The position numbers and the translations under genes are program-made. From positions 667,548 to 731,547 of the forward strand of contig NZ_JAUFPR010000004.1 of the NCBI RefSeq assembly GCF_030409325.1: a DNA stretch of 64,000 nucleotides, given 5' to 3'. The stretch comes from Mucilaginibacter aquaedulcis (lineage in GTDB: Bacteria > Bacteroidota > Bacteroidia > Sphingobacteriales > Sphingobacteriaceae). The notes beneath the pieces are model-generated. The model was given only the letters and a program-made list of their open reading frames with translations. It was not told the DNA's origin and did no database searches. The first letter of the stretch is position 1; each line of letters opens with the position of its first letter. Positions 1 through 64,000 of this stretch are shown here, piece by piece.

Positions 1-232
1 CAACATGGTTGATGACCTGTTGAAAACCCAAAAACTCAAGGGGCTTAAATATCAGGAAGTTATTCACCTGCTGCACCGCCCGCAGTTGAGTAACACTACT
101 GAAATGGTTTATGATATTGATGAATACAATAAGCCTAAAAAGCCAAGATATGTTAAAAAACTTATCCTGACCCTGAAAGATTCAGTAGTTACAGATGCTA
201 AGATTTACGAGCACACGGATAAAAAGAAATGA
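1..232 (+). CDS. C-terminal part of a small BamE/SmpA-like protein (partial)
   Basis: The reading frame is open back to the left edge of the window, so the start is outside and the ATG at position 5 is probably internal. The visible 75 residues contain a pattern common in small Bacteroidota envelope proteins of the BamE/SmpA fold: a short helix, then LKGLKYQEVIHLLHRP, where canonical members read G-M/L-x-x-x-E-V-x-x-L-L-G-x-P, followed by a strand with polar and positively charged residues. Family assignment is from this pattern only. The stop overlaps the ATG of the next gene (ATGA at 229-232), so the two are probably translated together. Confidence 0.5.
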   Translation, partial: NMVDDLLKTQKLKGLKYQEVIHLLHRPQLSNTTEMVYDIDEYNKPKKPRYVKKLILTLKDSVVTDAKIYEHTDKKK

Positions 233-834
233 TAAACACCATCATATTTGATTTGGGCGCGGTTTTAATTGATTGGAACCCGCATTACATGTACCGTACC
301 CTGTTTAGTGATGAACAGGAAATGAAAAATTTTTTGGCCGAGATCTGTACCTCCGACTGGAACGAGGAGCAGGATGCTGGCCGGGCATTGCAGGAAGGTA
401 CGGATATATTAGTTGCCCGTTTCCCTGAGCACGAGGCTAATATCCGGGCGTTTTACGGACGTTGGAGCGAGATGCTCGGCGAACCCTTCCATGGCACCGT
501 TGAGTTGTTAAAACAGCTTAAAGCAAGCGGTAAGTATAAAATTTACGCGTTAACCAATTGGTCGGCCGAAACATTTCCGGTGGCTTTAGAGCGTTATGAT
601 TTTTTGGGTTGGTTTGATGGTATTGTAGTTTCGGGCACCGAAAAAATGCGCAAACCTGCACCTGAGTTTTACCAGATCCTGCTTGATCGCTACCAGGTTG
701 AAGCAAACGAAGCCCTGTTCATTGACGATAACTACCGCAACATATTAGCCGCCGAAAAGATGGGTATTAAAAGTATCCACTTTACTTCATCAGAGCAATT
801 GGAAGCAGAGCTAAAGGGGTTAGGCGTGTTGTAA
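229..834 (+). CDS. HAD-superfamily phosphatase, YihX-like
   Basis: A 201-residue HAD subfamily IA hydrolase, probably a cytosolic sugar-phosphate phosphatase. Motif I is FDLGAVLID with the nucleophile Asp8. As in E. coli YihX (glucose-1-phosphate phosphatase), the second Asp of the usual DxD is a Gly. Motif II is the Thr in ALTNWS, motif III the Lys in MRKPAPEFY and motif IV FIDDN. A helical cap (about residues 15-85) lies between motifs I and II, which fits YihX-type enzymes rather than C2-capped HADs. It starts with a 4-nt overlap on the preceding gene. The substrate cannot be read from the sequence. Confidence 0.85.
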   Translation: MINTIIFDLGAVLIDWNPHYMYRTLFSDEQEMKNFLAEICTSDWNEEQDAGRALQEGTDILVARFPEHEANIRAFYGRWSEMLGEPFHGTVELLKQLKASGKYKIYALTNWSAETFPVALERYDFLGWFDGIVVSGTEKMRKPAPEFYQILLDRYQVEANEALFIDDNYRNILAAEKMGIKSIHFTSSEQLEAELKGLGVL

Positions 835-848
835 TTGAATGATAATTG

Positions 849-938
849 TGTCATTGCGAGCGTAGCGTGGCAATCGCGAACTATACAAATAAATCTGCAG
901 AGTTCGCGATTGCTTCGTCGTTCCTCCTCGCAATGACA
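849..938. repeat. GTCATTGCGAG-type palindromic repeat, copy 1
   Basis: An inverted repeat of about 90 bp. The left side reads TGTCATTGCGAG followed by CAATCGCGAACT, and the right side has the complements AGTTCGCGATTG and CTCGCAATGACA. The same words recur at 42705-42795, and a shortened form at 34507-34536. This looks like the REP-like palindromes scattered through many Bacteroidota genomes. It lies in the gap between the convergent HAD gene and sdhB. Confidence 0.8.
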
Positions 939-950
939 AATAGATAAAAT

Positions 951-985
951 AAAAAGGGCTTTGGAATATCTCCAAAGCCCTTTTT
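951..985. terminator. Bidirectional intrinsic terminator
   Basis: A perfect 15-bp stem, AAAAAGGGCTTTGGA and its complement, around a 5-nt loop, with an A-tract on one side and a T-tract on the other. It sits between the convergent HAD gene and sdhB and can serve both. Confidence 0.85.
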
Positions 986-1008
986 ATTTATTACTTCAAC
1001 AGTAGTGA

Positions 1009-1803
1009 TTAAGCACCTCCGTGTTGTTCTTCATGGATACTTTCTTCCCTGAATAACTTGGCGCTGAAAAAATCATTGTTCATGCGCGCGATGTTGGTAA
1101 GCTTAATTTCTTTAGGGCATTCGGCCTCGCAGGCACCGGTGTTGGTACAGCTGCCAAATCCTTCTTCATCCATCTGGGCTACCATAGTTTGTACACGGCG
1201 GTAACGCTCTGGCTGACCTTGTGGTAACAGGCCTAACTGGGTTATTTTAGCCGATACAAACAGCATTGCCGATGCATTTTTACAAGCCGCAACGCAAGCA
1301 CCGCAACCAATACAGGTAGCAGAGTTAAAGGCCTCGTCGGCAATAACTTTAGGGATCGGGATAGCATTGCCATCGGTACTTACACCTGTATTTACAGATA
1401 CGTAACCGCCGGCCTGCTGTATACGGTCAAATGCAGAGCGGTCAACCGCTAAATCCTTCACTATCGGGAAAGCAGTTGCACGCCAAGGCTCAATGGTAAT
1501 GGTTTCACCATCTTTAAAGCTGCGCATGTGCAGCTGGCAGGTGGTAACAGCACGTTTTGGCCCGTGCGGGTGGCCATTGATATATAACGAGCACATACCG
1601 CAAATACCTTCGCGGCAATCATGATCAAAGTGTATAGGCTCATCACCCTTAAGGGTAAGGCTTTCGTTAACAACGTCAAGCATTTCAAGGAATGACATAT
1701 CAGGCGAAATACTTTCAGCCTTGTAGGTCACAAATTTACCCGCTGTTTGAGCGTTTTTCTGGCGCCATACTTTTAGCGTCAGGTTCATATTTCCGTTACT
1801 CAT
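1009..1803 (-). CDS. sdhB: Succinate dehydrogenase/fumarate reductase iron-sulfur subunit
   Basis: A 264-residue iron-sulfur subunit of complex II that passes electrons from the SdhA flavin to the membrane quinone site. Cluster ligands are visible. The [2Fe-2S] ligands are Cys63, Cys68, Cys71 and Cys89 (CREGICGMC). Two further Cys groups, C164-C167-C170-C174 ([11 protein letters not shown]) and C219-C225-C229, provide the [4Fe-4S] and [3Fe-4S] ligands. It is the last gene of sdhC-sdhA-sdhB on the minus strand, separated from sdhA by a 121-bp gap that holds a tandem-word hairpin. The spacing and order are typical for Bacteroidota. Confidence 0.97.
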
Positions 1804-1831
1804 CTTATTATTAGATTTGAGATATGGTTAT

Positions 1832-1923
1832 TTTGTTGATTAGGTGAGTGGTTGATTAAGTGAGTAGTTTTTGTTAGTTAATGAAACCAATCTAACTTAA
1901 TCAACTCAATCAACCATTCACTA
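1832..1923. repeat. Tandem-word hairpin A (sdhA-sdhB gap)
   Basis: An imperfect inverted repeat in the sdhA-sdhB gap. The left arm (1832-1869) contains TTGATTAGGTGAGTGG and TTGATTAAGTGAGTAG in tandem and has no C. The right arm (1889-1923) contains the complementary words CTTAATCAAC and TCAATCAACCATTCACT. It ends at the sdhA stop codon. The same words occur at 3881-3965, 25537-25617 and 31728-31818. Confidence 0.8.
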
Positions 1924-1924
1924 T

Positions 1925-3859
1925 TTACGCGTAATTACGTTGTGTTAAGTGTACCGATTCAAATACCAGTTGCTCTTTGTGCAATTCCTCGGGTTGGTTT
2001 TCGCCTTTAAATTCCCAAGCTGCAACAAATGCAAAGTTCTCATCGTCACGTTTGGCCTCACCGCCTTCTGTTTGTGATTCTACCCGGAAGTGACCACCGC
2101 ATGATTCGCGACGCATCAGCGCGTCGTCAACCATCAGTTCGCCCAGTTCAATAAAATCGGCAACACGACCGGCTCTTTCCAATGATGCGTTCACTTCTTC
2201 GTTTTCGCCAACAACCTTAGCATTTTTCCAGAAGTCGGCTTTAAGTGCCTGTATCAATCCTTTGGCTTTTTTCAGGCCCTCTTCGGTACGCGCCATGCCG
2301 CAATATTCCCACATAATGTGGCCCAGATCGCGGTGATAGGCTTCGGCCGTTTTGGTGCCGTTTAATGCCAGCAATTTATTTACGTGCTCAATTACATCCT
2401 TTTTAGTTTGCTCAAAAGCAGGGTGGCTGGTATCAACCTTTTTAGGGCCAATGGTAGCCAGATAATCGCCAAGGGTGTAAGGAATTACAAAGTAACCGTC
2501 AGATAGGCCCTGCATCAAAGCAGAAGCACCTAAGCGGTTAGCGCCGTGATCACTAAAGTTACACTCGCCCAAAGCGTATAAGCCCGGTACGTTGGTGCTC
2601 AGGTTATAATCAACCCAAAGACCACCCATGGTATAGTGTACGGCAGGGTAAATACGCATTGGCTGTTTGTACGGGTTCTCGTCAGTGATCTGGATATACA
2701 TATCAAACAAGTTACCGTATTTAGCCTTAACGGTATCTTCACCCAAACGTTTAATAGCATCGGCAAAGTCAAGGAACACGGCAAAACCTGATGTACCTAC
2801 ACCGCGGCCATCCTCAACCATTTCCTTAGCGTTACGTGAAGCCACGTCGCGCGGAACAAGGTTACCGAAGGCTGGGTATTTACGTTCCAGGAAGTAATCG
2901 CGGTCGTCCTCTTTAACCTGGTCTGCTTTAAGTGTGCCTTTGCGCAGTTGCTCGGCAATTGCAGCAGTTTTAGGCGCCCAAACACGACCGTCGTTACGTA
3001 ACGATTCAGACATCAGCGTAAGCTTTGACTGGTGATCGCCCGATACCGGGATACAGGTTGGGTGAATTTGAGTATAGCAAGGATTACCGAAGAAAGCACC
3101 ACGTTTGTGTGCTCTCCAGGCTGCTGTTACGTTTGAACCAATAGCGTTTGTTGACAGGTAAAACACGTTGCTGTAACCACCTGTACATAACAATACGGCA
3201 TGGCCCGCGTGTGTTTCAATAGCACCGGTAAGCATGTTACGGGTAACAATACCTTTGGCATGGCCGTCAACAACCACCACATCAAGCATTTCTGTACGGG
3301 TATACATTTTTACTTTACCGGCATGTATCTGGCGGTTTAATGCCGAGTACGCACCTAAAAGTAATTGTTGTCCTGTTTGGCCACGGGCATAAAATGTACG
3401 TGATACCTGCGAACCACCAAAAGAGCGGTTATCCAGCAAGCCACCGTACTCACGGGCAAAAGGAACACCCTGTGCTACGCACTGGTCAATAATATTAACA
3501 GATACCTCGGCCAAACGGTACACGTTTCCTTCGCGGGCACGGTAATCGCCACCTTTAATGGTATCATAAAACAAGCGGTAAACGCTGTCGCCGTCATTTT
3601 GATAATTTTTTGCCGCGTTTATACCACCCTGTGCTGCAATAGAGTGCGCGCGGCGTGGGCTATCCTGAAAGCAAAAAGATTTTACGTTATAACCTAACTC
3701 GGCCAGTGAAGCCGCCGCCGAGGCTCCTGCCAAACCTGTACCTACAATAATAACATCGTATTTACGCTTGTTGGCCGGGTTAACCAGCTTCAGGTTAAAT
3801 TTATGCTTGCTCCATTTTTCGGCTAATGGGCCTTGAGGAATTTTAGCATCTAAACTCAT
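1925..3859 (-). CDS. sdhA: Succinate dehydrogenase/fumarate reductase flavoprotein subunit
   Basis: A 644-residue catalytic subunit that interconverts succinate and fumarate on the cytoplasmic face of the membrane. The FAD-binding [11 protein letters not shown] motif is at residues 40-50. His72 in AHSIAAQGG is the expected covalent FAD attachment site. [10 protein letters not shown] and the [11 protein letters not shown] block near residues 410-460 are typical of the dicarboxylate and FAD sites. The length matches the b558-type SdhA/FrdA of Bacteroidota. It is the middle gene of sdhCAB, flanked on both sides by hairpins built from the same words. Confidence 0.97.
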
Positions 3860-3880
3860 TTCTTATCTAATTTTATATTT

Positions 3881-3965
3881 AGTGAGTGGTTGATGGAGTG
3901 AATGGTGAGTGGTTTTTAACCCGGCCATGCAACTTGAATCAACCCAATCTGACTTAATCAACTCT
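3881..3965. repeat. Tandem-word hairpin B (sdhC-sdhA gap)
   Basis: The left arm (3881-3915) repeats GTGAGTGGTTGATGGAGTGA and GGTGAGTGG and has no C. The right arm carries AATCAACCCAATCTGACTTA and ATCAACTC. It is the weakest inverted repeat of the GTGAGTGG subfamily but uses the same word set as hairpin A in the neighbouring gap. It lies between the sdhA start and the sdhC stop. Confidence 0.65.
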
Positions 3966-3967
3966 AT

Positions 3968-4747
3968 TTAGCGTACGCAAAAAAAGTAGTACACTGGCAT
4001 GGCAGCAAAAGCCAGCGGAATAATTACCGCGAAAAACCAGGTGCCAATAGCGTATACGATAGGTGTATATTTACGGTGTACCCAGCCCAGTGTGCGGAAA
4101 GCGCTCTGAAAGCCATGCAGCAAATGGAACGATAAAGCGCCCATTGCTATTACGTAGATAAGTACATACCAAATGTTGCCAAAGGTGTGTGCCACACGTG
4201 CGTGCAGATCTTTCACCCTAACTATCTCTACATTGTTTTCAACAGATACAGAGTGGCTGAAATCGGCAGATGCCGGTGTGTAGGCCGATTCTGTGGTTTG
4301 GCCTGTGGCCAGGTCTGTGCGGTACTCCTTAAAGGCAACCTCGTTGGTATATTTGTATTTGAACCAAAAGTCGCCCATGTGGATAACGATGAACAGAAAC
4401 AGGATAGAGCCTAACAAGCCCATGTTTTTTGATGACCAGCTGGCATCAGATTTGGCCTGTACGGCGTAACCCACCGGACGAGCCTTACGGTTTTTAACCG
4501 TTAAAATAAGCGCATATAAAGCATGCACTAAAATTGACAGGTACAGAATGTATGCCACAACTTCTATAGGTGGAAAGTGTGTCAGGAAATTGGCATACAC
4601 ATTAAAACCAAAACCATTGTCGTTGCTAAACAGCAACAGGTTGCCCCCAACGTGTACTATAATAAAAGTACACAAAAACAAGCCTGTTAAAGCCATGATC
4701 AGCTTTTTTCCCAGCGATGAGTTAAAGGTTTGTTTAAATTCGCTCAT
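3968..4747 (-). CDS. sdhC: Succinate dehydrogenase cytochrome b558 subunit
   Basis: A 259-residue membrane anchor with five hydrophobic segments (about residues 16-38, 61-82, 108-128, 187-210 and 228-250). This is the single-subunit, di-heme b558 layout of Bacteroidota and Epsilonproteobacteria. Histidines in or near the membrane segments (for example His32, His75 and the VIHMGDFWF segment) are candidate heme ligands. It quinone-couples SdhAB and is the first gene of the operon. A soluble insertion of about 50 residues lies between segments 3 and 4. Confidence 0.93.
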   Translation of the reverse strand: MSEFKQTFNSSLGKKLIMALTGLFLCTFIIVHVGGNLLLFSNDNGFGFNVYANFLTHFPPIEVVAYILYLSILVHALYALILTVKNRKARPVGYAVQAKSDASWSSKNMGLLGSILFLFIVIHMGDFWFKYKYTNEVAFKEYRTDLATGQTTESAYTPASADFSHSVSVENNVEIVRVKDLHARVAHTFGNIWYVLIYVIAMGALSFHLLHGFQSAFRTLGWVHRKYTPIVYAIGTWFFAVIIPLAFAAMPVYYFFCVR

Positions 4748-4861
4748 TATGTAATAGATTTATTTTTAGGCAAAAGTATTTATTATATGCCAAAAGATAG
4801 AAATGCTTTCGGCTTATTGTCTGTGAATTGTCTATTTAGAATCAATCTAAGAAAATGCGGT

Positions 4862-5019
4862 GGGGAGAGGTAAGATATAAGAGTCAAGAATCAAGAATTG
4901 GAAGTTAGGAGCCAGGGGTTGAGAAAACAGGAATAAAGATAAATGATTGAGTGTCTATTCATTATTGCAGGTTTTTTATTCTTGTCTCTTGACTCTCACA
5001 TCTTGATTCTCACCTCCCC
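4862..5019. repeat. Tandem-word hairpin C (pdeM-sdhC gap)
   Basis: The left arm (4862-4898) reads GGGGAGAGGTAAGATATAAG then AGTCAAGAATCAAGAA. The right arm (4979-5019) is its imperfect complement, ending TTGATTCTCACCTCCCC. The arms are built from AGTCAAGA/AATCAAGA words and enclose a loop of about 80 nt. The right end touches the pdeM stop codon. The arms share no sequence with the GTGAGTGG subfamily, only the architecture. Confidence 0.8.
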
Positions 5020-5684
5020 TACTCAATAGGCAGCACTTTATCTTTCAAAACGGCAAATATCCTGTCGTCTTTTTGGCTGCGGATGGCCACCTTGCCGGTA
5101 AATTTGCCAAAGGAAGGTAATATGGCCTGCCTGGAGCCAAAGGCAAAACAAGGCAGCGTTACCGATTGCCTGCCCCTCCCGCTCAGGCTAACCCCGGGAT
5201 GAATATGTCCACAAAAAACATAACCATCGGCATGCTGCAGTTTTTCGTCAGGTAGCGGATGGTGCAGCATCAGGAACGGGCCTATCAGCAATTGGTGATG
5301 CAGTTCGATATTTAATTGTTCATAATGGCTATCAGCAATAATATCATGGTTACCCCTGATCAGAATAATTTGCAGCCCGGGGAACTGGCTGCGCCAAAGA
5401 ATGAACCAGTCCCAATCGTTATTCATATCGCTATGAAAAAGATCACCCAGGAATAACAGTTTTTTGGGGCGGTATTCATAAATAAGATCGCTTAGTGTAG
5501 CCAGATCGCTTTGTTCCATATCACGTGGCACGGCGATACCGGCCTTGCGGAAGTGACCCACTTTGCCAAAATGCACATCTGCAATTATTAAAGCCCTTTG
5601 CTGTTCCCAGAATATGGCTTTCTGAGGAAGCAAATGCAGGGTTTGATCAAGTAATGTAAATGGAGTTGCCGCACTAACCGTCAT
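5019..5684 (-). CDS. pdeM: Ligase-associated DNA damage response metallophosphoesterase
   Basis: A 221-residue calcineurin-like metallophosphoesterase of the PdeM family (COG1407). The five metal motifs are in order: DVHFGK, GDLFHS, RGNHD, MLHHPLP and GHIHPG. In other genomes this family sits beside an ATP-dependent DNA ligase and an Lhr-like helicase. Neither partner is adjacent here, so the cluster is either split or outside the window. The gene follows sdhC in the same orientation but is separated from it by hairpin C, so it may be a separate unit. Confidence 0.85.
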   Translation of the reverse strand: MTVSAATPFTLLDQTLHLLPQKAIFWEQQRALIIADVHFGKVGHFRKAGIAVPRDMEQSDLATLSDLIYEYRPKKLLFLGDLFHSDMNNDWDWFILWRSQFPGLQIILIRGNHDIIADSHYEQLNIELHHQLLIGPFLMLHHPLPDEKLQHADGYVFCGHIHPGVSLSGRGRQSVTLPCFAFGSRQAILPSFGKFTGKVAIRSQKDDRIFAVLKDKVLPIE

Positions 5685-5764
5685 AAGAGGGCAAAGTTAA
5701 AATTTATTTTTTGGGGACGAGGTGAGATTAGTGATCAGTGGCTTAGTCTATTAATATTAATAGT

Positions 5765-5901
5765 ACCCCATCGGGGTTAAAGCTTTGTAGCAATAAAATA
5801 CATTTTAGTGAAGTGCCGTAGGTACTACACTTAGGCTGCATACCTACGGCATGCTAAATATTCCTTCGGTTTTACCTACAAAGCTTTAACCCCTATGGGG
5901 T
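5765..5901. repeat. Nested inverted repeat, CTACAAAGCTTTAACCCC class
   Basis: This fills most of the 349-bp gap between pdeM and the next gene. The outer arms ACCCCATCGGGGTTAAAGC (from 5765) and GCTTTAACCCCTATGGGGT (to 5901) continue inward as TTTGTAG/CTACAAA. The inner arms are TGCCGTAGGTA (5815-5825) and TACCTACGGCA (5841-5851). Related words occur at 13054-13340. It looks like a non-coding palindromic repeat element, with no ORF inside. Confidence 0.75.
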
Positions 5902-6033
5902 TTGCCCCAGCCTTGATGTAATTCGGATGTTAATGATCAAGGCATAAATTTATGTGCTAAAGTGGTGAGTAACTGTATCATCCGGGTCAAAACTGTCGTA
6001 ATATAATATATTCCACTTAAAGCCATTATTATT

Positions 6034-6426
6034 ATGAAAGCGCAACCCATGTTAATAACATTGCTGATATCATTGAGTTTAGTCGCCTGTAAAAAAGATA
6101 AAGCAAAACCTGTAGGGCTGTCAGGCACATATTCGGGTAAGCTCTACAGTACAAGCCCGGGAGTTACCCAGGCCAATGCGCAGCTGGTTATATCAAATAG
6201 AAACTATACTGCTGCAGTTGATATACCCTTTGGCGGAGGCAGCCGTGGCACTTATATGGTTAATGGCAACGAGATAACCTTTACAGATAGCCTGGTTCAT
6301 ACCGCCAATTTTGACTGGGGCCTGCTGCTTAACGGTAAATATACATCAACTACCAAGGGCGATAGTTTGATACTGGTTAAAACAAGTAATAACTATAATT
6401 ATACCTACCGGCTTAAAAAGCAATAA
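6034..6426 (+). CDS. Small lipoprotein of unknown function
   Basis: A 130-residue predicted lipoprotein. The N-terminus MKAQPMLITLLISLSLVACK has a short hydrophobic core and a lipobox (LVAC, Cys19) followed by KKDK, typical of Bacteroidota surface or periplasmic lipoproteins. The mature part is rich in Thr, Gly, Tyr and Asn with alternating strand-like segments (GTYSGKLYST, YMVNGNEITFTDS, YRLKKQ), suggesting a small beta-barrel or sandwich. I do not recognise the family. It lies alone between a repeat region and the B12-binding gene. Confidence 0.7.
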   Translation: MKAQPMLITLLISLSLVACKKDKAKPVGLSGTYSGKLYSTSPGVTQANAQLVISNRNYTAAVDIPFGGGSRGTYMVNGNEITFTDSLVHTANFDWGLLLNGKYTSTTKGDSLILVKTSNNYNYTYRLKKQ

Positions 6427-6510
6427 TGTTTTGTTGCGGGTATGGGATTTTGCCGATACCAAAACATCATAAATTTCTTATTACTTTTACGGCAACCAAT
6501 ATGGTTTTAC

Positions 6511-6930
6511 ATGAGTAATACCTTTAACCGACCCATTCGTGTTTTAGTTGCCAAAGTAGGGCTCGACGGGCATGACCGCGGTGCACGCATTATTGCTACT
6601 TCCCTGCGCGATGCCGGGATGGAAGTGATTTATACCGGTTTGCGCCAAACCCCCGAAATGGTGGTGAATACTGCCCTGCAGGAAGATGTGGATGCCATAG
6701 GCATATCTATACTATCCGGCGCGCACATGACCGTTTTCCCCAAGATCATGAAACTGCTTCAGGAAAAGCAAATGAACGATGTGCTGCTTACCGGCGGCGG
6801 CATTATACCGCATGAAGATATGGTTGCCCTGAAACAATCCGGCGTGGGCGAACTTTTTCCGCCCGGAACAAATACCGGCGATATTGTTACCTATATAACC
6901 AACTGGGTGCACCAGCACCGTGATTTTTAA
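6511..6930 (+). CDS. Cobalamin-binding subunit of a methylmalonyl-CoA-mutase-type enzyme
   Basis: A 139-residue protein consisting of a B12-binding Rossmann domain. The base-off/His-on signature DxHxxG is Asp19, His21 and Gly24 (GLDGHDRG), followed by SILSG and the LTGGGI loop. This is the C-terminal-domain type of acyl-CoA mutases (methylmalonyl-CoA or isobutyryl-CoA mutase small subunit). The catalytic large subunit is not in the window. The open frame extends to 6442, but ATG 6511 ([13 protein letters not shown]) is preferred because the upstream residues do not resemble the family. An enoyl-CoA hydratase follows 6 nt downstream. Confidence 0.85.
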
Positions 6931-6936
6931 CAGACT

Positions 6937-7719
6937 ATGGAATTTCAAAATTTACTGATAGAGAATAAGGAGCGTATACAGTATATTATAATCAACCGCG
7001 AAAGCAAACTCAACGCACTTAATAAAGATACCCTTGCCGAATTACACCTTGCCTTTTCTGAGGCTTTCCGCAATCCGGCTGTTGGCGGTATTATTATTAC
7101 AGGCGCAGGCTCCAAAGCTTTTGTAGCCGGTGCCGATATCAGCGAATTTGCATCCCTTGATGTAGAGGGCGGCACTGCCCTGGCCCGTGAGGGTCATGAC
7201 AACGTTTTTAACCTGATAGCCAATGGTAGCAAACCGGTTATTGCGGCTATTAACGGCTTTGCGCTTGGCGGTGGGTTGGAGCTGGCTATGGCTTGTCATA
7301 TCCGCATTGCTTCTGAAACTGCTAAGATGGGTTTGCCTGAAGTTACGCTGGGGCTGTTGCCTGGCTACGGCGGTACCCAGCGCCTTGCCCAGCTAATAGG
7401 TAAAGGCAAGGCCATGGAAATGATTTTAACTGCCGATATGATAACCGCGGTAGAGGCCCAGCAATTTGGGCTGGTTACCCACGTTGCCTGCCCCGAAGAT
7501 TTGCTGCCCAAAGCTGAAGAGTTATTGCAAAAGATATTAACAAGGGCACCCCTGGCGCTGGCTTCGGCCATACGTGCGGTTAATGCCGGATATATAGATG
7601 GTGTAAATGGTTATGAAACGGAGATAGTCGAGTTTGGTAAATGTTTCGGAACAAATGATTTTAAGGAGGGTGTCGACGCATTTCTGGGAAAACGAAAGGC
7701 CGAGTTTAAAGGCGAATAA
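6937..7719 (+). CDS. Enoyl-CoA hydratase/isomerase family protein
   Basis: A 260-residue crotonase-fold enzyme. Both catalytic glutamates of true hydratases are present: Glu115 in GGGLELAMAC and Glu135 in MGLPEVTLGLLPG. The oxyanion-hole segment AFVAGADISEF is near residues 61-71. It most likely hydrates short-chain 2-enoyl-CoA. The 6-nt spacing from the B12-binding mutase subunit suggests an operon for branched-chain acyl-CoA or propionyl-type metabolism; the exact substrate is unknown. A terminator follows immediately. Confidence 0.88.
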   Translation: MEFQNLLIENKERIQYIIINRESKLNALNKDTLAELHLAFSEAFRNPAVGGIIITGAGSKAFVAGADISEFASLDVEGGTALAREGHDNVFNLIANGSKPVIAAINGFALGGGLELAMACHIRIASETAKMGLPEVTLGLLPGYGGTQRLAQLIGKGKAMEMILTADMITAVEAQQFGLVTHVACPEDLLPKAEELLQKILTRAPLALASAIRAVNAGYIDGVNGYETEIVEFGKCFGTNDFKEGVDAFLGKRKAEFKGE

Positions 7720-7726
7720 AAATATA

Positions 7727-7748
7727 GGGCTTTTACGAGCCCTTTTTT
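7727..7748 (+). terminator. Intrinsic terminator after the enoyl-CoA hydratase gene
   Basis: A GGGCT/AGCCC stem with a 6-nt loop followed by six T, beginning 7 nt after the stop codon. Confidence 0.7.
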
Positions 7749-8064
7749 GTTGCTTACCGGAAGCAATTTTGGCGATACATTCGCGCTTTTTTGTTAAAAA
7801 GTGTTAAAAAAAGCAGAATTAGACCAAAATGCTTCTTTTAGGATGTCATTTTTCAATGTTAAGTCAATGTTAATTTGACAATTCCGGGATGTTAAGAGCC
7901 TCGTTTTACATTGTCCTGACCAAAATACCAATCGGGTCAAAAAATAAATTATTGTTAATCAATCGTTTAAATATTCATGACTTTTGGATGAAAAATGATA
8001 TATGAAACCCTGCTTTACTTTGCTGTGTGTTTATAAAACATATATCAAAAACACACAATTTGTT
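7749..8064. other. AT-rich upstream region of the outer-membrane protein gene
   Basis: About 315 bp without a gene. It is AT-rich, with repeated TGTTAA words (for example near 7800, 7858 and 7868) and a TACTTTG sequence near 8016 that is one base short of the TAnnTTTG box. I see no clear operator or conserved RNA. Confidence 0.4.
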
Positions 8065-8667
8065 ATGAAAAATACATTTAAAATTTCAGCCTTAGCTTTA
8101 GCATTTGCAGCATTTGCATTTAGCGCAAAAGCACAAACAACTACCCCAACTTCTACATCTACTACTACAAAAGACGGTATCCGTTACAGCATTGGTGTTG
8201 ACGCAGGTTTACCTCTTGGCAACTTCAAAGACAACTACAAATGGAACTTAGGTGGTTCGGTACAAGCAGATATCCCGGTTATTTCAAAACAGTTATTTGT
8301 TACTGTTAACGCAGGTTATAATAACATATTTGGTAAAAGCGATCTTGCCGGTATTAACGGTACTACTTTTGACCAAACCGATTTTCACCTGATCCCTGTT
8401 AAAGCTGGTTTAAAATTCTTCCCTATCCAGAATTTTTATGTACAAGGCGAAGCTGGTGCAGCATTTTTGTTAAACAAATCTGATGTTGGTGCTAATAAAT
8501 CAACTGCGTTTGTTTATGCTCCGCAAGTAGGTGTTCAATTCCCGATAAGTGCAAACGGTAACTTTATTGATGCAGGTGTGCGTTATGAAGCAACTACCAA
8601 ATTTGCCACAGGTGTTGACCAAAGCAAAGTAAGCTTTTTAGGTATCCGCGTAGCGTACGGCTTTTAA
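8065..8667 (+). CDS. Outer-membrane beta-barrel protein (porin family, OMP_b-brl-like)
   Basis: A 200-residue secreted protein. Start 8065 gives a clean signal peptide (MKNTFKISALALAFAAFAFS, cleavage after AKA before QTTT). The longer frame from 8002 would bury it, so it is rejected. The mature protein begins with a Thr/Ser-rich linker and then shows about eight alternating amphipathic strands (RYSIGVDAGLPLG, LFVTVNAGYNNIF, FYVQGEAGAAFLL), ending in an aromatic residue (VAYGF) as outer-membrane barrels do. The function is unknown. Codon use is strongly regular, suggesting high expression. Confidence 0.85.
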   Translation: MKNTFKISALALAFAAFAFSAKAQTTTPTSTSTTTKDGIRYSIGVDAGLPLGNFKDNYKWNLGGSVQADIPVISKQLFVTVNAGYNNIFGKSDLAGINGTTFDQTDFHLIPVKAGLKFFPIQNFYVQGEAGAAFLLNKSDVGANKSTAFVYAPQVGVQFPISANGNFIDAGVRYEATTKFATGVDQSKVSFLGIRVAYGF

Positions 8668-8694
8668 ATATGGCCCTACTATTACCTATAAAAT

Positions 8695-8726
8695 AAAACG
8701 GGAGGCCCAACGGCCTCCCGTTTTAT
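8695..8726 (+). terminator. Strong intrinsic terminator after the barrel protein
   Basis: A perfect 13-bp stem AAAACGGGAGGCC/GGCCTCCCGTTTT with loop CAAC and a following T-rich tail. Confidence 0.9.
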
Positions 8727-8839
8727 TTTATGCTTTTTTGCGCCTGATGGCCTGTATTTTAATAAAAGGTCCATAAATTAGCAACATTGTTTGTACTTTA
8801 ACACGTTTAAATACATTTACCGTTACCAGTATTGCACTT

Positions 8840-10264
8840 ATGAAGAAAATCCTCATCATTGATGATGAAGTTAACGTGGCTTTATTGCTATCCAAGTTTT
8901 TAACTCGCAATGGCTTTGATGTAAGTACCGCCTCAAGTGGTACAAGCGGCATGGAGGCACTTAAAAACGAAGAGTTTAACCTTGTGCTATGCGATTTCAG
9001 GCTGGAAGATACAGATGGCCGCGAAATGCTCAGGAATATTAAAACCCAGTATCCTAAAACGGGGGTTATTATAATAACCGGCTATTCTGATATTAAGATG
9101 GCCGTTGAGCTTATTAAAATGGGCGCTTACGACTATATTACCAAGCCCCTGTATCCCGACGAAATATTAAATACGATTAATAAGGCATTTGAAACCCACC
9201 ACGCTTTGGTGGAAGACGCAGGCAGTAATAATATTGCCGCCGCCGAAAAGTCAAGAAGCCACAATAATAAAAAACAAACCTTTGCCAGCGATTTTGTTGC
9301 CGGCACCAGCAAGGCATCTAAAGAATTGCTGAGGCAGATTGAACTGGTTGCACCTACCAATTATAGCGTAATCATATTGGGCGAAAGCGGTACCGGCAAG
9401 GAGTCGGTGGCTCAAAGTATTCACCTTAACAGCCTGCGCCATAACCAGCCTTTTATAGCTATGGATTGCGGATCATTAACCAAAGAGCTGGCCGCGAGTG
9501 AGTTTTTTGGTCACGAAAAAGGATCTTTTACCGGCGCTTTGTACACCAAGATCGGCCACTTTGAAATGGCCAATGGCGGTACCCTGTTTTTAGATGAGGT
9601 GGGTAACCTATCCTACGAAATTCAGGCGGCCCTGCTGCGTACCGTACAGGAGCGTAAGGTTAAAAGGATAGGCAGCACCAAAGAAATTGACCTGGATGTG
9701 CGTATCATCATAGCCACTAACGAAAACCTGCAGGAAGGTATTCAGAAAGGCCGTTTCCGTGAAGACTTATATCACCGCTTTAACGAGTTTACTATATACA
9801 TGCCGCCATTGCGCGAGCGCGGTAATGATATTATGCTGCTGGCCGAGCATTTTTTAAAGATAGCCAATGCCGAGTTGGGCCGTAACGTAACTTCGTTCTC
9901 CCCGGAAGTGGTTGATTGCTTTATGAACTACAGGTGGCAGGGTAATATCCGCGAGCTTAAAAATGTGATCAGGCGTGCTGCATTATTGGCAGAAGATAAT
10001 GAGATAACCATGAAGGCCCTGCCGCTGGAGATCTCGAACTTTAAGGCGCCAACGTATGAGCCAGCCTATGCTGCTCCGCAGCAGGAAGCCGCTGAAGCAA
10101 AAGAATCTCGCCATGATCTGAAAAACGCGGCGCTTGAAGCAGAATATGAAACAATAATTAAGGTATTAAGGGAAGTTAATTTTAATAAAACAAAGGCTGC
10201 CGAGATCTTAAATATCGACCGCAAAACCTTGTATAATAAAATGAAAGCTATCAACCTTAAATAA
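8840..10264 (+). CDS. NtrC-family sigma-54-dependent response regulator
   Basis: A 474-residue transcription activator with three domains. The receiver (1-120) has the acidic pocket Asp8/Asp9, phospho-acceptor Asp52 and Lys102. The AAA+ domain (about 150-385) has Walker A GESGTGKES at 181-189, Walker B GTLFLDEVGN and the loop GSFTGA at 228-233, one residue off the canonical GAFTGA that contacts sigma-54. A C-terminal Fis-type helix-turn-helix (NKTKAAEILNIDRKTLYNKM) follows. No sensor kinase is adjacent. Instead a 71-residue protein with a kinase-like H-box begins at the very next base. Targets are unknown. Confidence 0.93.
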   Translation: MKKILIIDDEVNVALLLSKFLTRNGFDVSTASSGTSGMEALKNEEFNLVLCDFRLEDTDGREMLRNIKTQYPKTGVIIITGYSDIKMAVELIKMGAYDYITKPLYPDEILNTINKAFETHHALVEDAGSNNIAAAEKSRSHNNKKQTFASDFVAGTSKASKELLRQIELVAPTNYSVIILGESGTGKESVAQSIHLNSLRHNQPFIAMDCGSLTKELAASEFFGHEKGSFTGALYTKIGHFEMANGGTLFLDEVGNLSYEIQAALLRTVQERKVKRIGSTKEIDLDVRIIIATNENLQEGIQKGRFREDLYHRFNEFTIYMPPLRERGNDIMLLAEHFLKIANAELGRNVTSFSPEVVDCFMNYRWQGNIRELKNVIRRAALLAEDNEITMKALPLEISNFKAPTYEPAYAAPQQEAAEAKESRHDLKNAALEAEYETIIKVLREVNFNKTKAAEILNIDRKTLYNKMKAINLK

Positions 10265-10480
10265 ATGGACGAGCAGCAACAAAATACGGGTAGTGGCAAT
10301 GATGAAAGTCTGCGTAAATTGAAACATGATATTAAAAATCAGCTTTCAAACATTTACCTGGCGCTGGAGCAGCTGAGGTATGAACTGCCCGATGATATTT
10401 CAGACGACTGCACATTTTATATGGATACTATTTTAACCAGCTCAACTCAGATCAACAACTTGCTAAACAATGCCGATTAG
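10265..10480 (+). CDS. Stand-alone H-box (DHp-like) mini-protein
   Basis: A 71-residue protein whose ATG is the base immediately after the regulator stop codon, so the two are almost certainly co-translated. Residues 17-30 (LRKLKHDIKNQLSNIY region) resemble the H-box of histidine kinase dimerisation domains, with His21 followed by Asp22 and Asn25 as in HDxxNxL. A second helix (about 48-68) would complete a two-helix hairpin. There is no ATPase domain. By family logic it could accept or remove the phosphoryl group of the upstream regulator or dimerise with a kinase. Function is inferred; the H-box is seen. Confidence 0.6.
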   Translation: MDEQQQNTGSGNDESLRKLKHDIKNQLSNIYLALEQLRYELPDDISDDCTFYMDTILTSSTQINNLLNNAD

Positions 10481-10507
10481 CCATTTTATAGCGTATATAT
10501 TTCCGAA

Positions 10508-10536
10508 AACGCTAAAACTTTTTTAGCGTTTTTTTT
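10508..10536 (+). terminator. Intrinsic terminator after the NtrC/H-box pair
   Basis: A 10-bp stem AACGCTAAAA/TTTTAGCGTT with a 3-nt loop, then a run of T. Confidence 0.85.
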
Positions 10537-10568
10537 GTTTTTAAACTATACTACTAACTAAGCCTTTA

Positions 10569-11612
10569 ATGTCGATTTTTAACTATAAGCAGCGTAATAA
10601 TATTATCCTGGTAAGTATCATTGTGCTGGGCTGTTTTTTGCTTTACGCGCTTAGCGGGCTGTTCAGTTCCATACTGGGAGCTATCGTGTTGTTCACTATT
10701 TTCAGACCATTGTATGTAAACCTGGTGGAGAAAAAAGGTTGGAACAAAGTGCTGGTAGCCCTGCTTATTATTTTTTCGTCGCTTATTGTTATCGTTATCC
10801 CCTTTCTGTCACTAAGTATCATGGTGGTGGGTAAAATATCCAGCATCAATATTAAATCGTTACCCATTGAACAGTGGACCTCCAAAATTGATGAGTTTGC
10901 TTCGGCCAATCTTAATCAACCACACTTTGCCGAAAACACGCTGCAAAAATTAGGAACCTTTGTAACCGAGCTTTTTCCATCTATATTAAGCAGCGCGGCT
11001 AACATCATTATAACACTGCTGGTATTGTATTTTTTGTTGTATTTTATGCTTACGCAGATCAGGGAGTTTGAAGCCGGTTTATTAAAGTATGCTCCCTTTC
11101 GTGAGCAACATGCATTAAAATTTGCTGCTGCCCTGCGCGATTCTACCTATTCAAACGTTTTAGGGCAGGGAATTATAGCCCTTACGCAGGGTGCTTTGCT
11201 GGCCATGGGCTTTTATGCCTTTAAAATTCCCGACGCTGTATTTTGGGGTGTTATAGGTGCTTTTATTTCGTTTTTGCCGGTGGTGGGCGCGCCCACATTG
11301 TGCATCCCCGCAAGTATCATTTTATTTGCACAAGGACATACGTTAAGCGGCATTTTACTGTTAGCATACGGGCTGCTGTTTATTGGTAATATTGATAACG
11401 CGCTGCGGATGATCATCAATAAGCGCATTGCCAATACCCACCCTATTATATCAGTAATCGGGGTGTTTATAGGCTTGCCGCTTTTTGGTATTTTGGGTTT
11501 AGTTTTCGGGCCGGTACTGTTATCGTACTTTTTATTGCTGCTTGAAATTTATGAAACAAACCGCATGGCTGCCGACAGGCTTGAACGCATCAGAACCTCT
11601 CCTGAAAATTGA
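10569..11612 (+). CDS. AI-2E family (YdiK/PerM-type) membrane permease
   Basis: A 347-residue integral inner-membrane protein of the AI-2E transporter superfamily. It has hydrophobic pairs near residues 12-50 and 60-85, a soluble segment (about 90-135), and a cluster of five or so membrane helices from about 140 to 335. This includes the conserved GVIGAFISFLPVVGAPTLC block and a C-terminal GLPLFGILGLVFGPVLLSY segment. Members export autoinducer-like or other small solutes, or act in sodium/proton exchange. The substrate here is not evident. It stands alone, after a terminator. Confidence 0.85.
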   Translation: MSIFNYKQRNNIILVSIIVLGCFLLYALSGLFSSILGAIVLFTIFRPLYVNLVEKKGWNKVLVALLIIFSSLIVIVIPFLSLSIMVVGKISSINIKSLPIEQWTSKIDEFASANLNQPHFAENTLQKLGTFVTELFPSILSSAANIIITLLVLYFLLYFMLTQIREFEAGLLKYAPFREQHALKFAAALRDSTYSNVLGQGIIALTQGALLAMGFYAFKIPDAVFWGVIGAFISFLPVVGAPTLCIPASIILFAQGHTLSGILLLAYGLLFIGNIDNALRMIINKRIANTHPIISVIGVFIGLPLFGILGLVFGPVLLSYFLLLLEIYETNRMAADRLERIRTSPEN

Positions 11613-11770
11613 CCAGGAAGGCTGCATACTTTTGTGAACACCATGTCAAAAAACGGAGTTGCCTAAAAAAATATTTATGCGGAAATTACAGACAAATTAA
11701 CTGATTGATGATATTTGGCAAGATATTTAGCCATATTAAAATTGAATGTTCAACTTAAAATTATATTACA

Positions 11771-12037
11771 ATGAATGATAACACAAAAGTAGTTGTTGCA
11801 TTGCTTGCAGGCTTGGCAGCAGGAGCAGCTTTAGGAATCCTTTTTGCGCCAGACAAAGGTGACGAAACACGTGATAAACTAACTGAATCATTAAAAAACC
11901 TTGGAGATTCTATTAAAGAAACTGCAGCTGCCGAAATTGATAACCTGGTGGGGTTAAAAGATAAAGTAGTTGAAAACATAAAATCAAAGATCAGAGGAGC
12001 CGAAGAAGAATATCAGGACGATCTGGAACACGCATAA
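11771..12037 (+). CDS. YtxH domain protein
   Basis: An 88-residue protein with one N-terminal membrane-spanning or glycine-zipper segment (VVVALLAGLAAGAALGILFA), then the PDKGDETR motif and a long amphipathic helix. This is the YtxH layout (general-stress and envelope-associated in Bacillus). It is the first of three small genes (YtxH, holin-X type, unknown) that often travel together in Bacteroidota. A 180-bp gap with a large hairpin separates it from the second. Confidence 0.85.
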   Translation: MNDNTKVVVALLAGLAAGAALGILFAPDKGDETRDKLTESLKNLGDSIKETAAAEIDNLVGLKDKVVENIKSKIRGAEEEYQDDLEHA

Positions 12038-12194
12038 TTGAGGAGCAAAGAGTAAAGATTTATGGAATAAAGATTAGGGATTTATAGAGAAAAGATTGAT
12101 ATATGAAAGAACAAACAATTCTTTCATGTGTCGTAAATCCTTCCTCTTTATTCTCCTGCTCTTTGCTCAATAAATCCTTACTCTTTGATTCCTG
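12038..12194. repeat. Tandem-word hairpin D (YtxH-holin gap)
   Basis: It begins directly after the YtxH stop. The left arm (12038-12110) is a chain of AAAGATT/TTTATRGA-type words with very few C. The right arm (12121-12194) is the complement, with TCCTTACTCTTTG-type words. The centre, ATGAAAG and CTTTCAT around 11 nt, is perfect. An antisense 106-residue ORF over this element is a by-product of the arms. Confidence 0.85.
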
Positions 12195-12219
12195 ATAAAC
12201 ATCTATAATACAAACACCT

Positions 12220-12570
12220 ATGGAAGCCAAAAAAGATACACCACCACCAATACCGCCAATTGTTGACCAGCTGAAAGAGTATGCCGAAACGCGTTTTAAG
12301 CTGTTAAAATACGAAGCTGTTGAAGGTGGAACTTCAATTTTAGCAAGTGTGATCACCGATGCCATTACTGCTATAAGCATGGTGTTGGCTTTTGTATTTG
12401 CCAGTTTTACTTTAGCTTTTTATTTAGCCGATGTATTAGGTTCGCTATGGGAAGGCTTTGGATGCGTTGCGCTTATTTATTTAATAATTGCGGTTGTGAT
12501 TAAGCTTAACAAAGCGCGAATTGAAAAACCGCTTATGAATCTCTTCATCCAAAAAATATTTAAAAAGTAA
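12220..12570 (+). CDS. Small membrane protein of the phage-holin/Holin-X superfamily
   Basis: A 116-residue protein with a Pro-rich cytoplasmic start (PPPIPPIVDQL), an amphipathic helix (EYAETRFKLLKYE) and two membrane spans (about 52-75 and 80-102). This pattern matches the Holin-X/YqjE-like group, seen in housekeeping, non-phage contexts across Bacteroidota. The final segment is basic (FIQKIFKK). It ends 4 nt before the next gene, so those two are translationally linked. No lytic genes are near, so a lysis role is unlikely. Confidence 0.75.
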   Translation: MEAKKDTPPPIPPIVDQLKEYAETRFKLLKYEAVEGGTSILASVITDAITAISMVLAFVFASFTLAFYLADVLGSLWEGFGCVALIYLIIAVVIKLNKARIEKPLMNLFIQKIFKK

Positions 12571-12574
12571 AATT

Positions 12575-13024
12575 ATGAGCTTCCAGATAACTAACGTGAA
12601 TGAGCTGCGTGAAGAAATTGCACGGTTAAAAGGAGTTGAGAGCCAGCAGAGCACTGCCTTGGCGGCACGTTTTAACAGTCCCTCTGCCATATTTTCAACC
12701 ATAAGTTCGCTGTTTTCGGGCAAAGATGATGGCACAAAGCATCCCGGTTTATTTAATCAGGACCTGTTGGGCCTGATATCAAGGGTGGTATTGCCTGTAA
12801 CCCTGAACAAAACCCTGTTTAAACACTCTAACTTTATAGTAAAAACGCTGGTAGGTTTAATATCGCAAAAAGCATCAAACTATATTAGTGAAGATGCGGT
12901 TGGTGGTATATGGACAAAGGTAAAAGGCATATTTAACAAAGCAGTAAGTGCCAAAACACCAAAAAGGAAACCCGAGCCCAATAAAGGATCATTGCCGCAG
13001 GTACCTCCGCCTATAGTTATATAG
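12575..13024 (+). CDS. Conserved protein of unknown function, third gene of the YtxH cluster
   Basis: A 149-residue protein I do not recognise as a named family. It starts with a polar, probably helical region (NVNELREEIARLKGVESQQ), then carries moderately hydrophobic segments (LLGLISRVVLPVTLNKTL, LVGLISQKASNYI) and a Lys/Pro-rich tail ending in PPPIVI. It follows the holin-X type gene by 4 nt and probably acts with it and the YtxH protein at the envelope. It may be membrane-associated rather than truly membrane-spanning. Confidence 0.6.
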   Translation: MSFQITNVNELREEIARLKGVESQQSTALAARFNSPSAIFSTISSLFSGKDDGTKHPGLFNQDLLGLISRVVLPVTLNKTLFKHSNFIVKTLVGLISQKASNYISEDAVGGIWTKVKGIFNKAVSAKTPKRKPEPNKGSLPQVPPPIVI

Positions 13025-13572
13025 CATAAAAGATAGGTTATCCTTTATATTAAACATTGAAGTAGCGTAGGGTTTTGCTCCTATGGAGCAATTTTATAAT
13101 TTTCATTCTTCTACCAAGCTTTAGCCCCCATGGGGCATCCCGACAACATCTCGATTGAATGATTTTCAAAGATTGCGATTCCGAACCTTTGTTACGGAGT
13201 AAATAGCTTTGTAGAAAATTGCAACAAAGCTTTTGGCCCTGTAGGAAATCCCGACAACATCTCGATTGAATGATTTTCAAAGATCGTGGTACCGAATACT
13301 TTGTTCCGGAGGAATTATAGCTTTGTAGAAAATATCCAATATAGGTTTGGCTCCGTAGGTGCCTCTCAAATCGTCGCCTATTTTGAACCAGGAATTCATG
13401 ATTTTATGTTATAAACCTAAAAATCAACCATACTCCCAATTAGAATTTTTCAGTTCCGGAGGAACTACCTGTTTATAGCAAATCAGATAGCATTGTTAAC
13501 GGTTACAGCGTGGCCTCCTGTATTTTAGAAAGGTATATTACCCCCCAGGGTTTCACATTTTGTAGAAAAGGC
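13025..13572. repeat. Repeat-filled gap with a 111-bp tandem unit
   Basis: A non-coding region before trmB. A unit with CCCGACAACATCTCGATTGA followed by ATGATTTTCAAAGAT occurs twice, with CGACAACAT at 13141 and again at 13252 (period 111 bp). Each is flanked by variants of GTAGAAAATTGCAACAAAGC, TTTGTTCCGGAGGAATTATA and CCCCATGGGG. Degenerate pieces continue to about 13480 (TTCCGGAGGAACTACC). The words match the palindromic repeat at 5765-5901. A 76-residue minus-strand ORF across it is a by-product of the repeat. Confidence 0.75.
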
Positions 13573-13580
13573 TATTTTTG
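13573..13580 (+). promoter_or_regulatory. TAnnTTTG -7 box upstream of trmB
   Basis: TATTTTTG matches the Bacteroidota -7 consensus TAnnTTTG. It lies 17 nt before the GTG at 13597 and inside the longer open frame, which argues that translation starts at 13597 and not at 13510. Confidence 0.55.
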
Positions 13581-13596
13581 CACTTTATTTAAAAAA

Positions 13597-14247
13597 GTGG
13601 GAAAAGATAAATTAAAACGCTTTGCTGAAATTGAAACTTTTAGCAATGTACTACAGTTAGATGCCGGCAAACCATTTAAAGGCGAATGGAGCAAGGGATT
13701 TTTTAAAAATGATAAACCGGTAGTTTTGGAACTGGCCTGCGGTAAAGGCGAATATACCGTAAACCTGGCTAACCTGTTTCCCAACAAAAATTTTATTGGT
13801 ATTGATTATAAGGGCAATCGTATTTGGCGTGGTGCAAAAACTGCCATTGAAGAAAATGTGCCTAATGTTGCCTTTTTGCGCATACAGATAGAGAACCTGC
13901 TTGACTACTTTGCCGACGGTGAGGTTGATGAAATCTGGATCACCTTTCCCGACCCACAGCCTCAGCTGAGCCGCGAAAAAAAGCGCCTTACCTCTCCCCG
14001 TTTCCTGGATAAATACATTGAGATATTAAAACCGGGTGGTTGTGTTAATTTAAAAACCGACAACGATGGCTTGCACGCCTACACAGCCGAAAAAATTGAA
14101 GAATTGAAACTCAGGCTGCACGTTAAAACCGAGGACCTGTACCACTCGCCATATGCCGATGAGGTATTATCGATCAAAACATATTACGAGAAAAAATATT
14201 TAAAGGATAATAAGAACATTAATTATCTTAAGTTCTCATTTGCCTAA
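13597..14247 (+). CDS. trmB: tRNA (guanine-N7-)-methyltransferase
   Basis: A 216-residue SAM-dependent methyltransferase that makes m7G46 in tRNA. The SAM-binding motif is VLELACGKGEYTVNLA, followed by FIGIDYKGNRIW and the family signature EIWITFPDPQPQ, which continues with the basic KKRLTSPRFL. The open frame starts at 13510, but the family N-terminus (GKDKLKRFAEIETFSNVLQ) begins at GTG 13597, and a promoter-like -7 box lies inside the extra part. It forms a small plus-strand unit with the alkyltransferase-like gene 55 nt downstream. Confidence 0.93.
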   Translation: MGKDKLKRFAEIETFSNVLQLDAGKPFKGEWSKGFFKNDKPVVLELACGKGEYTVNLANLFPNKNFIGIDYKGNRIWRGAKTAIEENVPNVAFLRIQIENLLDYFADGEVDEIWITFPDPQPQLSREKKRLTSPRFLDKYIEILKPGGCVNLKTDNDGLHAYTAEKIEELKLRLHVKTEDLYHSPYADEVLSIKTYYEKKYLKDNKNINYLKFSFA

Positions 14248-14302
14248 AGCTGTTGTGTATAAATAGCTTTAGCCTTATGCCTTTAACTTTAAGCTTTTTT
14301 GT

Positions 14303-14635
14303 ATGGACGATATTAACTTTTATGATAAGGTATACCAGGTAGCCAGGCTTATACCGCCGGGCAGGGTAACCTCATACGGTGCCATTGCGGCTTACCTGGG
14401 TACAAAAGGCTCATCGCGTATGGTTGGTTATGCTATGCAGGCTGCAGGCAAAGTAGTGCCGCAAGTGCCTGCACACCGGGTAGTTAACAGGCAGGGCCTG
14501 CTTACAGCCAAATTTCACTTTGGGGGCAATACCATGCAGCAATTGCTGGAGAGCGAAGGCGTAACCGTAAAGGACGACCAGGTACAGGATTTTAAAACCG
14601 TATTCTGGGACCCGTCAATTGAGCTGGCCTTATAG
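14303..14635 (+). CDS. Alkyltransferase-like (ATL) DNA-damage protein
   Basis: A 110-residue member of the MGMT/Ogt DNA-binding domain family. The active-site PCHRV of alkylguanine transferases is replaced by PAHRVVN (Ala57-His58-Arg59), so it cannot accept an alkyl group. The helix-turn-helix GRVTSYGAIAAYLG and the Arg finger (SSRMVG, Arg39) remain. ATL proteins bind O6-alkylguanine and flag it for nucleotide excision repair. The 3' end overlaps by 6 bp the convergent VOC gene. Confidence 0.88.
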   Translation: MDDINFYDKVYQVARLIPPGRVTSYGAIAAYLGTKGSSRMVGYAMQAAGKVVPQVPAHRVVNRQGLLTAKFHFGGNTMQQLLESEGVTVKDDQVQDFKTVFWDPSIELAL

Positions 14636-14986
14636 CATTTGCAGCAGCTCCATCCTGTTGCCAAAAGGATCGATAAATGAAAAGCGGGTACGCCCTTCTA
14701 TCAGGGGTTCTTCCAGGAATTTCAGGTTAAATTTTTCTAAATGTTCACGGGCCGCGGCAACATCGGTTATTTCAAAGGCAGTATGTCTTGATGTGTAGGG
14801 CAAGGCAGGCTCAACACCAATGTGCAATTCTATATTGCCGATAGTAAACCAATATCCATTTGTAGAAAACATGGGCCTATCCATGGGGTGCAAGCCAATT
14901 ACTTCGGTATAAAAGATACGGGCCTCTTCCAGCCTTTCGGGCGTAACGCAGATGTGTATATGGTCGGCGCGTTTAAAGTTGATCAT
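14630..14986 (-). CDS. VOC-fold (glyoxalase/bleomycin-resistance superfamily) protein
   Basis: A 118-residue protein with two beta-alpha-beta-beta-beta modules. The first begins DHIHICVTPERLEEARIFY and the second covers HTAFEITDVAAAREHLE to RMELLQML. Candidate metal ligands are His in the first strand (DHIHICV), His in ELHIGV, His in RHTAFEI and Glu in RMELLQ. The GNIELHIGVE and FIDPFGNRMELLQ blocks are typical of uncharacterised dioxygenase/glyoxalase-type VOC proteins. The substrate cannot be predicted. It is convergent with the ATL gene, with a 6-bp tail overlap. Confidence 0.8.
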   Translation of the reverse strand: MINFKRADHIHICVTPERLEEARIFYTEVIGLHPMDRPMFSTNGYWFTIGNIELHIGVEPALPYTSRHTAFEITDVAAAREHLEKFNLKFLEEPLIEGRTRFSFIDPFGNRMELLQML

Positions 14987-15087
14987 GGGCAGTTATTTAA
15001 TAAAAATTCAGTGGGTACACAAAGGCCGCCATTTTATCTGAATGGCTCAAAGATAAAAAAGGCGACCCGCTCAGGAAATGTTTTTCC

Positions 15088-16353
15088 CTACCTGAAAATA
15101 TAATTTACACCAGCCTGAAATGACGACTGATCGGCAGAGAAAAGAGTGTACCGGGTAACTGATGTTGGTAATCTGTAAGTTCCGTACAGTTCTACACGTT
15201 TATTGATCTGTACACCTGCTTTTACCGGAACTGAGAATGTAAAATCTTCAAAATTAGGGTATAGGTTTTGCTTATCTACCGATGTTGTGCTGCCATAGGT
15301 TCTTGCTATGAAGTAATTATAATTATCATATTTATAAACATTCATAGACAGCCCAATATCAATAAATGCCTTTAATTTATCGGCATTATAAAAGTTGTAC
15401 ATGATCTGCGGGATTCCCGAAAACATATATTGCTTAATGGCAAGTGAACTTTTGGTGTCATAAACGCCCGAAGAAGTTTCAGAAAATTGGTAACTGCCGG
15501 TAGTGGCCTGCAGCTCAAATCTAAAAACAATTTTTTCTGTGAACTTATTGGCCAAAAAATCAATCCCGGCAGCTAAAACCGGAGAAACATGATTATCGTG
15601 AGTGCCATCTCTGAAGGGAGCCAAATCTGTGTGCCCGTTAAACTGCAGCTTGCTGCGGTTAATGCCCGCGCCCGCAAAAAAGCGTATTCCGGAGCTTGAA
15701 TGAACCGCTTGTTGTGTTGTCTTACCACCGTTTATCGCTATAGCCACAGCTTTTAACGGACCTTCCAGATAACTGGTCCCCAATATACGGGCCGGTAATC
15801 TTTTATTATCAGGCTGGTATCGATAGGCCAGTCGCAGCAACTGGTTGGTATAAATATTTACGTTAGATATGGTTTGATGTTCTGTATCATAGAACTGGTA
15901 CTGTTTAAGATAATCAATTTCCCGCATGCTTTTATCCATTACATAAAAACTCGATTTGAGATCAGTGGTAAGTACGTATAATGACACTTTTTTGCCATTT
16001 ACCAGGTTTTTCAGGAAAACGGTATCGGTTACAAAAGCGGTATCGATGTTAAGGCTCAGTTTTTCGGTTTCAATTTCGCTTGTGCTTACCTTCACTATAA
16101 ATTTTTCGTAATACTCGGCGTTGGTTATGGCAAAGCCATTAGCATTTGCAGGTGAAAACCTTTGTACCGTGGCCCCTGGGGCTTGTTTAAAATTTACTTC
16201 TTTGGGATTTTTGATCCATTCGCGGTAATCGATAAAACCTTTAAGGGTATCATTTTTACTGTTAACAACATAGCCGGGTTTGTAATTGCTTTGAGCATGT
16301 AAAAAAAGAGGAGCCTGTACTATCAGGAGCAGGAGGCAAAACAGGTATTTCAT
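15088..16353 (-). CDS. Secreted outer-membrane beta-barrel-like protein of unknown function
   Basis: A 421-residue protein with a signal peptide (MKYLFCLLLLIVQAPLFLHA, then QSN). The N-terminal half (about 25-200) has short strand-rich segments starting with GYVVNSKNDTLKGFIDYREW, a pattern seen in Bacteroidota periplasmic or surface proteins of unknown role. The C-terminal half (about 210-421) looks like a barrel: alternating residues, Gly/Asn turns, and a terminal SFQAGVNYIFR. It is transcribed alone on the minus strand. No partner genes suggest a function. Confidence 0.7.
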   Translation of the reverse strand: MKYLFCLLLLIVQAPLFLHAQSNYKPGYVVNSKNDTLKGFIDYREWIKNPKEVNFKQAPGATVQRFSPANANGFAITNAEYYEKFIVKVSTSEIETEKLSLNIDTAFVTDTVFLKNLVNGKKVSLYVLTTDLKSSFYVMDKSMREIDYLKQYQFYDTEHQTISNVNIYTNQLLRLAYRYQPDNKRLPARILGTSYLEGPLKAVAIAINGGKTTQQAVHSSSGIRFFAGAGINRSKLQFNGHTDLAPFRDGTHDNHVSPVLAAGIDFLANKFTEKIVFRFELQATTGSYQFSETSSGVYDTKSSLAIKQYMFSGIPQIMYNFYNADKLKAFIDIGLSMNVYKYDNYNYFIARTYGSTTSVDKQNLYPNFEDFTFSVPVKAGVQINKRVELYGTYRLPTSVTRYTLFSADQSSFQAGVNYIFR

Positions 16354-16751
16354 GTATAAGATTTAGGGCGGCAAATGTAACGGAATTTCTGAAATGAAAA
16401 AGTGTAATACTGAGATTGAATTCAAAGTAATTGCCAATAATTTTAGTATTTTTGTTTGTGCAGCAGCCCGGGCTTTTTACATAAAGACGGGCTGTTTCTT
16501 TGAAAAACGGAAAACATCAGAAATTGGCCGATTATGGTTTATATGATTGTAAATCAGAAAATTAAAACTTTTTAAAGCTGTTTAAACGACAAAAAACGCG
16601 ATGAAAACGATTAAAAGTGGAAGATTTGATATGATTTTGATCAATTTTTGAGGTGGTTTGCGCTTTTTTGAGGCCAAAAAATGTTAAAATTTTAATTTAA
16701 AAAGTATTAACGGCTATGGTATCTGAGCCGGTAAGTCAACAATAAAATAAA
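16354..16751. other. AT-rich intergenic region between divergent genes
   Basis: Nearly 400 bp lie between the divergent barrel gene and the CMD-family gene. Besides the promoter-like box and hairpin at 16447-16494, it contains only A/T-rich sequence with poly-A and poly-T runs. No ORF with coding character was seen. Confidence 0.5.
16447..16494 (+). promoter_or_regulatory. -7 box followed at once by a GC hairpin: leader or small-RNA candidate
   Basis: TATTTTTG (16447-16454), with TTG 13 nt upstream at 16431, resembles a Bacteroidota promoter. The transcript would begin near 16460 and run straight into a CAGCCCG/CGGGCTG stem (16464-16470 and 16488-16494) followed by TTTCTTT. The next gene is 250 bp away, so this could be an attenuated leader or a short RNA. 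Confidence 0.35.
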
Positions 16752-17096
16752 ATGGGAAAACTAATAGAAGAATTTGATGCCTACCGTTCCAAAATGAATG
16801 ATAGGATCATGGAAACTGCCAACACCAATATCAAACGCTTTTTCGCGCTTGATACCACCAGCTATGCCGAAGGCGCGCTGGATGTTAAAACCAAAGAAAT
16901 GCTTGGCCTGGTTGCCAGCATGGTACTACGCTGCGATGATTGTATCAAATACCACCTGGGCAAGTGCAACGAGGCCGGTGTTAATCATGACGAAATGAAC
17001 GAGGTATTTATGATAGCCAACCTGGTAGGCGGCTCCATCGTAATACCTCACTATCGTCGTGCTGTAGAGTATTGGGACGAGCTGAACGAAGCTTAG
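16752..17096 (+). CDS. Carboxymuconolactone decarboxylase (AhpD-like) family protein
   Basis: A 114-residue all-helical protein. Cys61 and Cys64 with His68 (CDDCIKYHLG) form the CxxC-x3-H redox motif of AhpD-type proteins. The motif suggests thiol-disulfide chemistry, for example in peroxide defence, rather than decarboxylation. MIANLVGGSIVIPHYRRAVEY is a typical C-terminal helix of the family. No peroxiredoxin is adjacent, so the partner is unknown. Confidence 0.85.
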   Translation: MGKLIEEFDAYRSKMNDRIMETANTNIKRFFALDTTSYAEGALDVKTKEMLGLVASMVLRCDDCIKYHLGKCNEAGVNHDEMNEVFMIANLVGGSIVIPHYRRAVEYWDELNEA

Positions 17097-17273
17097 CAAG
17101 TAACGGGTTGTAGAATAAGCAAGTTAAGTTTATCCTCGCAGCAATTTTGAACATTGTGTGAACCACAATTTTGGGGATTGCCATGATTATCAGGAAGCAG
17201 AAGTAAAATCCTTTAATCAAGTAAATCTGTTTAATCCCGGTTCAGGCAGTATGTAAAATTTAATCAACAAACT

Positions 17274-17834
17274 ATGTCTACTCAAAATTTAAAACGCTGT
17301 TCCTGGGCGGGTACCGATCCGCTGTATATCAAATATCATGACGAAGAATGGGGCAAAACCACTCATGATGATAAGGTGCTGTTTGAGTTCCTGGTATTGG
17401 AATCGGCACAGGCTGGTTTAAGCTGGATCACCATTTTGCGCCGCCGGGAGGGCTACCGGAAAGCCTTCGCCAATTTTGATGTGAAAAAGGTTGCGGCTTT
17501 TACTAATGAGGACGTGGAAAGACTGATGCAGGATACTGGTATTATCCGTAACCGATTAAAAATTCTGGCAGCTATTAATAATGCCCAATTGTTTATTAAG
17601 GTTCAAAAGGAGTTTGGGGCGTTTGATAAATACCTGTACAGCTTTATGCCAGATGGCAAACCCATTATTAATCACCCCGAAAGCCTGATACCTGCCAGTA
17701 CCTCAATATCTGATGCTATAAGCAAGGATATGAAAAAGCGTGGTTTTAAGTTTTTCGGTACCACTATTTGCTACGCTTATATGCAAGCTACTGGCATGGT
17801 AAATGATCACCTGGCCAGCTGCGATTTTAAATAA
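17274..17834 (+). CDS. tag: DNA-3-methyladenine glycosylase I
   Basis: A 186-residue base-excision enzyme that removes 3-methyladenine from DNA. The zinc ligands of Tag are present: Cys9 (RCSWAG) and His22 (YHDEEWG) near the N-terminus, and His and Cys in GMVNDHLASC at the C-terminus. The substrate-pocket Glu is in LESAQAGLSW. The length matches E. coli Tag. With the nearby ATL protein, PdeM and PolA, this part of the window is rich in DNA-repair genes, although they are not one operon. A perfect inverted repeat follows the stop. Confidence 0.95.
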   Translation: MSTQNLKRCSWAGTDPLYIKYHDEEWGKTTHDDKVLFEFLVLESAQAGLSWITILRRREGYRKAFANFDVKKVAAFTNEDVERLMQDTGIIRNRLKILAAINNAQLFIKVQKEFGAFDKYLYSFMPDGKPIINHPESLIPASTSISDAISKDMKKRGFKFFGTTICYAYMQATGMVNDHLASCDFK

Positions 17835-17849
17835 CTCAACATTACGAAA

Positions 17850-17888
17850 TTCACTTATTAATTCTGAATAAACGAATTAATAAGTGAA
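17850..17888. repeat. Perfect 15-bp inverted repeat after tag
   Basis: TTCACTTATTAATTC and its exact complement flank a 9-nt loop. It is AT-rich without a T-tract after it, so it is a weak terminator at best. It could equally be a regulator site or a short member of the intergenic hairpin group. Confidence 0.7.
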
Positions 17889-17922
17889 AGCCAATAAATG
17901 ATTTCTTTGTGCCCATAAATAC

Positions 17923-17930
17923 TATTTTTG
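17923..17930 (+). promoter_or_regulatory. TAnnTTTG -7 box for polA
   Basis: TATTTTTG lies 66 nt before the polA ATG, with TTTG 13 nt upstream (17906-17909) as a possible -33 element. Confidence 0.5.
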
Positions 17931-17996
17931 CATAGAACCATTGCGCCCCAAATTCGTGTGATCAGATTTAATGGGCGCAATTAGTGTAAAACATCA

Positions 17997-20804
17997 ATGA
18001 AAAAACTATTTCTTTTGGATGGCATGGCCCTGATATACCGGGCACATTTTGCTTTAAGTAAAAGTCCGCGGTTTACCTCAAACGGACTAAATACATCGGC
18101 TGTAATGGGTTTTACCAATACCCTGCTCGATGTTTTGAAGAAAGAAAAACCAACGCATATGGCCGTAGTATTTGATACCGACGCGCCAACCGAACGCCAT
18201 ACTGATTACGAAGCCTACAAGGCCCATCGCGAGGCTATGCCCGAAGACCTGTCTGCCGCCCTGCCCTATGTAATTAAGGTAATACTGGGCTTCAACATAC
18301 CGGTTATCACATCTGACGGGTACGAGGCCGACGATATTATAGGCACCCTTGCCAAAAAAGCAGAGAAAAAAGGCTACCAGGTTTATTGCATGACTCCCGA
18401 TAAGGATTTTGCACAGCTGGTATCCGAAAATATCCGCATCTACAAACCGGCCCGCATGGGTAACGAAATGGAGATACTGGGCGTTAAGGAAGTACTTGAC
18501 AAATGGGAAATTGAACGCGTAGAGCAGGTAATTGACATATTAGGTTTATGGGGAGATGCTGTTGATAACATCCCCGGCATCCCGGGTATTGGCGAAAAAA
18601 CAGCCAAGGCTCTTATTAAGCAATATGGCTCTATGGAAGAGATCATAGCCCACAGCCATGAACTAAAAGGCAAGCAGCGCGAAAACGTGGAAACCTACGC
18701 CGAGCAAGGTTTGCTCTCAAAAAAACTGGCTACCATTTTATTAAATGTGCCGGTTGAGTTAGACGAGGAAGGCCTGGAGATATGCGCCCCAAGTAAGGAT
18801 CTGCTGGAGCCGCTTTTTGCAGAGCTGGAATTCCGTACCCTGGGTCGTCGTGTTTTTGGCGACGATTTCAGCATTACCGAAATGAAATCAGTTTCGGTAC
18901 AAACTGATTTGTTTGGCGATCCGGTTGCCACCGCCCGCACCACCATGACGGTTGATGTGGAAGACATTCGCGAAGACCTGACCACCGCATCTAAAAATAT
19001 AGATAACGTACCGCACCAATATCATCTGGCCCATACACCGGAAACGCGCGCCGAACTCATCAGCTTGCTATTAAAACAGGAAACCATTTGCTTTGATACC
19101 GAAACTACCGGTACCGATGCCAACCATTGCGAGCTGGTGGGCTTGTCGTTCGCTGTAAAACCGGGCGAGGCCTGGTATGTGCCCGTTCCGGCCAATCAGG
19201 CTGAGGCTAAAAGCATTGTAACGGAGTTTAAACAGGTACTTGAACATGAAGGCATAGGAAAAATAGGCCAGAATATTAAATTTGATATCCTGATATTGAA
19301 ATGGTACGATGTAGAGGTAAAAGGCAGCTTGTTTGATACCATGATGGCCCACTATGTTATTGACCCCGATACCAGGCATGGTATGGATGTATTGTCTGAA
19401 AATTATCTGGGCTACAAACCTGTTTCTATCACTACGCTTATTGGCCCTAAAGGCAAAAACCAGGGTAATATGCGCGATGTGGAAATTGAAAAAATAAAAG
19501 ATTACGCCGCCGAGGATGCTGATATTACCCTTCAGCTTAAAACCGTTTTTGAACCCAAACTAAAACAGGTTGAAAGCGAAAAACTGATCAATGAAATTGA
19601 ACACCCGCTGATATATGTACTGGCAGATATGGAGTACGAGGGTGTAAAAATAGATCACGACACCCTGCGCGAGTTCTCCAAACAACTGGAAACCGATATT
19701 GCCGGGTTTGAAAAAACGGTATATGAAAAAGCGGGCGTAAAATTCAACATCGCATCGCCAAAACAGTTGGGTGAAGTGTTGTTTGAAAAACTAATGCTCG
19801 ACCCAAAAGCTAAAAAAACCAAAACCGGCCAGTACCAAACCGGCGAGGATGTATTATTAGCCCTTGCTGCCAAAAGCGATATTGTAAGGGATATCCTTGA
19901 TTTTCGCCAGCTGCAAAAGCTGAAATCAACTTATGTGGATGCATTGCCTACGATGGTGAATCCTAAAACTGGTCGCGTGCATACCTCCTACAACCAGGCG
20001 GTAGCAGCTACCGGGCGGTTAAGCAGTGTTAACCCTAACCTGCAAAATATCCCCATCCGTACCGAGCGGGGCCGCGAGGTAAGGAAAGCATTTATACCAA
20101 GAAATAATGATCATAGCATTGTATCTGCCGATTATTCGCAGATAGAACTGCGCATTATTGCCGAGATCAGTAAAGATCCTAACATGATGCAGGCCTTTAT
20201 TGATAATCATGATATTCACACCGCTACAGCAGCAAACGTATACGGTATTGCACTTGATGAGGTAACCAGCGATCAGCGCAGGAATGCCAAGGCGGTTAAC
20301 TTTGGTATTATTTACGGACAATCGGCATTTGGGTTATCGCAAAACCTGGGTATTCCACGCAAGGAGGCCGCCGACATCATTGAACAATATTTTGCACAAT
20401 TCCCGGGCATCAAACAATACATGAGCGATACCATGAACTTTGCCCGCGAAAACGGCTATGTTACCACGCTCATGGGCCGCAGGCGTTACCTGCGCGATAT
20501 TAACTCGGCCAATGCTACCGTACGCGGTTTTGCCGAACGAAATGCCATTAACGCCCCTATACAGGGTTCGGCTGCCGATATGATCAAGATTGCCATGATC
20601 AATATTCACCGGGAACTAAAGGCCCAAAAGCTGGATGCCCGCATGACCATGCAGGTACATGACGAGTTGGTGTTTGATGTGCCTAACCATGAAATTGAAC
20701 TGGTAAAACCTATCATTATGCACAACATGAAAACCGCCATTAAAACGGAGGTGCCTATCATGGTAGAGATCGGTACAGGCTTAAACTGGCTGGAAGCACA
20801 TTAA
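17997..20804 (+). CDS. polA: DNA polymerase I
   Basis: A 935-residue full-length family A polymerase for Okazaki fragment processing and repair. The 5'-3' exonuclease/flap domain (1-300) has LFLLDGMALIYRAHF, TPDKDFAQL and the helix-hairpin-helix GIPGIGEKTA. The 3'-5' proofreading domain (from about 345) keeps the metal-binding DTET at about 366. The polymerase domain has motif A SADYSQIELR (near 710), motif B RRNAKAVNFGIIYGQ and motif C VHDELVF (near 886). All three activities look intact. It is a single-gene unit with its own -7 box. Confidence 0.98.
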   Translation: MKKLFLLDGMALIYRAHFALSKSPRFTSNGLNTSAVMGFTNTLLDVLKKEKPTHMAVVFDTDAPTERHTDYEAYKAHREAMPEDLSAALPYVIKVILGFNIPVITSDGYEADDIIGTLAKKAEKKGYQVYCMTPDKDFAQLVSENIRIYKPARMGNEMEILGVKEVLDKWEIERVEQVIDILGLWGDAVDNIPGIPGIGEKTAKALIKQYGSMEEIIAHSHELKGKQRENVETYAEQGLLSKKLATILLNVPVELDEEGLEICAPSKDLLEPLFAELEFRTLGRRVFGDDFSITEMKSVSVQTDLFGDPVATARTTMTVDVEDIREDLTTASKNIDNVPHQYHLAHTPETRAELISLLLKQETICFDTETTGTDANHCELVGLSFAVKPGEAWYVPVPANQAEAKSIVTEFKQVLEHEGIGKIGQNIKFDILILKWYDVEVKGSLFDTMMAHYVIDPDTRHGMDVLSENYLGYKPVSITTLIGPKGKNQGNMRDVEIEKIKDYAAEDADITLQLKTVFEPKLKQVESEKLINEIEHPLIYVLADMEYEGVKIDHDTLREFSKQLETDIAGFEKTVYEKAGVKFNIASPKQLGEVLFEKLMLDPKAKKTKTGQYQTGEDVLLALAAKSDIVRDILDFRQLQKLKSTYVDALPTMVNPKTGRVHTSYNQAVAATGRLSSVNPNLQNIPIRTERGREVRKAFIPRNNDHSIVSADYSQIELRIIAEISKDPNMMQAFIDNHDIHTATAANVYGIALDEVTSDQRRNAKAVNFGIIYGQSAFGLSQNLGIPRKEAADIIEQYFAQFPGIKQYMSDTMNFARENGYVTTLMGRRRYLRDINSANATVRGFAERNAINAPIQGSAADMIKIAMINIHRELKAQKLDARMTMQVHDELVFDVPNHEIELVKPIIMHNMKTAIKTEVPIMVEIGTGLNWLEAH

Positions 20805-20862
20805 TAAAAAATCTTTGCCATTTTTTGGCTAAAGCCTTATTGCCTTATTGCTTGCTCGTGAT

Positions 20863-20882
20863 CCGTTGGCTAAAGCCAACGG
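20863..20882. repeat. Perfect palindrome CCGTTGGC-TAAA-GCCAACGG
   Basis: An 8-bp perfect stem with a TAAA loop. The GGCTAAAGCC core also occurs 40 bp upstream. It looks like a REP-type palindromic unit. Confidence 0.65.
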
Positions 20883-21034
20883 CAATGAACGGACGGAGAG
20901 GTTCAATGATAATACACTGTTGTTATTCATTGCCGTCACATTTATGGGACGGATAAAAAAAGAGTAATTGGGGCCTTAGCCAAATACATTCAGAGAACAT
21001 ACAGGTATCATAGCTTATAAGACGAATAAAAATG

Positions 21035-21156
21035 GTGTCATTTCGAGCGATAGCGAGAAATCGTATATGCCCGACAAATTCGCTTTGGAATAACTTATAA
21101 GACTTCTCTTTCGCACAGCGCTCATTCACGCTCCCAGGCTAACTCGAAATGGCAAC
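21035..21156. repeat. GTCATTTCGAGCGATAGCGAG-type inverted repeat
   Basis: The left arm starts TGTCATTTCGAGCGATAGC and the right arm ends GCTAACTCGAAATGGCA, which is its near complement. The middle is about 85 bp. The repeat is related in style to the GTCATTGCGAG palindromes elsewhere in the window. Confidence 0.65.
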
Positions 21157-21409
21157 TGTTGTTTGTCGCCAACAATATTTCTCCTGCCCTTAATTAGGTG
21201 TTTTTGGCGAAATAATAATCACTCAATGCTGCGAAGCCCTAATCTTATTTTGGCGCATTTTGCTGTTTTCGCTACAAATACTTCAAAGTAAAGCACAAAA
21301 CCTTAATAAGTTTTTTACAATAATCGGCCTAAATTTTAAAAACTATATTAATTATTATCGGTTGCTTATTTAGTATATTGTTTGCTTAAATTGAGCCAAT
21401 AAAACCTAA

Positions 21410-22834
21410 ATGAAAATATTCCATCTGAGTGCCGAATGCTACCCGGTTGCCAAAGTTGGCGGCCTTGCCGACGTTGTAGGGGCCTTGCCAAAATATCAGA
21501 ATCTGGCCGGATTACAGGCGGCGGTTGTGATGCCTTATTACGACCGGAAATTTACCCGCGAAAACGAGTTTGAGGTGGTTTTTAACGCGGCTACACTGTT
21601 AGGCAATAAGAGATATTATTTTGAAATATTAAAGGAGAAAACAAACAAGCTTGGTTTCGAGCTTTTTTTGGTTCATATACCGGGCTTGCTTGACAGGGAA
21701 AATGTTTATAGCTACCCCGACGAAAGGGAGCAGTTCATTGCCTTTCAACTGGCTTTTTTAGACTGGATAAGCTATTCGCAGCAAACGCCGGATATTATTC
21801 ATTGTCATGATCATCATTCTGGTTTGGTGCCCTTTCTGCTTTATCATTCTAAATTATACCGCAGGCTGGCTAATGTGGCTACTGTTTTTACTATCCATAA
21901 CGGACAGTATCATGGTGCCTTTAGCTGGGAATATGTATCGTTGCTGCCTGAGATTGATTTTACGCAGACCGGTTTGCTTGACTGGGCCGGTGGAATAAAT
22001 CCGTTGGCATCGGCAGTAAAATGCTGCTGGAAATATACAACCGTATCTCCTACCTATTTAACTGAACTCACCATTAGCTCAAACGGGCTGGAGTATTTAT
22101 TCTGGGTAGAAAGAGCTAAAGGCTATGGTATCATTAATGGTATTGATACCGAAATATGGAACCCGAAAACAGATGCCATGATAGCCTCCAGTTTTAACGT
22201 AAAAACACTGGCTAAAGGTAAACAAGCTAATAAACAGGTAGTGTGTGAAAGATTTGGCCTCAACCCTGATAAACCCCTGTTTTCATTCATAGGCAGGCTG
22301 GTTGTTGAAAAAGGCGCCGATTTGCTGCCTGAAGCTATTGAACGCAGCCTTATTGAACTGGAGGGCCAGGTTAGCTTTGCCATATTAGGTTCGGGCGATG
22401 AGGAAATGGAGCTTGCCCTGCTGGAGCTTAAAGAAAAATATCCCGGCTTGTGCGATGTTTTTATAGGTTACGACGAAGCGCTTGCACATCAGATATACGC
22501 CGGGGCCGATTTTTTACTGATGCCATCACGGGTAGAGCCTTGCGGCCTTAACCAGCTGTATTCATTAAGATATGGTACCATGCCAATAGTACGCAGCACC
22601 GGCGGCTTAATTGATTCGGTAATTGATTTTGGCGATGAGGGCGGCTATGGAATCCGTTTTAATAATGCCAGTGTTGATGATATATGCTATTCTATTACAC
22701 GAGCTCATGGCCTGTACCAAAACCCGGCACAGCTGCTGGCGTTACGTAAACGCATGATGGCGCTTGATTTTTCCTGGGACCGTTCAGCAAAAGAATATAT
22801 AGACCTATATGAAAGTTTAAATCCTACGATATGA
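21410..22834 (+). CDS. glgA: Glycogen synthase
   Basis: A 474-residue GT5-family glycogen/starch synthase that elongates alpha-1,4-glucan from ADP-glucose. The substrate motif KVGGLADVVGALPK is at residues 15-28. INGIDTEIWNP and the C-terminal GT-B nucleotide-sugar motif (MPSRVEPCGLNQLYSLRYGT, then STGGLIDSV) are present. The stop overlaps the glgC start by 4 nt (ATGA), so the pair is translationally coupled. The intended pathway is glycogen storage; a branching enzyme is not in the window. Confidence 0.95.
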   Translation: MKIFHLSAECYPVAKVGGLADVVGALPKYQNLAGLQAAVVMPYYDRKFTRENEFEVVFNAATLLGNKRYYFEILKEKTNKLGFELFLVHIPGLLDRENVYSYPDEREQFIAFQLAFLDWISYSQQTPDIIHCHDHHSGLVPFLLYHSKLYRRLANVATVFTIHNGQYHGAFSWEYVSLLPEIDFTQTGLLDWAGGINPLASAVKCCWKYTTVSPTYLTELTISSNGLEYLFWVERAKGYGIINGIDTEIWNPKTDAMIASSFNVKTLAKGKQANKQVVCERFGLNPDKPLFSFIGRLVVEKGADLLPEAIERSLIELEGQVSFAILGSGDEEMELALLELKEKYPGLCDVFIGYDEALAHQIYAGADFLLMPSRVEPCGLNQLYSLRYGTMPIVRSTGGLIDSVIDFGDEGGYGIRFNNASVDDICYSITRAHGLYQNPAQLLALRKRMMALDFSWDRSAKEYIDLYESLNPTI

Positions 22835-24093
22835 CATCTAAAGTAATTTCAATTGTACTTGGCGGTGGCCAGGGCAGTCGCTTATCCCCCCTTACTGCAA
22901 CACGCTCTAAACCGGCTGTGCCTATTGCGGGAAAATACCGTTTGGTTGATATCCCTATTTCAAATTGCCTGCACTCGGGTATTACACGTATTTATGTGTT
23001 AACCCAGTTCAATTCGGCATCGTTAAATAAGCATATCAAAAACACCTACCACTTTAGTAGTTTTAGCGATGCCTTTGTGGATATTTTAGCAGCCGAGCAA
23101 ACCCCATCAAACGTAGGCTGGTACCAGGGTACTGCCGATGCGGTAAGGCAAAGTTTGCACCACTTGGCGGTACATGAGTTTGAGTATGTACTTATCCTCT
23201 CGGGCGATCAGTTATACCAGATGGATTTTGAAGACATGATCAACCATCATATGGAGACCGGTGCCGAGATTTCAATAGCCACCATTCCGGTTGATGCCGC
23301 GGACGTACCGGGTTTTGGGATCTTGAAAACTGATGAAAACAGCATGGTTACCGCCTTTATTGAGAAGCCTAAAAAAGACTTTGAAAGCTGGGCATCTGAC
23401 GTTAGCGACGAAATGAAAGCCGAAGGCCGGGTTTACCTTGCCTCTATGGGTATTTACATATTTAACCGTAAGCTTTTATATGAATTGCTGGAAGGTAATG
23501 ATCGTACCGATTTTGGCAAGGAGATCATTCCTCAGTCAATTGAAGAACATAAGGTGGCCAGTTATCAGTACGAAGGTTACTGGACAGATATCGGTACCAT
23601 TCCGTCATTTTTTGAGGCTAACCTTGGTTTAACGGATAATATTCCGAAGTTTAACCTTTTTGGCGAAAATGCCATATACACCCGGGCACGCATGTTACCG
23701 CCTACAAAAATTTCGGGTACATTGCTGGAGCATTCTATAGTGGCCGATGGCTGTATTATTAATGCCAAGCAAATTACACGTTCGTTGATCGGTATCCGTA
23801 CCCGCATAGGCGTAGAGACTGTTATTGAGAATTGTTATGTTATGGGTAGCGACAGTTACCAGACCCTTGAGCAGATAGCCGAGTTGAAGCTCAGCGAATC
23901 GCCAATTATGGGTATAGGTGACCGCTGCGAGATCAGAAACGCTATCATTGATAAGAATACCTATATCGGTAACGATGTGAAAATAAACGTTGGAAAACCC
24001 CTGCCCGACGGCGATTTTGGTACACACACCGTACAGGATGGCATTGTGGTTGTAAAGAAGCGCGCTATTATTCCAAACGGTACTGTTATTTAA
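22831..24093 (+). CDS. glgC: Glucose-1-phosphate adenylyltransferase
   Basis: A 420-residue ADP-glucose pyrophosphorylase, the committed and usually allosterically controlled step of glycogen synthesis. The nucleotidyltransferase signature is LGGGQGSRLSPLTATRSKPA near the start. Catalytic-domain motifs LSGDQLY and FIEKPK follow. From about residue 290 a left-handed beta-helix with hexapeptide-like repeats follows (IIDKNTYIGNDVKIN). It is coupled to glgA by a 4-nt overlap, so synthase and substrate supply are made together. Confidence 0.95.
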   Translation: MTSKVISIVLGGGQGSRLSPLTATRSKPAVPIAGKYRLVDIPISNCLHSGITRIYVLTQFNSASLNKHIKNTYHFSSFSDAFVDILAAEQTPSNVGWYQGTADAVRQSLHHLAVHEFEYVLILSGDQLYQMDFEDMINHHMETGAEISIATIPVDAADVPGFGILKTDENSMVTAFIEKPKKDFESWASDVSDEMKAEGRVYLASMGIYIFNRKLLYELLEGNDRTDFGKEIIPQSIEEHKVASYQYEGYWTDIGTIPSFFEANLGLTDNIPKFNLFGENAIYTRARMLPPTKISGTLLEHSIVADGCIINAKQITRSLIGIRTRIGVETVIENCYVMGSDSYQTLEQIAELKLSESPIMGIGDRCEIRNAIIDKNTYIGNDVKINVGKPLPDGDFGTHTVQDGIVVVKKRAIIPNGTVI

Positions 24094-24169
24094 TGAAAAT
24101 TAATGAAAACTATTCATAGTTAATTTGTTATATAAGTGGACAAACTATTTAAAACTTAAAAGAAAGACT

Positions 24170-24349
24170 ATGAAAAAGGTACTATGTATGGTTGCTTTAG
24201 CAGCAATCTCTTTTGGAAGCGTTTTTGCTTATGGAACGCCGGTAAAAACCGGGCACGGTACAATGCAAACTGATACCACCAAGAAAAAATGGAAACACAA
24301 AAAAATGAAGAAAGATTCGACCAAGAAGGACACCAGTAAAATGAGATAA
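24170..24349 (+). CDS. Small secreted basic peptide (Lys/Asp/Thr-rich)
   Basis: A 59-residue precursor. The start at 24170 gives a signal peptide (MKKVLCMVALAAISFGSVFA) and a mature part of about 39 residues made almost only of Lys, Thr, Asp, His and Met (TDTTKKKWKHKKMKKDSTKK). Similar small DTTKK-rich exported proteins occur in Sphingobacteriaceae, but I know of no function. A strong terminator follows, and the gene is 76 nt after glgC. Confidence 0.6.
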   Translation: MKKVLCMVALAAISFGSVFAYGTPVKTGHGTMQTDTTKKKWKHKKMKKDSTKKDTSKMR

Positions 24350-24363
24350 TGGTCTTTCTTCAA

Positions 24364-24408
24364 AAATAAAGAAGCCCCGTGGTTTGTACCGCGGGGCTTC
24401 TTTATTTT
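24364..24408. terminator. Bidirectional terminator
   Basis: A stem AAATAAAGAAGCCCCG(T)GG / CC(G)CGGGGCTTCTTTATTT around a TTTGTA loop, with A- and T-rich flanks. It lies between the convergent small peptide gene and the MBL hydrolase. Confidence 0.9.
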
Positions 24409-24417
24409 ACAGGCTTT

Positions 24418-25098
24418 TTACAGCTCAAAAGGTTCGCCTATTGCAGGCAGTTTTAAATTAAGGCCTGCCTTAATAAACTTTTCAGCAACCTCATCTTTGT
24501 TAATTTCAATAACCGGGAAGGTATCATAATGCACCCCGATGATGTTTTTACAATTAATGAACGCGCTTGCTTTTATAGCATCATCAGCACCCATGGTGTA
24601 GTTATCGCCCAGCGGTAAATAAGCCCAGTCCAGGTTATCATCGGCCAGGAGTTTCATATCATAGGTAAGCGCGGTATCACCGGCAAAGTATATGTTTTTG
24701 CCTTCGTTGGTGTACAGTACAAAACCCGCAGGGTTGCCACCTGGTGCGCCATCGGGCATGGTGCTGGAGTGTATGGCATTAACCATTTTAACACGGCCAA
24801 ACTCAAAGTTAAAGCCACCGCCGATGTTCATGCCGTGTACATTGTCGATACCTTTGCTGTTAAGCCAGTTGGCAATTTCGGCAATGCATATAACTTTTGC
24901 GCCGCTGTTCTTTTGCACCTCAATAAGGTCGGCAACGTGATCGCCATGGCCGTGCGATATCAGGATGTAATCTGGCTTAAAGCTATTGATGTCAATATGT
25001 TTAGCCAAAGGGTTATGCGTAATAAATGGGTCGAACAGCAGCTTTTTGCCGCCGGTTTCTATTTCAATGGTCGATTGTCCGTAATAGGTAGTTTTCAT
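24418..25098 (-). CDS. Metal-dependent hydrolase of the UPF0173 (MBL-fold) family
   Basis: A 226-residue metallo-beta-lactamase-fold hydrolase. The zinc motif is SHGHGDHVAD, with further ligands in AIHSSTMPDG, FAGDTALTYD and IGVHYDTFPVI. This is the conserved single-domain UPF0173 group (YtkL-like), widespread and of uncertain substrate. The N-terminus MKTTYYGQSTIEIETGGKKL is standard, so the start is secure. The gene is a single minus-strand unit upstream of a strong bidirectional terminator. Confidence 0.88.
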   Translation of the reverse strand: MKTTYYGQSTIEIETGGKKLLFDPFITHNPLAKHIDINSFKPDYILISHGHGDHVADLIEVQKNSGAKVICIAEIANWLNSKGIDNVHGMNIGGGFNFEFGRVKMVNAIHSSTMPDGAPGGNPAGFVLYTNEGKNIYFAGDTALTYDMKLLADDNLDWAYLPLGDNYTMGADDAIKASAFINCKNIIGVHYDTFPVIEINKDEVAEKFIKAGLNLKLPAIGEPFEL

Positions 25099-25217
25099 AT
25101 GGATGTTGGGTTTTGTTGATCCGCATCAAAATTAAACACTTGCAAACCAGTGTTGCAACATATAACCATTGCGTGGCGAAAAAGTTACAAACAACCGTGT
25201 ATACAGCAGTCCTTTTT

Positions 25218-25523
25218 TTATCTGCCAAACATTCCACCCAGATCGCCGAACATATTTTTAGTCATAGCTGCCATTTCGCTTTGACTTACATTTTCGGCTT
25301 GCTCCATAGCTTTATTGATGGCCACTACCATTAGCTCTTCAATTTCTTCCTTATCGGCATCGGCCAAAAATGCGCTGTCAATTTGTACAGATTGTACAAC
25401 CTTATTTCCATTAGCTGTAACGGTGATCTTACCACCCTCGGCCGAGCCTGAAACGGTGATAGCATCTAATCGTTTTTTTACTTCGCCCGCCTTTTGCTGG
25501 GCTTCCATTAATTTATCGAACAT
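25218..25523 (-). CDS. YbaB/EbfC-family nucleoid-associated protein
   Basis: A 101-residue DNA-binding protein of the YbaB/EbfC family. Residues 1-60 hold the helix and beta-sheet core, with GGKITVTANGNKVVQSVQID as the typical strand pair. The C-terminus ends NMFGDLGGMFGR, a Gly/Phe tail common in Bacteroidota members. Dimers bind DNA and help recombination or nucleoid structure. The usual partners dnaX and recR are not adjacent here. It precedes a serine hydrolase gene across hairpin E. Confidence 0.88.
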   Translation of the reverse strand: MFDKLMEAQQKAGEVKKRLDAITVSGSAEGGKITVTANGNKVVQSVQIDSAFLADADKEEIEELMVVAINKAMEQAENVSQSEMAAMTKNMFGDLGGMFGR

Positions 25524-25536
25524 GGTGTTTAGTTTA

Positions 25537-25617
25537 TGGTGAGCAGTGAGTGGTTGATTGAGTTAATTGGGTTATAGGAAAACCATTCACCTGATCAATT
25601 CAATCAACCACTCACCA
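25537..25617. repeat. Tandem-word hairpin E (ybaB-serine hydrolase gap)
   Basis: The left arm TGGTGAGCAGTGAGTGG plus TTGATTGAGTTAATTGGGTT and the right arm AACCATTCACCTGATCAATT plus CAATCAACCACTCACCA are imperfect complements over nearly 40 nt with almost no loop. The words are the same as in hairpins A, B and F. Confidence 0.85.
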
Positions 25618-25622
25618 AATTT

Positions 25623-26852
25623 TTAATCTTCGCTGGTATCGCCGTTACCGGTGTAGGCGCTTTTGCGTACTATTGGCATACCCGCGGCCCTGAACAGATC
25701 ATCTAATTTTAGTAAACTGCCATTAGCTAAATTAGTTAACAGCACAATAGTGATATCGTTTTTCATATCGCGCAAATAAATGTGCCTGAAACCGTGCCAC
25801 CAGCCAGTGTGGTAAATAACTTCCTGCCCTGGGGCGGTGAAAGTACGCCAGCCATAGCCGTAGCTAAAGTGACCGTGCACCATAGGGTTGCGGGGCACAT
25901 AGGCAGAATCAAGAGTGGCTTGTTTCAGCAGGCGACCTGCGCTTAAAGCGCGGTCAAACAGAAACAGGTCACCAACGGTACTGTAGATACCTTTGTCGCC
26001 CACGGGGCCATCTAAAAAGTTTTGTGCAACGGAGTATTTCCACTGGCCCCTGTCGTGCCCAACCACATCAACCGGTATTTTATCATACACAGCCTTTGAG
26101 TAAACATGAGTATGTGCCATACTTGCTGGGGCGAATACATTCTGCTTCATGAAATCGGCATAGCTCATACCGCTTACCTTTTCAATGATGGCGCCAAGCA
26201 CCATAAAGTTAGAGTTGTTGTATAAAAAGCGTTTATTAGGAACGTTAAAAGGCCGTGGCTTATAATCGGCAATCATTTTCATGGCGTCGGCATTGGTTAG
26301 GCCTTTGCGCTGGTTAAGGTGCTGACTGCGGTATATATCATCGATAAAATAAACATAGTTCATCATGCCCGAGCGGTGGGTAAGCAGCAGCCGTATGGTA
26401 ACCCCATCATACGGAAAATCGGGGAAGAATTTTTTTACGTCATCATCAAGTGTAAGTTTACCACGCTCCAACAGCATTAAAATGGCAGTTGAGGTCATGG
26501 TTTTGGTAACCGAGGCCAGCTCAAACTGCGAACTTAATTTAAGACTGTCGCGGTGCAGGTAATCTGCCCAGCCTATGGCATTTTCATAAACTATTTTTCC
26601 TTTTTTTGCCACCAGCACGTTGCCATTAAAGCCACGGGTGCGGTGAAGTTCTTTCATTACCTCATCAATTCTTTTATCGGCATTTTTGGGGTTGTAGGCC
26701 AGCAGGGCAGTAGTATCTAAAGGTTTGCTGTTGGTGGGGCTTGCACTTGTATTTTTATCGTTGTTTTTTGATTTGCAGGATGTCAATATTACCAGGGAGG
26801 CGGCAACAGTTAGTAGGCTTTTGTACACTAATCTCATAAATAAATTTCTCAC
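25623..26852 (-). CDS. Serine hydrolase, class C beta-lactamase/DD-peptidase-like lipoprotein
   Basis: A 409-residue predicted lipoprotein (lipobox VILTSC, Cys26) with the beta-lactamase/transpeptidase-like fold. Catalytic residues are visible: Ser114-x-x-Lys117 (SVTK), the Tyr in YNNSN and the HTGWWHG motif. Such proteins act as DD-peptidases, esterases or D-amino-acid amidases; a role as a resistance beta-lactamase is not supported. A second ATG at residue 6 (MRLVYK) is a possible start. The tail SAYTGNGDTSED is acidic. Confidence 0.82.
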   Translation of the reverse strand: MRNLFMRLVYKSLLTVAASLVILTSCKSKNNDKNTSASPTNSKPLDTTALLAYNPKNADKRIDEVMKELHRTRGFNGNVLVAKKGKIVYENAIGWADYLHRDSLKLSSQFELASVTKTMTSTAILMLLERGKLTLDDDVKKFFPDFPYDGVTIRLLLTHRSGMMNYVYFIDDIYRSQHLNQRKGLTNADAMKMIADYKPRPFNVPNKRFLYNNSNFMVLGAIIEKVSGMSYADFMKQNVFAPASMAHTHVYSKAVYDKIPVDVVGHDRGQWKYSVAQNFLDGPVGDKGIYSTVGDLFLFDRALSAGRLLKQATLDSAYVPRNPMVHGHFSYGYGWRTFTAPGQEVIYHTGWWHGFRHIYLRDMKNDITIVLLTNLANGSLLKLDDLFRAAGMPIVRKSAYTGNGDTSED

Positions 26853-26946
26853 TCTTAAACGAATGCGAAAATTAGAAATTATAATGCAGGTATGAATTAA
26901 AGTTTTACTTTTTTTCGTTTAGAAAATACTCTTTGTATGTTTAAGT

Positions 26947-27948
26947 ATGAATACTGTGAAAAAGATAGGTTTAATTATACACATTTTGTTCCTCGGCCTT
27001 TTGGCCCATGCCCAGGATACCTCTGTTAGCGAATTGATAAAGCAGGGCATAGAGCTCAATAATGCCCATGATTATACCGGAGCCATTGAAAAATATAAAC
27101 AAGCGTTAAGTGCTGAGCCCGATAATCCACAGGCTAATTACCAGATGGCTTTTAGCCTCTCGGCAGCGGGCAGGGGTACAGAAGGTGTACCCTATTTAAA
27201 TAGGACCATAGCAGGCAGCAATAATTTTACCGGCCCGGCCTATGAACTTTTAGGTAGTATTTATGATGCCGCCAAGCAGCCGCAGCAAGCCATTGACGCC
27301 TATAAAGCCGGTATAAAAATTAAGCCCGACTATCAGCCATTATATTTTAACCTTGGGCTGGCCTATTTCCGCGCCAAGCAATTTGCCGATGCAGAACTTG
27401 CCGCTACCGAAGCTATTAAGCTCGACCCCAAACATGCCAACAGCCAGCGTTTATATGCGTTGGTAGCCTTCCATCAAAACAAACGGGCCCCTGCCCTGCT
27501 GGCATTATGCAGCTTTTTATTCATGGAACCCGATGGCCCGCGCTCGGCAGAGGCGTATACCAACATGCAGAGCATTTTAAAGGGAGGTACACTGAAAACC
27601 GAAAAGGCTGATGCTGCTACCATTGCCCTGAACAAAGCCCTATCCACAGCTGCTGCAACCACCGATTTAAGGAGGTACACCTCGCCTGCTGATTTACTGG
27701 CCGCCCAGTTAAAAGCTATATTTATAGCCATTGGTCCGCTGACCGAAAAACAAACCGGGAACGGTTTTTTCAGGAATTATTACGCATCGTTTTTTTACAA
27801 ACTGGCCCAAACAGAACACATGCCCGCCTTTGCCCGGCTGATGGATCTGAGTGCCAACAAAGCCGCCGATAGCCAATGGCTGCAGCAAAATGAGGATAAA
27901 CGGAAGGCGCTGGGGGCCTGGGTTGGAGGGCAGGAAAGAAAGTTTTAA
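26947..27948 (+). CDS. Secreted tetratricopeptide-repeat protein
   Basis: A 333-residue protein with a signal peptide (IGLIIHILFLGLLAHAQ) and about four TPR units between residues 30 and 190. Examples are AHDYTGAIEKYKQALSAEPD, PQQAIDAYKAGIKIKPDYQP and FADAELAATEAIKLDPKH. The C-terminal part is helical without clear repeats. TPR proteins are scaffolds; the partner is not evident. It is followed 14 nt later by a SUKH-domain gene, which may be co-transcribed but shows no functional link. Confidence 0.8.
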   Translation: MNTVKKIGLIIHILFLGLLAHAQDTSVSELIKQGIELNNAHDYTGAIEKYKQALSAEPDNPQANYQMAFSLSAAGRGTEGVPYLNRTIAGSNNFTGPAYELLGSIYDAAKQPQQAIDAYKAGIKIKPDYQPLYFNLGLAYFRAKQFADAELAATEAIKLDPKHANSQRLYALVAFHQNKRAPALLALCSFLFMEPDGPRSAEAYTNMQSILKGGTLKTEKADAATIALNKALSTAAATTDLRRYTSPADLLAAQLKAIFIAIGPLTEKQTGNGFFRNYYASFFYKLAQTEHMPAFARLMDLSANKAADSQWLQQNEDKRKALGAWVGGQERKF

Positions 27949-27962
27949 ATATTAAAAGGTAT

Positions 27963-28469
27963 ATGACAGATATTTTCGATCAATGTGATGCTATTTTAAA
28001 TGAGCTTTCATTGTTTTCTAACGAATTGGTTTATATGGGCCCGGCTATAAGTGATGACAGATTGGAATTATTGGAAAAACAAATAGGTTTTGTATTGCCT
28101 TTTGATTTTAAATACATCGTTAAAAAACATAATGGTTTCTCGTTAGATGGCAATAAAGTTTACGGGATTGATAAGGAACTGCGAGGGACATCGCTTGATG
28201 AGGTGTATATGTTTGAGCATTTTGAGGTTGGAAATAAAATGCCGCTTGAGTTTTTTCCTTTTTCACCTGATGGTTATGGTAATCATTATTGCTTTGATCT
28301 TTCAAACCTTAACTTAGGGCAGTGTCCGGTTGTATTTTGGCAGCATGATTACATTTATGAAAATAAGGATAAGGTAGAGGAGTGTAATGCATCTTTTGTT
28401 GAATGGATAAAAGAGGTATTGATAAATTGGACACTCGAAGATTATAATTATGATGGTACTTCAAAATAA
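27963..28469 (+). CDS. SMI1/KNR4 (SUKH) superfamily protein
   Basis: A 168-residue SUKH-fold protein. The signature region is LELLEKQIGFVLPFDFKYIV, followed by KHNGFSLDGNKVYGI. In bacteria this fold is mostly found in immunity proteins against polymorphic toxins, often of the nuclease or deaminase class, but housekeeping members exist. No toxin, Rhs or secretion-tagged gene is adjacent, so this is an orphan. It is more AT-rich than the neighbouring TPR gene, which hints at a separate origin. Confidence 0.8.
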   Translation: MTDIFDQCDAILNELSLFSNELVYMGPAISDDRLELLEKQIGFVLPFDFKYIVKKHNGFSLDGNKVYGIDKELRGTSLDEVYMFEHFEVGNKMPLEFFPFSPDGYGNHYCFDLSNLNLGQCPVVFWQHDYIYENKDKVEECNASFVEWIKEVLINWTLEDYNYDGTSK

Positions 28470-28491
28470 TTCGGGATATAAGCTGGCTATT

Positions 28492-28842
28492 ATGAAATCT
28501 CGCTTAAGACGCTTTTACTCATTGCCTGGGATTTTATTTCTTATATTATTGTTAGTTAATAACCTTATCGCGGTTGTTTTTGAAGGGATGGCCTTTTTGA
28601 GCGGTCCATCGAAGGGGCATTACGATACTTTAACTCTTGTTATGAAGTTAGCACTTTATGGATTTATAGTAAGCTTAGTATTTTCATTTGTTTCATTGGC
28701 TTTGAACTATCTTTTCAAAAAGTACTTTAAATCTGGATTGACCGGGCAACTTAAATTTTTCTTGACTCAGTTGGGAATGCTTTATTTGGTGTTTATTATT
28801 TCTTTTTTGGTTGTGTTTATTCTGCCAGCTATAAAATACTAA
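28492..28842 (+). CDS. Small membrane protein of unknown function
   Basis: A 116-residue protein with three hydrophobic segments (about 10-30, 50-75 and 88-113) and a basic N-terminus (MKSRLRRFYS). I recognise no family. An ATG at 28450 would overlap the SUKH gene by 20 nt. The ATG at 28492 gives a normal 22-nt gap and a sensible positive-inside start, so it is preferred. Its AT-rich composition matches the SUKH gene and differs from the flanks, so the two may have arrived together. Confidence 0.6.
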   Translation: MKSRLRRFYSLPGILFLILLLVNNLIAVVFEGMAFLSGPSKGHYDTLTLVMKLALYGFIVSLVFSFVSLALNYLFKKYFKSGLTGQLKFFLTQLGMLYLVFIISFLVVFILPAIKY

Positions 28843-28902
28843 GTGTCCAGCTTTATATTAAAAAGATTACGCTTACCCTCTCCCATACATCATATAAAAC
28901 CA

Positions 28903-28910
28903 TAACTTTG
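28903..28910 (+). promoter_or_regulatory. TAnnTTTG -7 box for fumC
   Basis: TAACTTTG lies 26 nt before the fumC ATG and matches the Bacteroidota -7 consensus. No clear -33 element was seen. Confidence 0.5.
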
Positions 28911-28935
28911 CCCTGCTAAAAATTTTAATACTACC

Positions 28936-30333
28936 ATGAGTTTCAGAACCGAACACGATACCATGGGCGAGGTACAGGTACCTGCCGATAAATACTGGGG
29001 AGCACAAACAGAACGTTCACGCAATAACTTTAAGATTGGTCCGGAGGCTTCTATGCCTAAAGAGATCATTGATGCGTTTGCTTACCTGAAAAAAGCTGCC
29101 GCTTTTACCAATACCGATCTTGGGGTATTGCCAGCTGAAAAACGCGACCTGATAGCACAGGTTTGCGATGAAATTTTAACCGGATCATTAGCTGCAGAGT
29201 TTCCGCTGGTTATTTGGCAAACCGGCTCGGGCACGCAATCAAACATGAACGTGAACGAGGTGGTAGCCAACCGAGCACACGTATTACAAGGTAATAAACT
29301 GGGCGAAGGCAAAACCTTCATCCACCCTAATGATGATGTAAATAAATCACAATCATCAAACGATACTTACCCAACTGCTATGCACATCGCAGCATACAAA
29401 ATACTGATTGATGTAACCATCCCCGGTATTGAAAAACTGCGCGATACCCTGCAAGCTAAAGTTGAGGCTTTCAAAAATGTTGTAAAAATTGGCCGTACCC
29501 ATCTGATGGATGCTACGCCATTAACTTTGGGTCAGGAATTTTCCGGTTATGTGTCACAACTTAACCACGGCTTAAAGGCATTACGCAATACGCTTGATCA
29601 CCTTTCTGAACTTGCCCTTGGCGGTACTGCTGTAGGTACTGGTATTAATACTCCTAAGGGTTATGATGTAAAAGTGGCTGAGTACATTGCCCAGTTCACT
29701 GGCTTGCCATTTATCACTGCCGAAAATAAATTTGAGGCCCTTGCTGCTCATGATGCCATTGTTGAAAGCCATGGCGCGCTGAAACAAATAGCAGTTTCAT
29801 TAATGAAAATAGCTAACGATATCAGGATGCTGGCTTCTGGTCCGCGTTCAGGTATTGGCGAAATTCATATACCGGATAACGAGCCGGGATCATCAATTAT
29901 GCCAGGCAAGGTTAATCCAACCCAAAATGAGGCGGTTACTATGGTTGCTGCACAAGTAATGGGTAACGATGTTGCTATATCTATTGGTGGTTCAAACGGT
30001 CATTATGAGCTGAATGTATTTAAACCGCTTATGGCTGCAAACTTTTTACAGTCGGCCCGATTAATTGGCGATGCCTGCGTATCATTTAATGATCATTGCG
30101 CGGTTGGTATCGAACCAAACTACGAAGGCATTAAAAAGCATTTGGAAAACTCCCTGATGCTGGTAACCGCGCTTAACCCGCACATTGGTTATGAAAACGC
30201 GGCTAAGATTGCCAAAACCGCGCTGAAAGAAAACAAATCATTACGTGAAGCCGCCATTGCGCTGGGGCTATTGACCAGCGAACAGTTTGACCAATGGGTT
30301 AAACCCGAAGAAATGATAGGCTCATTAAAATAA
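28936..30333 (+). CDS. fumC: Class II fumarate hydratase
   Basis: A 465-residue fumarase that hydrates fumarate to L-malate in the TCA cycle. It has the family signature [11 protein letters not shown] (near residue 318) with the flexible catalytic loop. [21 protein letters not shown] and [17 protein letters not shown] are substrate-binding blocks. The length is normal. It is functionally linked with the sdhCAB operon at the start of the window but lies 25 kb away and has its own promoter-like box and a terminator. Confidence 0.97.
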
Positions 30334-30348
30334 GAACCTCCACCCCAA

Positions 30349-30376
30349 CCCCTCTCTGTACAGAGAGGGGCTTTTT
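30349..30376 (+). terminator. Intrinsic terminator after fumC
   Basis: A perfect CCCCTCTCTG/CAGAGAGGGG stem with a 2-nt TA loop followed by CTTTTT. Confidence 0.85.
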
Positions 30377-30392
30377 ATTGAACTTGCAGTTT

Positions 30393-30929
30393 ATGCAAAT
30401 AAAATTCCGTTTTAAATACTTCCCTTTACGCTCCTGGCTTTCGGCCTTTGGCCTGTTGCTTTTAGCTTGTAGTTTTCACGCCTGTACCATGAACCCCGAT
30501 ATGCAAACACCCGGACAACAATATGTGCAGGGCGAATGGCAGCAGGATTCTGTACCGGCACAAAAGCGCCTGGTTGCTTATTCATTGTATAGCCTGAAAT
30601 TTAACTGCGACTCATTTTTTATGAAGATCAGCTCATTCAGCAAGGTAAATTATGGTGCCGATACCTGTATGAACAGCGGCCACTGGGCCGAGTACATCAA
30701 AGGCACTTATTCTCAAAAATTGGATACCCTGCACCTGAAGGGCGAGTTTTGTAATGCCGATGGCAGTTATAAAGACGAGAAAGGCTGTTTCCGCTCGGGC
30801 GATTACGAAGAGTATTTTAAGGTGAAGCAAAAAAGCGATTCGCTTATTCAGTTTGCCAGTACATCAAACGTTATTCCCATTAACGCGCATTTAATAAAAC
30901 GTACAAGTTGTGTCCCAAAACCACTATAG
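30393..30929 (+). CDS. Predicted lipoprotein of unknown function
   Basis: A 178-residue protein with a lipoprotein signal: a basic start (MQIKFRFKYFPLRS), a hydrophobic stretch and SFHAC before TMNPD. The open frame can begin at TTG 30378, but that lies within the tail of the fumC terminator, so ATG 30393 is preferred. The mature part contains strand-like segments and several Cys (for example NCDSFFMK, DTCMNSGHW, EFCNADGSY, GCFRSGDYEEYF) that could form disulfides. The family was not recognised. The stop is one base before the nuclease ATG, so the pair is co-translated. Confidence 0.65.
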   Translation: MQIKFRFKYFPLRSWLSAFGLLLLACSFHACTMNPDMQTPGQQYVQGEWQQDSVPAQKRLVAYSLYSLKFNCDSFFMKISSFSKVNYGADTCMNSGHWAEYIKGTYSQKLDTLHLKGEFCNADGSYKDEKGCFRSGDYEEYFKVKQKSDSLIQFASTSNVIPINAHLIKRTSCVPKPL

Positions 30930-30930
30930 C

Positions 30931-31725
30931 ATGAAAAACCACTTTTTTAAACGAATCTTTATCCTTGTTGCCTTGTTTTATGTGCCTTTGCAAAGCATGG
31001 CATGGGGAACAAACGGTCACCGTATTTGCGGCCAGATTGCCGATAGCTACTTAACGCCTAAAGCCCGTGCAGCCATAAAAGCTATTTTGGGCAATGAATC
31101 AATAGCGATCACCAGTAACTGGGCCGATTTTATAAAATCAGATCCTAATTACAAGTACCTGTATAACTGGCATTTTATTGACCTGGACAAAGCCTATAAC
31201 TACCCAGAATTGCAGGATTATTTAAAAGCGGATACTGCTACAGATGCCTATACCAAAATGAACTTTTTGATAGCCGGCTTAAAAAAGAAGGATATCACCA
31301 AAGCCAATAAATTGCTTTATCTGCGTATGCTGATCCACATTGTTGAGGATGTGCACCAACCCCTGCATACCGGCCATACCCAGGATAAAGGCGGTAATGA
31401 CGTTAAGGTGCAGTGGTTTGGTAAAGATACTAACCTGCACTCTGTGTGGGATAGCGAGCTGATAGATATGCAGCAACTGAGCTACACCGAATATGCGGCC
31501 ATGATAAACCATACTACCGCTGCCGAGCGTGCACAATTACAGAAAGCTCCTATAAGCGAGTGGCTGTTTGAAAGCAACCAGCTTGCCGAAAATATTTATG
31601 CAGGCGTTACTCCTCACGAAAACCTGAGTTACAAATACAACTTTAAATATATTGAGCTGCTTAATCACCAGATGCTGAAAGCCGGTGTGCGTTTGGCAGG
31701 GATCTTGAATCAGCTATTTGGATAA
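30931..31725 (+). CDS. S1/P1-type zinc nuclease, secreted
   Basis: A 264-residue exported nuclease. After signal cleavage at QSMA the mature protein begins with Trp25 (WGTNGHRICG), whose N-terminus is a zinc ligand in S1/P1 enzymes. Further trinuclear-zinc ligands are visible: His30, the Asp in SNWADFIK, HFID, HIVEDVHQPLHTGHTQDKGG and LHSVWDSELID. It should degrade single-stranded nucleic acid in the periplasm or outside and so help phosphate and nucleotide scavenging. An upstream GTG would add seven residues and is less likely. Confidence 0.9.
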   Translation: MKNHFFKRIFILVALFYVPLQSMAWGTNGHRICGQIADSYLTPKARAAIKAILGNESIAITSNWADFIKSDPNYKYLYNWHFIDLDKAYNYPELQDYLKADTATDAYTKMNFLIAGLKKKDITKANKLLYLRMLIHIVEDVHQPLHTGHTQDKGGNDVKVQWFGKDTNLHSVWDSELIDMQQLSYTEYAAMINHTTAAERAQLQKAPISEWLFESNQLAENIYAGVTPHENLSYKYNFKYIELLNHQMLKAGVRLAGILNQLFG

Positions 31726-31727
31726 AA

Positions 31728-31818
31728 TAGTGAGTGGGTTAATTAAGTGAGTGGAGAATGGTTTAAAGATTGTTATAAACCACTCACTTAATCAATCCAT
31801 TAACTACTCACCTCTCAC
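31728..31818. repeat. Tandem-word hairpin F (nuclease-phosphatase gap)
   Basis: The left arm AGTGAGTGGGTTAATTAAG plus TGAGTGGAGAATGGTTTA starts right after the nuclease stop and has no C. The right arm TAAACCACTCACTTAATC plus AATCCATTAACTACTCACC ends 4 nt before the phosphatase ATG. It belongs to the same word family as hairpins A, B and E. Confidence 0.85.
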
Positions 31819-31822
31819 AAAA

Positions 31823-32263
31823 ATGAAAATATTAATGGTTTGCCTGGGTAATATATGCCGTTCGCCGCTGGCGGAGGGTGTTATGCAACACCTGGCATCT
31901 GAAGCGGGTCTGGATTGGCAGGTTGATTCGGCCGGAACGGGTGGCTGGCATGTAGGCGAAGGGCCCGACAGGCGATCAACCCGTACAGCGCGTAATCATG
32001 GCATTGATATCAGCAAGCAGGTTTGCCGCCAGTTTAGAACAAACGATTTTGACCGTTTTGATCACATCTTTGTGATGGATAAAAATAACCTGACTGATGT
32101 TATCTCGTTGGCCCGGAACGATCAGGATATTCAAAAAGTAAAACTATTGCTCGGCGATAAAGTTGTACCCGATCCCTACTATGATGATAACCAGTTTGAA
32201 CCCGTTTTTGAATTAATTGAAGGCGGTTGCAAGGATATTATCAGGGAGTTGACGAAGGGGTAA
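31823..32263 (+). CDS. Low-molecular-weight protein-tyrosine phosphatase
   Basis: A 146-residue LMW-PTP. The P-loop is CLGNICRSPLAEG (C-x5-R-S), near the N-terminus as expected, and the general-acid Asp is in VPDPYYDD. The open frame starts at 31751 inside hairpin F, but the family start MKILMVCLGN is the ATG at 31823. It probably removes phosphate from tyrosine-phosphorylated proteins. A role in polysaccharide export control is known for some relatives, but no such genes are near. Confidence 0.92.
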   Translation: MKILMVCLGNICRSPLAEGVMQHLASEAGLDWQVDSAGTGGWHVGEGPDRRSTRTARNHGIDISKQVCRQFRTNDFDRFDHIFVMDKNNLTDVISLARNDQDIQKVKLLLGDKVVPDPYYDDNQFEPVFELIEGGCKDIIRELTKG

Positions 32264-32303
32264 AATAAAATTTTGTCATTGCTGCAAACCATAATTTAGG
32301 GAC

Positions 32304-32377
32304 TGTCATAGTGAGCTCCGTCGAACCATGGTGGGCAGGCCTCTACGCGTGATCCTTCGACAAGCTCAGGATGACAT
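32304..32377. repeat. GTCATCCTGAGCTTGTCGAAGG-type inverted repeat
   Basis: The left arm GTCATAGTGAGCTCCGTCGA and the right arm TCCTTCGACAAGCTCAGGAT plus GAC are imperfect complements. This word set is common in Bacteroidota intergenic regions. It is the 3' gap of the phosphatase and the GNAT gene. Confidence 0.7.
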
Positions 32378-32415
32378 GGCCTTTTGCACTACGCGTTTTG
32401 AGATGACTTAGTTTT

Positions 32416-32925
32416 TTAAAGAGGGCTTCTCGCCACCTTAAAAAACGGCAGACTTTCACCGTACCAAAACGCCCGGCCGTGTTGTATAAAGCCAGCCTTG
32501 GCCAGTACTTTTTGTGATGCTGCATTATCCGGATGGGTTACCGCGCAAATTTCTCTTAAACCAACATCATTCAGGCCATAAAATACCAATGCTTTTGCCA
32601 GTTCTGTAGCGATACCCGATCCCCAGTATTTCAGGTGCAGCCGGTAGCCCAGCTCAATGCGCGTTCCGTCATACTCGCTATAGTTCAGGATGCAAACACC
32701 AATAAAATCGTTATCATCCAGGTTGAATATTCCCCACCTGCCTAAGCCGGTTTGTTTCTCGTAATCTCTGAGGGTATCTTTAAAAACCTTTTTACTTTCC
32801 TGCTCGGTACGTTTTTTTACGTAACGGGTGAGGCGTGTATCGGCATCAAGATCTAATAAAAGTTGTTCGTCTTCGGCTGTAAACTCCCGTATCAGCAGGC
32901 GTGAGGTTTGGGCAATAACGTTCAT
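32416..32925 (-). CDS. GNAT-family N-acetyltransferase (RimJ/RimL-like)
   Basis: A 169-residue acetyltransferase of the RimJ/RimL type. TSRLLIREFTAEDEQLL is the classic beta1-alpha1 start. DFIGVCILNYSEYDGTRIELGYRLH holds the central strands. The acetyl-CoA loop is WGSGIATELAKALVFYG, and PDNAASQKVLAKAGF is the C-terminal block. The frame opens at 32976, but the family start is ATG 32925. The substrate is unknown. Confidence 0.88.
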   Translation of the reverse strand: MNVIAQTSRLLIREFTAEDEQLLLDLDADTRLTRYVKKRTEQESKKVFKDTLRDYEKQTGLGRWGIFNLDDNDFIGVCILNYSEYDGTRIELGYRLHLKYWGSGIATELAKALVFYGLNDVGLREICAVTHPDNAASQKVLAKAGFIQHGRAFWYGESLPFFKVARSPL

Positions 32926-33010
32926 GGTGCTCAAAAATATATTTTTACGCGGGTGTAAGGGTAAAAAGAGTGTCATTTAAGAGTAGAATGAATGATATTG
33001 GATTGTTTCG

Positions 33011-33084
33011 TTATCCTGAACTCGTTTCAGGATCCCACCGGAAGGGCTCCGCTCGTGAAGTGCCGAAACAAGTTCGGCATGACA
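33011..33084. repeat. Double palindrome repeat before hisS
   Basis: Two adjacent palindromic words, ATCCTGAACTCGTTTCAGGAT and TGCCGAAACAAGTTCGGCA, are separated by about 25 bp. They are of the same class as the repeat at 32304-32377 on the other side of the GNAT gene. A 74-residue ORF across it is not credible. Confidence 0.7.
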
Positions 33085-33118
33085 GCACGTACTTTATTCA
33101 GCATAATTTGCTTTTTTG

Positions 33119-33126
33119 TACATTTG
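33119..33126 (+). promoter_or_regulatory. TAnnTTTG box immediately before hisS
   Basis: TACATTTG matches the -7 consensus. Its G is only 4 nt before the hisS ATG at 33131, so if used it would give a leaderless or nearly leaderless mRNA. Confidence 0.4.
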
Positions 33127-33130
33127 CCGC

Positions 33131-34501
33131 ATGGCATCCATTAAACCATCTGTACCCAAAGGAACCCGCGATTTTTCACCTACCGAAATGGTGAAACGTA
33201 ACTATATTTTTGATACTATTAAAAGCGTGTTCCGTAAATACGGCTACCAGCAGATAGAAACGCCAACGATGGAGAACTCCTCTACCCTGTTAGGTAAATA
33301 TGGCGAAGAGGGTGACAAACTGATATTCAAAATCCTAAATAGCGGCGACTATCTTGCTAAGGTTGATGCTGATAAGCTTGCAGCCAAAAACTCCAACCAG
33401 ATAGCTTCAGAAATTTCCGAAAAAGCCCTGCGCTACGACCTCACCGTACCCTTTGCCCGCTACGTAGTACAACACCAGAACGAGATCACTTTTCCGTTCA
33501 AGCGTTTCCAGGTGCAGCCGGTTTGGCGTGCCGACAGGCCGCAGCGTGGCCGATACCGCGAGTTTTACCAGTGCGATGCTGATGTGGTAGGCTCCGATTC
33601 GTTACTGAACGAAGCCGAGTTTATCATGATATATGATGAGGCCTTAGGCAAGCTTGGGCTAAAGGATTTCAGCATAAAAATCAACAATAGAAAAATACTA
33701 TCAGGTATTGCCCAGATTATAGATAAAGCCGATAATATCATTGACCTCACTGTAGCCATTGATAAACTGGATAAAATTGGCCTGGATGGCGTTATCAAAG
33801 AACTGCTTGAACGCGGTTTTACAGAAGCCGACATCGACAAAATAAAACCGGTTATCCTGCTGGAAGGCACTAACGAGGAAAAGCTGCAGAGCCTGCGTGA
33901 GGCACTGGCTTCTTCAGAAATTGGCTTGAAAGGATGCGATGAGATTGAAACGGTATTTAACTATATCAAAAGCTGTCCGCTGCAAACCGCTGAGCTGGAG
34001 TTGGATATTACCCTGGCGCGCGGATTGAACTATTACACCGGCGCCATCTTTGAGGTTAAAACCAACGAAGTTGCTATGGGCAGCATCGGTGGTGGTGGCC
34101 GTTATGACGACCTTACCGGCATGTTTGGCCTGAAAGGACTTACTGGTGTAGGCATTTCCTTTGGTGCTGACCGTATTTACGATGTGCTGGAGGAGTTAAA
34201 TCTTTTCCCGGTCGCAGCCAATCAAAGCACCCAGGTGCTCATCTGTAATTTTGATAAAGAAGGTGAATTGTATGGCTTGCCATTATTGCAACAGCTGCGC
34301 CGCCAAAACGTAAATGCGGAGCTTTACCCGGCAGGTGCCAAGATCAAAAAGCAGATGGAATATGCCAATAACAAAAATATCCCTTACACAGTGGTAATTG
34401 GCAGCGAAGAAATACAAAGCGGCCTGCTCGCATTTAAAAACATGACCTCCGGCGAACAGGAAAAACTGACCGCAGAGCAGATTGTGGAGCGGTTGGGGTA
34501 G
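33131..34501 (+). CDS. hisS: Histidyl-tRNA synthetase
   Basis: A 456-residue class II aminoacyl-tRNA synthetase. Motif 1 surrounds [12 protein letters not shown]. Motif 2 is [20 protein letters not shown]. The histidine-binding blocks [15 protein letters not shown] and [12 protein letters not shown] are present, and motif 3 is [17 protein letters not shown]-terminal anticodon-binding domain follows from about residue 360. Residues [15 protein letters not shown] are the family start, so ATG 33131 is chosen over the TTG-led frame at 33116. Confidence 0.97.
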
Positions 34502-34506
34502 ACTGA

Positions 34507-34536
34507 TGTCATTGCCACGCTACGCTCACAATGACA
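34507..34536. repeat. Short GTCATTG palindrome after hisS
   Basis: TGTCATTG and CAATGACA flank CCACGCTACGCTCA. It is a shortened copy of the repeats at 849-938 and 42705-42795. Confidence 0.65.
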
Positions 34537-34548
34537 AAGCGGTATCAA

Positions 34549-34583
34549 AAAAGGGCATCACTCTTAAAAGTGATGCCCTTTTC
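34549..34583. terminator. Terminator between hisS and porX
   Basis: A stem AAAAGGGCATCAC/GTGATGCCCTTTT with A- and T-rich flanks, between convergent genes and usable in both directions. Confidence 0.85.
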
Positions 34584-34619
34584 TTGTTTATAAATTCCCC
34601 CTTTAGGGGGCTGTAGCTC

Positions 34620-36173
34620 CTATTTAGGCCCATAAGTAACTATCGGGATGATCATCTCTTCTAACGAGATACCGCCGTGCTGAAAAGTTTCATTGTAGAA
34701 GTTCACAAAGTGGTTATAGTTATTCGGGTAAACGAAGTAGCTGTCTTCCTTGGCAAATACAAAGCTCGAGCTTAGGTGCAGCTTGGGAAGCATGGCATCA
34801 TGTGGGTTGCGGATGTGAAATACTTCCTTCGCGTTATAGTTCAGGTTTTTACCTTGTTTGTAGCGCAAGTTGGTGTTCGTATTCCTGTCGCCTACAATTT
34901 TGCTTGGGTTTTTAACGCGGATGGTACCATGATCGGTTGTGATGATCACCCTTACCTGTTTCTGAGCCAAAAACTTCAGCAAATCAAACAACGGCGAATG
35001 CTCAAACCACGACAGCGTTAACGAGCGGTAAGCCGCATCATCACTCGCCAGCTCACGGATCATTTGCATATCTGTACGGGCGTGCGATAGCATATCAACA
35101 AAGTTGTAAACCACTACGTTCAACTCGTTGTTCATCAGGTTATTTACCGATTCATTCAAGGCCCGGCCCTCGTCTATATTCAATATTTTATGGTATGAAT
35201 ATTTGCAATCCTTGCGCAGTACACGCTTTAAATGATCGGCAATAAATTCAGATTCGTACAGGTTTTTACCGCCTTCGTCCTCATCATTTTGCCACATGGT
35301 TGGGTATCGTTTTTCCATATCCAAAGGCATCAATCCCGAGAATATAGAGTTACGGGCATACTGGGTAGCCGTTGGCAGGATGCTGTAATAGGTATCCTCT
35401 TCCTCCATCCTGAAGTATTCAGATATAATGGGATTGATTACCTTAAACTGATCATAACGGAGGTTATCTATCAATATAAAGAACAACGGGCCGTTGCCGT
35501 CAAGCTTAGGGAATACCTTCTTTTTAAACAATTGCGGCGAACTGGTAGGCGCAAACTCCGGGTTTTTGATCCAGTTTAAATAGTTGCGTTCAATAAACTT
35601 GCAAAATTGCACGTTGGCCTCAGCTTTTTGCAGGGTCAATATTTCGTGCATGCCGGCATCTTCCAGTTTTTCCAGTTCAAGCTCCCAGTATATGAGTTTC
35701 TTGTATACATCAACCCATTCCTGGTGGCTAAGGTTATCATTAAGGGTCATGCCCAGCGTGCGGAAATCCATTTGGTAGGCCATGGTTGTTTTTTCGGTAA
35801 CCAGGCGTTTGTTTTCCGTAAGCTTTTTAATGGTAAGCAGTATTTGTTTAGGGTGTACCGGTTTTATCAGGTAATCATCTATCTTGGAGCCAATGGCATC
35901 CTCCATCAAATACTCTTCCTCGTTTTTGGTGATGAGTACAATAGGTACATCGTTATTCAGGTTCTTGATCTGCTGCAGAGTTTCCAGTCCGGTTAAGCCG
36001 GGCATGTTCTCGTCCAAAAAAACCAGGTCGAAGTAGTTTTGCTTAAAGGCGTCAACGGCGTCGTTACCGTTGGTTACGGTAGTAACTTTGTATCCTTTTT
36101 CGTTCAGGAAAAGTATATGTGGCTTTAAAAGGTCAATTTCGTCATCGGCCCATAAAATGGTGGTGTCTTGCAT
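34620..36173 (-). CDS. porX: Type IX secretion response regulator PorX (receiver plus PglZ domain)
   Basis: A 517-residue two-domain protein. The receiver (1-120) has Asp10/Asp11, phospho-acceptor Asp54 (LVFLDENMPG) and Lys103 (LIKPVHP). The C-terminal part (about 210-517) is a PglZ/alkaline-phosphatase-superfamily domain with FFILIDNLRYDQF, the Thr in TQYARNS, VYNFVDMLSH, TTDHGTIRV and HGG near the end. PorX controls type IX secretion genes with the kinase PorY and a sigma factor, and its PglZ domain hydrolyses oligonucleotide-type phosphodiesters. PorY is not in the window. It is divergent from the HD-lpxD-lpxC/fabZ-lpxA cluster. Confidence 0.95.
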   Translation of the reverse strand: MQDTTILWADDEIDLLKPHILFLNEKGYKVTTVTNGNDAVDAFKQNYFDLVFLDENMPGLTGLETLQQIKNLNNDVPIVLITKNEEEYLMEDAIGSKIDDYLIKPVHPKQILLTIKKLTENKRLVTEKTTMAYQMDFRTLGMTLNDNLSHQEWVDVYKKLIYWELELEKLEDAGMHEILTLQKAEANVQFCKFIERNYLNWIKNPEFAPTSSPQLFKKKVFPKLDGNGPLFFILIDNLRYDQFKVINPIISEYFRMEEEDTYYSILPTATQYARNSIFSGLMPLDMEKRYPTMWQNDEDEGGKNLYESEFIADHLKRVLRKDCKYSYHKILNIDEGRALNESVNNLMNNELNVVVYNFVDMLSHARTDMQMIRELASDDAAYRSLTLSWFEHSPLFDLLKFLAQKQVRVIITTDHGTIRVKNPSKIVGDRNTNTNLRYKQGKNLNYNAKEVFHIRNPHDAMLPKLHLSSSFVFAKEDSYFVYPNNYNHFVNFYNETFQHGGISLEEMIIPIVTYGPK

Positions 36174-36191
36174 AGTAGTATATTAAATAGT

Positions 36192-36322
36192 ATTCTGAAT
36201 CAGAATTTGCAGAATCAGAGAATTTTCAGAATGCTTTATGAGTAAGATTAAGTTGATCAAATATCGGCATTAAGTAGCTTTTATTTTGATAATTCTTAAA
36301 TTCTGGCAATTCTGATTCAGAC
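36192..36322. repeat. Tandem-word hairpin G (porX upstream region)
   Basis: The left arm CTGAATCAGAATTTGCAGAA plus TCAGAGAAT (from about 36194) and the right arm ATTCTTAAATTCTGGCAATT plus CTGATTCAG (to 36322) are near-perfect complements. Each is built of CAGAAT/TCAGA words. The loop of about 70 nt is AT-rich. The hairpin lies in the likely porX 5' leader, 19 nt from its start. Confidence 0.85.
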
Positions 36323-36400
36323 ATTAAACCTCAAAGCGGTTGTTTTGTTGTTGATAAGTAAAGGTATTAACAAAAATTAACAAACATGATGCGCTTATTT

Positions 36401-36408
36401 TACCTTTG
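36401..36408 (+). promoter_or_regulatory. TAnnTTTG -7 box for the HD-domain gene
   Basis: TACCTTTG lies 31 nt before the TTG start codon at 36439 and matches the -7 consensus. Confidence 0.45.
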
Positions 36409-36438
36409 TTTTACATTTTTGTATTGTAAACAACCAAA

Positions 36439-37665
36439 TTGAATAAAAAGAAAATTATAAACGATCCGGTTTATGGCTTTATCAGTATCCCAACAGAGTT
36501 GGTATTTGATCTGATACAACATCCGTATTTTCAACGACTGAGGTATATCAAACAACTGGGCATGACCCACCTGGTATATCCAGGCGCCCTGCATACCCGT
36601 TTTCACCATGCCCTGGGCGCTATGCACCTCATGGATATGGCCATTGAAACCCTCCGCAACAAGGGGCACAATATTAATAAAGACGAAGAAGAAGCATTAA
36701 CCATTGCCATATTATTACACGATATTGGTCATGGCCCTTTCTCGCACGCTCTTGAACGTTCTATTATTGAGGGTGTTGCGCACGAAGATATATCGGCCAT
36801 GCTCATGAACAAGCTTAACGATCAGTTTGAGGGCAAATTAGGCATGGCTATCAGTATTTTTAACGATACATATCCACGCCGTTTTTTGCATCAGCTGGTA
36901 TCAAGCCAATTGGATATGGACAGGCTTGATTACCTTAACCGCGACAGCTTTTTCACCGGTGTATCTGAAGGCGTGATCAGTTCAGACCGCATTATCAAAA
37001 TGCTGAATGTTAAGGATGATCATATTGTTGTTGAGGAAAAGGGGATATACTCGATAGAGAAATTTTTAATAGCCCGCAGGCTCATGTACTGGCAGGTATA
37101 CCTGCATAAAACGGTTATAGCCGGCGAGGAGCTTTTGGTACGGGTGTTTAAGCGCTGCCGCGAACTGACGCTGCAGGGGCATGATCTGTTTGCTACACCT
37201 GCACTTAAGCATTTTATAAAGAACAAAATAAGCCGTGATGCCTTTATGAATGAGGATCATCACCTGGAAATATTTGCCAGTTTGGATGATGCCGATATCA
37301 TGTCGGCCGTAAAGGTTTGGGCAGAGTATCCTGATTTTGTGTTATCAACGTTATCCAAAAATCTGGTTCAGCGTAACCTGTACCACGTTGATATTACCAG
37401 CAACGTGCCAGAAAAAAGCTTTGTTGACCAATTAACACAGCAGGCTATGGAGCAATATGGGGTAAGTGAGCATGATGCATCGTACTTTGTTTTTACAACC
37501 TCCATTCGCAATAATGCGTATACTGCCGGCGATGGTAACATAGGTATATTGATGAAAGACGGGCGTGTGCATGACATTACCACAGCCAGCGATAATTCAA
37601 ATTTAGAGGCACTGGCCAAAACAGTAAAAAAATATATTCTTTGCTACAGTAAGGGTTTATTATAA
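36439..37665 (+). CDS. HD-domain phosphohydrolase (dNTPase/SAMHD1-like)
   Basis: A 408-residue HD-superfamily protein. Metal-site motifs are RFHHALGAMHLMDMA (H), LLHDIGHGPFSHALE (HD) and QLDMDRLDYLNRD (D). The start KIINDPVYGFISIP is typical of the group that includes dGTPase-like enzymes, so it may hydrolyse dNTPs or related nucleotides. No in-frame ATG precedes this motif, so the start is TTG 36439. It is the first gene of the HD-lpxD-lpxC/fabZ-lpxA series and often keeps that position in Bacteroidota. Confidence 0.88.
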   Translation: MNKKKIINDPVYGFISIPTELVFDLIQHPYFQRLRYIKQLGMTHLVYPGALHTRFHHALGAMHLMDMAIETLRNKGHNINKDEEEALTIAILLHDIGHGPFSHALERSIIEGVAHEDISAMLMNKLNDQFEGKLGMAISIFNDTYPRRFLHQLVSSQLDMDRLDYLNRDSFFTGVSEGVISSDRIIKMLNVKDDHIVVEEKGIYSIEKFLIARRLMYWQVYLHKTVIAGEELLVRVFKRCRELTLQGHDLFATPALKHFIKNKISRDAFMNEDHHLEIFASLDDADIMSAVKVWAEYPDFVLSTLSKNLVQRNLYHVDITSNVPEKSFVDQLTQQAMEQYGVSEHDASYFVFTTSIRNNAYTAGDGNIGILMKDGRVHDITTASDNSNLEALAKTVKKYILCYSKGLL

Positions 37666-37817
37666 GTTGGGAGTCATTAATAAAAGGTTTAAATTTTGAG
37701 TGATGCGTTTTGGTTGAAAAATGAAGATATTATTAATTATTTAGCTCAAAACACACTGCTTATTATGCACAACTCATTAATAATTTGCTGCTTTAATTTT
37801 AACATTTAAATTTGTCG

Positions 37818-38861
37818 ATGCAATTTACTGCCCAGGAAATAGGTTTATTGCTCAACGGAACTGTTGAGGGTGATGCTTTTGTAACGGTTGATAAACTGGC
37901 TAAAATAGAGGATGGAGGCGCAGGAAGCCTTACATTTTTAGCCAATCCGAAATACGAACAGTTTTTATATACCACCAATGCCTCGGTTGTTATTGTAAAT
38001 AATGACCTGGAGCTTGCCGGTGAAGTAAAAGCTACCCTCATAAGGGTCGAAAACGCGTACAGTGCCTTTTCGGTATTGCTCGAAAAATATAACACTATAA
38101 AGCTTAACAAACAGGGTATTGAACAGCCTTGCTTTATACACCCAACCGCGCAGGTGGGCGAAAACGTATATATAGGTGCGTTCGCCTACATAGGGCCCAA
38201 CGCTAAAATAGGCGACTACAGTAAAATATATCCAAATACTTATATTGCTGATAATGTTACCATTGGTAAAAATGTTACCTTGTTTGCTGGTGTAAAGGTT
38301 TACTTTGACTGTGTTTTGGGCGATAATGTGATTATTCACGCCGGTGCGGTTATTGGCAGCGATGGTTTTGGCTTTGCCCCTGCTGCCGATGGCTCATACG
38401 CCAAAATAAGCCAGATAGGCAATGTAATTATTGAGGATGATGTGGAGGTTGGAGCCAATACAACTATTGACAGGGCTACCATGGGCTCAACTGTGATACG
38501 CAAGGGGGCCAAAATTGATAACCTGGTACAAATAGCCCATAATGCCGAAGTTGGCGCGCATACTGTTATAGCGGCGCAAACAGGTATATCGGGCAGTACT
38601 AAAATAGGCGAAAAAGTAGTTATAGCTGGGCAAGTTGGTATTGCCGGCCATTTAAATATAGCCAATGGCACGCAGCTATCGGCACAAACAGGTATTAACA
38701 GTTCCATAACCGAAGAGGGAAAAGCATGGGGCGGCACACCTTATATGCCGTATAAGGATTACCTTAGGGCTCATGCTAAACTCCGCAAACTGCCCGAGTT
38801 GGACAGGAAGGTTTATGAACTTGAAAAATTAATTGAAGAACTCAGAAAAGGTGATCATTAG
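37818..38861 (+). CDS. lpxD: UDP-3-O-acylglucosamine N-acyltransferase
   Basis: A 347-residue acyltransferase that adds the second (N-linked) hydroxyacyl chain to UDP-3-O-acylglucosamine in lipid A synthesis. A small N-terminal uridine-binding domain (about 1-100) precedes a long left-handed beta-helix of hexapeptide repeats (from [20 protein letters not shown] to about 300). The catalytic His lies in the [11 protein letters not shown] turn, with GSDGFGFAP and [17 protein letters not shown] blocks. ATG 37818 is preferred to the TTG at 37812. A hairpin follows before lpxC/fabZ. Confidence 0.96.
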
Positions 38862-38949
38862 TTCATCGGTTCATTAGTTCATTAGGCTTTTTCAATGAGT
38901 TAATGAACTATTTACCAATAAACAAATGAACTAATGTACCAATGAACAT
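38861..38949. repeat. Tandem-word hairpin H (lpxD-lpxC gap)
   Basis: The left arm GTTCATCGGTTCATTAGTTC plus ATTA starts at the lpxD stop codon. The right arm AAATGAACTAATGTACCAAT plus GAACATT ends 6 nt before the lpxC start. GTTCATTA-type words repeat in tandem in both arms and again in the loop (AATGAGTTAATGAACTA). Confidence 0.85.
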
Positions 38950-38955
38950 TATAAA

Positions 38956-40365
38956 ATGAACGTAAAACAAAGAACTATTAAAGCGCCGGTATCGGTTTCT
39001 GGTACAGGCTTACACACTGGTCAGCGTGTAACCATGACATTTAACCCTGCAGCAGAAAATCACGGTTATAAATTCCGGCGGATTGATATGCCGGGCGCGC
39101 CTATAATAGATGCCGATGTTGATAACGTAACCGATACTTCACGTGGTACTACTATTTCGCAAAATGGTGCAACGGTAAACACTGTTGAGCACGTATTGGC
39201 GGCTTTAGTGGGTATGGAGATTGACAACGTTTTGATAGATATGGACGGTCCCGAGACCCCTATCATGGACGGCAGCTCTATACAGTTTGTTGATGTGATC
39301 ATGGAAACAGGCCTGGTTGAACAGGACGCCGACCGCGAATACTATCACATACCTTATAATATACATTATTCGGAGCCCGACCGTAAGGTAGAGATGGTGG
39401 CTATGCCGCTTGATGATTACCGTTTTACCTGTATGGTTGATTATAACTCACAGGTGCTGGGAAGCCAGCACGCCAGTATTTCAACCATATCTGAGTTTAA
39501 AAAGGAAATTGCCTCGTGCCGTACTTTCTGCTTTTTGCATGAGCTGGAAATGCTGTTAAAGCACGACCTTATTAAAGGCGGCGATTTAAATAACGCCATT
39601 GTAGTGGTTGATAAAGATGTTGACGAAGAAGAACTTGCCCATCTGGCCAAGTTGTTCAACCGTAAAGACATTAATGTAGCCCCGCAGGGTATCTTAAATA
39701 ATATTGAACTGCGCCATCAAAATGAACCGGCAAGGCACAAACTGCTTGATATGATCGGCGATCTGGCACTGGTTGGTGTACCGCTGAAAGGCCATATCAT
39801 GGCGGCCCGCCCTGGTCATGCGGCCAACGTGGCTTTCGCTAAAAAAATTAAGGCCCTTATTAAAAAAGAAAAAAGCCGTAAGCATGTAAAAGTATACGAC
39901 CCTAACATGACCCCGGTTTATGATACGGTTCAGATCATGAAGATATTGCCGCACAGGCAGCCCATGCTCATGATTGATAAGATTTTGGAATTATCAAAGA
40001 GCCATGTGGTAGGATTAAAGAATGTGACCATGAACGAAGATCTGTTTATGGGCCATTTTCCCGGATCTCCGCTTTTTCCTGGTGTTTTACAGATTGAGGC
40101 CATGGCCCAAACAGGCGGTATCCTGGTGCTGAATACCGTGCCAGATCCTGAAAACTACATCACCCTTTTCCTGAAAATAGAAAATGCCAGGTTTAAAGAT
40201 AAGGTAGTGCCTGGTGATACCATTATATTCCATTGTAATTTACTTGCACCTATAAGGCGGGGTATAGCCCAAATGAAGGGTATAGGGATGGTAGGTTCGC
40301 GCATTGTTGTTGAAGCAGAACTGATGGCCCAGATAGTAAAAGTAAATAAAACCAACGAAGCATGA
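38956..40365 (+). CDS. lpxC-fabZ: Bifunctional LpxC deacetylase / FabZ dehydratase
   Basis: A 469-residue natural fusion. Residues 1-315 are the zinc enzyme LpxC (UDP-3-O-acyl-N-acetylglucosamine deacetylase, the committed lipid A step), with GTGLHTGQRVTMTF, NTVEHVLAALVGMEIDNV and ARHKLLDMIGDLAL. Residues 320-469 are FabZ (3-hydroxyacyl-ACP dehydratase), with KILPHRQPMLMIDKIL and the catalytic GHFPGSPLFPGVLQIEAMAQ. The fusion is common in Bacteroidota and puts two enzymes that compete for or use 3-hydroxyacyl-ACP-derived acyl chains in one chain. It overlaps lpxA by 4 nt. Confidence 0.97.
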   Translation: MNVKQRTIKAPVSVSGTGLHTGQRVTMTFNPAAENHGYKFRRIDMPGAPIIDADVDNVTDTSRGTTISQNGATVNTVEHVLAALVGMEIDNVLIDMDGPETPIMDGSSIQFVDVIMETGLVEQDADREYYHIPYNIHYSEPDRKVEMVAMPLDDYRFTCMVDYNSQVLGSQHASISTISEFKKEIASCRTFCFLHELEMLLKHDLIKGGDLNNAIVVVDKDVDEEELAHLAKLFNRKDINVAPQGILNNIELRHQNEPARHKLLDMIGDLALVGVPLKGHIMAARPGHAANVAFAKKIKALIKKEKSRKHVKVYDPNMTPVYDTVQIMKILPHRQPMLMIDKILELSKSHVVGLKNVTMNEDLFMGHFPGSPLFPGVLQIEAMAQTGGILVLNTVPDPENYITLFLKIENARFKDKVVPGDTIIFHCNLLAPIRRGIAQMKGIGMVGSRIVVEAELMAQIVKVNKTNEA

Positions 40366-41147
40366 TCCAGCCATTAGCATACATACACCCACAGGCCAAA
40401 ATAGCCGACAATGTGGTGATTGAACCTTTTGTCACTATTCACAAGGATGTGGAAATTGGCGAAGGTACCTGGATCGGCTCCAACTCTGTAATCATGGATG
40501 GAGCACGCATAGGTAAAAACTGCCGTATATTTCCCGGCGCCGTAGTATCTGCCCCGCCTCAGGATTTAAAATATAAAGGTGAACAAAGCACCGTATCAAT
40601 TGGTGATAATACCACCATCCGCGAATGTGTAACCCTTAACCGGGGCACCGCGCTTGATAAAAACACAACTACCATTGGCAGCAATTGCCTATTGATGGCT
40701 TATGTGCACGTGGCTCATGACTGTGTTATTGGCGATAACGTAATTATTGCCAACTCTGTGCAGCTGGCCGGGCATATCAATATTTATGATTATGCTTTTG
40801 TTGGCGGTTCATCTGCCGTACACCAGTTTGTTGAAATTGGCGCGCATAGCATGATATCGGGTGGTTCATTGGTACGTAAGGATGTTCCTCCTTTCACCAA
40901 AGCCGGTCGCGAGCCATTATCATACGTGGGTATCAACTCGGTAGGCTTACGCCGCAGAGGGTTTTCGGCAGCCACCATCAATGAAATTCAGGAAATATAC
41001 CGCATCATATTCCTTAAAAAATATAATGTGAGCAAGGCGCTTGATATTATTGAAGCTGAGTTTACCCCAAGCGTAGAGCGCGACGAGATCATTAACTTCC
41101 TGCAAAACTCGCAAAGAGGTATCATGAAGGGATTCGGGAATACTTAA
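40362..41147 (+). CDS. lpxA: UDP-N-acetylglucosamine O-acyltransferase
   Basis: A 261-residue acyltransferase for the first lipid A step, transfer of a 3-hydroxyacyl chain from ACP to UDP-GlcNAc. A left-handed beta-helix of hexapeptide repeats covers residues 5-185 (YIHPQAKIADNVVIEPFVTI), with the catalytic His in AYVHVAHDCVIGDNV and HQFVEIGAHSMISG. A helical C-terminal domain follows (GLRRRGFSAATINEIQEIYR). Its ATG overlaps the lpxC/fabZ stop (ATGA), so the enzymes are made together. It is followed by hairpin I. Confidence 0.97.
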   Translation: MIQPLAYIHPQAKIADNVVIEPFVTIHKDVEIGEGTWIGSNSVIMDGARIGKNCRIFPGAVVSAPPQDLKYKGEQSTVSIGDNTTIRECVTLNRGTALDKNTTTIGSNCLLMAYVHVAHDCVIGDNVIIANSVQLAGHINIYDYAFVGGSSAVHQFVEIGAHSMISGGSLVRKDVPPFTKAGREPLSYVGINSVGLRRRGFSAATINEIQEIYRIIFLKKYNVSKALDIIEAEFTPSVERDEIINFLQNSQRGIMKGFGNT

Positions 41148-41244
41148 TTGGTTAATGGCGGATAGTTCATGTTTCATAGCAATAAAATGCTTTAATAACC
41201 GTGAACTATCATTTGAATCTTTGCCATGAACTATTAACCATCAT
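41148..41244. repeat. Tandem-word hairpin I (lpxA-ABC gap)
   Basis: The left arm TTGGTTAATGGCGGATAGTT plus CATG begins directly after the lpxA stop. The right arm has GTGAACTATCATTTG and CCATGAACTATTAACCATCA. ATAGTTCATG-type words appear in both. The right arm ends 10 nt before the preferred start of the ABC gene, so the longer GTG-led frame from 41201 would be translated from the hairpin itself. Confidence 0.8.
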
Positions 41245-41254
41245 CTATAAGCTA

Positions 41255-41875
41255 ATGAACATCACCCTCCAAAACATCGGCCGTAGATTTAACCGCGACT
41301 GGATATTCAAGGGTATTGATTATACTTTTAACAGCGGACAGGCCTATGCTATCCTCGGGCCAAATGGTTCAGGTAAATCTACTTTACTGCAGGTTTTAAA
41401 TGCAAGTCTTACACCGTCTGTAGGTACTATCAACTTTAATTTTCAGGATAAACCTGTTGAAATTGATCGGGTGTTTACCCACCTGAGTCTTGCTGCCCCC
41501 TACCTGGAATTAATAGAGGAATTTACATTGAATGAGATGGTTGATTTCCATTTTAAATTTAAGCAGTACAAACCGGGTATCAACAAAAAGGAACTCATAG
41601 GCTTGCTGAACTTAGCGAAAAGTGAAAACAAACTGATCAGGTATTTTTCATCAGGCATGAAACAGCGCCTGAAACTGATCCTTGCTTTTTGTGCCGATAC
41701 CCCTATGCTGATGCTTGACGAACCCACCTCCAACCTGGATAATCAGGGGGTAGACTGGTACCTGAGTTTGGTGCAACAGTTTGCCCAGGACAGGCTTACC
41801 ATTGTTTGCTCAAACCAGGAGCATGAGTATGGGTTTTGTACTCATCGTTTAAGTATTAGCAACTACAAAAGTTAG
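41255..41875 (+). CDS. ABC transporter ATP-binding protein
   Basis: A 206-residue single ATPase subunit. Walker A is GPNGSGKST, the signature is FSSGMKQRLKL, Walker B is PMLMLDEPTSNLD and the switch region is CSNQEHEYG. The last lacks the usual His at that exact position, so the catalytic details need care. No permease gene is adjacent. The location directly after lpxA is conserved in relatives, so a role in envelope lipid export is possible but not shown. ATG 41255 is chosen; the upstream frame is hairpin sequence. Confidence 0.88.
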   Translation: MNITLQNIGRRFNRDWIFKGIDYTFNSGQAYAILGPNGSGKSTLLQVLNASLTPSVGTINFNFQDKPVEIDRVFTHLSLAAPYLELIEEFTLNEMVDFHFKFKQYKPGINKKELIGLLNLAKSENKLIRYFSSGMKQRLKLILAFCADTPMLMLDEPTSNLDNQGVDWYLSLVQQFAQDRLTIVCSNQEHEYGFCTHRLSISNYKS

Positions 41876-41967
41876 ATTTGAGAGGCATGATTATCAAATG
41901 TTTATTTGCCGGCATTTAAATTTTTGCTTTAAAAAATCTCACATCACCTATATTACATCTCAAATCT
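41874..41967. repeat. Tandem-word hairpin J (ABC-efp gap)
   Basis: The left arm AGATTTGAGAGGCATGATTA starts at the ABC stop codon and the right arm AATCTCACATCACCTATATT plus ACATCTCAAATCT is its imperfect complement. Inverted symmetry is clear at the outer 9-10 nt and weaker inside. The efp promoter-like box follows 7 nt later. Confidence 0.65.
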
Positions 41968-41973
41968 AATCCC

Positions 41974-41981
41974 TAATTTTG
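41974..41981 (+). promoter_or_regulatory. TAnnTTTG -7 box for efp
   Basis: TAATTTTG lies 18 nt before the efp ATG at 41999 and matches the -7 consensus. It follows directly after hairpin J. Confidence 0.5.
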
Positions 41982-41998
41982 CGCCTCAATATTATTTT

Positions 41999-42562
41999 AT
42001 GGCTAAAGCATCAGATGTTAAAAATGGAAATATCCTGCGCTTCAACGGCGAGTTAGTGCAGGTTGAAGAATTTTTACACCGTACACCCGGAAACTTACGT
42101 GCATTTTACCAGGCCCGTATGCGTAACGTAAAATCAGGAAAATTGGTTGAATACCGTTTCCGTACAGACGAAGAGGTAGATATTGCGCGGGTTGAAACTA
42201 ACGATTACCAATATTTATATGACGAAGGCGATTCATTGGTAGTAATGGATAACACTACTTATGATCAGCATAATGTACCGAAGGCTTTATTTGGCCCTGC
42301 GGTTAAGTTTTTAAAAGAAGGCATGAATGTTATTGTTGCCTTTGAAAGCGAAGAGCCGATTATGGGGTCTATTCCAGGTTCTGCCGAACTTGAAATTACT
42401 TACACCGAGCCTGCAGTTAAAGGTGACACCTCAAGCGGTGCCCTGAAAAACGCTACTGTTGAAACAGGTGCCGAGATCCGCGTACCATTATTCATCAACA
42501 TTGGTGATAAAGTTAAGGTTGATACCGCAACCGGCGCTTACGTAGAGCGTGTAAAAGGTTAA
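41999..42562 (+). CDS. efp: Elongation factor P with Asn at the tip position
   Basis: A 187-residue three-domain translation factor that rescues ribosomes stalled at proline runs. The KOW-like domain I holds the tip loop HRTPGNLRAFYQ. Aligning PG-x-x-x-AF with E. coli PGKGQAF places Asn32 where Lys34 (beta-lysylated) or Arg32 (rhamnosylated) sits in other bacteria. Domains II and III follow, with the C-terminal KVDTATGAYVERVKG. So the known EpmAB and EarP modifications cannot apply. No modification gene is adjacent. The rest of the protein looks normal. Confidence 0.94.
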   Translation: MAKASDVKNGNILRFNGELVQVEEFLHRTPGNLRAFYQARMRNVKSGKLVEYRFRTDEEVDIARVETNDYQYLYDEGDSLVVMDNTTYDQHNVPKALFGPAVKFLKEGMNVIVAFESEEPIMGSIPGSAELEITYTEPAVKGDTSSGALKNATVETGAEIRVPLFINIGDKVKVDTATGAYVERVKG

Positions 42563-42623
42563 GCCCCCTAACCCCCTGAATGGGCAACTTTTGATTTGCA
42601 TATTCTGCTTGGCAGATGATATA

Positions 42624-42657
42624 AAAAAAGAGGTTTCGTTTACGAAACCTCTTTTTT
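42624..42657 (+). terminator. Intrinsic terminator after efp
   Basis: A stem AAAAAAGAGGTTTCGT/ACGAAACCTCTTTTTT with a 2-nt loop. Confidence 0.9.
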
Positions 42658-42704
42658 CTTTTTGGCCCTGCGTCATTGCTGAGGTACGGAAAAGATGTTT
42701 TAAT

Positions 42705-42795
42705 TGTCATTGCTAGGAGGAACGACGAAGCAATCGCGAACTATTTAAGTTTTCTCTGTACTGTTTGCGATTGCCACGCTACGCTCGCAATGACA
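42705..42795. repeat. GTCATTGCGAG-type palindromic repeat, copy 2
   Basis: The left side TGTCATTGCTAGGAGGAACG continues ACGAAGCAATCGCGAACT. The right side has TTTGCGATTGCCACGC then TACGCTCGCAATGACA. It is the same element as 849-938 in the opposite arrangement of its two non-identical arms, and lies in the efp-xth convergent gap. Confidence 0.8.
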
Positions 42796-42823
42796 AAAAT
42801 TAGTTTTTAGAGTGCGCTGGGGC

Positions 42824-43591
42824 CTAAAACGCCAGCTCCAGTAACACTGGGCAATGGTCAGAGTGTTTAGCCTCAGGTAGTATAGCAGCCCTTTTAATAT
42901 TGGCTTCCAGTTCGGTGCTGGCCATAGCATAATCAATGCGCCAGCCTAAGTTCTTGCCTCTTGCACCGGCCCTGAAACTCCACCAGGTGTAGTTATGCGG
43001 TTCCTTGTTTAGATGGCGGAAGGTATCAATAAAACCACCCTCAATAAATTTCTCCATCCATTCGCGTTCTTCGGGCAAAAAGCCCGATGAGTTGGCGTTT
43101 GATTTAGGGTTGTGAATATCAATCGGGCGGTGGCAGATATTGTAATCGCCACATACAACCAGCTTAGGGATCTGGCTTTTCAGCAGGGTAAGATATTTAC
43201 CAAACTCATCTAAAAAGCGAAACTTGAAGATCTGGCGCTCGTCGCCACTTGATCCGGAAGGGAAGTAAACACTCATTACGGATACCTCATCAAAATCAAC
43301 ACGAATACAGCGGCCTTCGCGGTCAAAATCAGGAATACCACAACCGTATTCAATATGTTTAGGCAGTTGTTTAGTGAAAATGGCCGTACCACTATAGCCC
43401 TTTTTTTCTGCCGGGAACCAATAATGTTGATAACCCAACTGATCAACCAAGCCAAGATCGGTCAGTACATCAGGAGTAGCTTTAATTTCCTGCAGGCAAA
43501 CTACATCGGCATCAGTAGCTTGCAGCCAGGCCAGCCAGTTTTTGTTAATAGCCGAACGGATGCCATTAACGTTATAGGTGATTATTTTCAT
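42824..43591 (-). CDS. xth: Exodeoxyribonuclease III / AP endonuclease
   Basis: A 255-residue EEP-fold enzyme that cuts at abasic sites and has 3'-5' exonuclease activity. Motifs in order are ITYNVNGIRSA (metal Asn), VVCLQEIKA (metal Glu), KKGYSGTAIFTK, VVCGDYNICHRPIDI (catalytic Asp and Asn), TWWSFRAGARGKNLGWRIDY and KHSDHCPVLLEL (catalytic Asp-His pair). All key residues are present. It is a single minus-strand gene. Confidence 0.95.
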   Translation of the reverse strand: MKIITYNVNGIRSAINKNWLAWLQATDADVVCLQEIKATPDVLTDLGLVDQLGYQHYWFPAEKKGYSGTAIFTKQLPKHIEYGCGIPDFDREGRCIRVDFDEVSVMSVYFPSGSSGDERQIFKFRFLDEFGKYLTLLKSQIPKLVVCGDYNICHRPIDIHNPKSNANSSGFLPEEREWMEKFIEGGFIDTFRHLNKEPHNYTWWSFRAGARGKNLGWRIDYAMASTELEANIKRAAILPEAKHSDHCPVLLELAF

Positions 43592-43671
43592 TTCAAATTG
43601 TGAATATGTATTACCAAATTTTATTGGTTAGTTTAATTAGTTAAAATCTGAAATCTACGAGCGCTCCCCCT

Positions 43672-44370
43672 TTAGGGGGCAAAGGGGCTTAATATCTTAT
43701 CTAATTGTGCGCATTCCTTTTTACTCAAAACCTCTACGGTCATTGGCACATCGGCCAGGGGGCGATCACATTCATCCTTTTTTACGGCGGCAATACGGTC
43801 GACCATGTCAATGCCCGAAATCACTTCGCCGTAAACTGTATAGTTTTGATCAAGATGAGGTACACCCCCAACAGATTTATACCACTCTCTTTGCCATGCT
43901 GGTATTTTTCGGCCCTTTAACCGGGTGTTTTCGAGGGTATCTAACTTGCCATCAGTAAAGCGTTTGCCTTCGGTAATGTAAAACTGGCAACCGCTCGATG
44001 CTTTTTTAGGATTGTCGTCGCGGGCTGCGGCCAGCACACCGCGCTTATGAAACAGGCTGTCTCTGAATTCGGCAGGTACGGTATAACCAACATCGCCATC
44101 GCCCAGTTCCAGGCCAGGTATGGCTTTTTTAGAATCCGGGTCGCCGCCCTGAATCATAAAGTTCTGTATCACCCTGTGAAATAGTGTGCCATTGTAAAAA
44201 CCTTTTTTCGCCAGTTTTATAAAATTGTCACGATGCAAGGGAGTTTGATTGTATAACCTAATGATGCAATTGCCGTAGGAGGTTTTTATACGTACGTATT
44301 GATTTTTTGGCGGCTTTGCGAATGCCGCTATGCTTAGCAAGAGAAATGTAAGAGTAAGGAGTTTTTTCAT
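43672..44370 (-). CDS. Periplasmic cyclophilin-type peptidyl-prolyl isomerase
   Basis: A 232-residue cyclophilin with a signal peptide (MKKLLTLTFLLLSIAAFA, cleavage before KPPKN). Core motifs are FHRVIQNFMIQGGDP, the substrate-site Gln in SSGCQFYITEG, and NYTVYGEVISGIDMVDRI. An insertion between strands (about residues 135-160: TLENTRLKGRKIPAWQREWY) is typical of Bacteroidota members. It catalyses proline isomerisation of envelope proteins. It is separated from xth by about 80 bp and probably independent. Confidence 0.92.
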   Translation of the reverse strand: MKKLLTLTFLLLSIAAFAKPPKNQYVRIKTSYGNCIIRLYNQTPLHRDNFIKLAKKGFYNGTLFHRVIQNFMIQGGDPDSKKAIPGLELGDGDVGYTVPAEFRDSLFHKRGVLAAARDDNPKKASSGCQFYITEGKRFTDGKLDTLENTRLKGRKIPAWQREWYKSVGGVPHLDQNYTVYGEVISGIDMVDRIAAVKKDECDRPLADVPMTVEVLSKKECAQLDKILSPFAP

Positions 44371-44421
44371 ATATCATTTACAGGCTTGAATATATTAAAA
44401 TTAAGAATTTTGGTCAAGCTG

Positions 44422-44769
44422 TTATATTACTCCCTGTTCCTCAAAATAATTGATAATGAGCGATTTTAAAATCATTTCCTGTTCAAGCAGGGTATAATTG
44501 GGGATAACTTTTACGCGTTTCCAGTGTGGCCAGCCATCCTGATCTTGCGCCTCCAGTTCATAAAACCCCAGCATGCTGAACAAGCGGCAGTTGGCAATAT
44601 GCATCAGTTCTTCTTTCTGTCGTTTGCTGAATTTTCGCGGGCCCTGGCCAAGTTCCTGCACGCCAATTAAAAACAGCATCACTTTCAGATCTGGCTTTTC
44701 GTTATCAAAATCCTCAGCAATACGTAGCTGAAGAGTATTCCACTTTGAATTAATTTCGGCAGGTGTCAT
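44422..44769 (-). CDS. Conserved protein of unknown function
   Basis: A 115-residue soluble, mostly helical protein. Recognisable blocks are LKVMLFLIGVQELGQGPRKFSKRQKEELMH-like (split here as LMLFLIGVQELG and KFSKRQKEELMH) and GWPHWKRVKVIPNYTLLEQE. Similar proteins seem to be common in Bacteroidota, but I know of no assigned function. There is no signal peptide or membrane segment. It lies 51 nt upstream of the cyclophilin gene in the same orientation and may share a transcript with it. Confidence 0.65.
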   Translation of the reverse strand: MTPAEINSKWNTLQLRIAEDFDNEKPDLKVMLFLIGVQELGQGPRKFSKRQKEELMHIANCRLFSMLGFYELEAQDQDGWPHWKRVKVIPNYTLLEQEMILKSLIINYFEEQGVI

Positions 44770-44958
44770 GGCAGCAAAGATATAGAATAGTTAATTGCGT
44801 ATATCCGGTAATAATAGAACATTAAAGCCCACGGTGATTTATTGACAGATCAATTAGAATGATCAATATAAAAAGGAGGCCACTACTGCTTTGCAAGCGT
44901 TTAATGCACGCCCATCATAAATGTTACAATGTTGCGTTAGATTTAACATATTATTAAC

Positions 44959-44966
44959 TATTTTTG
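44959..44966 (+). promoter_or_regulatory. TAnnTTTG -7 box before the Cys/His protein and TonB receptor
   Basis: TATTTTTG lies 23 nt before the TTG at 44990 and matches the -7 consensus. It probably drives the small protein and the TonB receptor together. Confidence 0.5.
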
Positions 44967-44989
44967 CCTGACCTTTGTAAAATAGGTTA

Positions 44990-45328
44990 TTGAAGGTGAA
45001 ACGAAGTAAATTATATATCACATACTCCTGGCTATTGCTTATCTGCTTTATAGCCGGGCAATATATGGTTTACTCGCACCAGCACCTTTTAGCCAAAGGC
45101 GTAATTAAAACCTCGTACATCAGCAATGATCATCATCAGCCGCAGCAAACCGTCAAGGAAAAATGCTGTATGTGCGATGCCATGCATCATCAGGCCGCAA
45201 TAATTGGCGATGCTTTTCATTTTAGCCCACAGGTAGCAGTACTGCACATTTTTAAGGCCTGCCATTACAACTTTGTAAGTATAGGTCTTATACTTGCAGC
45301 CGGCAGGGCACCTCCGGTGTTTTCATAA
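44990..45328 (+). CDS. Small secreted or membrane-anchored Cys/His protein preceding a TonB receptor
   Basis: A 112-residue protein with one N-terminal hydrophobic segment (ITYSWLLLICFIAGQYMVYS), then a His-rich stretch (SNDHHQPQQ), the cluster EKCCMCDAMHHQ and a C-terminal RAPPVFS. It recalls small Bacteroidota proteins with HYC, CC and PP motifs that sit before TonB-dependent receptors; that match is from memory and approximate. CC-x-C plus His suggests metal binding. The start is TTG 44990 or GTG 44996, since no ATG is available near the promoter. Confidence 0.5.
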   Translation: MKVKRSKLYITYSWLLLICFIAGQYMVYSHQHLLAKGVIKTSYISNDHHQPQQTVKEKCCMCDAMHHQAAIIGDAFHFSPQVAVLHIFKACHYNFVSIGLILAAGRAPPVFS

Positions 45329-45395
45329 TAATATTCTTTCTGCAAAATGGGCCACAGCTTGTGTGGCATTTTATTGATCCAAAATTTATTTTATT

Positions 45396-47912
45396 ATGAA
45401 ATTAAAGCTAATAAGTAGCTTATTTGTCCTGTTTATAGGTTTATCGGCATTTGCTGATACCAGTGTTGTTACTATTAAAAATAATCCGGTTGAAGATGCG
45501 GTAGGCAGCCTTTCAGGAACCGTTACCGATAAAGCCGATGGCAAGCCCGTTATAGGCGCCACCGTAAATATTCCCGATTTAAAAATGGGCTCCATTACCG
45601 GTGTCGACGGGAAATATACTTTTAAAAGTGTACCAAAAGGCGTTTACCTGGTACAGGTAACCTATTTGGGATACGCCACCTTTAATCAAAGGGTTGATTT
45701 TTCTAAAACATCCATACTTAACGTACAGTTGCAAGCTTCGTCATTAGAGGCCGGCGAAGTAATCATAACCGGTGTAAGCAAGGCTACCGAAATAAAACGC
45801 AGCCCGGTACCAATGGTTGCCGTAGGCAAAACTTATTTAGATCAGCGTGCCGCCTCGGGTAATATCATTGACCAGGTGGCTAACCTGCCAGGAGTAAGCG
45901 CCGTTACTACCGGGCCAAACGTTTCAAAGCCATTTATACATGGTTTAGGCTATAACCGAGTTATCACCTTGCAGGATGGTATACGCCAGGAAGGCCAGCA
46001 ATGGGGCGATGAGCACGGTATTGAGGTTGATCAAAACTCTATCGACCGTATTGAAATTATAAAAGGCCCGGCCAGTTTAACTTACGGATCAGACGCTATT
46101 GGCGGTGTGGTTAACCTGATTACAGCGGCCCCGGTTCCCGAGGGTAAAATTTTAGGTTCGGTGCAGGGTATTTATGGCACCAACCAGGGATTACTTAACG
46201 GATCATTCAAATTACAGGGTAACCAAAACGGATTTGTTTGGGGAACGGTAATTTCTGCAAAGGAAGCTAAAGATTACCAGAACCAGCACGATGGTCGGGT
46301 GTATGCTACCAGCTACCGGGAAAAAGATGCCCGCTTTATGGTTGGCGTAAATAAATCATGGGGTTACTCCTACTTTAACGCTTCAGTTTTTGACGATGAG
46401 CAGTCTATCCCTGACGGCAGCCGCGATTCTATCACCCGTAAATTTACCAAACAAATAACGGAAGACGATGCCTTCCGCCCTATTGTTCCGGAATCTGAAT
46501 TAAACTCATACCGTATCCCTACACTGCATCAGCATGTACAGCTTTATCGTATCTACAATAACAGCAACTTTATTTTAGGCAACGGAAACCTGCTGGTGAA
46601 CCTGGGCTATCAATTTAGCCACAGGCGCGAGTACACTCACCCTGAGGATGGCGATATTGCCGGCTTAAACCTGCACTTGAGCACCTACACATACGATGTT
46701 AAATACAACTTTAACATGGGTAATGGATATGAAACTACGTTTGGTGTAAACGGCCAGTACCAGAACAATACCATTGGCGATGCTACAGATTTCCCGATAC
46801 CAGCTTACCACCAGTTTGATATAGGTCCTTTCTTTGTAGTGAAAAAGAGCTATGGCAAATTAGATCTTTCGGCCGGTGCACGTTTTGATGTACGCTCATT
46901 CAAAAACAATGCGGCCTATGTAGATACACTTGGCGGCCCTAAAGGTTACCCAGGTTTATATACCGGTACCAACCCAACTACTGCTCCAAACGTAGTTTCG
47001 CAGTTTGATGCTTTCAGTAAAACGTTTTCGGGTTTCTCGGGGAGTGTGGGAGCCACCTACAATGTGTCAGATGCATTCTTGTTTAAAGGTAACATAGCGC
47101 GCGGCTTCAGGGCACCAAGTATAGCCGAAATATCTGCCAATGGCCCCGATCCGGGTTCGCAGATCTATCACATAGGTGATAAGAACTTTAAATCGGAGTT
47201 TAGTTTACAGGAAGATATCGGCGCCTTTTTAACCCTGCCAAATATTTCGGCAAGTGTTGAAGTGTTTAACAATGATATTTCTAATTACATATACCAGCAA
47301 CAGGTTTTAGGGGCCGATGGTTCTCCGGTTTATACTCAGGGTTATACCACTTTTACCTATGTGCAAAGCAAAGCAAGGATATACGGAGGCGAGGTTAATG
47401 TTGACCTTCACCCTATTTCATGGCTGCATTTTGAAAACTCATTGAGCTTAACCTACGGCGAAAACAAAGGCAACGGCGGCAAAGTGGCCGATAGTTTAAA
47501 ATACCTGCCATTTATACCACCACTGCATACCCACTCTGAACTTCGCGGCAACTTTAAGGGCAGCATTGGTAGTGTTAAAAGCATGTATGTGTTTGTTGGT
47601 TTTGATCATTTCAGCGCTCAAAACCGTTTCTTTGCAGCGTATGGTACAGAAACCGCTACGCCAGGCTATAACTTGTTGAGCGCCGGTTTTGGCGGCAATA
47701 TTGTAAACAAGGCAGGCCAACCAATATTAAAGCTGTTTATCGAAGGCACCAACTTGGCCAACGTAAACTACCAATCAAATATGAGCAGGCTTAAATATTT
47801 CGATAATCCAACAGTGCCTGATGGTGTTCGTCCGGGTATTTTTAATATGGGCCGCAATATCAGCTTTAAAGTGGTGGTTCCGTTTGGGTTTAATACTAAT
47901 AAAAAATCATAA
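45396..47912 (+). CDS. TonB-dependent receptor with carboxypeptidase-like regulatory domain
   Basis: An 838-residue outer-membrane receptor. It has a signal peptide (MKLKLISSLFVLFIGLSAFA), then a carboxypeptidase-D-regulatory-like beta-sandwich (SGTVTDKADGKPVIGATVNI to about 120) and a TonB plug (KTYLDQRAASGNIIDQVANL, RIEIIKGPASLTYGSDAIGG). The 22-strand barrel that follows is rich in Gly, Asn and aromatics and ends RNISFKVVVPFGF. A conserved GDEHGIEVDQNSIDRIEI segment resembles siderophore, heme or metal receptors more than SusC. The adjacent Cys/His protein points to a metal or metal-complex substrate. A terminator follows. Confidence 0.88.
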   Translation: MKLKLISSLFVLFIGLSAFADTSVVTIKNNPVEDAVGSLSGTVTDKADGKPVIGATVNIPDLKMGSITGVDGKYTFKSVPKGVYLVQVTYLGYATFNQRVDFSKTSILNVQLQASSLEAGEVIITGVSKATEIKRSPVPMVAVGKTYLDQRAASGNIIDQVANLPGVSAVTTGPNVSKPFIHGLGYNRVITLQDGIRQEGQQWGDEHGIEVDQNSIDRIEIIKGPASLTYGSDAIGGVVNLITAAPVPEGKILGSVQGIYGTNQGLLNGSFKLQGNQNGFVWGTVISAKEAKDYQNQHDGRVYATSYREKDARFMVGVNKSWGYSYFNASVFDDEQSIPDGSRDSITRKFTKQITEDDAFRPIVPESELNSYRIPTLHQHVQLYRIYNNSNFILGNGNLLVNLGYQFSHRREYTHPEDGDIAGLNLHLSTYTYDVKYNFNMGNGYETTFGVNGQYQNNTIGDATDFPIPAYHQFDIGPFFVVKKSYGKLDLSAGARFDVRSFKNNAAYVDTLGGPKGYPGLYTGTNPTTAPNVVSQFDAFSKTFSGFSGSVGATYNVSDAFLFKGNIARGFRAPSIAEISANGPDPGSQIYHIGDKNFKSEFSLQEDIGAFLTLPNISASVEVFNNDISNYIYQQQVLGADGSPVYTQGYTTFTYVQSKARIYGGEVNVDLHPISWLHFENSLSLTYGENKGNGGKVADSLKYLPFIPPLHTHSELRGNFKGSIGSVKSMYVFVGFDHFSAQNRFFAAYGTETATPGYNLLSAGFGGNIVNKAGQPILKLFIEGTNLANVNYQSNMSRLKYFDNPTVPDGVRPGIFNMGRNISFKVVVPFGFNTNKKS

Positions 47913-47943
47913 AGATAATTTCCATACCTATTGATGAACATGT

Positions 47944-47969
47944 AAGTCCTGCCCTAAAAAGCAGGACTT
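47944..47969 (+). terminator. Terminator after the TonB receptor
   Basis: AAGTCCTGC/GCAGGACTT stem with an 8-nt loop followed by TTCTCGTTTG. Confidence 0.7.
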
Positions 47970-48312
47970 TCTCGTTTGTATTTACCTTAGGTCATTTTTT
48001 GCTGAGGTATAAACATTTGCATCGCTACTTGTGTATTACTACTGTGCATTGAAAAATAATATTATTGCTGCTGTAAGCCGAATGTGTTTGATGTTTGCAA
48101 ACATGTTTCGGATATGGGGTATCGGTATATTCCTTAAGGCACTGGTTGAAAATATTTGATTATTTTTGGGTAATGGATGTTGTTGAGGAGAAGCCTCAGC
48201 CAACCCTTTCCAGAAGAGAGGGCTTTAAAAGCTTTTAAAGTCTCCTCCTTTGGGGGAGATTTAGAGGGGCCATCTTTTCAATAACATAGAAATTTAATAA
48301 CGATCTACAAAA
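47970..48312. other. 340-bp gap before tsaE
   Basis: No gene was seen. It contains a TATTTTTG -7-like box (48161-48168, with TTG at 48146) and, after it, a C/T- and G-rich patch (CCAACCCTTTCCAGAAGAGA, CTCCTTTGGGGGAG). The patch resembles the CCCTCTCT/AGAGAGGG type of intergenic repeats common in this group. Confidence 0.45.
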
Positions 48313-48729
48313 GTGTTACTAACCTTACAATCATTGGCAGAATTGCCGGCTGCCGCCGAAGCTATCATCGGGCATGCGGGCAATAACAGGATATTTCTTT
48401 TTTACGGCGATATGGGTGCCGGCAAAACCACACTTATTAAAAGCCTGTGCAGTTTTTTAGGCACAAATGATAATGTTACAAGCCCTACCTTTGCCATTGT
48501 AAACGAGTATCAGACTACAGGCGATAAAATATATCACTTTGATTTTTACAGGCTTAAAAACCAGACGGAAGCTCTGGATATGGGTTACGAAGAATATTTT
48601 TACGCAGGTGCCTGGTGCTTTATTGAATGGCCCGAAAAGATCCCGGATCTGCTACCGCAGCATTATACACGGGTTAGCATAGCTGCTTTGGGCGATGGCT
48701 CAAGGCAGATCAACATTGAAAACTTTTAG
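48313..48729 (+). CDS. tsaE: tRNA threonylcarbamoyladenosine biosynthesis ATPase TsaE
   Basis: A 138-residue P-loop ATPase that drives the TsaD-TsaB-TsaE complex making t6A37 in ANN-decoding tRNAs. Walker A is FYGDMGAGKTTLIKSLC. TSPTFAIVNEY, HFDFYRL and CFIEWPEKI are family blocks. The start is GTG 48313 (no ATG fits). In several Bacteroidota tsaE neighbours porX and alanine dehydrogenase; here ald follows 52 nt downstream and porX is 12 kb away. Confidence 0.94.
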   Translation: MLLTLQSLAELPAAAEAIIGHAGNNRIFLFYGDMGAGKTTLIKSLCSFLGTNDNVTSPTFAIVNEYQTTGDKIYHFDFYRLKNQTEALDMGYEEYFYAGAWCFIEWPEKIPDLLPQHYTRVSIAALGDGSRQINIENF

Positions 48730-48781
48730 TTTAATGATAGCCCCTTTTTTATTATCTTCATCAGCCACAAAATAAAATAAC

Positions 48782-50008
48782 ATGAGTTCAGGGATATACA
48801 GTGGGTTTTCGGATATTGCGAAACAGGCAATGATGCAACCTCAGGAGTCGATGCTGGAGGTTAAAAGCAAAAAAGATAAGTTATACATCGGCATTCCTAA
48901 AGAGATCTCCTTCCAGGAAAACAGGATCCCGTTAACTCCTTTGTCCGTGGCTTTACTGGTTAACAATGGCCACGATGTTATTTTAGAAAGTAATGCCGGA
49001 TTGGCTGCTAATTTCTCTGATAAAGATTACAGCGATCAGGGCGCCCGGATAGTGTATGATACTAAATCGGTTTATGAGGCAGATATCATTATCAAGATAG
49101 CCCCTCCTATGATGCAGGAGATTGAGCTGATGAAAGCCGGACAGATATTAATATCTGCGCTGCAGCTGGCCACGCTTAAAGCCGAATGTCTGCACGCCCT
49201 CATGACAAAAAAAATAACCGCTCTTAGCTTTGAACATCTGCGCGACGAGGGAAATACCCTGAGCGTGGTTAGGGCCATGAGCGAGATTGTTGGTGCTACC
49301 TCCATACTTATTGCAGCCGAATATTTAAGTAATGTATTTGACGGTAAGGGGTTAATGCTGGGTGGTATTACCGGTGTTCCACCAACAGAAATTGTGATAT
49401 TAGGGGCCGGTACCGTGGGAGAATATGCTGCCCGTACCGCCATAGCCTTAGGTGCCGAGGTAAAGGTTTTTGACTCATCCATCTACAAACTGCGCCGCCT
49501 GCAAAACAATATAGGCAGCCGGGTATTTACATCGGTGGTACAGCCAATAGTGCTTGAAAAAGCCATCACTACCTGCGATGTAGCTATTGGTGCCATTCGT
49601 GCCGAAGATGGCCGCAGCCCGGCTATCATATCAGAATCAACTGTGAGTCGCATGAAACGCGATTCGGTGATTATTGATGTGAGTATTGACCAGGGCGGTT
49701 GCTTTGAAACATCAGAAGTTACTAACCATACTCATCCGGTGTTTCGTAAATATGATGTAATTCATTATTGTGTACCTAATATAGCCTCACGCGTGGCCCG
49801 CACCGCAACGTATGCGCTTACCAACATATTTGCCCCCATATTGCTTGATATTGGCGATCAGGGTGGTATCAAAAACGTGATATGGCAGAAATCAGGTGTT
49901 AGGAACGCTGTATACATTTACCATGGTCACTTAACCAATAAGCATATTGGCGAGCGGTTTTCAATCCCTTGTAAAGACCTCGACCTGCTTATCGTATCGC
50001 ACCGGTAA
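48782..50008 (+). CDS. ald: Alanine dehydrogenase homologue (active-site His replaced by Gln)
   Basis: A 408-residue member of the alanine dehydrogenase/PntA family. It keeps the substrate Arg48 (ENRIPLTP), Lys105 (IIIKIAPP), the Rossmann motif VILGAGTVGEYAA and the Asp of DVSIDQGG. In canonical enzymes (FTFLHLA) a catalytic His contacts the substrate; here the aligned segment is ISALQLA with Gln128. It also has an N-terminal extension of about 30 residues. It may still be an amino-acid dehydrogenase with altered chemistry. The next gene, a D-Ala-D-Ala dipeptidase 4 nt away, supports an alanine-related role. Confidence 0.8.
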   Translation: MSSGIYSGFSDIAKQAMMQPQESMLEVKSKKDKLYIGIPKEISFQENRIPLTPLSVALLVNNGHDVILESNAGLAANFSDKDYSDQGARIVYDTKSVYEADIIIKIAPPMMQEIELMKAGQILISALQLATLKAECLHALMTKKITALSFEHLRDEGNTLSVVRAMSEIVGATSILIAAEYLSNVFDGKGLMLGGITGVPPTEIVILGAGTVGEYAARTAIALGAEVKVFDSSIYKLRRLQNNIGSRVFTSVVQPIVLEKAITTCDVAIGAIRAEDGRSPAIISESTVSRMKRDSVIIDVSIDQGGCFETSEVTNHTHPVFRKYDVIHYCVPNIASRVARTATYALTNIFAPILLDIGDQGGIKNVIWQKSGVRNAVYIYHGHLTNKHIGERFSIPCKDLDLLIVSHR

Positions 50009-50012
50009 TAAT

Positions 50013-50696
50013 ATGATGCGCGGTTGTCTGGTAACTTTGTTATTAATAATTGTCGGATTTGGTGCCAGGGCACAGCATTATAAATACATTGATAGTACTA
50101 AAATAAGCGGAACTGACCGTTATAAAAGACAGGTAAAGGCTAATCCTGATAAACAACTGGTAGAAATTAAACGCTACATCCCGCAAATAATACTTGACAT
50201 CAGGTATGCTACCAATAACAATTTTATGCACAGGCGCATGTACCAGCAAGCCCGCGCATTTGCACGCTTGCCTGTGGTAAAGGCCTTGCAGCAGGTAGAG
50301 GCTGATTTGCAAACAAGAGGTCTTGGTCTTAAAATTTATGATGCTTACCGCCCTTACTCGGTTACAGTAAAGTTTTACGAAATGACCAGCGATACCAATT
50401 TTGTGGCCAATCCGCGTTTAGGTTCCAAACATAACAGGGGTTGCGCTATCGATTTGAGCCTTATTGACCTTAAAACAGGTAAAGAACTGGATATGCCCAC
50501 AGGCTTTGATAGTTTCAGCAGAAAGGCCGCGGCAAACTATCCTGATGTTTCTCCGGCCCAATTAAACAACCGCGAACTGCTGAAAACAATCATGCAGGCG
50601 CATGGGTTTAAAGTGCTTAATACCGAGTGGTGGCATTATGATTTTAACGGATGGACTGGTTATGAATTACTTGACATTCCGTTTCAGGTGCTTTAA
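50013..50696 (+). CDS. D-alanyl-D-alanine dipeptidase (VanX/DdpX family), exported
   Basis: A 227-residue zinc peptidase with a signal peptide (MMRGCLVTLLLIIVGFGARA, then QHY). Zinc and catalytic motifs are SKHNRGCAIDLSL (His and Asp) and NTEWWHYDF (Glu and His), and the conserved Arg is in YDAYRPYS. It splits D-Ala-D-Ala. In this setting it more probably recycles or uses D-Ala-D-Ala from wall turnover than gives vancomycin resistance, as no vanA/vanH is near. The frame extends to 49947, but ATG 50013 gives the signal peptide. It is coupled to ald by a 4-nt gap. Confidence 0.92.
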   Translation: MMRGCLVTLLLIIVGFGARAQHYKYIDSTKISGTDRYKRQVKANPDKQLVEIKRYIPQIILDIRYATNNNFMHRRMYQQARAFARLPVVKALQQVEADLQTRGLGLKIYDAYRPYSVTVKFYEMTSDTNFVANPRLGSKHNRGCAIDLSLIDLKTGKELDMPTGFDSFSRKAAANYPDVSPAQLNNRELLKTIMQAHGFKVLNTEWWHYDFNGWTGYELLDIPFQVL

Positions 50697-50743
50697 TTTA
50701 TCACTAAGGGTTGTAAAGGCATCAAAATTGCTAAGATTAGTTA

Positions 50744-51739
50744 ATGACGACTAATAATATAACAGGCATGAAAATATATAGCAAGGAATACCTTAAGCAA
50801 CTGTGGAAAATATTAGTTGCCACATTTTCAGGCTTTTCAAACGATAATGGTTTAAAGCTTAGCGCTTCATTAGCCTATTACACTGTTTTTTCCCTGGCTC
50901 CGTTGCTTATCCTGGTTATATCGCTGGCAGGTCTCTTTTTAGGACAAGATGCCGCCGCCAATCAGCTTTATCCTCAAATACAAGGCTATGTAGGTAAGCA
51001 GGCTGCCGCCCAGATACAGGAAGCTTTAACTCATTTACAGCTCTCGGGCAAATCGGGTATGGCGGTGGTTATTGGTGTAATAACGTTGCTGGTAGGTGCC
51101 AGCAGTATTTTTATTGAGATACAGGATTCGCTGAATATCATTTGGCGGGTTAAGGCCAAACCAAAACGCGGTTGGGTTAAGCTATTGCAAAACAGGTTTG
51201 TTTCTTTCTCTTTAATCATAAGCTTAGGGTTTTTGTTACTGGCATCGCTGTTGGTAAACTTTATTGTGGATGCGCTGGGAAAAAGAATTGAACATTTTTT
51301 ACCTGCTATAACCGGACTGTTACTAAAGGCCGTAAACTTGGGGATTACCCTGGTAGTGATCACCGTGTTGTTCGGAATCATATTTAAGTTTTTGCCCGAT
51401 GTGAAGATCAAATGGAAAGATGTACGTACCGGAGCGTTTTTTACGGCCCTGTTATTTATGCTGGGGCAATATATTATTAGCTTGTATATCCAGTACACCG
51501 CGCAAGGCTCAGCCTATGGCGCGGCAGGTTCTATCATCGTAATTTTGGTATGGATCTATTATACATCGGCCATACTATACATAGGTGCGGAGTACACACA
51601 GGTTTATGCTGAAGCCAGCGGCAGCCATATTGAACCGGCCGAATATGCCGTTCATGTTAAGCAAACCGAAGTTGAACAATCTGTAAAAAGCCTCCCGGCC
51701 CAAAATCCGGAACTGCAGGGAAATTTGAAGAGACAATAA
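50744..51739 (+). CDS. YihY/BrkB-family membrane protein
   Basis: A 331-residue inner-membrane protein with six hydrophobic segments (about 40-65, 105-125, 145-170, 185-210, 220-245 and 250-275). The family blocks LSASLAYYTVFSLAPLLIL, SSIFIEIQDSLNIIW and GSAYGAAGSIIVILVWIYY are present. A soluble polar C-tail of about 50 residues follows. It was once called ribonuclease BN, but members are probably transport or envelope proteins. A start at 50768 (MKIYSKEYL) is also possible. Hairpin K starts directly after its stop. Confidence 0.88.
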   Translation: MTTNNITGMKIYSKEYLKQLWKILVATFSGFSNDNGLKLSASLAYYTVFSLAPLLILVISLAGLFLGQDAAANQLYPQIQGYVGKQAAAQIQEALTHLQLSGKSGMAVVIGVITLLVGASSIFIEIQDSLNIIWRVKAKPKRGWVKLLQNRFVSFSLIISLGFLLLASLLVNFIVDALGKRIEHFLPAITGLLLKAVNLGITLVVITVLFGIIFKFLPDVKIKWKDVRTGAFFTALLFMLGQYIISLYIQYTAQGSAYGAAGSIIVILVWIYYTSAILYIGAEYTQVYAEASGSHIEPAEYAVHVKQTEVEQSVKSLPAQNPELQGNLKRQ

Positions 51740-51898
51740 GGATTGAGGGGATTTTTGGACTATGAGACTATTGGACGAAAGACTATGAGATTGTAAGACT
51801 TTTGGATGAAGGACTATAAGACAAAAGATTCTTTTGTCCTTGCTCCTTTTGTCCTTCATCCCATAGTCCAAAAGTCCCATAGTCCCAAAATCCTTCAC
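51740..51898. repeat. Tandem-word hairpin K (YihY-BI-1 gap)
   Basis: The longest of the group. The left arm (51740-51828) starts at the base after the YihY stop and chains GGACTATGAGACT-, TTGGACGAAAGAC- and TTGGATGAAGGAC-type words. The right arm (51829-51898) is its imperfect complement (GTCCTTCATCCCATAGTCC, AAAAGTCCCATAGTCCC). The centre ACAAAAG-ATT-CTTTTGT is perfect. A minus-strand ORF over it is not credible. Confidence 0.9.
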
Positions 51899-51949
51899 AT
51901 TATATTCACAATTTATTCGTAAATTTGATTGTTAAATTTTTAATACAAC

Positions 51950-52681
51950 ATGGAAATTAAAGATCCTGAATACGTTTATAAAAACGTAGTACAATTAAAC
52001 GAAGGCGACGCTTCACGTAAATTCATAGCCAATGTGTTTTTATGGATGTTTGTTGCTTTAGGGCTTTCTGCTGTTTGCGCGTTTTTGTTTTCACAGAACC
52101 CTGCCCTGCTTAATATGCTTATTGATCCGGCTACAGGCCGTAATACTGGTTTAGGTACCGCGGTTATGTTTGCACCACTTGCATTCGTATTATTGATATC
52201 TTTTGGTTTTAACCGTTTGTCATATGGTGTGCTGGCACTCCTGTTTATCGCGTTTTCGGCAATAATGGGTATCAGCTTAAGCTATATACTATTGGTTTTC
52301 ACGGCTGGCTCGGTATTAGGTGTGTTCATCACCACATCGGTGGTGTTTGGTGTAATGGCTATTGCCGGTTATACCACTAATACAGACTTAACCAAATTTG
52401 GCTCTATCATGATGATGGGCCTCATCGGTATTATTATCGCCTCCGTGGTTAATATGTTTATGCATAGCTCTCAGTTAGAGTATATCATTAGCTACATTGG
52501 TATAGCTGTATTTGTAGGCTTAACCGCTTATGATGTGCAAAAACTAAAACGTATTGGCGCAGGTTTAGAGTACGGTCATGCATCGGCCTCAAAAATGGCC
52601 TTAATGGGTGGCTTAACGCTTTACCTTGATTTCATCAATCTTTTCCTGATGATACTGCGTTTATTTGGCAGAAGAAGATAA
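51950..52681 (+). CDS. Bax inhibitor-1/YccA-family membrane protein
   Basis: A 243-residue BI-1 family protein with seven hydrophobic segments starting near residue 27 (FIANVFLWMFVALGLSAVCA). It has the family blocks AIAGYTTNTDLTKFGSIMMM and AVFVGLTAYDVQKLKRI. The latter contains the buried Asp that controls pH-dependent calcium leak in BsYetJ, and the partner Asp lies in the LYLDFINLFLMILRLFG tail. It probably acts as a cytoplasmic-membrane ion leak channel. A strong terminator follows. Confidence 0.92.
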   Translation: MEIKDPEYVYKNVVQLNEGDASRKFIANVFLWMFVALGLSAVCAFLFSQNPALLNMLIDPATGRNTGLGTAVMFAPLAFVLLISFGFNRLSYGVLALLFIAFSAIMGISLSYILLVFTAGSVLGVFITTSVVFGVMAIAGYTTNTDLTKFGSIMMMGLIGIIIASVVNMFMHSSQLEYIISYIGIAVFVGLTAYDVQKLKRIGAGLEYGHASASKMALMGGLTLYLDFINLFLMILRLFGRRR

Positions 52682-52703
52682 TAACAAACAAAACATTATT
52701 ATT

Positions 52704-52733
52704 AAAGCTGCCCAGCAACGGGCAGCTTTTTTT
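52704..52733 (+). terminator. Intrinsic terminator after BI-1 gene
   Basis: AAAGCTGCCC/GGGCAGCTTT perfect stem with a 6-nt loop and a run of T. Confidence 0.9.
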
Positions 52734-52815
52734 GTTTACATAAATTTACTTAGCATACACTTTTGAAGGAGCAGAAACTATTGCATATTAAAGCTTTATT
52801 ATGCACCTTTGCATT

Positions 52816-52923
52816 GCTTATAGAGAAAGGCGGAGGGATTAGACCCTGCGATGTCTTAGCAACCTGTACTTCACAAGGTGCTACATTCTACTCAACAGCT
52901 TTAAAGCTTTGGGACAGATAAGC
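52816..52923 (+). ncRNA. SAM-I (S-box) riboswitch controlling metH-metF
   Basis: The core matches the S-box consensus: GAGGGATTAGACCC, TTAGCAACCT, AAGGTGCTACATTC and the closing GGGACAGATAAG. P1 pairs GCTTAT (52816-52821) with ATAAGC (52918-52923). It senses S-adenosylmethionine and should shut off the downstream methionine genes when SAM is plentiful. A second ATAAGC at 52954-52959 can compete for the same 5' P1 strand, with a hairpin of CGAAAGTC (52923-52930) and GACTTTTCG (52943-52951) between them. This is a possible expression platform. Confidence 0.92.
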
Positions 52924-52967
52924 GAAAGTCAACATAACACCCGACTTTTCGAGATAAGCTGTATTTT

Positions 52968-53085
52968 TTAGTATCAAGTAGTTAGTATCAGGTATCAAGA
53001 TTTTTTAGTCTTTTTTATTTGGTGCTACCGAAATCGACGACAGGTTTCTGTACTCGATACTTGATACTAACTACTTGATACTAAC
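52968..53085. repeat. Tandem-word hairpin L, ending at the metH start codon
   Basis: The left arm TTAGTATCAAGTAGTTAGTA plus TCAGGTATCAAGA (52968-53000) and the right arm GTACTCGATACTTGATACTA plus ACTACTTGATACTAAC (53050-53085) match at about 29 of 32 positions. Each arm is a tandem of the roughly 14-nt word GTTAGTATCARGTA. The loop is 49 nt. The right arm runs straight into the metH ATG at 53086, with no spacer. Confidence 0.9.
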
Positions 53086-56000
53086 ATGGATATTAGAAAA
53101 GAATTAGAGAAACGCATACTGGTGATTGACGGTGCAATGGGTACCATGATACAGCGCTACCAGTTATCTGAGAAGGATTTTCGTGGAGAGCGTTTTAAAG
53201 ATCATGCAACTGATTTGCAGGGCAATAACGACCTGCTGAATATAACACGCCCCGATATTATCAAGGCTATTCATGCCGAATACCTGGATGCCGGTGCCGA
53301 TATTATTGAAACCAATACATTCAGTACGCAGATAATTTCATTAGCTGATTATCAGCTGGAGGAATTGGCTTACGAACTAAGCTACGAAGGTGCGCGCCTG
53401 GCCCGTGAAGTGGCCGATGAATACACTCAAAAAGACCCAGCCAAACCAAGGTTTGTTGCCGGTGCTGTTGGTCCTACTAACCGTACGGCTTCCCTATCTC
53501 CTGATGTGAACGATCCGGGCTATCGTGCTGTAACTTTTGATGACCTGGCCGAGGCTTATTATGACCAGGTGCGCGGACTGGTTGACGGCGGGAGTGATTT
53601 GTTGCTGATTGAAACCATATTTGATACCCTGAACGCCAAGGCGGCATTATTTGCCGTTAATCGGTACGCGGAAGAATCGGGCAAACACTTGCCTATTATG
53701 ATATCGGGTACTATTACCGATGCATCGGGGCGTACCTTATCAGGACAAACAGTTGAGGCTTTCTGGAACTCGGTGCGGCATGCCAACCTGCTATCAGTAG
53801 GTTTAAACTGCGCTTTGGGTGCCAAGGAAATGCGCCCACACCTGGCCGAATTATCTGAAAAAGCCAATGTGTTTATATCGGCCTATCCAAATGCCGGTCT
53901 GCCAAATGAGTTTGGCCAGTATGATGAAACCGCGCATGAAACCGCGCACCAGGTTGATGACTTTATAAAAGCAGGCCTGGTTAATATTGTAGGTGGTTGT
54001 TGTGGCACTACGCCCGAACACATTAAATGTATTGCCGATAAGGCAGCTAAACATCCGCCAAGATTAATTCCCGAAATTGAGCCCGACCTGCGCCTGAGCG
54101 GTTTGGAGGCGGTAACCATCAAGCCTGAAAGTATTTTCGTAAACGTGGGTGAGCGTACCAACATCACCGGCTCGCCAAAATTCTCCAAACTTATCCTTGC
54201 TGAAGATTACGAAGCAGCCCTGGCTGTTGCCCTGCAACAGGTAGAAGGCGGCGCCCAGGTAATCGACATCAACATGGATGAGGGCATGATCGATTCGGAA
54301 GCGGTGATGGTGAAATTCCTCAACCTGGTAGCTTCTGAGCCGGATATTGCCAAGCTGCCCATCATGATAGATTCATCAAAATGGACAGTTATTGAGGCAG
54401 GCTTAAAGTGTATTCAAGGCAAGGGTATCGTAAATTCAATCTCGCTTAAAGAGGGTGAAGATAAATTTAAGGAGCAGGCCCGTAAAATATTAAGCTACGG
54501 TGCAGCTGCTGTAGTAATGGCTTTTGACGAAACTGGTCAGGCCGATTCCCTGCAGCGCCGTATCGAGATCTGTAAACGTTCTTATGATATCCTGGTTAAT
54601 GAGGTTGGTTTCCCTCCGCAGGATATTATTTTCGATCCAAACATATTAACAGTAGCCACCGGTTTAGAGGAGCATAATAATTATGCTGTCGACTTTATTG
54701 AGGCTACCCGATGGATAAAGCAAAATCTGCCCCATGCTAAAGTAAGCGGCGGGGTTAGTAATATTTCGTTCTCCTTTAGGGGTAACAATGTGGTACGCGA
54801 GGCCATGCACTCTGCATTCCTTTACCACGCAATCGGTGCGGGAATGGATATGGGTATTGTGAATGCCGGTATGCTGGAGGTTTACCAGGAAATTGATAAA
54901 ACCTTGCTCGAATTGGTAGAGGACGTGTTGCTTAACCGCCGTGATGATGCCACCGAACGCCTGGTTGAATATGCCGATACCATTAAAAGCAAAGGCAAAG
55001 AGGTTGTAAGGGACGAGGAATGGCGCAAGGGAACGGTGCAGGAAAGACTTTCGCACGCCTTGGTAAAAGGCATCATCGAATACCTTGATGATGATGTGGA
55101 AGAAGCACGCCAGGCTTACAGTAAACCGCTTGAAGTGATTGAAGGGCCGCTGATGGATGGCATGAACATCGTAGGTGATCTGTTTGGCGCCGGCAAGATG
55201 TTTTTACCACAGGTAGTAAAATCGGCCCGGGTAATGAAAAAGGCAGTGGCTTATCTGTTGCCTTTTATTGAACTGGAAAAACAACGTGTTATAGACGCGG
55301 GTGAAGATGCAAGCGGGAGCCGGGCCAATGCCGGTAAGGTATTAATGGCTACCGTAAAAGGCGATGTACACGACATTGGTAAAAACATTGTAGGCGTGGT
55401 TTTAGCATGTAATAACTTTGAGGTGATTGACCTTGGCGTAATGGTGCCTGCACAAAAGATCATTGAAGAAGCTAAAAAACAAAATGTAGATATTATAGGA
55501 CTAAGCGGCCTCATCACGCCATCGCTTGATGAGATGGTGCACTTTGCCAAGGAAATGGAGCGCGAAGGCTTTACCATTCCGCTAATTATTGGCGGTGCTA
55601 CTACATCTCGCATACATGCCGCGGTAAAGGTGGCGCCAAATTATTCGGGTGCTGCTATTCACGTGTTGGATGCTTCACGGAGTGTTACCGTTTGCAGCAG
55701 CCTCATGAGTAAAGATAATCGCGAGGGTTATATTCAGGGTATTAAGGATGAGTATGCCAAAGCCCGCGAGGCACATTTGAACAAAAAATCAGACAAGCGC
55801 TTTGTGAACATTGAAGAGGCGCGCAAATCGAAATTTCAAATAAGCCTGGATGGTGATGTTGCGCCTAAACCTGCGTTTACAGGTACCAAAGTATTTGAAT
55901 CATACCCGCTGGAAGAGTTGCTTCCGTACATCGACTGGACACCGTTTTTCCATACCTGGGAGCTTCGCGGCAGCTATCCTAAAATATTTGCAGATAAGTT

Positions 56001-56775
56001 TGTGGGTGATGAAGCCAAAAAGCTGTTTGATGATGCTCAGGTGCTGTTGAAAAGGATAGTTGATCAAAAACTGCTTAAAGCCAGTGGCGTGATAGGTTTT
56101 TGGCCGGCAAACAGCGTTGGTGACGATATTGAATTGTATACCGACGAAACCCGTAAGCACTTGCTTACCCGCATACATACGCTGCGCCAGCAAGCTGAAA
56201 AGGTAAAAGGTGAACCTTACTATGCCCTTTCAGACTTTATTGCACCAAAAGAAAGCGGGGTGCCCGACTACTTTGGCGGCTTTGCAGTAACTACCGGTAT
56301 TGGTTGCGATGAGTTAGTGGCCGAATTTGAGCGCGATCATGATGACTATAATAGCATTATGGCCAAAGCCCTTGCCGACCGCCTGGCCGAAGCCTTTGCC
56401 GAAAAAATGCATGAGCTGGTGCGTAAAGAGCACTGGGGTTATTCAAAAGGAGAGCATCTGAGCACCGAAGAGCTGATCAAAGAAGATTACCAGGGTATCC
56501 GTCCGGCGCCAGGTTATCCGGCCTGCCCTGATCATACCGAAAAAACAACGCTATTTGATCTGTTAGAGGCTGAAGATAATGCGCATATGCACCTTACCGA
56601 AAGCTTGGCCATGACACCGGCTGCCTCTGTAAGTGGTTTCTACTTTGCGCACCCGCAGGCCCGTTATTTTGGCCTGGGTAAAATAAGTAAAGATCAGGTT
56701 GAGGATTATGCGGTACGTAAAAATATGTCGCTTGAAGAGGTTGAACGCTGGCTTGGCCCTAATATAAATTATTAA
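53086..56775 (+). CDS. metH: B12-dependent methionine synthase
   Basis: A 1229-residue full-length cobalamin-dependent enzyme that moves a methyl group from methyl-tetrahydrofolate to homocysteine. The homocysteine domain (1-325) has the zinc Cys in GLNCALGA and [10 protein letters not shown]. The pterin domain (about 340-610) has [14 protein letters not shown]. The helical cap and B12 domain (about 640-890) have [13 protein letters not shown] (DxHxxG near 760) and the [13 protein letters not shown] block. The SAM-dependent reactivation domain (about 910-1229) has [15 protein letters not shown]. All four modules are intact. It is the first gene after the SAM-I riboswitch. Confidence 0.98.
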
Positions 56776-56778
56776 TTA

Positions 56779-57228
56779 AGGAGCGGGGATTGAGGTGCGA
56801 GTGCGTACTTAGCTTATTATAATAAAGTAATTAAATGACATTTACAGATTTAGAGGCTTGGAAAGAGGCAAGGATCATTGTTAAAATGGTTTATGATTGT
56901 ATATTATCTTTTCCTAAAGATGAAATGTATGGCTTACAATCACAAATAAAAAGATCCGTTATTTCCATTCCTTCAAACATAGCAGAGGGTTGCGGGCGTA
57001 GCCATCCGAAAGATACTGTGCGATTTTTTTATATTGCCAGAGGCTCGGCTTATGAGCTGGAAACACAGCTTTATCTGTCTTATGATTTGAGTTTTTTAGA
57101 TGAAATAACACTAAATCTTTTATTAGAGAAATTAACCAGAGTAGGAATATTATTGGCGGGACTTATAAATTACCAGAAGGCTCAAATTACAAATTGATCC
57201 CGCACCTATAACCCCGCTCCTCGCACCA
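56779..57228. mobile_element. Intervening-sequence-like element: inverted arms around an S23-family gene
   Basis: Arms AGGAGCGGGGATTGAGGTGC plus GAGTGCG (56779-56805) and CCCGCACCTATAACCCCGCT plus CCTCGCACC (57199-57227) are imperfect complements. AGGAGCGGGG pairs perfectly, as does AGGTGCG. They enclose one gene for a four-helix-bundle protein. The left arm starts 4 nt after the metH stop and the right arm ends 7 nt before the metF ATG. The layout mirrors 23S rRNA intervening sequences with an internal ORF, but in a protein operon. Mobility is inferred; no target duplication was found. Confidence 0.6.
56835..57197 (+). CDS. S23-family four-helix-bundle protein (rRNA intervening-sequence protein/Avd-like)
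   Basis: A 120-residue all-helical protein with the family hallmarks: DLEAWKEAR near the N-terminus, FPKDEMYGLQSQIKRSV (26-42), SIPSNIAEGCGRS (44-56) and ARGSAYELETQL (68-79). Relatives occur as ORFs inside 23S rRNA intervening sequences. The fold is that of Avd, the accessory protein of diversity-generating retroelements that binds nucleic acid and reverse transcriptase as a pentamer. No reverse transcriptase or variable repeat is present. It is more AT-rich than metH and metF and lies between inverted arms, as if inserted into the met operon. Confidence 0.9.
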   Translation: MTFTDLEAWKEARIIVKMVYDCILSFPKDEMYGLQSQIKRSVISIPSNIAEGCGRSHPKDTVRFFYIARGSAYELETQLYLSYDLSFLDEITLNLLLEKLTRVGILLAGLINYQKAQITN

Positions 57229-57234
57229 AAACAC

Positions 57235-58191
57235 ATGAAAATTACGGAGCACATCCAGAACGCCAACGGCAAAACACTTTTTTCTTTTGAACTGATACCG
57301 CCTTTAAAAGGGCAAAGCATACAGGGTATTTATAACGCCATTGATCCTTTAATGGAGTTTAAGCCGCCGTTTATTGATGTAACATCATTGCGTGAGGATT
57401 ATATTTATAAACAACATGCTAATGGCTTATTGGAGAAACTGAGTTACCGTAAACGCCCCGGTACTATAGCTATTTGCGCGGCCATCATGAACAGGTATAA
57501 GGTTGATACCGTTCCGCATTTACTGTGCGGCGGCTTTACACGCGACGAAACCGAGAACGCCCTAATCGAACTGGAGTTTTTAGGGATTGAAAACGTACTG
57601 GTGTTACGTGGCGATGCGCGCAGCAGTGATTCGTCGTTTGTGCCAACGCCAAACGGGCACTGCTATGCTACCGATCTGTTGCAGCAGGTTGTGAATATGA
57701 ACAATGGTATTTACCTGCATGAAGATTATGATAATATTGCTAAAACGCATTTTTGCATAGGTGTGGCAGGCTATCCTGAGAAGCATTTTGAGGCCCCTAA
57801 CCTGAAAACCGACTTTAAATATTTGAAGCAAAAAGTTGATATGGGCGCCAGCTTTATTGTTACCCAGATGTTTTTCGATAATCAGAAATACTTCGACTTT
57901 GTGAATAACTGCCGGGCTAATGGTATCAATGTGCCTATTATACCAGGTTTAAAACCTATCACTACATCAAAACAACTTATTAATCTGGCCAAAACATTCC
58001 ACATTGATATGCCTGAAGATCTGTGCGATGCCATTAACGGATGCAAATCTGAAAAAGACGTAAAAGACCTGGGTATTGAATGGATGATTAATCAATGTAA
58101 GGAGTTGATCAAATTTGGTGTTCCCGTACTGCATTTTTATACCATGAGCAACGCCGGCCCAACCCGCCGCATTGCCGAAGCTATATTTTAG
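57235..58191 (+). CDS. metF: Methylenetetrahydrofolate reductase
   Basis: A 318-residue flavoenzyme that makes 5-methyl-THF, the methyl donor for MetH. TIM-barrel motifs include TLFSFELIPP with the catalytic Glu, FIDVTSLREDY, NVLVLRGDA, FCIGVAGYPEKH and ASFIVTQMFFDNQKYFDFV. All expected substrate and FAD contacts appear to be present. It is the second gene under the SAM-I riboswitch, separated from metH by the S23 element, so the transcript must pass through the element to reach it. Confidence 0.96.
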   Translation: MKITEHIQNANGKTLFSFELIPPLKGQSIQGIYNAIDPLMEFKPPFIDVTSLREDYIYKQHANGLLEKLSYRKRPGTIAICAAIMNRYKVDTVPHLLCGGFTRDETENALIELEFLGIENVLVLRGDARSSDSSFVPTPNGHCYATDLLQQVVNMNNGIYLHEDYDNIAKTHFCIGVAGYPEKHFEAPNLKTDFKYLKQKVDMGASFIVTQMFFDNQKYFDFVNNCRANGINVPIIPGLKPITTSKQLINLAKTFHIDMPEDLCDAINGCKSEKDVKDLGIEWMINQCKELIKFGVPVLHFYTMSNAGPTRRIAEAIF

Positions 58192-58201
58192 TAGCTTGAT
58201 A

Positions 58202-58273
58202 ATAAGTGTTTTGGAGATTGATTGCTGACTGAAAATTTCTATTTTTAGTTTCATAAACCTCCAAAACACTTAT
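58202..58273. repeat. Perfect 15-bp inverted repeat after metF (hairpin N)
   Basis: ATAAGTGTTTTGGAG (58202-58216) and its exact complement (58259-58273) flank a 42-nt loop that contains TATTTTTAG. The right arm ends 3 nt before the ATG of the next gene, the same start-codon abutment seen in hairpins F, H and L. It lacks the internal tandem words. Confidence 0.8.
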
Positions 58274-58276
58274 CCT

Positions 58277-58834
58277 ATGGATATTTTTAGCCATATCAAA
58301 TCAGCCATTGGTATTATCCTGGGCCTTAGCATTACCCATCTGCTTAAAGGAGCGGCCAAGCAAATTCAGCACCCGGGCCGTAGTAAGCCGTACTGGGTAC
58401 ATTCCCTGTGGTCGTTTTACCTTTTTATTTTACTACTTCACTTTTGGTGGTGGGAATATAACCTGCACGATATTCAGCACTGGTTATTTGCCGAATATCT
58501 TTTCGTGATCATTTATATTGTGGTGTATTATAGTGTTTGCGCACTGCTTTACCCTGATGACCTGAAGGATTATAAGGATTATGAAGATTATTTTTATTCG
58601 CGCCGTAAATGGATATTCGGCATATTAGGGTTTAGCTACCTGCTTGATATTATTGATACACTAATCAAAGGCGAGGCTTACGTGCATCATTATGGAATAG
58701 AATACCCTATTCGTAATGTTACCCATTTTGTGCTGTGTATGGTAGCCATGCGGGTAAATAACCGCCTGTTTCACGGCGTATTGGTAATGATTTTTATAGT
58801 ATATGAGTTTTCTTATATACTCCGGTTGTTTTAA
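58277..58834 (+). CDS. Membrane protein of unknown function
   Basis: A 185-residue protein with four or five hydrophobic segments (about 7-25, 42-62, 70-93, 112-128 and 145-180). It has an aromatic-rich HFWWWEYNLHDIQHW stretch and an acidic DDLKDYKDYEDYFY loop made of DY repeats. I do not recognise the family. It starts just after hairpin N and stands alone. No catalytic motif is visible. Confidence 0.65.
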   Translation: MDIFSHIKSAIGIILGLSITHLLKGAAKQIQHPGRSKPYWVHSLWSFYLFILLLHFWWWEYNLHDIQHWLFAEYLFVIIYIVVYYSVCALLYPDDLKDYKDYEDYFYSRRKWIFGILGFSYLLDIIDTLIKGEAYVHHYGIEYPIRNVTHFVLCMVAMRVNNRLFHGVLVMIFIVYEFSYILRLF

Positions 58835-59241
58835 AAAAAGGGTGCCAGTAGTGTGGCCCCCTTGGTATTTATAAGATCAGTTAATAGTTATTATAAACTT
58901 AAATAATAAATTTAATATAGTCATATTATATTTATAAAATATCTGCACCGATCGTTTACATTGTGTTAATAATGCGAATAAAGTGTTTATTATATGAGTG
59001 ATACTAACATTTTTTGGTGTAAAAAATAGCCCCGCGTAATACTACAGTTTTTGATACGTAAAACTACGTAATATTACCTGCTAATATTTTTGGTTTAATG
59101 GTATTACTGCTTGTTTATGAGTTTGTTATGTGTTTAATTATTAGGAAACAAAAGTTGTGTTATGCTCTGTAATTGTTGAAATAACTATTAAATAATGTTA
59201 GTTTTAAACAATTAAATACAAAACCCTTATTAATTACAATC
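58835..59241. other. AT-rich upstream region of the signalling operon
   Basis: About 400 bp without a gene. The first half is plain AT-rich sequence. The second half holds the TACGTA palindrome cluster and promoter-like box at 59034-59092 and then a leader of about 145 nt up to 59242. Confidence 0.6.
59034..59092 (+). promoter_or_regulatory. TACGTA-N4-TACGTA operator candidate and -7 box
   Basis: TACGTA-AAAC-TACGTA (59055-59070) is flanked by GCGTAATACTAC (59034-59045) and the perfect palindrome GTAATATTAC (59068-59077). TATTTTTG (59085-59092) is a consensus -7 box. The palindrome centre is about 35 nt before the expected transcription start and takes the place of a -33 element, the normal position for an activator. 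The LuxR-type regulator at the end of the operon is the obvious candidate. Confidence 0.6.
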
Positions 59242-59760
59242 ATGGAAGCAACAACCCCAACGCAAACACGTACAGGAGTAATCACCGGTCATGAAGGTGC
59301 TCCGATAGATCTTGACAAGGCGGCAGAATTTACTGCCTATCACAGGCATCGCCACACCAAAGGAGCTACAATTTCACAATTTTTTGGACACGTTATATTA
59401 AATAAGATACTTGAGCAGCCTGGTTGCCTGGGTATCCGGATATATTATGCAAACAGACAAAAGCTAAGCAGTTCTCAAAAGTTTTTGGTGGCTATCGGGA
59501 ATTTCTTTATTAAGACTCTTGCGAATGCTGAAGGTGATATGCGCTTTGTAATATCGGGCGTTACCGAAGATGGAGAAGATATGTTACCTGGTGAAATGAA
59601 AGGTAAAGCTGCTATTTCAACAGTAAAAGCAATAGCTGAGAAAAAAGCAACGCCAGAAAAAACATATTCATTGAAAGCACCTGTTACTGTAGGCGATGAC
59701 TCACACCCTTGTCCAGGATCATCCGGGTGTCCTCAAAATGCGCTAACGGGTGGGTATTAA
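59242..59760 (+). CDS. Unknown protein with C-terminal Cys-Pro motif, first gene of a signalling operon
   Basis: A 172-residue cytosolic-looking protein without a signal peptide. Blocks GHEGAPIDLDKAAEFTAYHR, ISQFFGHVILNKILEQPGC and LGIRIYYANRQKL resemble, from memory, a Bacteroidota family of unknown function. Those proteins end in a short Cys-Pro motif, as does this one (HPCPGSSGCPQNALTGGY, Cys157 and Cys163). The tail could bind metal, be modified or act as a small leader-core peptide; none of this is shown. It begins the operon of a 7TM-like protein, histidine kinase and response regulator, 14 nt upstream of the second gene. Confidence 0.6.
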   Translation: MEATTPTQTRTGVITGHEGAPIDLDKAAEFTAYHRHRHTKGATISQFFGHVILNKILEQPGCLGIRIYYANRQKLSSSQKFLVAIGNFFIKTLANAEGDMRFVISGVTEDGEDMLPGEMKGKAAISTVKAIAEKKATPEKTYSLKAPVTVGDDSHPCPGSSGCPQNALTGGY

Positions 59761-59774
59761 AAAGCGGATAAAAT

Positions 59775-60425
59775 ATGGCGGGTATTGATATTGCATTAGA
59801 TATCGCTTCTACAGTATCGGGAGTATTTCCTGTACTTGCGTCTTTATATAATTACAGGAATTTTGATAATGTTTTAAAAATAGTAGCCGTATTTTTCCTT
59901 ATAGAATCTCTGTTTGATCCTATTATGTGGATGCTACCAGAACTATGGGGTGTAAGCAATAATATGCCGCTGATTCATATTAATATAATTGTAACCGTTT
60001 TGTTTTTTACCGTTATATATTATAGGTTGTTTTTAAAGCAAATCTTAAAAATGGTTACAATCGCACTTTCGGCGATTACATTGATCATTACATTTTATTA
60101 TAATTTTAATATGCTGGAATATCCTTCAGTTTCCAGAACAACTGAAGGTATAATGATGATCATATTATCACTGCTTTATTTTTATCAGCTATTAAATCCC
60201 GAAAAGTTTGTTGATATTGAAAAACAAGGACTTTTTTGGATCAATGCAGGTGTGCTTATATACTTTTCTGTAAACATGTTTTTGTTTATGATATTTACAC
60301 GGATACCAATAGCCGACCGGCATAACTATTACATTATTAACAGTGTTACTAATATTATTGCTAACATTTTATTTTCAGTAGGATTACTTTGCAAACCACA
60401 GAAAACAACCTTATCCCGGTATTAA
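59775..60425 (+). CDS. Multi-span membrane protein, probable sensor partner of the kinase
   Basis: A 216-residue protein with six or seven hydrophobic segments (about 10-22, 33-50, 65-83, 89-107, 122-140, 152-172 and 185-205) and very little outside the membrane. It has the conserved-looking ESLFDPIMWMLPELW and TRIPIADRHNYYIIN loops. No enzymatic motif is seen. It overlaps the kinase gene by 37 nt, so the two are tightly coupled, and it could supply the input function that the one-span kinase lacks. Confidence 0.6.
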   Translation: MAGIDIALDIASTVSGVFPVLASLYNYRNFDNVLKIVAVFFLIESLFDPIMWMLPELWGVSNNMPLIHINIIVTVLFFTVIYYRLFLKQILKMVTIALSAITLIITFYYNFNMLEYPSVSRTTEGIMMIILSLLYFYQLLNPEKFVDIEKQGLFWINAGVLIYFSVNMFLFMIFTRIPIADRHNYYIINSVTNIIANILFSVGLLCKPQKTTLSRY

Positions 60426-61171
60426 TTATTGGGACACTGGTAGTTGTTGTATTAATTACCTGCCTGTTTTTCTTTGTGATTATTTATCAGCGCAAAATGA
60501 TAAAGAATCAGATAGAATTGCGCGCGCTGAACGATCGGCGGCAAGGCGATTTGATGAACGCTGTTTTTGAAACACAGGAAAGCGAACGCAAGCGCCTTGC
60601 CGAAGATTTGCATGATAGCGTGGGGCAGGTATTGTCGGCTATCAAATTAAATATGCACCGGCTTCATAAAAATACCGTTAGCGAAAGTTCGCAGCCCCTG
60701 CTGGTTGATACACGTAAACTTATTGATGAGTGTATACAGGAGATCCGTAATATTATTCATAACGTTTTACCCCCCGTACTTACCGATTATGGCTTGATGG
60801 CTGCATTAGAAGCCCTGTGCAACAAAGTGCAGCAGGTTACCAATATTAAAGTTAATTTTTATAAAAACTTACCCGACCAGCGTTTTTCGCACGATGTGGA
60901 GCTGGCGCTGTACCGTATAGCCCAGGAACTTTTTGGCAACGCCATTAAACACTCCAACGCTTCTACCATTAAATTGTCGGTCATCAAAAGCGGTGATAAG
61001 GTACTCATTGAATTCAAAGACGATGGAGTAGGCTTTAAACTCAATGAAATAAAGCATGGCTTTGGAATAAAAAACCTCGAGAGCCGGGTGCAGTTGATCA
61101 ACGGCGAAATTGATATTCAGAGCGAACCATCGGCAGGTACAACCACAACCATCAAATTAAAAGTAGCATAG
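60389..61171 (+). CDS. NarL-type sensor histidine kinase (HisKA_3), single membrane span
   Basis: A 260-residue kinase with one N-terminal membrane span (VLIIGTLVVVVLITCLFFFV) and almost no periplasmic part. A coiled linker leads to the HisKA_3 domain, with His75 in ERKRLAEDLHDSVGQ. The ATPase domain follows (ELFGNAIKHSNAS N-box, EFKDDGVGF G1 box, KHGFGIKNLESRV). The start is TTG 60389, inside the preceding gene. The few residues before the span fit relatives. It should phosphorylate the LuxR-type regulator encoded next. Confidence 0.9.
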   Translation: MQTTENNLIPVLIIGTLVVVVLITCLFFFVIIYQRKMIKNQIELRALNDRRQGDLMNAVFETQESERKRLAEDLHDSVGQVLSAIKLNMHRLHKNTVSESSQPLLVDTRKLIDECIQEIRNIIHNVLPPVLTDYGLMAALEALCNKVQQVTNIKVNFYKNLPDQRFSHDVELALYRIAQELFGNAIKHSNASTIKLSVIKSGDKVLIEFKDDGVGFKLNEIKHGFGIKNLESRVQLINGEIDIQSEPSAGTTTTIKLKVA

Positions 61172-61217
61172 TTTGCATCTTTAAGCTATATTTAGCCACT
61201 ATTTGTTATGCAATGCG

Positions 61218-61868
61218 ATGAGTACTATAAAGTTAGGCATCATAGATGATCATAAAATTTTCAGAAATGGTTTAAAAGCAACCTTAGAAGATTGCGAGAA
61301 TTTAGACTTGATATTGGAGGCTTCCAATGGTAAAGAACTGGTTGGTTTACTGGCCGATAAACTACCGGATGTGCTGTTGATGGATATAAAAATGCCCGAG
61401 ATGGATGGCATTCAAACGGCCACTTATGTACATCAGCATTACAAACATATTAAGATACTTGCCTTATCCATGTTTAATGAGGATAAGTATATTGTAGATA
61501 TGATGAAGGCCGGCGCATCAGGATATTTACTCAAAAATGCCGAACCGGAAGAAATTATTGAGGCAATATCAACCGTTTATCATAAAGGTTTTTATTTTAA
61601 TGAACACCTGTCCATTACCCTCATTAAGCAGCTGGTGGTTAATGACCATGCAGATCAGGCTAACAATAAAGCCGACCTCAACGAGCGTGAAATAGAAGTG
61701 CTGAAACTGGTTTGTCAGGAATGCTCGAACCAGGAAATTGCCGATAAAATATTTTTGAGTGTGCGTACCGTAGAGGGCTACCGCGCACGCTTATTTGAAA
61801 AAACCAATTCAAAAAACCTGGTAGGCTTGGTTATTTACGCTATAAAGCGCGGTATTATTAGTGTATAG
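61218..61868 (+). CDS. LuxR/NarL-family response regulator
   Basis: A 216-residue regulator. The receiver has Asp10/Asp11, phospho-acceptor Asp56 (LLMDIKMPEMDG) and the Lys in YLLKNAEP. A LuxR-type helix-turn-helix follows near 150-210 (LNEREIEVLKLVCQECSNQE, SVRTVEGYRARLFEKT). The frame opens at TTG 61203, but ATG 61218 (MSTIKLGIIDD) is the standard start. It is the last gene of the operon and a likely binder of the TACGTA palindrome upstream of 59242. It is convergent with the AraC gene, 6 bp apart. Confidence 0.93.
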   Translation: MSTIKLGIIDDHKIFRNGLKATLEDCENLDLILEASNGKELVGLLADKLPDVLLMDIKMPEMDGIQTATYVHQHYKHIKILALSMFNEDKYIVDMMKAGASGYLLKNAEPEEIIEAISTVYHKGFYFNEHLSITLIKQLVVNDHADQANNKADLNEREIEVLKLVCQECSNQEIADKIFLSVRTVEGYRARLFEKTNSKNLVGLVIYAIKRGIISV

Positions 61869-61874
61869 GGAGCT

Positions 61875-62771
61875 TTAAGCAGATAATTTCTTATCGTCGT
61901 CTATCAGGTTACGCATGAATCTTTTGCGGTAATTAAGCGGGCTCAGTTTCATTTTGGTTTTGAACATTTTGTAAAAGTGCGATACATCTCCAAAGCCACT
62001 TTCAAATGATATTTCTGATATTGATTTGTCTGTTTGAACCAGCTGTTGTATGGCGTAGTTCAAACGGTATTCAATAATCGTTTCCATGAATGTTTTGCGG
62101 GTTACCTTTTTAAAGTATTTGCAAAACGCGTTGGTGGTCATGTTGGCTATACCGGCCGCGGCATCTAAGGAAACCTGTTTTCTGAAGTTTTCAACCAGGT
62201 AAGCCAATACCGGGTTTATGCGCTCGCGCTGGGCAAGTGTTCGCTCGGCAACTACACGATGCTGATCAAGCAGGATATGCTCCGATGATGACGCTAAAAG
62301 CTGCAATATCTCTAATAAAGTTATCAGTATTCTGAAGTTGCTTTTCTCATCAATAAGGTTCAGCAAAAGTTTTTGGGCCTCGGCCTGGGTGTCTGAATGG
62401 AACGAGATTCCACAACCGCTTTTCTGGAAAAGCTTTTTGATTTGCTGCAGTTCAAACTTGTTAAAAAAATCATCGCCCAAAAAAGCGTCGTTAAATTGAA
62501 TAACAATGGCGGTGGCTTCGGCAGGTAAAACCTCCCCCACTTCCAGTTTCCAGCAATGTGGTAAATTAGGGCCAAGTAACACCAGGTCGCCCGATACAAA
62601 ATCATCCATGTGGCTGCCAACATAGCGTTTTCCGCTGCCTTTTATGACGCAGGTAAGCTCATACTCCTCGTGAAAATGGTAAGGGGCATCAAATGCAAGC
62701 TTGTCAAATTTCCGAACCAGGAACGACTGGCTATTGGCAGGCTGAAGAACTTCGTACGCGGCTTTGATCAT
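61875..62771 (-). CDS. AraC-family transcriptional regulator with cupin sensor
   Basis: A 298-residue regulator. The N-terminal cupin-like sensor (about 1-130: FDAPYHFHEEYELTCVIKGSG, GDLVLLGPNLPHCW) probably binds a small carbohydrate-like ligand. Two helix-turn-helix units at the C-terminus (about 190-290) include FCKYFKKVTRKTFMETI and ISEISFESGFGDVSHFYKMF. The frame opens at 62846, but MIKAAYEVLQP at 62771 is the sensible start. It is divergent from the PhyH dioxygenase, 125 bp apart, and may regulate it. Confidence 0.92.
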   Translation of the reverse strand: MIKAAYEVLQPANSQSFLVRKFDKLAFDAPYHFHEEYELTCVIKGSGKRYVGSHMDDFVSGDLVLLGPNLPHCWKLEVGEVLPAEATAIVIQFNDAFLGDDFFNKFELQQIKKLFQKSGCGISFHSDTQAEAQKLLLNLIDEKSNFRILITLLEILQLLASSSEHILLDQHRVVAERTLAQRERINPVLAYLVENFRKQVSLDAAAGIANMTTNAFCKYFKKVTRKTFMETIIEYRLNYAIQQLVQTDKSISEISFESGFGDVSHFYKMFKTKMKLSPLNYRKRFMRNLIDDDKKLSA

Positions 62772-62896
62772 TGCATATATTAACGTGATAAGTAAATATG
62801 AACAAAAAAAAGATAATATACCCCATAATCGGGGCACTAATCTCATTTTTTATTATATAAAGATAAGCTTCCTTTGAAAAATAACCCAATAAAATT

Positions 62897-63718
62897 ATGA
62901 GCACAACAGCTTTGCATCTGCCTGATCTGAATGATTTTAAGGAATTATCAACCGTAAACATAAACGAATTTAGTGAAAAAGGGCATACCTTAACCCGAGG
63001 CCTACTGTCAGAATATGAGATTGAAGCTTACAGGCCCATAATTGTGAGCGCGGCAGACCATTACAACACCGAAAAACGCCAGCTGGAAGAACGGGATACT
63101 TATGGTAAGGCTTTTTTACAAATCATGAATTTGTGGCAGGTTGATGAGGATAGTAAAAAGTTTGTTACAGCCCGTCGTTTGGCAAAAATAGCGGCCGATT
63201 TAATGGGAGTTGAGAACGTGAGGTTATATCATGATCAGGCTTTATTTAAAGAGCCGGGAGGTGGCCCTACGCCATGGCACCAGGATCAGTATTATTGGCC
63301 AATTGATACTTTTAATACCGTAACCATGTGGATGCCTTTGGTTGATATTGACGAGGATATGGGTATGCTCACTTTTGCCTCACGATCATACGTTGGCGGG
63401 GCCGTATTTAATCACGAAATTTCTGATGAATCGGAAACGCTGTTTGACGATTATGTAAAGCAAAAACAATTTGAAATTAGCCGGCCCAAAACCATGAAGG
63501 CTGGCGATGCCACCTGGCACCGAGGTTTTACCATTCATAATGCACCCGGTAACCTTTCAAACAAAATGCGCGAGGTAATGACCATTATTTATGTTGCCGA
63601 TGGGGCACGTATAACACCACCCAAAAATGAGTGGCAAAAAAACGATCATCAAAAGTGGCTGATGGATAAACCCATTGGTGGTTTTGTTGACTCGGAGTTA
63701 AACCCTAAGTTACTTTAG
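62897..63718 (+). CDS. Phytanoyl-CoA dioxygenase (PhyH)-family Fe(II)/2-oxoglutarate oxygenase
   Basis: A 273-residue double-stranded beta-helix oxygenase. The iron triad is His-x-Asp in PWHQDQYYWPID and the distal His in WHRGFTIHNAPGN. The 2-oxoglutarate Arg probably lies in SNKMREVMTIIY. Bacterial members hydroxylate small amides, ectoine-like or sugar-derived compounds; the substrate is open. It is divergent from an AraC regulator with a sugar-type cupin sensor, which suggests induction by a small ligand. Confidence 0.87.
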   Translation: MSTTALHLPDLNDFKELSTVNINEFSEKGHTLTRGLLSEYEIEAYRPIIVSAADHYNTEKRQLEERDTYGKAFLQIMNLWQVDEDSKKFVTARRLAKIAADLMGVENVRLYHDQALFKEPGGGPTPWHQDQYYWPIDTFNTVTMWMPLVDIDEDMGMLTFASRSYVGGAVFNHEISDESETLFDDYVKQKQFEISRPKTMKAGDATWHRGFTIHNAPGNLSNKMREVMTIIYVADGARITPPKNEWQKNDHQKWLMDKPIGGFVDSELNPKLL

Positions 63719-63737
63719 CTGCACCAAAAGCTGTGTT

Positions 63738-64000
63738 TTACACAGCCACCCAAATAGCATCGGTAAACCATTTTTTAGAATCAAAAAACTCTGCTATCTG
63801 GCTAAAACCAGCGCTTGCAGCCATTTGCCCGGCCTGTTGTGTGGTGAATTTTTGTGAAATTTCCATGTAAATGTATTCGTCCTTGGCAAAGGTGATGGTT
63901 TCTTTATCGCCAATGTTTACCTGCTGATCTGTGGTGCTAATGAGGTAGCTTTTACAGGCACCTGTTTCAGGATCGTAGGTAGGATAATGTTCAAACTTGC
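63738..64000 (-). CDS. egtD: L-histidine N-alpha-methyltransferase, C-terminal part (partial)
   Basis: The minus-strand frame, cut by the window edge, gives the last 87 residues: FEHYPTYDPETGACKSYLIS, then DKETITFAKDEYIYMEISQK, an AGF-x6-F segment and the ending KKWFTDAIWVAV. This is the C-terminus of the EgtD/DUF2260-type methyltransferase that makes hercynine, the first step of ergothioneine synthesis. The stop is at 63738-63740. A small GCTGTG/CACAGC inverted repeat around the stop may end both convergent transcripts. The rest of the gene and any egtB partner lie outside. Confidence 0.85.
   Translation of the reverse strand, partial: KFEHYPTYDPETGACKSYLISTTDQQVNIGDKETITFAKDEYIYMEISQKFTTQQAGQMAASAGFSQIAEFFDSKKWFTDAIWVAV

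Follow-up and report, generated by a model that had tools for sequence, protein, structure and literature searches.

An S23 gene between inverted heptad arms in the metH–metF gap of Mucilaginibacter aquaedulcis as a probable copy of a transposase-free mobile element

The window studied here—the whole stretch of 64,000 nucleotides from Mucilaginibacter aquaedulcis—contains the genes metH and metF, both names being taken over from an earlier note on this DNA, and the gap between them is occupied by an element composed of a gene for an S23-family protein with an inverted arm on each side (Table 1). The fit is tight, only 3 nt separating the metH stop codon (TAA, 56773–56775) from the 5' arm and 6 nt separating position 57228 from the metF start codon (ATG, 57235). 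The S23 gene is the sole open reading frame of at least 80 residues between the arms, no transposase being encoded there; it matches the profiles TIGR02436 and PF05635 with E-values of 1.8e-32 and 5.6e-34, respectively, and its GC content (34.2%) is lower than that of both metH (47.1%) and metF (42.0%). The earlier note had claimed that an S23 gene alone is enclosed by inverted arms spanning the gap, that its GC content is below that of its flanks and that the operon is preceded by a SAM riboswitch; all three claims hold, the last by a match to the Rfam model.

Table 1 Features of the metH–metF locus of M. aquaedulcis (positions in the window)
Feature	Position	Strand	Remark
S23/IVS-type element	56779..57228	+	occupies the metH–metF gap
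5' arm, heptad-like GGAGCGG GGATTGA GGTGCGA (from 56780)	56779..56799	+	18/21 match to the reverse complement of the 3' arm
3' arm; reverse complement, including 57223–57228, reads GGTGCGA GGAGCGG GGTTATA GGTGCGG	57201..57221	+	
S23-family four-helix protein, 120 aa	56835..57197	+	PF05635/TIGR02436
metH, upstream gene	53086..56775	+	metH C-terminus upstream of metF in 58/58 gaps
metF, downstream gene	57235..58191	+	
SAM riboswitch upstream of metH	52815..52924	+	Rfam RF00162, 62.8 bits
Solo heptad hairpin, AGTATCA type, without S23 gene	52968..53084	.	arms 52968–52999 and 53053–53084; between riboswitch and metH ATG

As for the arms, the blocks AGGAGCGGGG (56779–56788) and AGGTGCG (56793–56799) of the 5' arm pair with the blocks CGCACCT (57201–57207) and CCCCGCTCCT (57212–57221) of the 3' arm. 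They had been described as about 27 nt long and perfectly paired. Their inverted nature stands, but the best ungapped match covers 21 positions, 18 of them identical, and a length of 27 nt is obtained only by counting a further heptad-like CGCACC (57223–57228), which is without a partner in register. The score of this match was reached by none of 5000 mononucleotide shuffles and by none of 2461 placements with equal spacing in other parts of the window. In the predicted RNA of the element the arms pair with each other (MFE −116.8 kcal/mol, z −2.85, equalled by one of 100 shuffles).

S23 proteins are known from inserts in rRNA, where their gene is an oddity, and also occur very widely under the name 'four helix bundle protein', without a known function; both S23 and Avd form pentamers. 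For the AlphaFold model of the window protein (mean pLDDT 96.9), the nearest folds are the S23 structures 2gsc (TM 0.91) and 2rld—both being entries with five chains—followed by Avd from the diversity-generating retroelement (DGR) of a Bordetella phage (4dwl; TM 0.78, 13% identity, Foldseek E 0.023). Further fold matches are the DGR ribonucleoproteins 8ube and 8ub7, the values reaching, with 4dwl included, a TM of up to 0.78 and best Foldseek E-values of 0.02–0.04. With regard to selection, dN was well below dS in 11 of 12 S23 ortholog pairs (e.g. 0.007 versus 0.20), dS being undefined in the twelfth, which argues that S23 is maintained as a working protein.

The genome of M. aquaedulcis itself possesses seven PF05635 genes, and in the relatives set S23 matches occur in 58 of 60 genomes, with 1–15 in each of them. 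Outside that set, 51 of 98 sampled cyanobacterial genomes and 232 of 296 genomes of another phylum sample have PF05635, the latter sample taking in a Fodinibius genome (G090). Eight S23 matches, with repeat arms at two of the loci (L188 and L204), are present in a genome titled Methanophagales and labelled archaeal (G087, the source of locus L130), the binning of which is unchecked. It should also be noted that one S23 gene of Riemerella anatipestifer (L291, NZ_CP081938.1) lies near lepA on a record labelled as a plasmid, which is perhaps a chromosome fragment. S23 genes have been noted in cas loci (PMC3936711), and one of the loci collected here (L292) has an S23 gene with heptad arms between cas6 and cas4.

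Inverted arms are found far beyond the window. They were detected in 102 of 127 S23 loci at p ≤ 0.01 and in 112 at p ≤ 0.05 (mononucleotide shuffles), the loci being those with enough flank among top-scoring matches, rather than a random sample, and coming from the relatives set (37), named genome contigs (79) and IMG/VR (11). At p ≤ 0.01, the relatives' S23 genes, which the earlier note had envisaged might lack complementary arms, carry them in 35 of 37 loci, the corresponding numbers being 61 of 79 for the named contigs and 6 of 11 for IMG/VR; 25 of the 127 loci are without arms at this threshold. In a simpler test, 92 of the 127 loci exceeded the 99th percentile of 80 control ORFs taken from the same loci, and the shuffles, the placements and these control ORFs together rule out chance as the source of the arms. 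At p ≤ 0.01, the further sets gave inverted arms in 27 of 31 cyanobacterial loci, in 17 of 29 top matches of the phylum sample that includes Fodinibius (the other 12 being without them) and in 23 of 26 loci of six additional genomes, some of which are shared with the first set. Locus L130 was left out because of its short flank, as were L249, without an HMM match, and two more short-flank loci, so that 86 of 89 loci were tested in the further sets. The overlapping sets were merged to 215 distinct S23 genes; arm mismatches and position were analysed in 179 arm-bearing elements.

The arms are degenerate tandem heptads—with a period of 7, sometimes 8 or 6—that have a G in phase. Among 99 arms, the identity of the sequence with itself was 0.54 at lag 7 and 0.52 at lag 14, compared with 0.25–0.31 at all other lags up to 19 and 0.31 in shuffled arms; within the range 4–11, the best lag was 7 in 86 and 8 in eight of these arms. 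The period of the 163 elements in which it is clear is 7 in 135, 8 in 22, 6 in four and 9 in two cases. After phase alignment, 92% of the heptads have G at one position; the nucleotide before it is A in 69% and the one after it T or A in 83%. A column consisting of G only is seen in 90 of 119 arms versus five of 119 shuffled ones, the same maximisation having been applied to both. The 5' arm is, moreover, poor in C, G exceeding C in 90 of 102 cases. The arms of the window fit this general pattern, the 3' side being read as its reverse complement. The heptad make-up, the generality of the arms and the solo hairpins described below go beyond the earlier note.

Judged from the sequences, S23 units are placed between the stop codon of one gene and the start codon of the following one, or they replace a hairpin of 23S rRNA. 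In the survey of the 179 arm-bearing loci, where the neighbouring genes are uncurated long ORFs, the element is co-directional with its upstream gene in 157 of 172 cases versus 110 of 143 control gene pairs (p = 5e-4), and with its downstream gene in 139 of 163 (p = 0.08 versus control pairs). If the neighbours are co-directional, the 5' arm begins at a median of 2 nt past the upstream gene, and a median of 7 nt separates the 3' arm from the next one.

The metH–metF gap itself was obtained from 58 of 61 searched genomes of the genus (G006 dropping out because its metF is split over two contigs). An S23 element is present in 22 of the 58 gaps, that of M. aquaedulcis included, always co-directional with the genes (22/22), and 36 gaps are without it; in one of these (L062) the gap is empty, the two genes meeting as TAAATG with 0 nt between them. 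The arrangement metH–S23–metF is thus far from the uniform conservation that the earlier note had named as an argument against an inserted element. Arms at p ≤ 0.01 accompany 20 of the 22 gap elements, the values for the other two being 0.025 (L094) and 0.13 (L085). By their N-terminus and arms, the 22 fall into three groups: the first one, of MHNF type with AGTATCA-like heptads, has 13 members (one of them, L092, broken); the second, of MxFT/MVYT type with G-rich heptads, has five, among them that of the window; and the third, of MTGSF type with hexad-like AGTRGC arms, has four. If clustered at 50% protein identity, they form two clusters, groups one and two falling together. Many of the other S23-less gaps hold unrelated hairpins; a remnant of the 3' arm is retained in two gaps (L074 and L075), another contains one element next to the remnant of a different type (L085), and in a further one the S23 tail with the 3' arm occurs in repeated copies (L050). 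Based on these fillings, remnants and types, the site seems to have been repeatedly filled, replaced and decayed.

Two other kinds of gap filling were seen. At least 15 of the 58 metH–metF gaps (e.g. L040, L041 and L043) are occupied by hairpins of another, palindromic family (GTCATTGCGAGG...), which is also found at positions 849–913 of the window. An inverted-arm element of the type CCCCCAGCCCCCTGAAGGGGGAG / CCCCCTTTAGGGGG, which has no room for an S23 gene, spans the gap from stop to start in L049, L052, L059, L083 and L087.

Comparison of closely related sequences indicates that the S23 gene and its arms make up one unit, which is present or absent at the same site. The earlier note had suggested comparing the metH–metF gap of related genomes for presence or absence of the whole arm-to-arm unit; such variation was found on plasmids and in one rRNA operon, the window's own site varying only between species. 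Seven cyanobacterial plasmid sites have counterparts, 85–97% identical, without the S23 element. At the first one, the element separates two genes on plasmids of Trichormus variabilis ATCC 29413 and Scytonema NIES-4073. For six records whose flanks are about 97% identical, the alignment breaks into two pieces and the element is missing. In the three of these six that were inspected, a gap of 13 nt stands against 441 nt in Trichormus and 427 nt in Scytonema, the insert being flanked on both sides by GTAAT. The same site has a decayed copy in Nostoc (C052) and arms without a gene in Brasilonema pBOCT2. Of the remaining six sites, whose counterparts are likewise 85–97% identical, one is a gap at TraM (with an arm-only version in Nostoc ATCC 53789) and two are gaps of a single operon, each occupied in a different plasmid. 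The others are a gene pair that follows an integrase, two adjacent hypothetical genes, and the nrd genes, between which the insertion is antisense. The six sense insertions on plasmids are all at the upstream stop codon or within about 40 nt of it. Target-site duplications are inconsistent: exact direct repeats of 5 nt were seen at two plasmid sites (GTAAT and TTCTA) and of 3 nt at one, and 10–42 nt of the counterpart are missing at four.

Concerning rRNA, the plasmid AZO_p2 of Azospirillum lipoferum 4B carries an S23 gene inside 23S rRNA (Rfam LSU at 786–3984, ORF at 1950–2351 of L339), the arms of which are again heptads (17-nt local match, reached by none of 200 shuffles). The 23S copy on AZO_p3 of the same strain is identical over 437 and 391 flanking nucleotides and has a 19-nt hairpin in place of the 473-nt insert, so the insert substitutes for the hairpin rather than being simply added. 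From this one case, the classical intervening sequence (IVS) and the intergenic S23 element share their anatomy.

Signs of very recent transposition were not seen, elements at different sites being at most 80% identical in DNA in one set and 83% on plasmids; the latter value belongs to the element of the first plasmid site and one of Aulosira plasmid2, which match essentially over the element span. Many S23 elements have long been present at orthologous sites. A recent burst of the S23 gene within the genome of M. aquaedulcis can be set aside as well, its seven S23 genes having different arms and no pair from different sites exceeding 80% DNA identity.

Gene-less heptad hairpins are common. 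The type with AGTATCA heptads has 95 matches in the genome of M. aquaedulcis (both strands counted) and recurs in 35 of the 61 genomes sampled from the genus. All of the 20 places inspected have inverted arms with loops of 16–129 nt, too short for an S23 gene; the best lag is 7 in 19 of them, the left gene is not more than 22 nt away in 18 and the right gene not more than 20 nt in 15. None of the seven S23 genes of this genome has AGTATCA arms, and six matches of the type are present in G036, a genome without any S23 match. Dependence of the solo hairpins on a resident cognate S23 gene is therefore rejected; they outlive such a gene or do not need it. One solo hairpin of this type lies between the SAM riboswitch and metH (Table 1) and may influence riboswitch-controlled expression; matches to it are found about 4 kb before metF in G075 and G022, which by spacing is just upstream of metH. 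Three hairpins of the window (25546–25615, 31729–31805 and 1851–1905) have arms like those of another S23 locus of the same genome (L004, GTGAGTGGTTGATT) and are possible gene-less derivatives; the first one matches the L004 flank and 1851–1905 by blastn, the second was assigned only by eye. Other heptad- or octad-like inverted pairs without S23, located in gaps between long ORFs, are those at 4859–5017, 38868–38940 and 51748–51884.

Based on the above results, the feature of the window is quite probably a copy of a widespread mobile element that lacks a transposase and belongs to the class of the 23S-rRNA IVS. That it is an inserted, IVS-like unit extending from arm to arm was proposed in the earlier note; this is well supported and more general than proposed there, the interpretation of that note as a whole being supported in part. 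The unit would consist of a 5' heptad array, the S23 gene and the inverted 3' heptad array, about 420–515 bp in total. The oligomeric S23 protein may recognise the heptads of its own arms, perhaps with one subunit per repeat, and could take part in copying or inserting its own element. An insertion would be tolerated because of its intergenic position and because it is either folded out of the RNA or excised from it. One such element would have entered the metH–metF gap, with different S23 elements settling there in other species.

The arms are, in addition, tied to the protein that they enclose. With pairs having blastn-homologous flanks excluded, arms are more alike the higher the identity of their proteins (Mantel r = 0.27, p ≤ 0.002), and the same holds for the sharing of one period (p = 0.004). 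The mean arm score is about 12 below 50% protein identity and 36.5 at 70–90%, and 90% of 50 pairs at 70–90% identity have arms alike, it being understood that distant orthologous sites may remain among these different-site pairs. The arms match best in one register, the identity being 0.86 at register 0—which the alignment itself favours—0.64 one repeat off and 0.23–0.32 at non-multiples of 7. When the heptads were permuted, 36 of 119 arms reached p ≤ 0.06, the median p being 0.17; few permutations are possible and the power is little, so this result argues only weakly for register specificity.

Among the other explanations, a resident module for RNA processing or attenuation, in which RNase III cuts the hairpin and separates the metH and metF messages while any mobility is incidental, fares best, although it is rather unlikely. 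It accords with the co-direction with the upstream gene, the tight fit into operon gaps and the pairing of the arms in the predicted RNA, and hairpins of rRNA IVS are substrates of RNase III (PMC4990558). The two arms also co-vary within elements: at orthologous sites, an arm matches its own opposite arm better than the opposite arm of the other species in 199 of 226 pairs (15 groups, p = 1.8e-4), although part of them bring together different S23 types at one site; the comparison of the within-element match with the same-side arm of the other species gave p = 0.10 by group. A selected RNA helix should, however, favour G-U pairs, and such a preference is missing. The 756 arm mismatches of the 179 elements comprise, in the sense transcript, 155 of G-U type, 150 of A-C type and 451 transversions, and the isolated ones comprise 28 of G-U versus 39 of A-C type. 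With no G-U bias under two alignment settings or in isolated mismatches, selection for an RNA helix is rejected as the cause of the arms; RNA pairing is probably not what keeps them alike, cleavage of the transcript being still compatible with this. Against a resident module speak, moreover, the 36 metH–metF gaps without S23 and the fact that a stem does not require tandem heptads.

Somewhat less likely again is that S23 serves, like Avd, as an accessory to a reverse transcriptase supplied in trans, which would move the transcribed element. The fold matches to Avd (4dwl) and to 8ube and 8ub7, the mostly sense insertion and the single RVT_1 gene of this genome, which lies on another contig (C8, the window being on C4), are in line with it. 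In the relatives set, however, 32 of the 58 genomes with S23 (that of M. aquaedulcis included, some being incomplete) are without any RVT_1 match. A reverse transcriptase is therefore not needed in residence for maintenance, and its obligatory presence is rejected; intermittent access to one would still permit movement. The reading least to be expected is that the arms arise around a stable gene as by-products of replication slippage and template switching (quasi-palindrome correction), with the S23 protein uninvolved, since, in spite of closely similar elements differing by whole heptads (L279 versus L280, L288 versus L301) and a missing G-U bias that fits a process at the DNA level, it leaves unexplained the enrichment specific to S23 (92 of 127 loci above the 99% control-ORF level), the phased G, the link between arm sequence and protein subfamily, and the sites without the unit, with arms that lie about 400 nt apart.

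Returning to the mobile element, the known rRNA inserts look like one case of a widespread and little-noticed unit. The shared heptad architecture, together with the match between arms and protein subfamily and the plasmid and rRNA pairs, makes the S23 puzzle testable with respect to both the binding target and the movement of a 430-bp unit without a transposase. A far broader, tentative view is that S23 elements are a distinct transposase-free mobile class in Bacteroidota, Cyanobacteria and others, in which S23 would read a phased-G array of heptads, octads or hexads with one subunit per repeat and spread the hairpin along with its gene-less derivatives. The arrays might then be a main source of unexplained heptanucleotide repeats and heptad stem-loops, including the inverted pairs of Xanthomonas and the trnL P6b stems of Nostoc, and the rRNA IVS would be insertions into rRNA. 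In the open-licence literature of PMC, among the matches listed, S23 genes were not recognised as tied to heptad arms or as mobile elements located between mRNA genes; that coverage leaves out most subscription journals and preprints, so this absence is weak evidence of novelty.

With regard to known systems, DNA transposons and their MITEs, as well as REP/RAYT, share with S23 elements the inverted arms—terminal inverted repeats in the former—and arm-only copies in intergenic gaps; S23-less sites in close relatives, as expected of a transposon, are seen at the plasmid and rRNA sites, and at the window site only between species. The S23 unit differs from them in having no transposase, in the resident gene being S23 and in arms made of tandem heptads. 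The likeness to Avd of the DGRs is one of the four-helix fold only, no reverse transcriptase being adjacent.

Known heptanucleotide repeats resemble the arms as tandem 7-mers that are intergenic or placed in a stem-loop. They have been described as GGGAATC in Xanthomonas and GGGGA(C/T)T in Nostoc (PMC4692102), as TAACTGA in Beggiatoaceae (PMC4679880) and, among others, for an element of Geobacter (PMC2700814); 70 inverted pairs of such a repeat are found in Xcc. The P6b stems of Nostoc trnL contain the heptads TDNGATT and NNTGAGT, the origin of the classes being not known (PMC4476775), and for heptad stem-loops of that kind S23 elements offer a source. It is a proposal that S23 elements gave rise to the known heptanucleotide repeats; the words S23 and four helix are absent from PMC4679880 and PMC4692102. 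In one cyanobacterial S23 locus (L230) both arms are NNTGAGT heptads, a motif known as Class II in the P6b stem of Nostoc trnL.

The closest relative is the 23S-rRNA IVS. The description in PMC4990558, as far as that text was available, has no heptad arms, no families of arms and proteins and no solo derivatives, and gives for the IVS of Coxiella a 28-bp stem and 428 nt. The common features are an S23 ORF between complementary arms and a size of 420–515 nt, the rRNA copy of A. lipoferum 4B being heptad-armed as well. The window element, however, lies between mRNA genes, outside rRNA, and it is therefore better said to work like an rRNA IVS and to be related to it than to be one.
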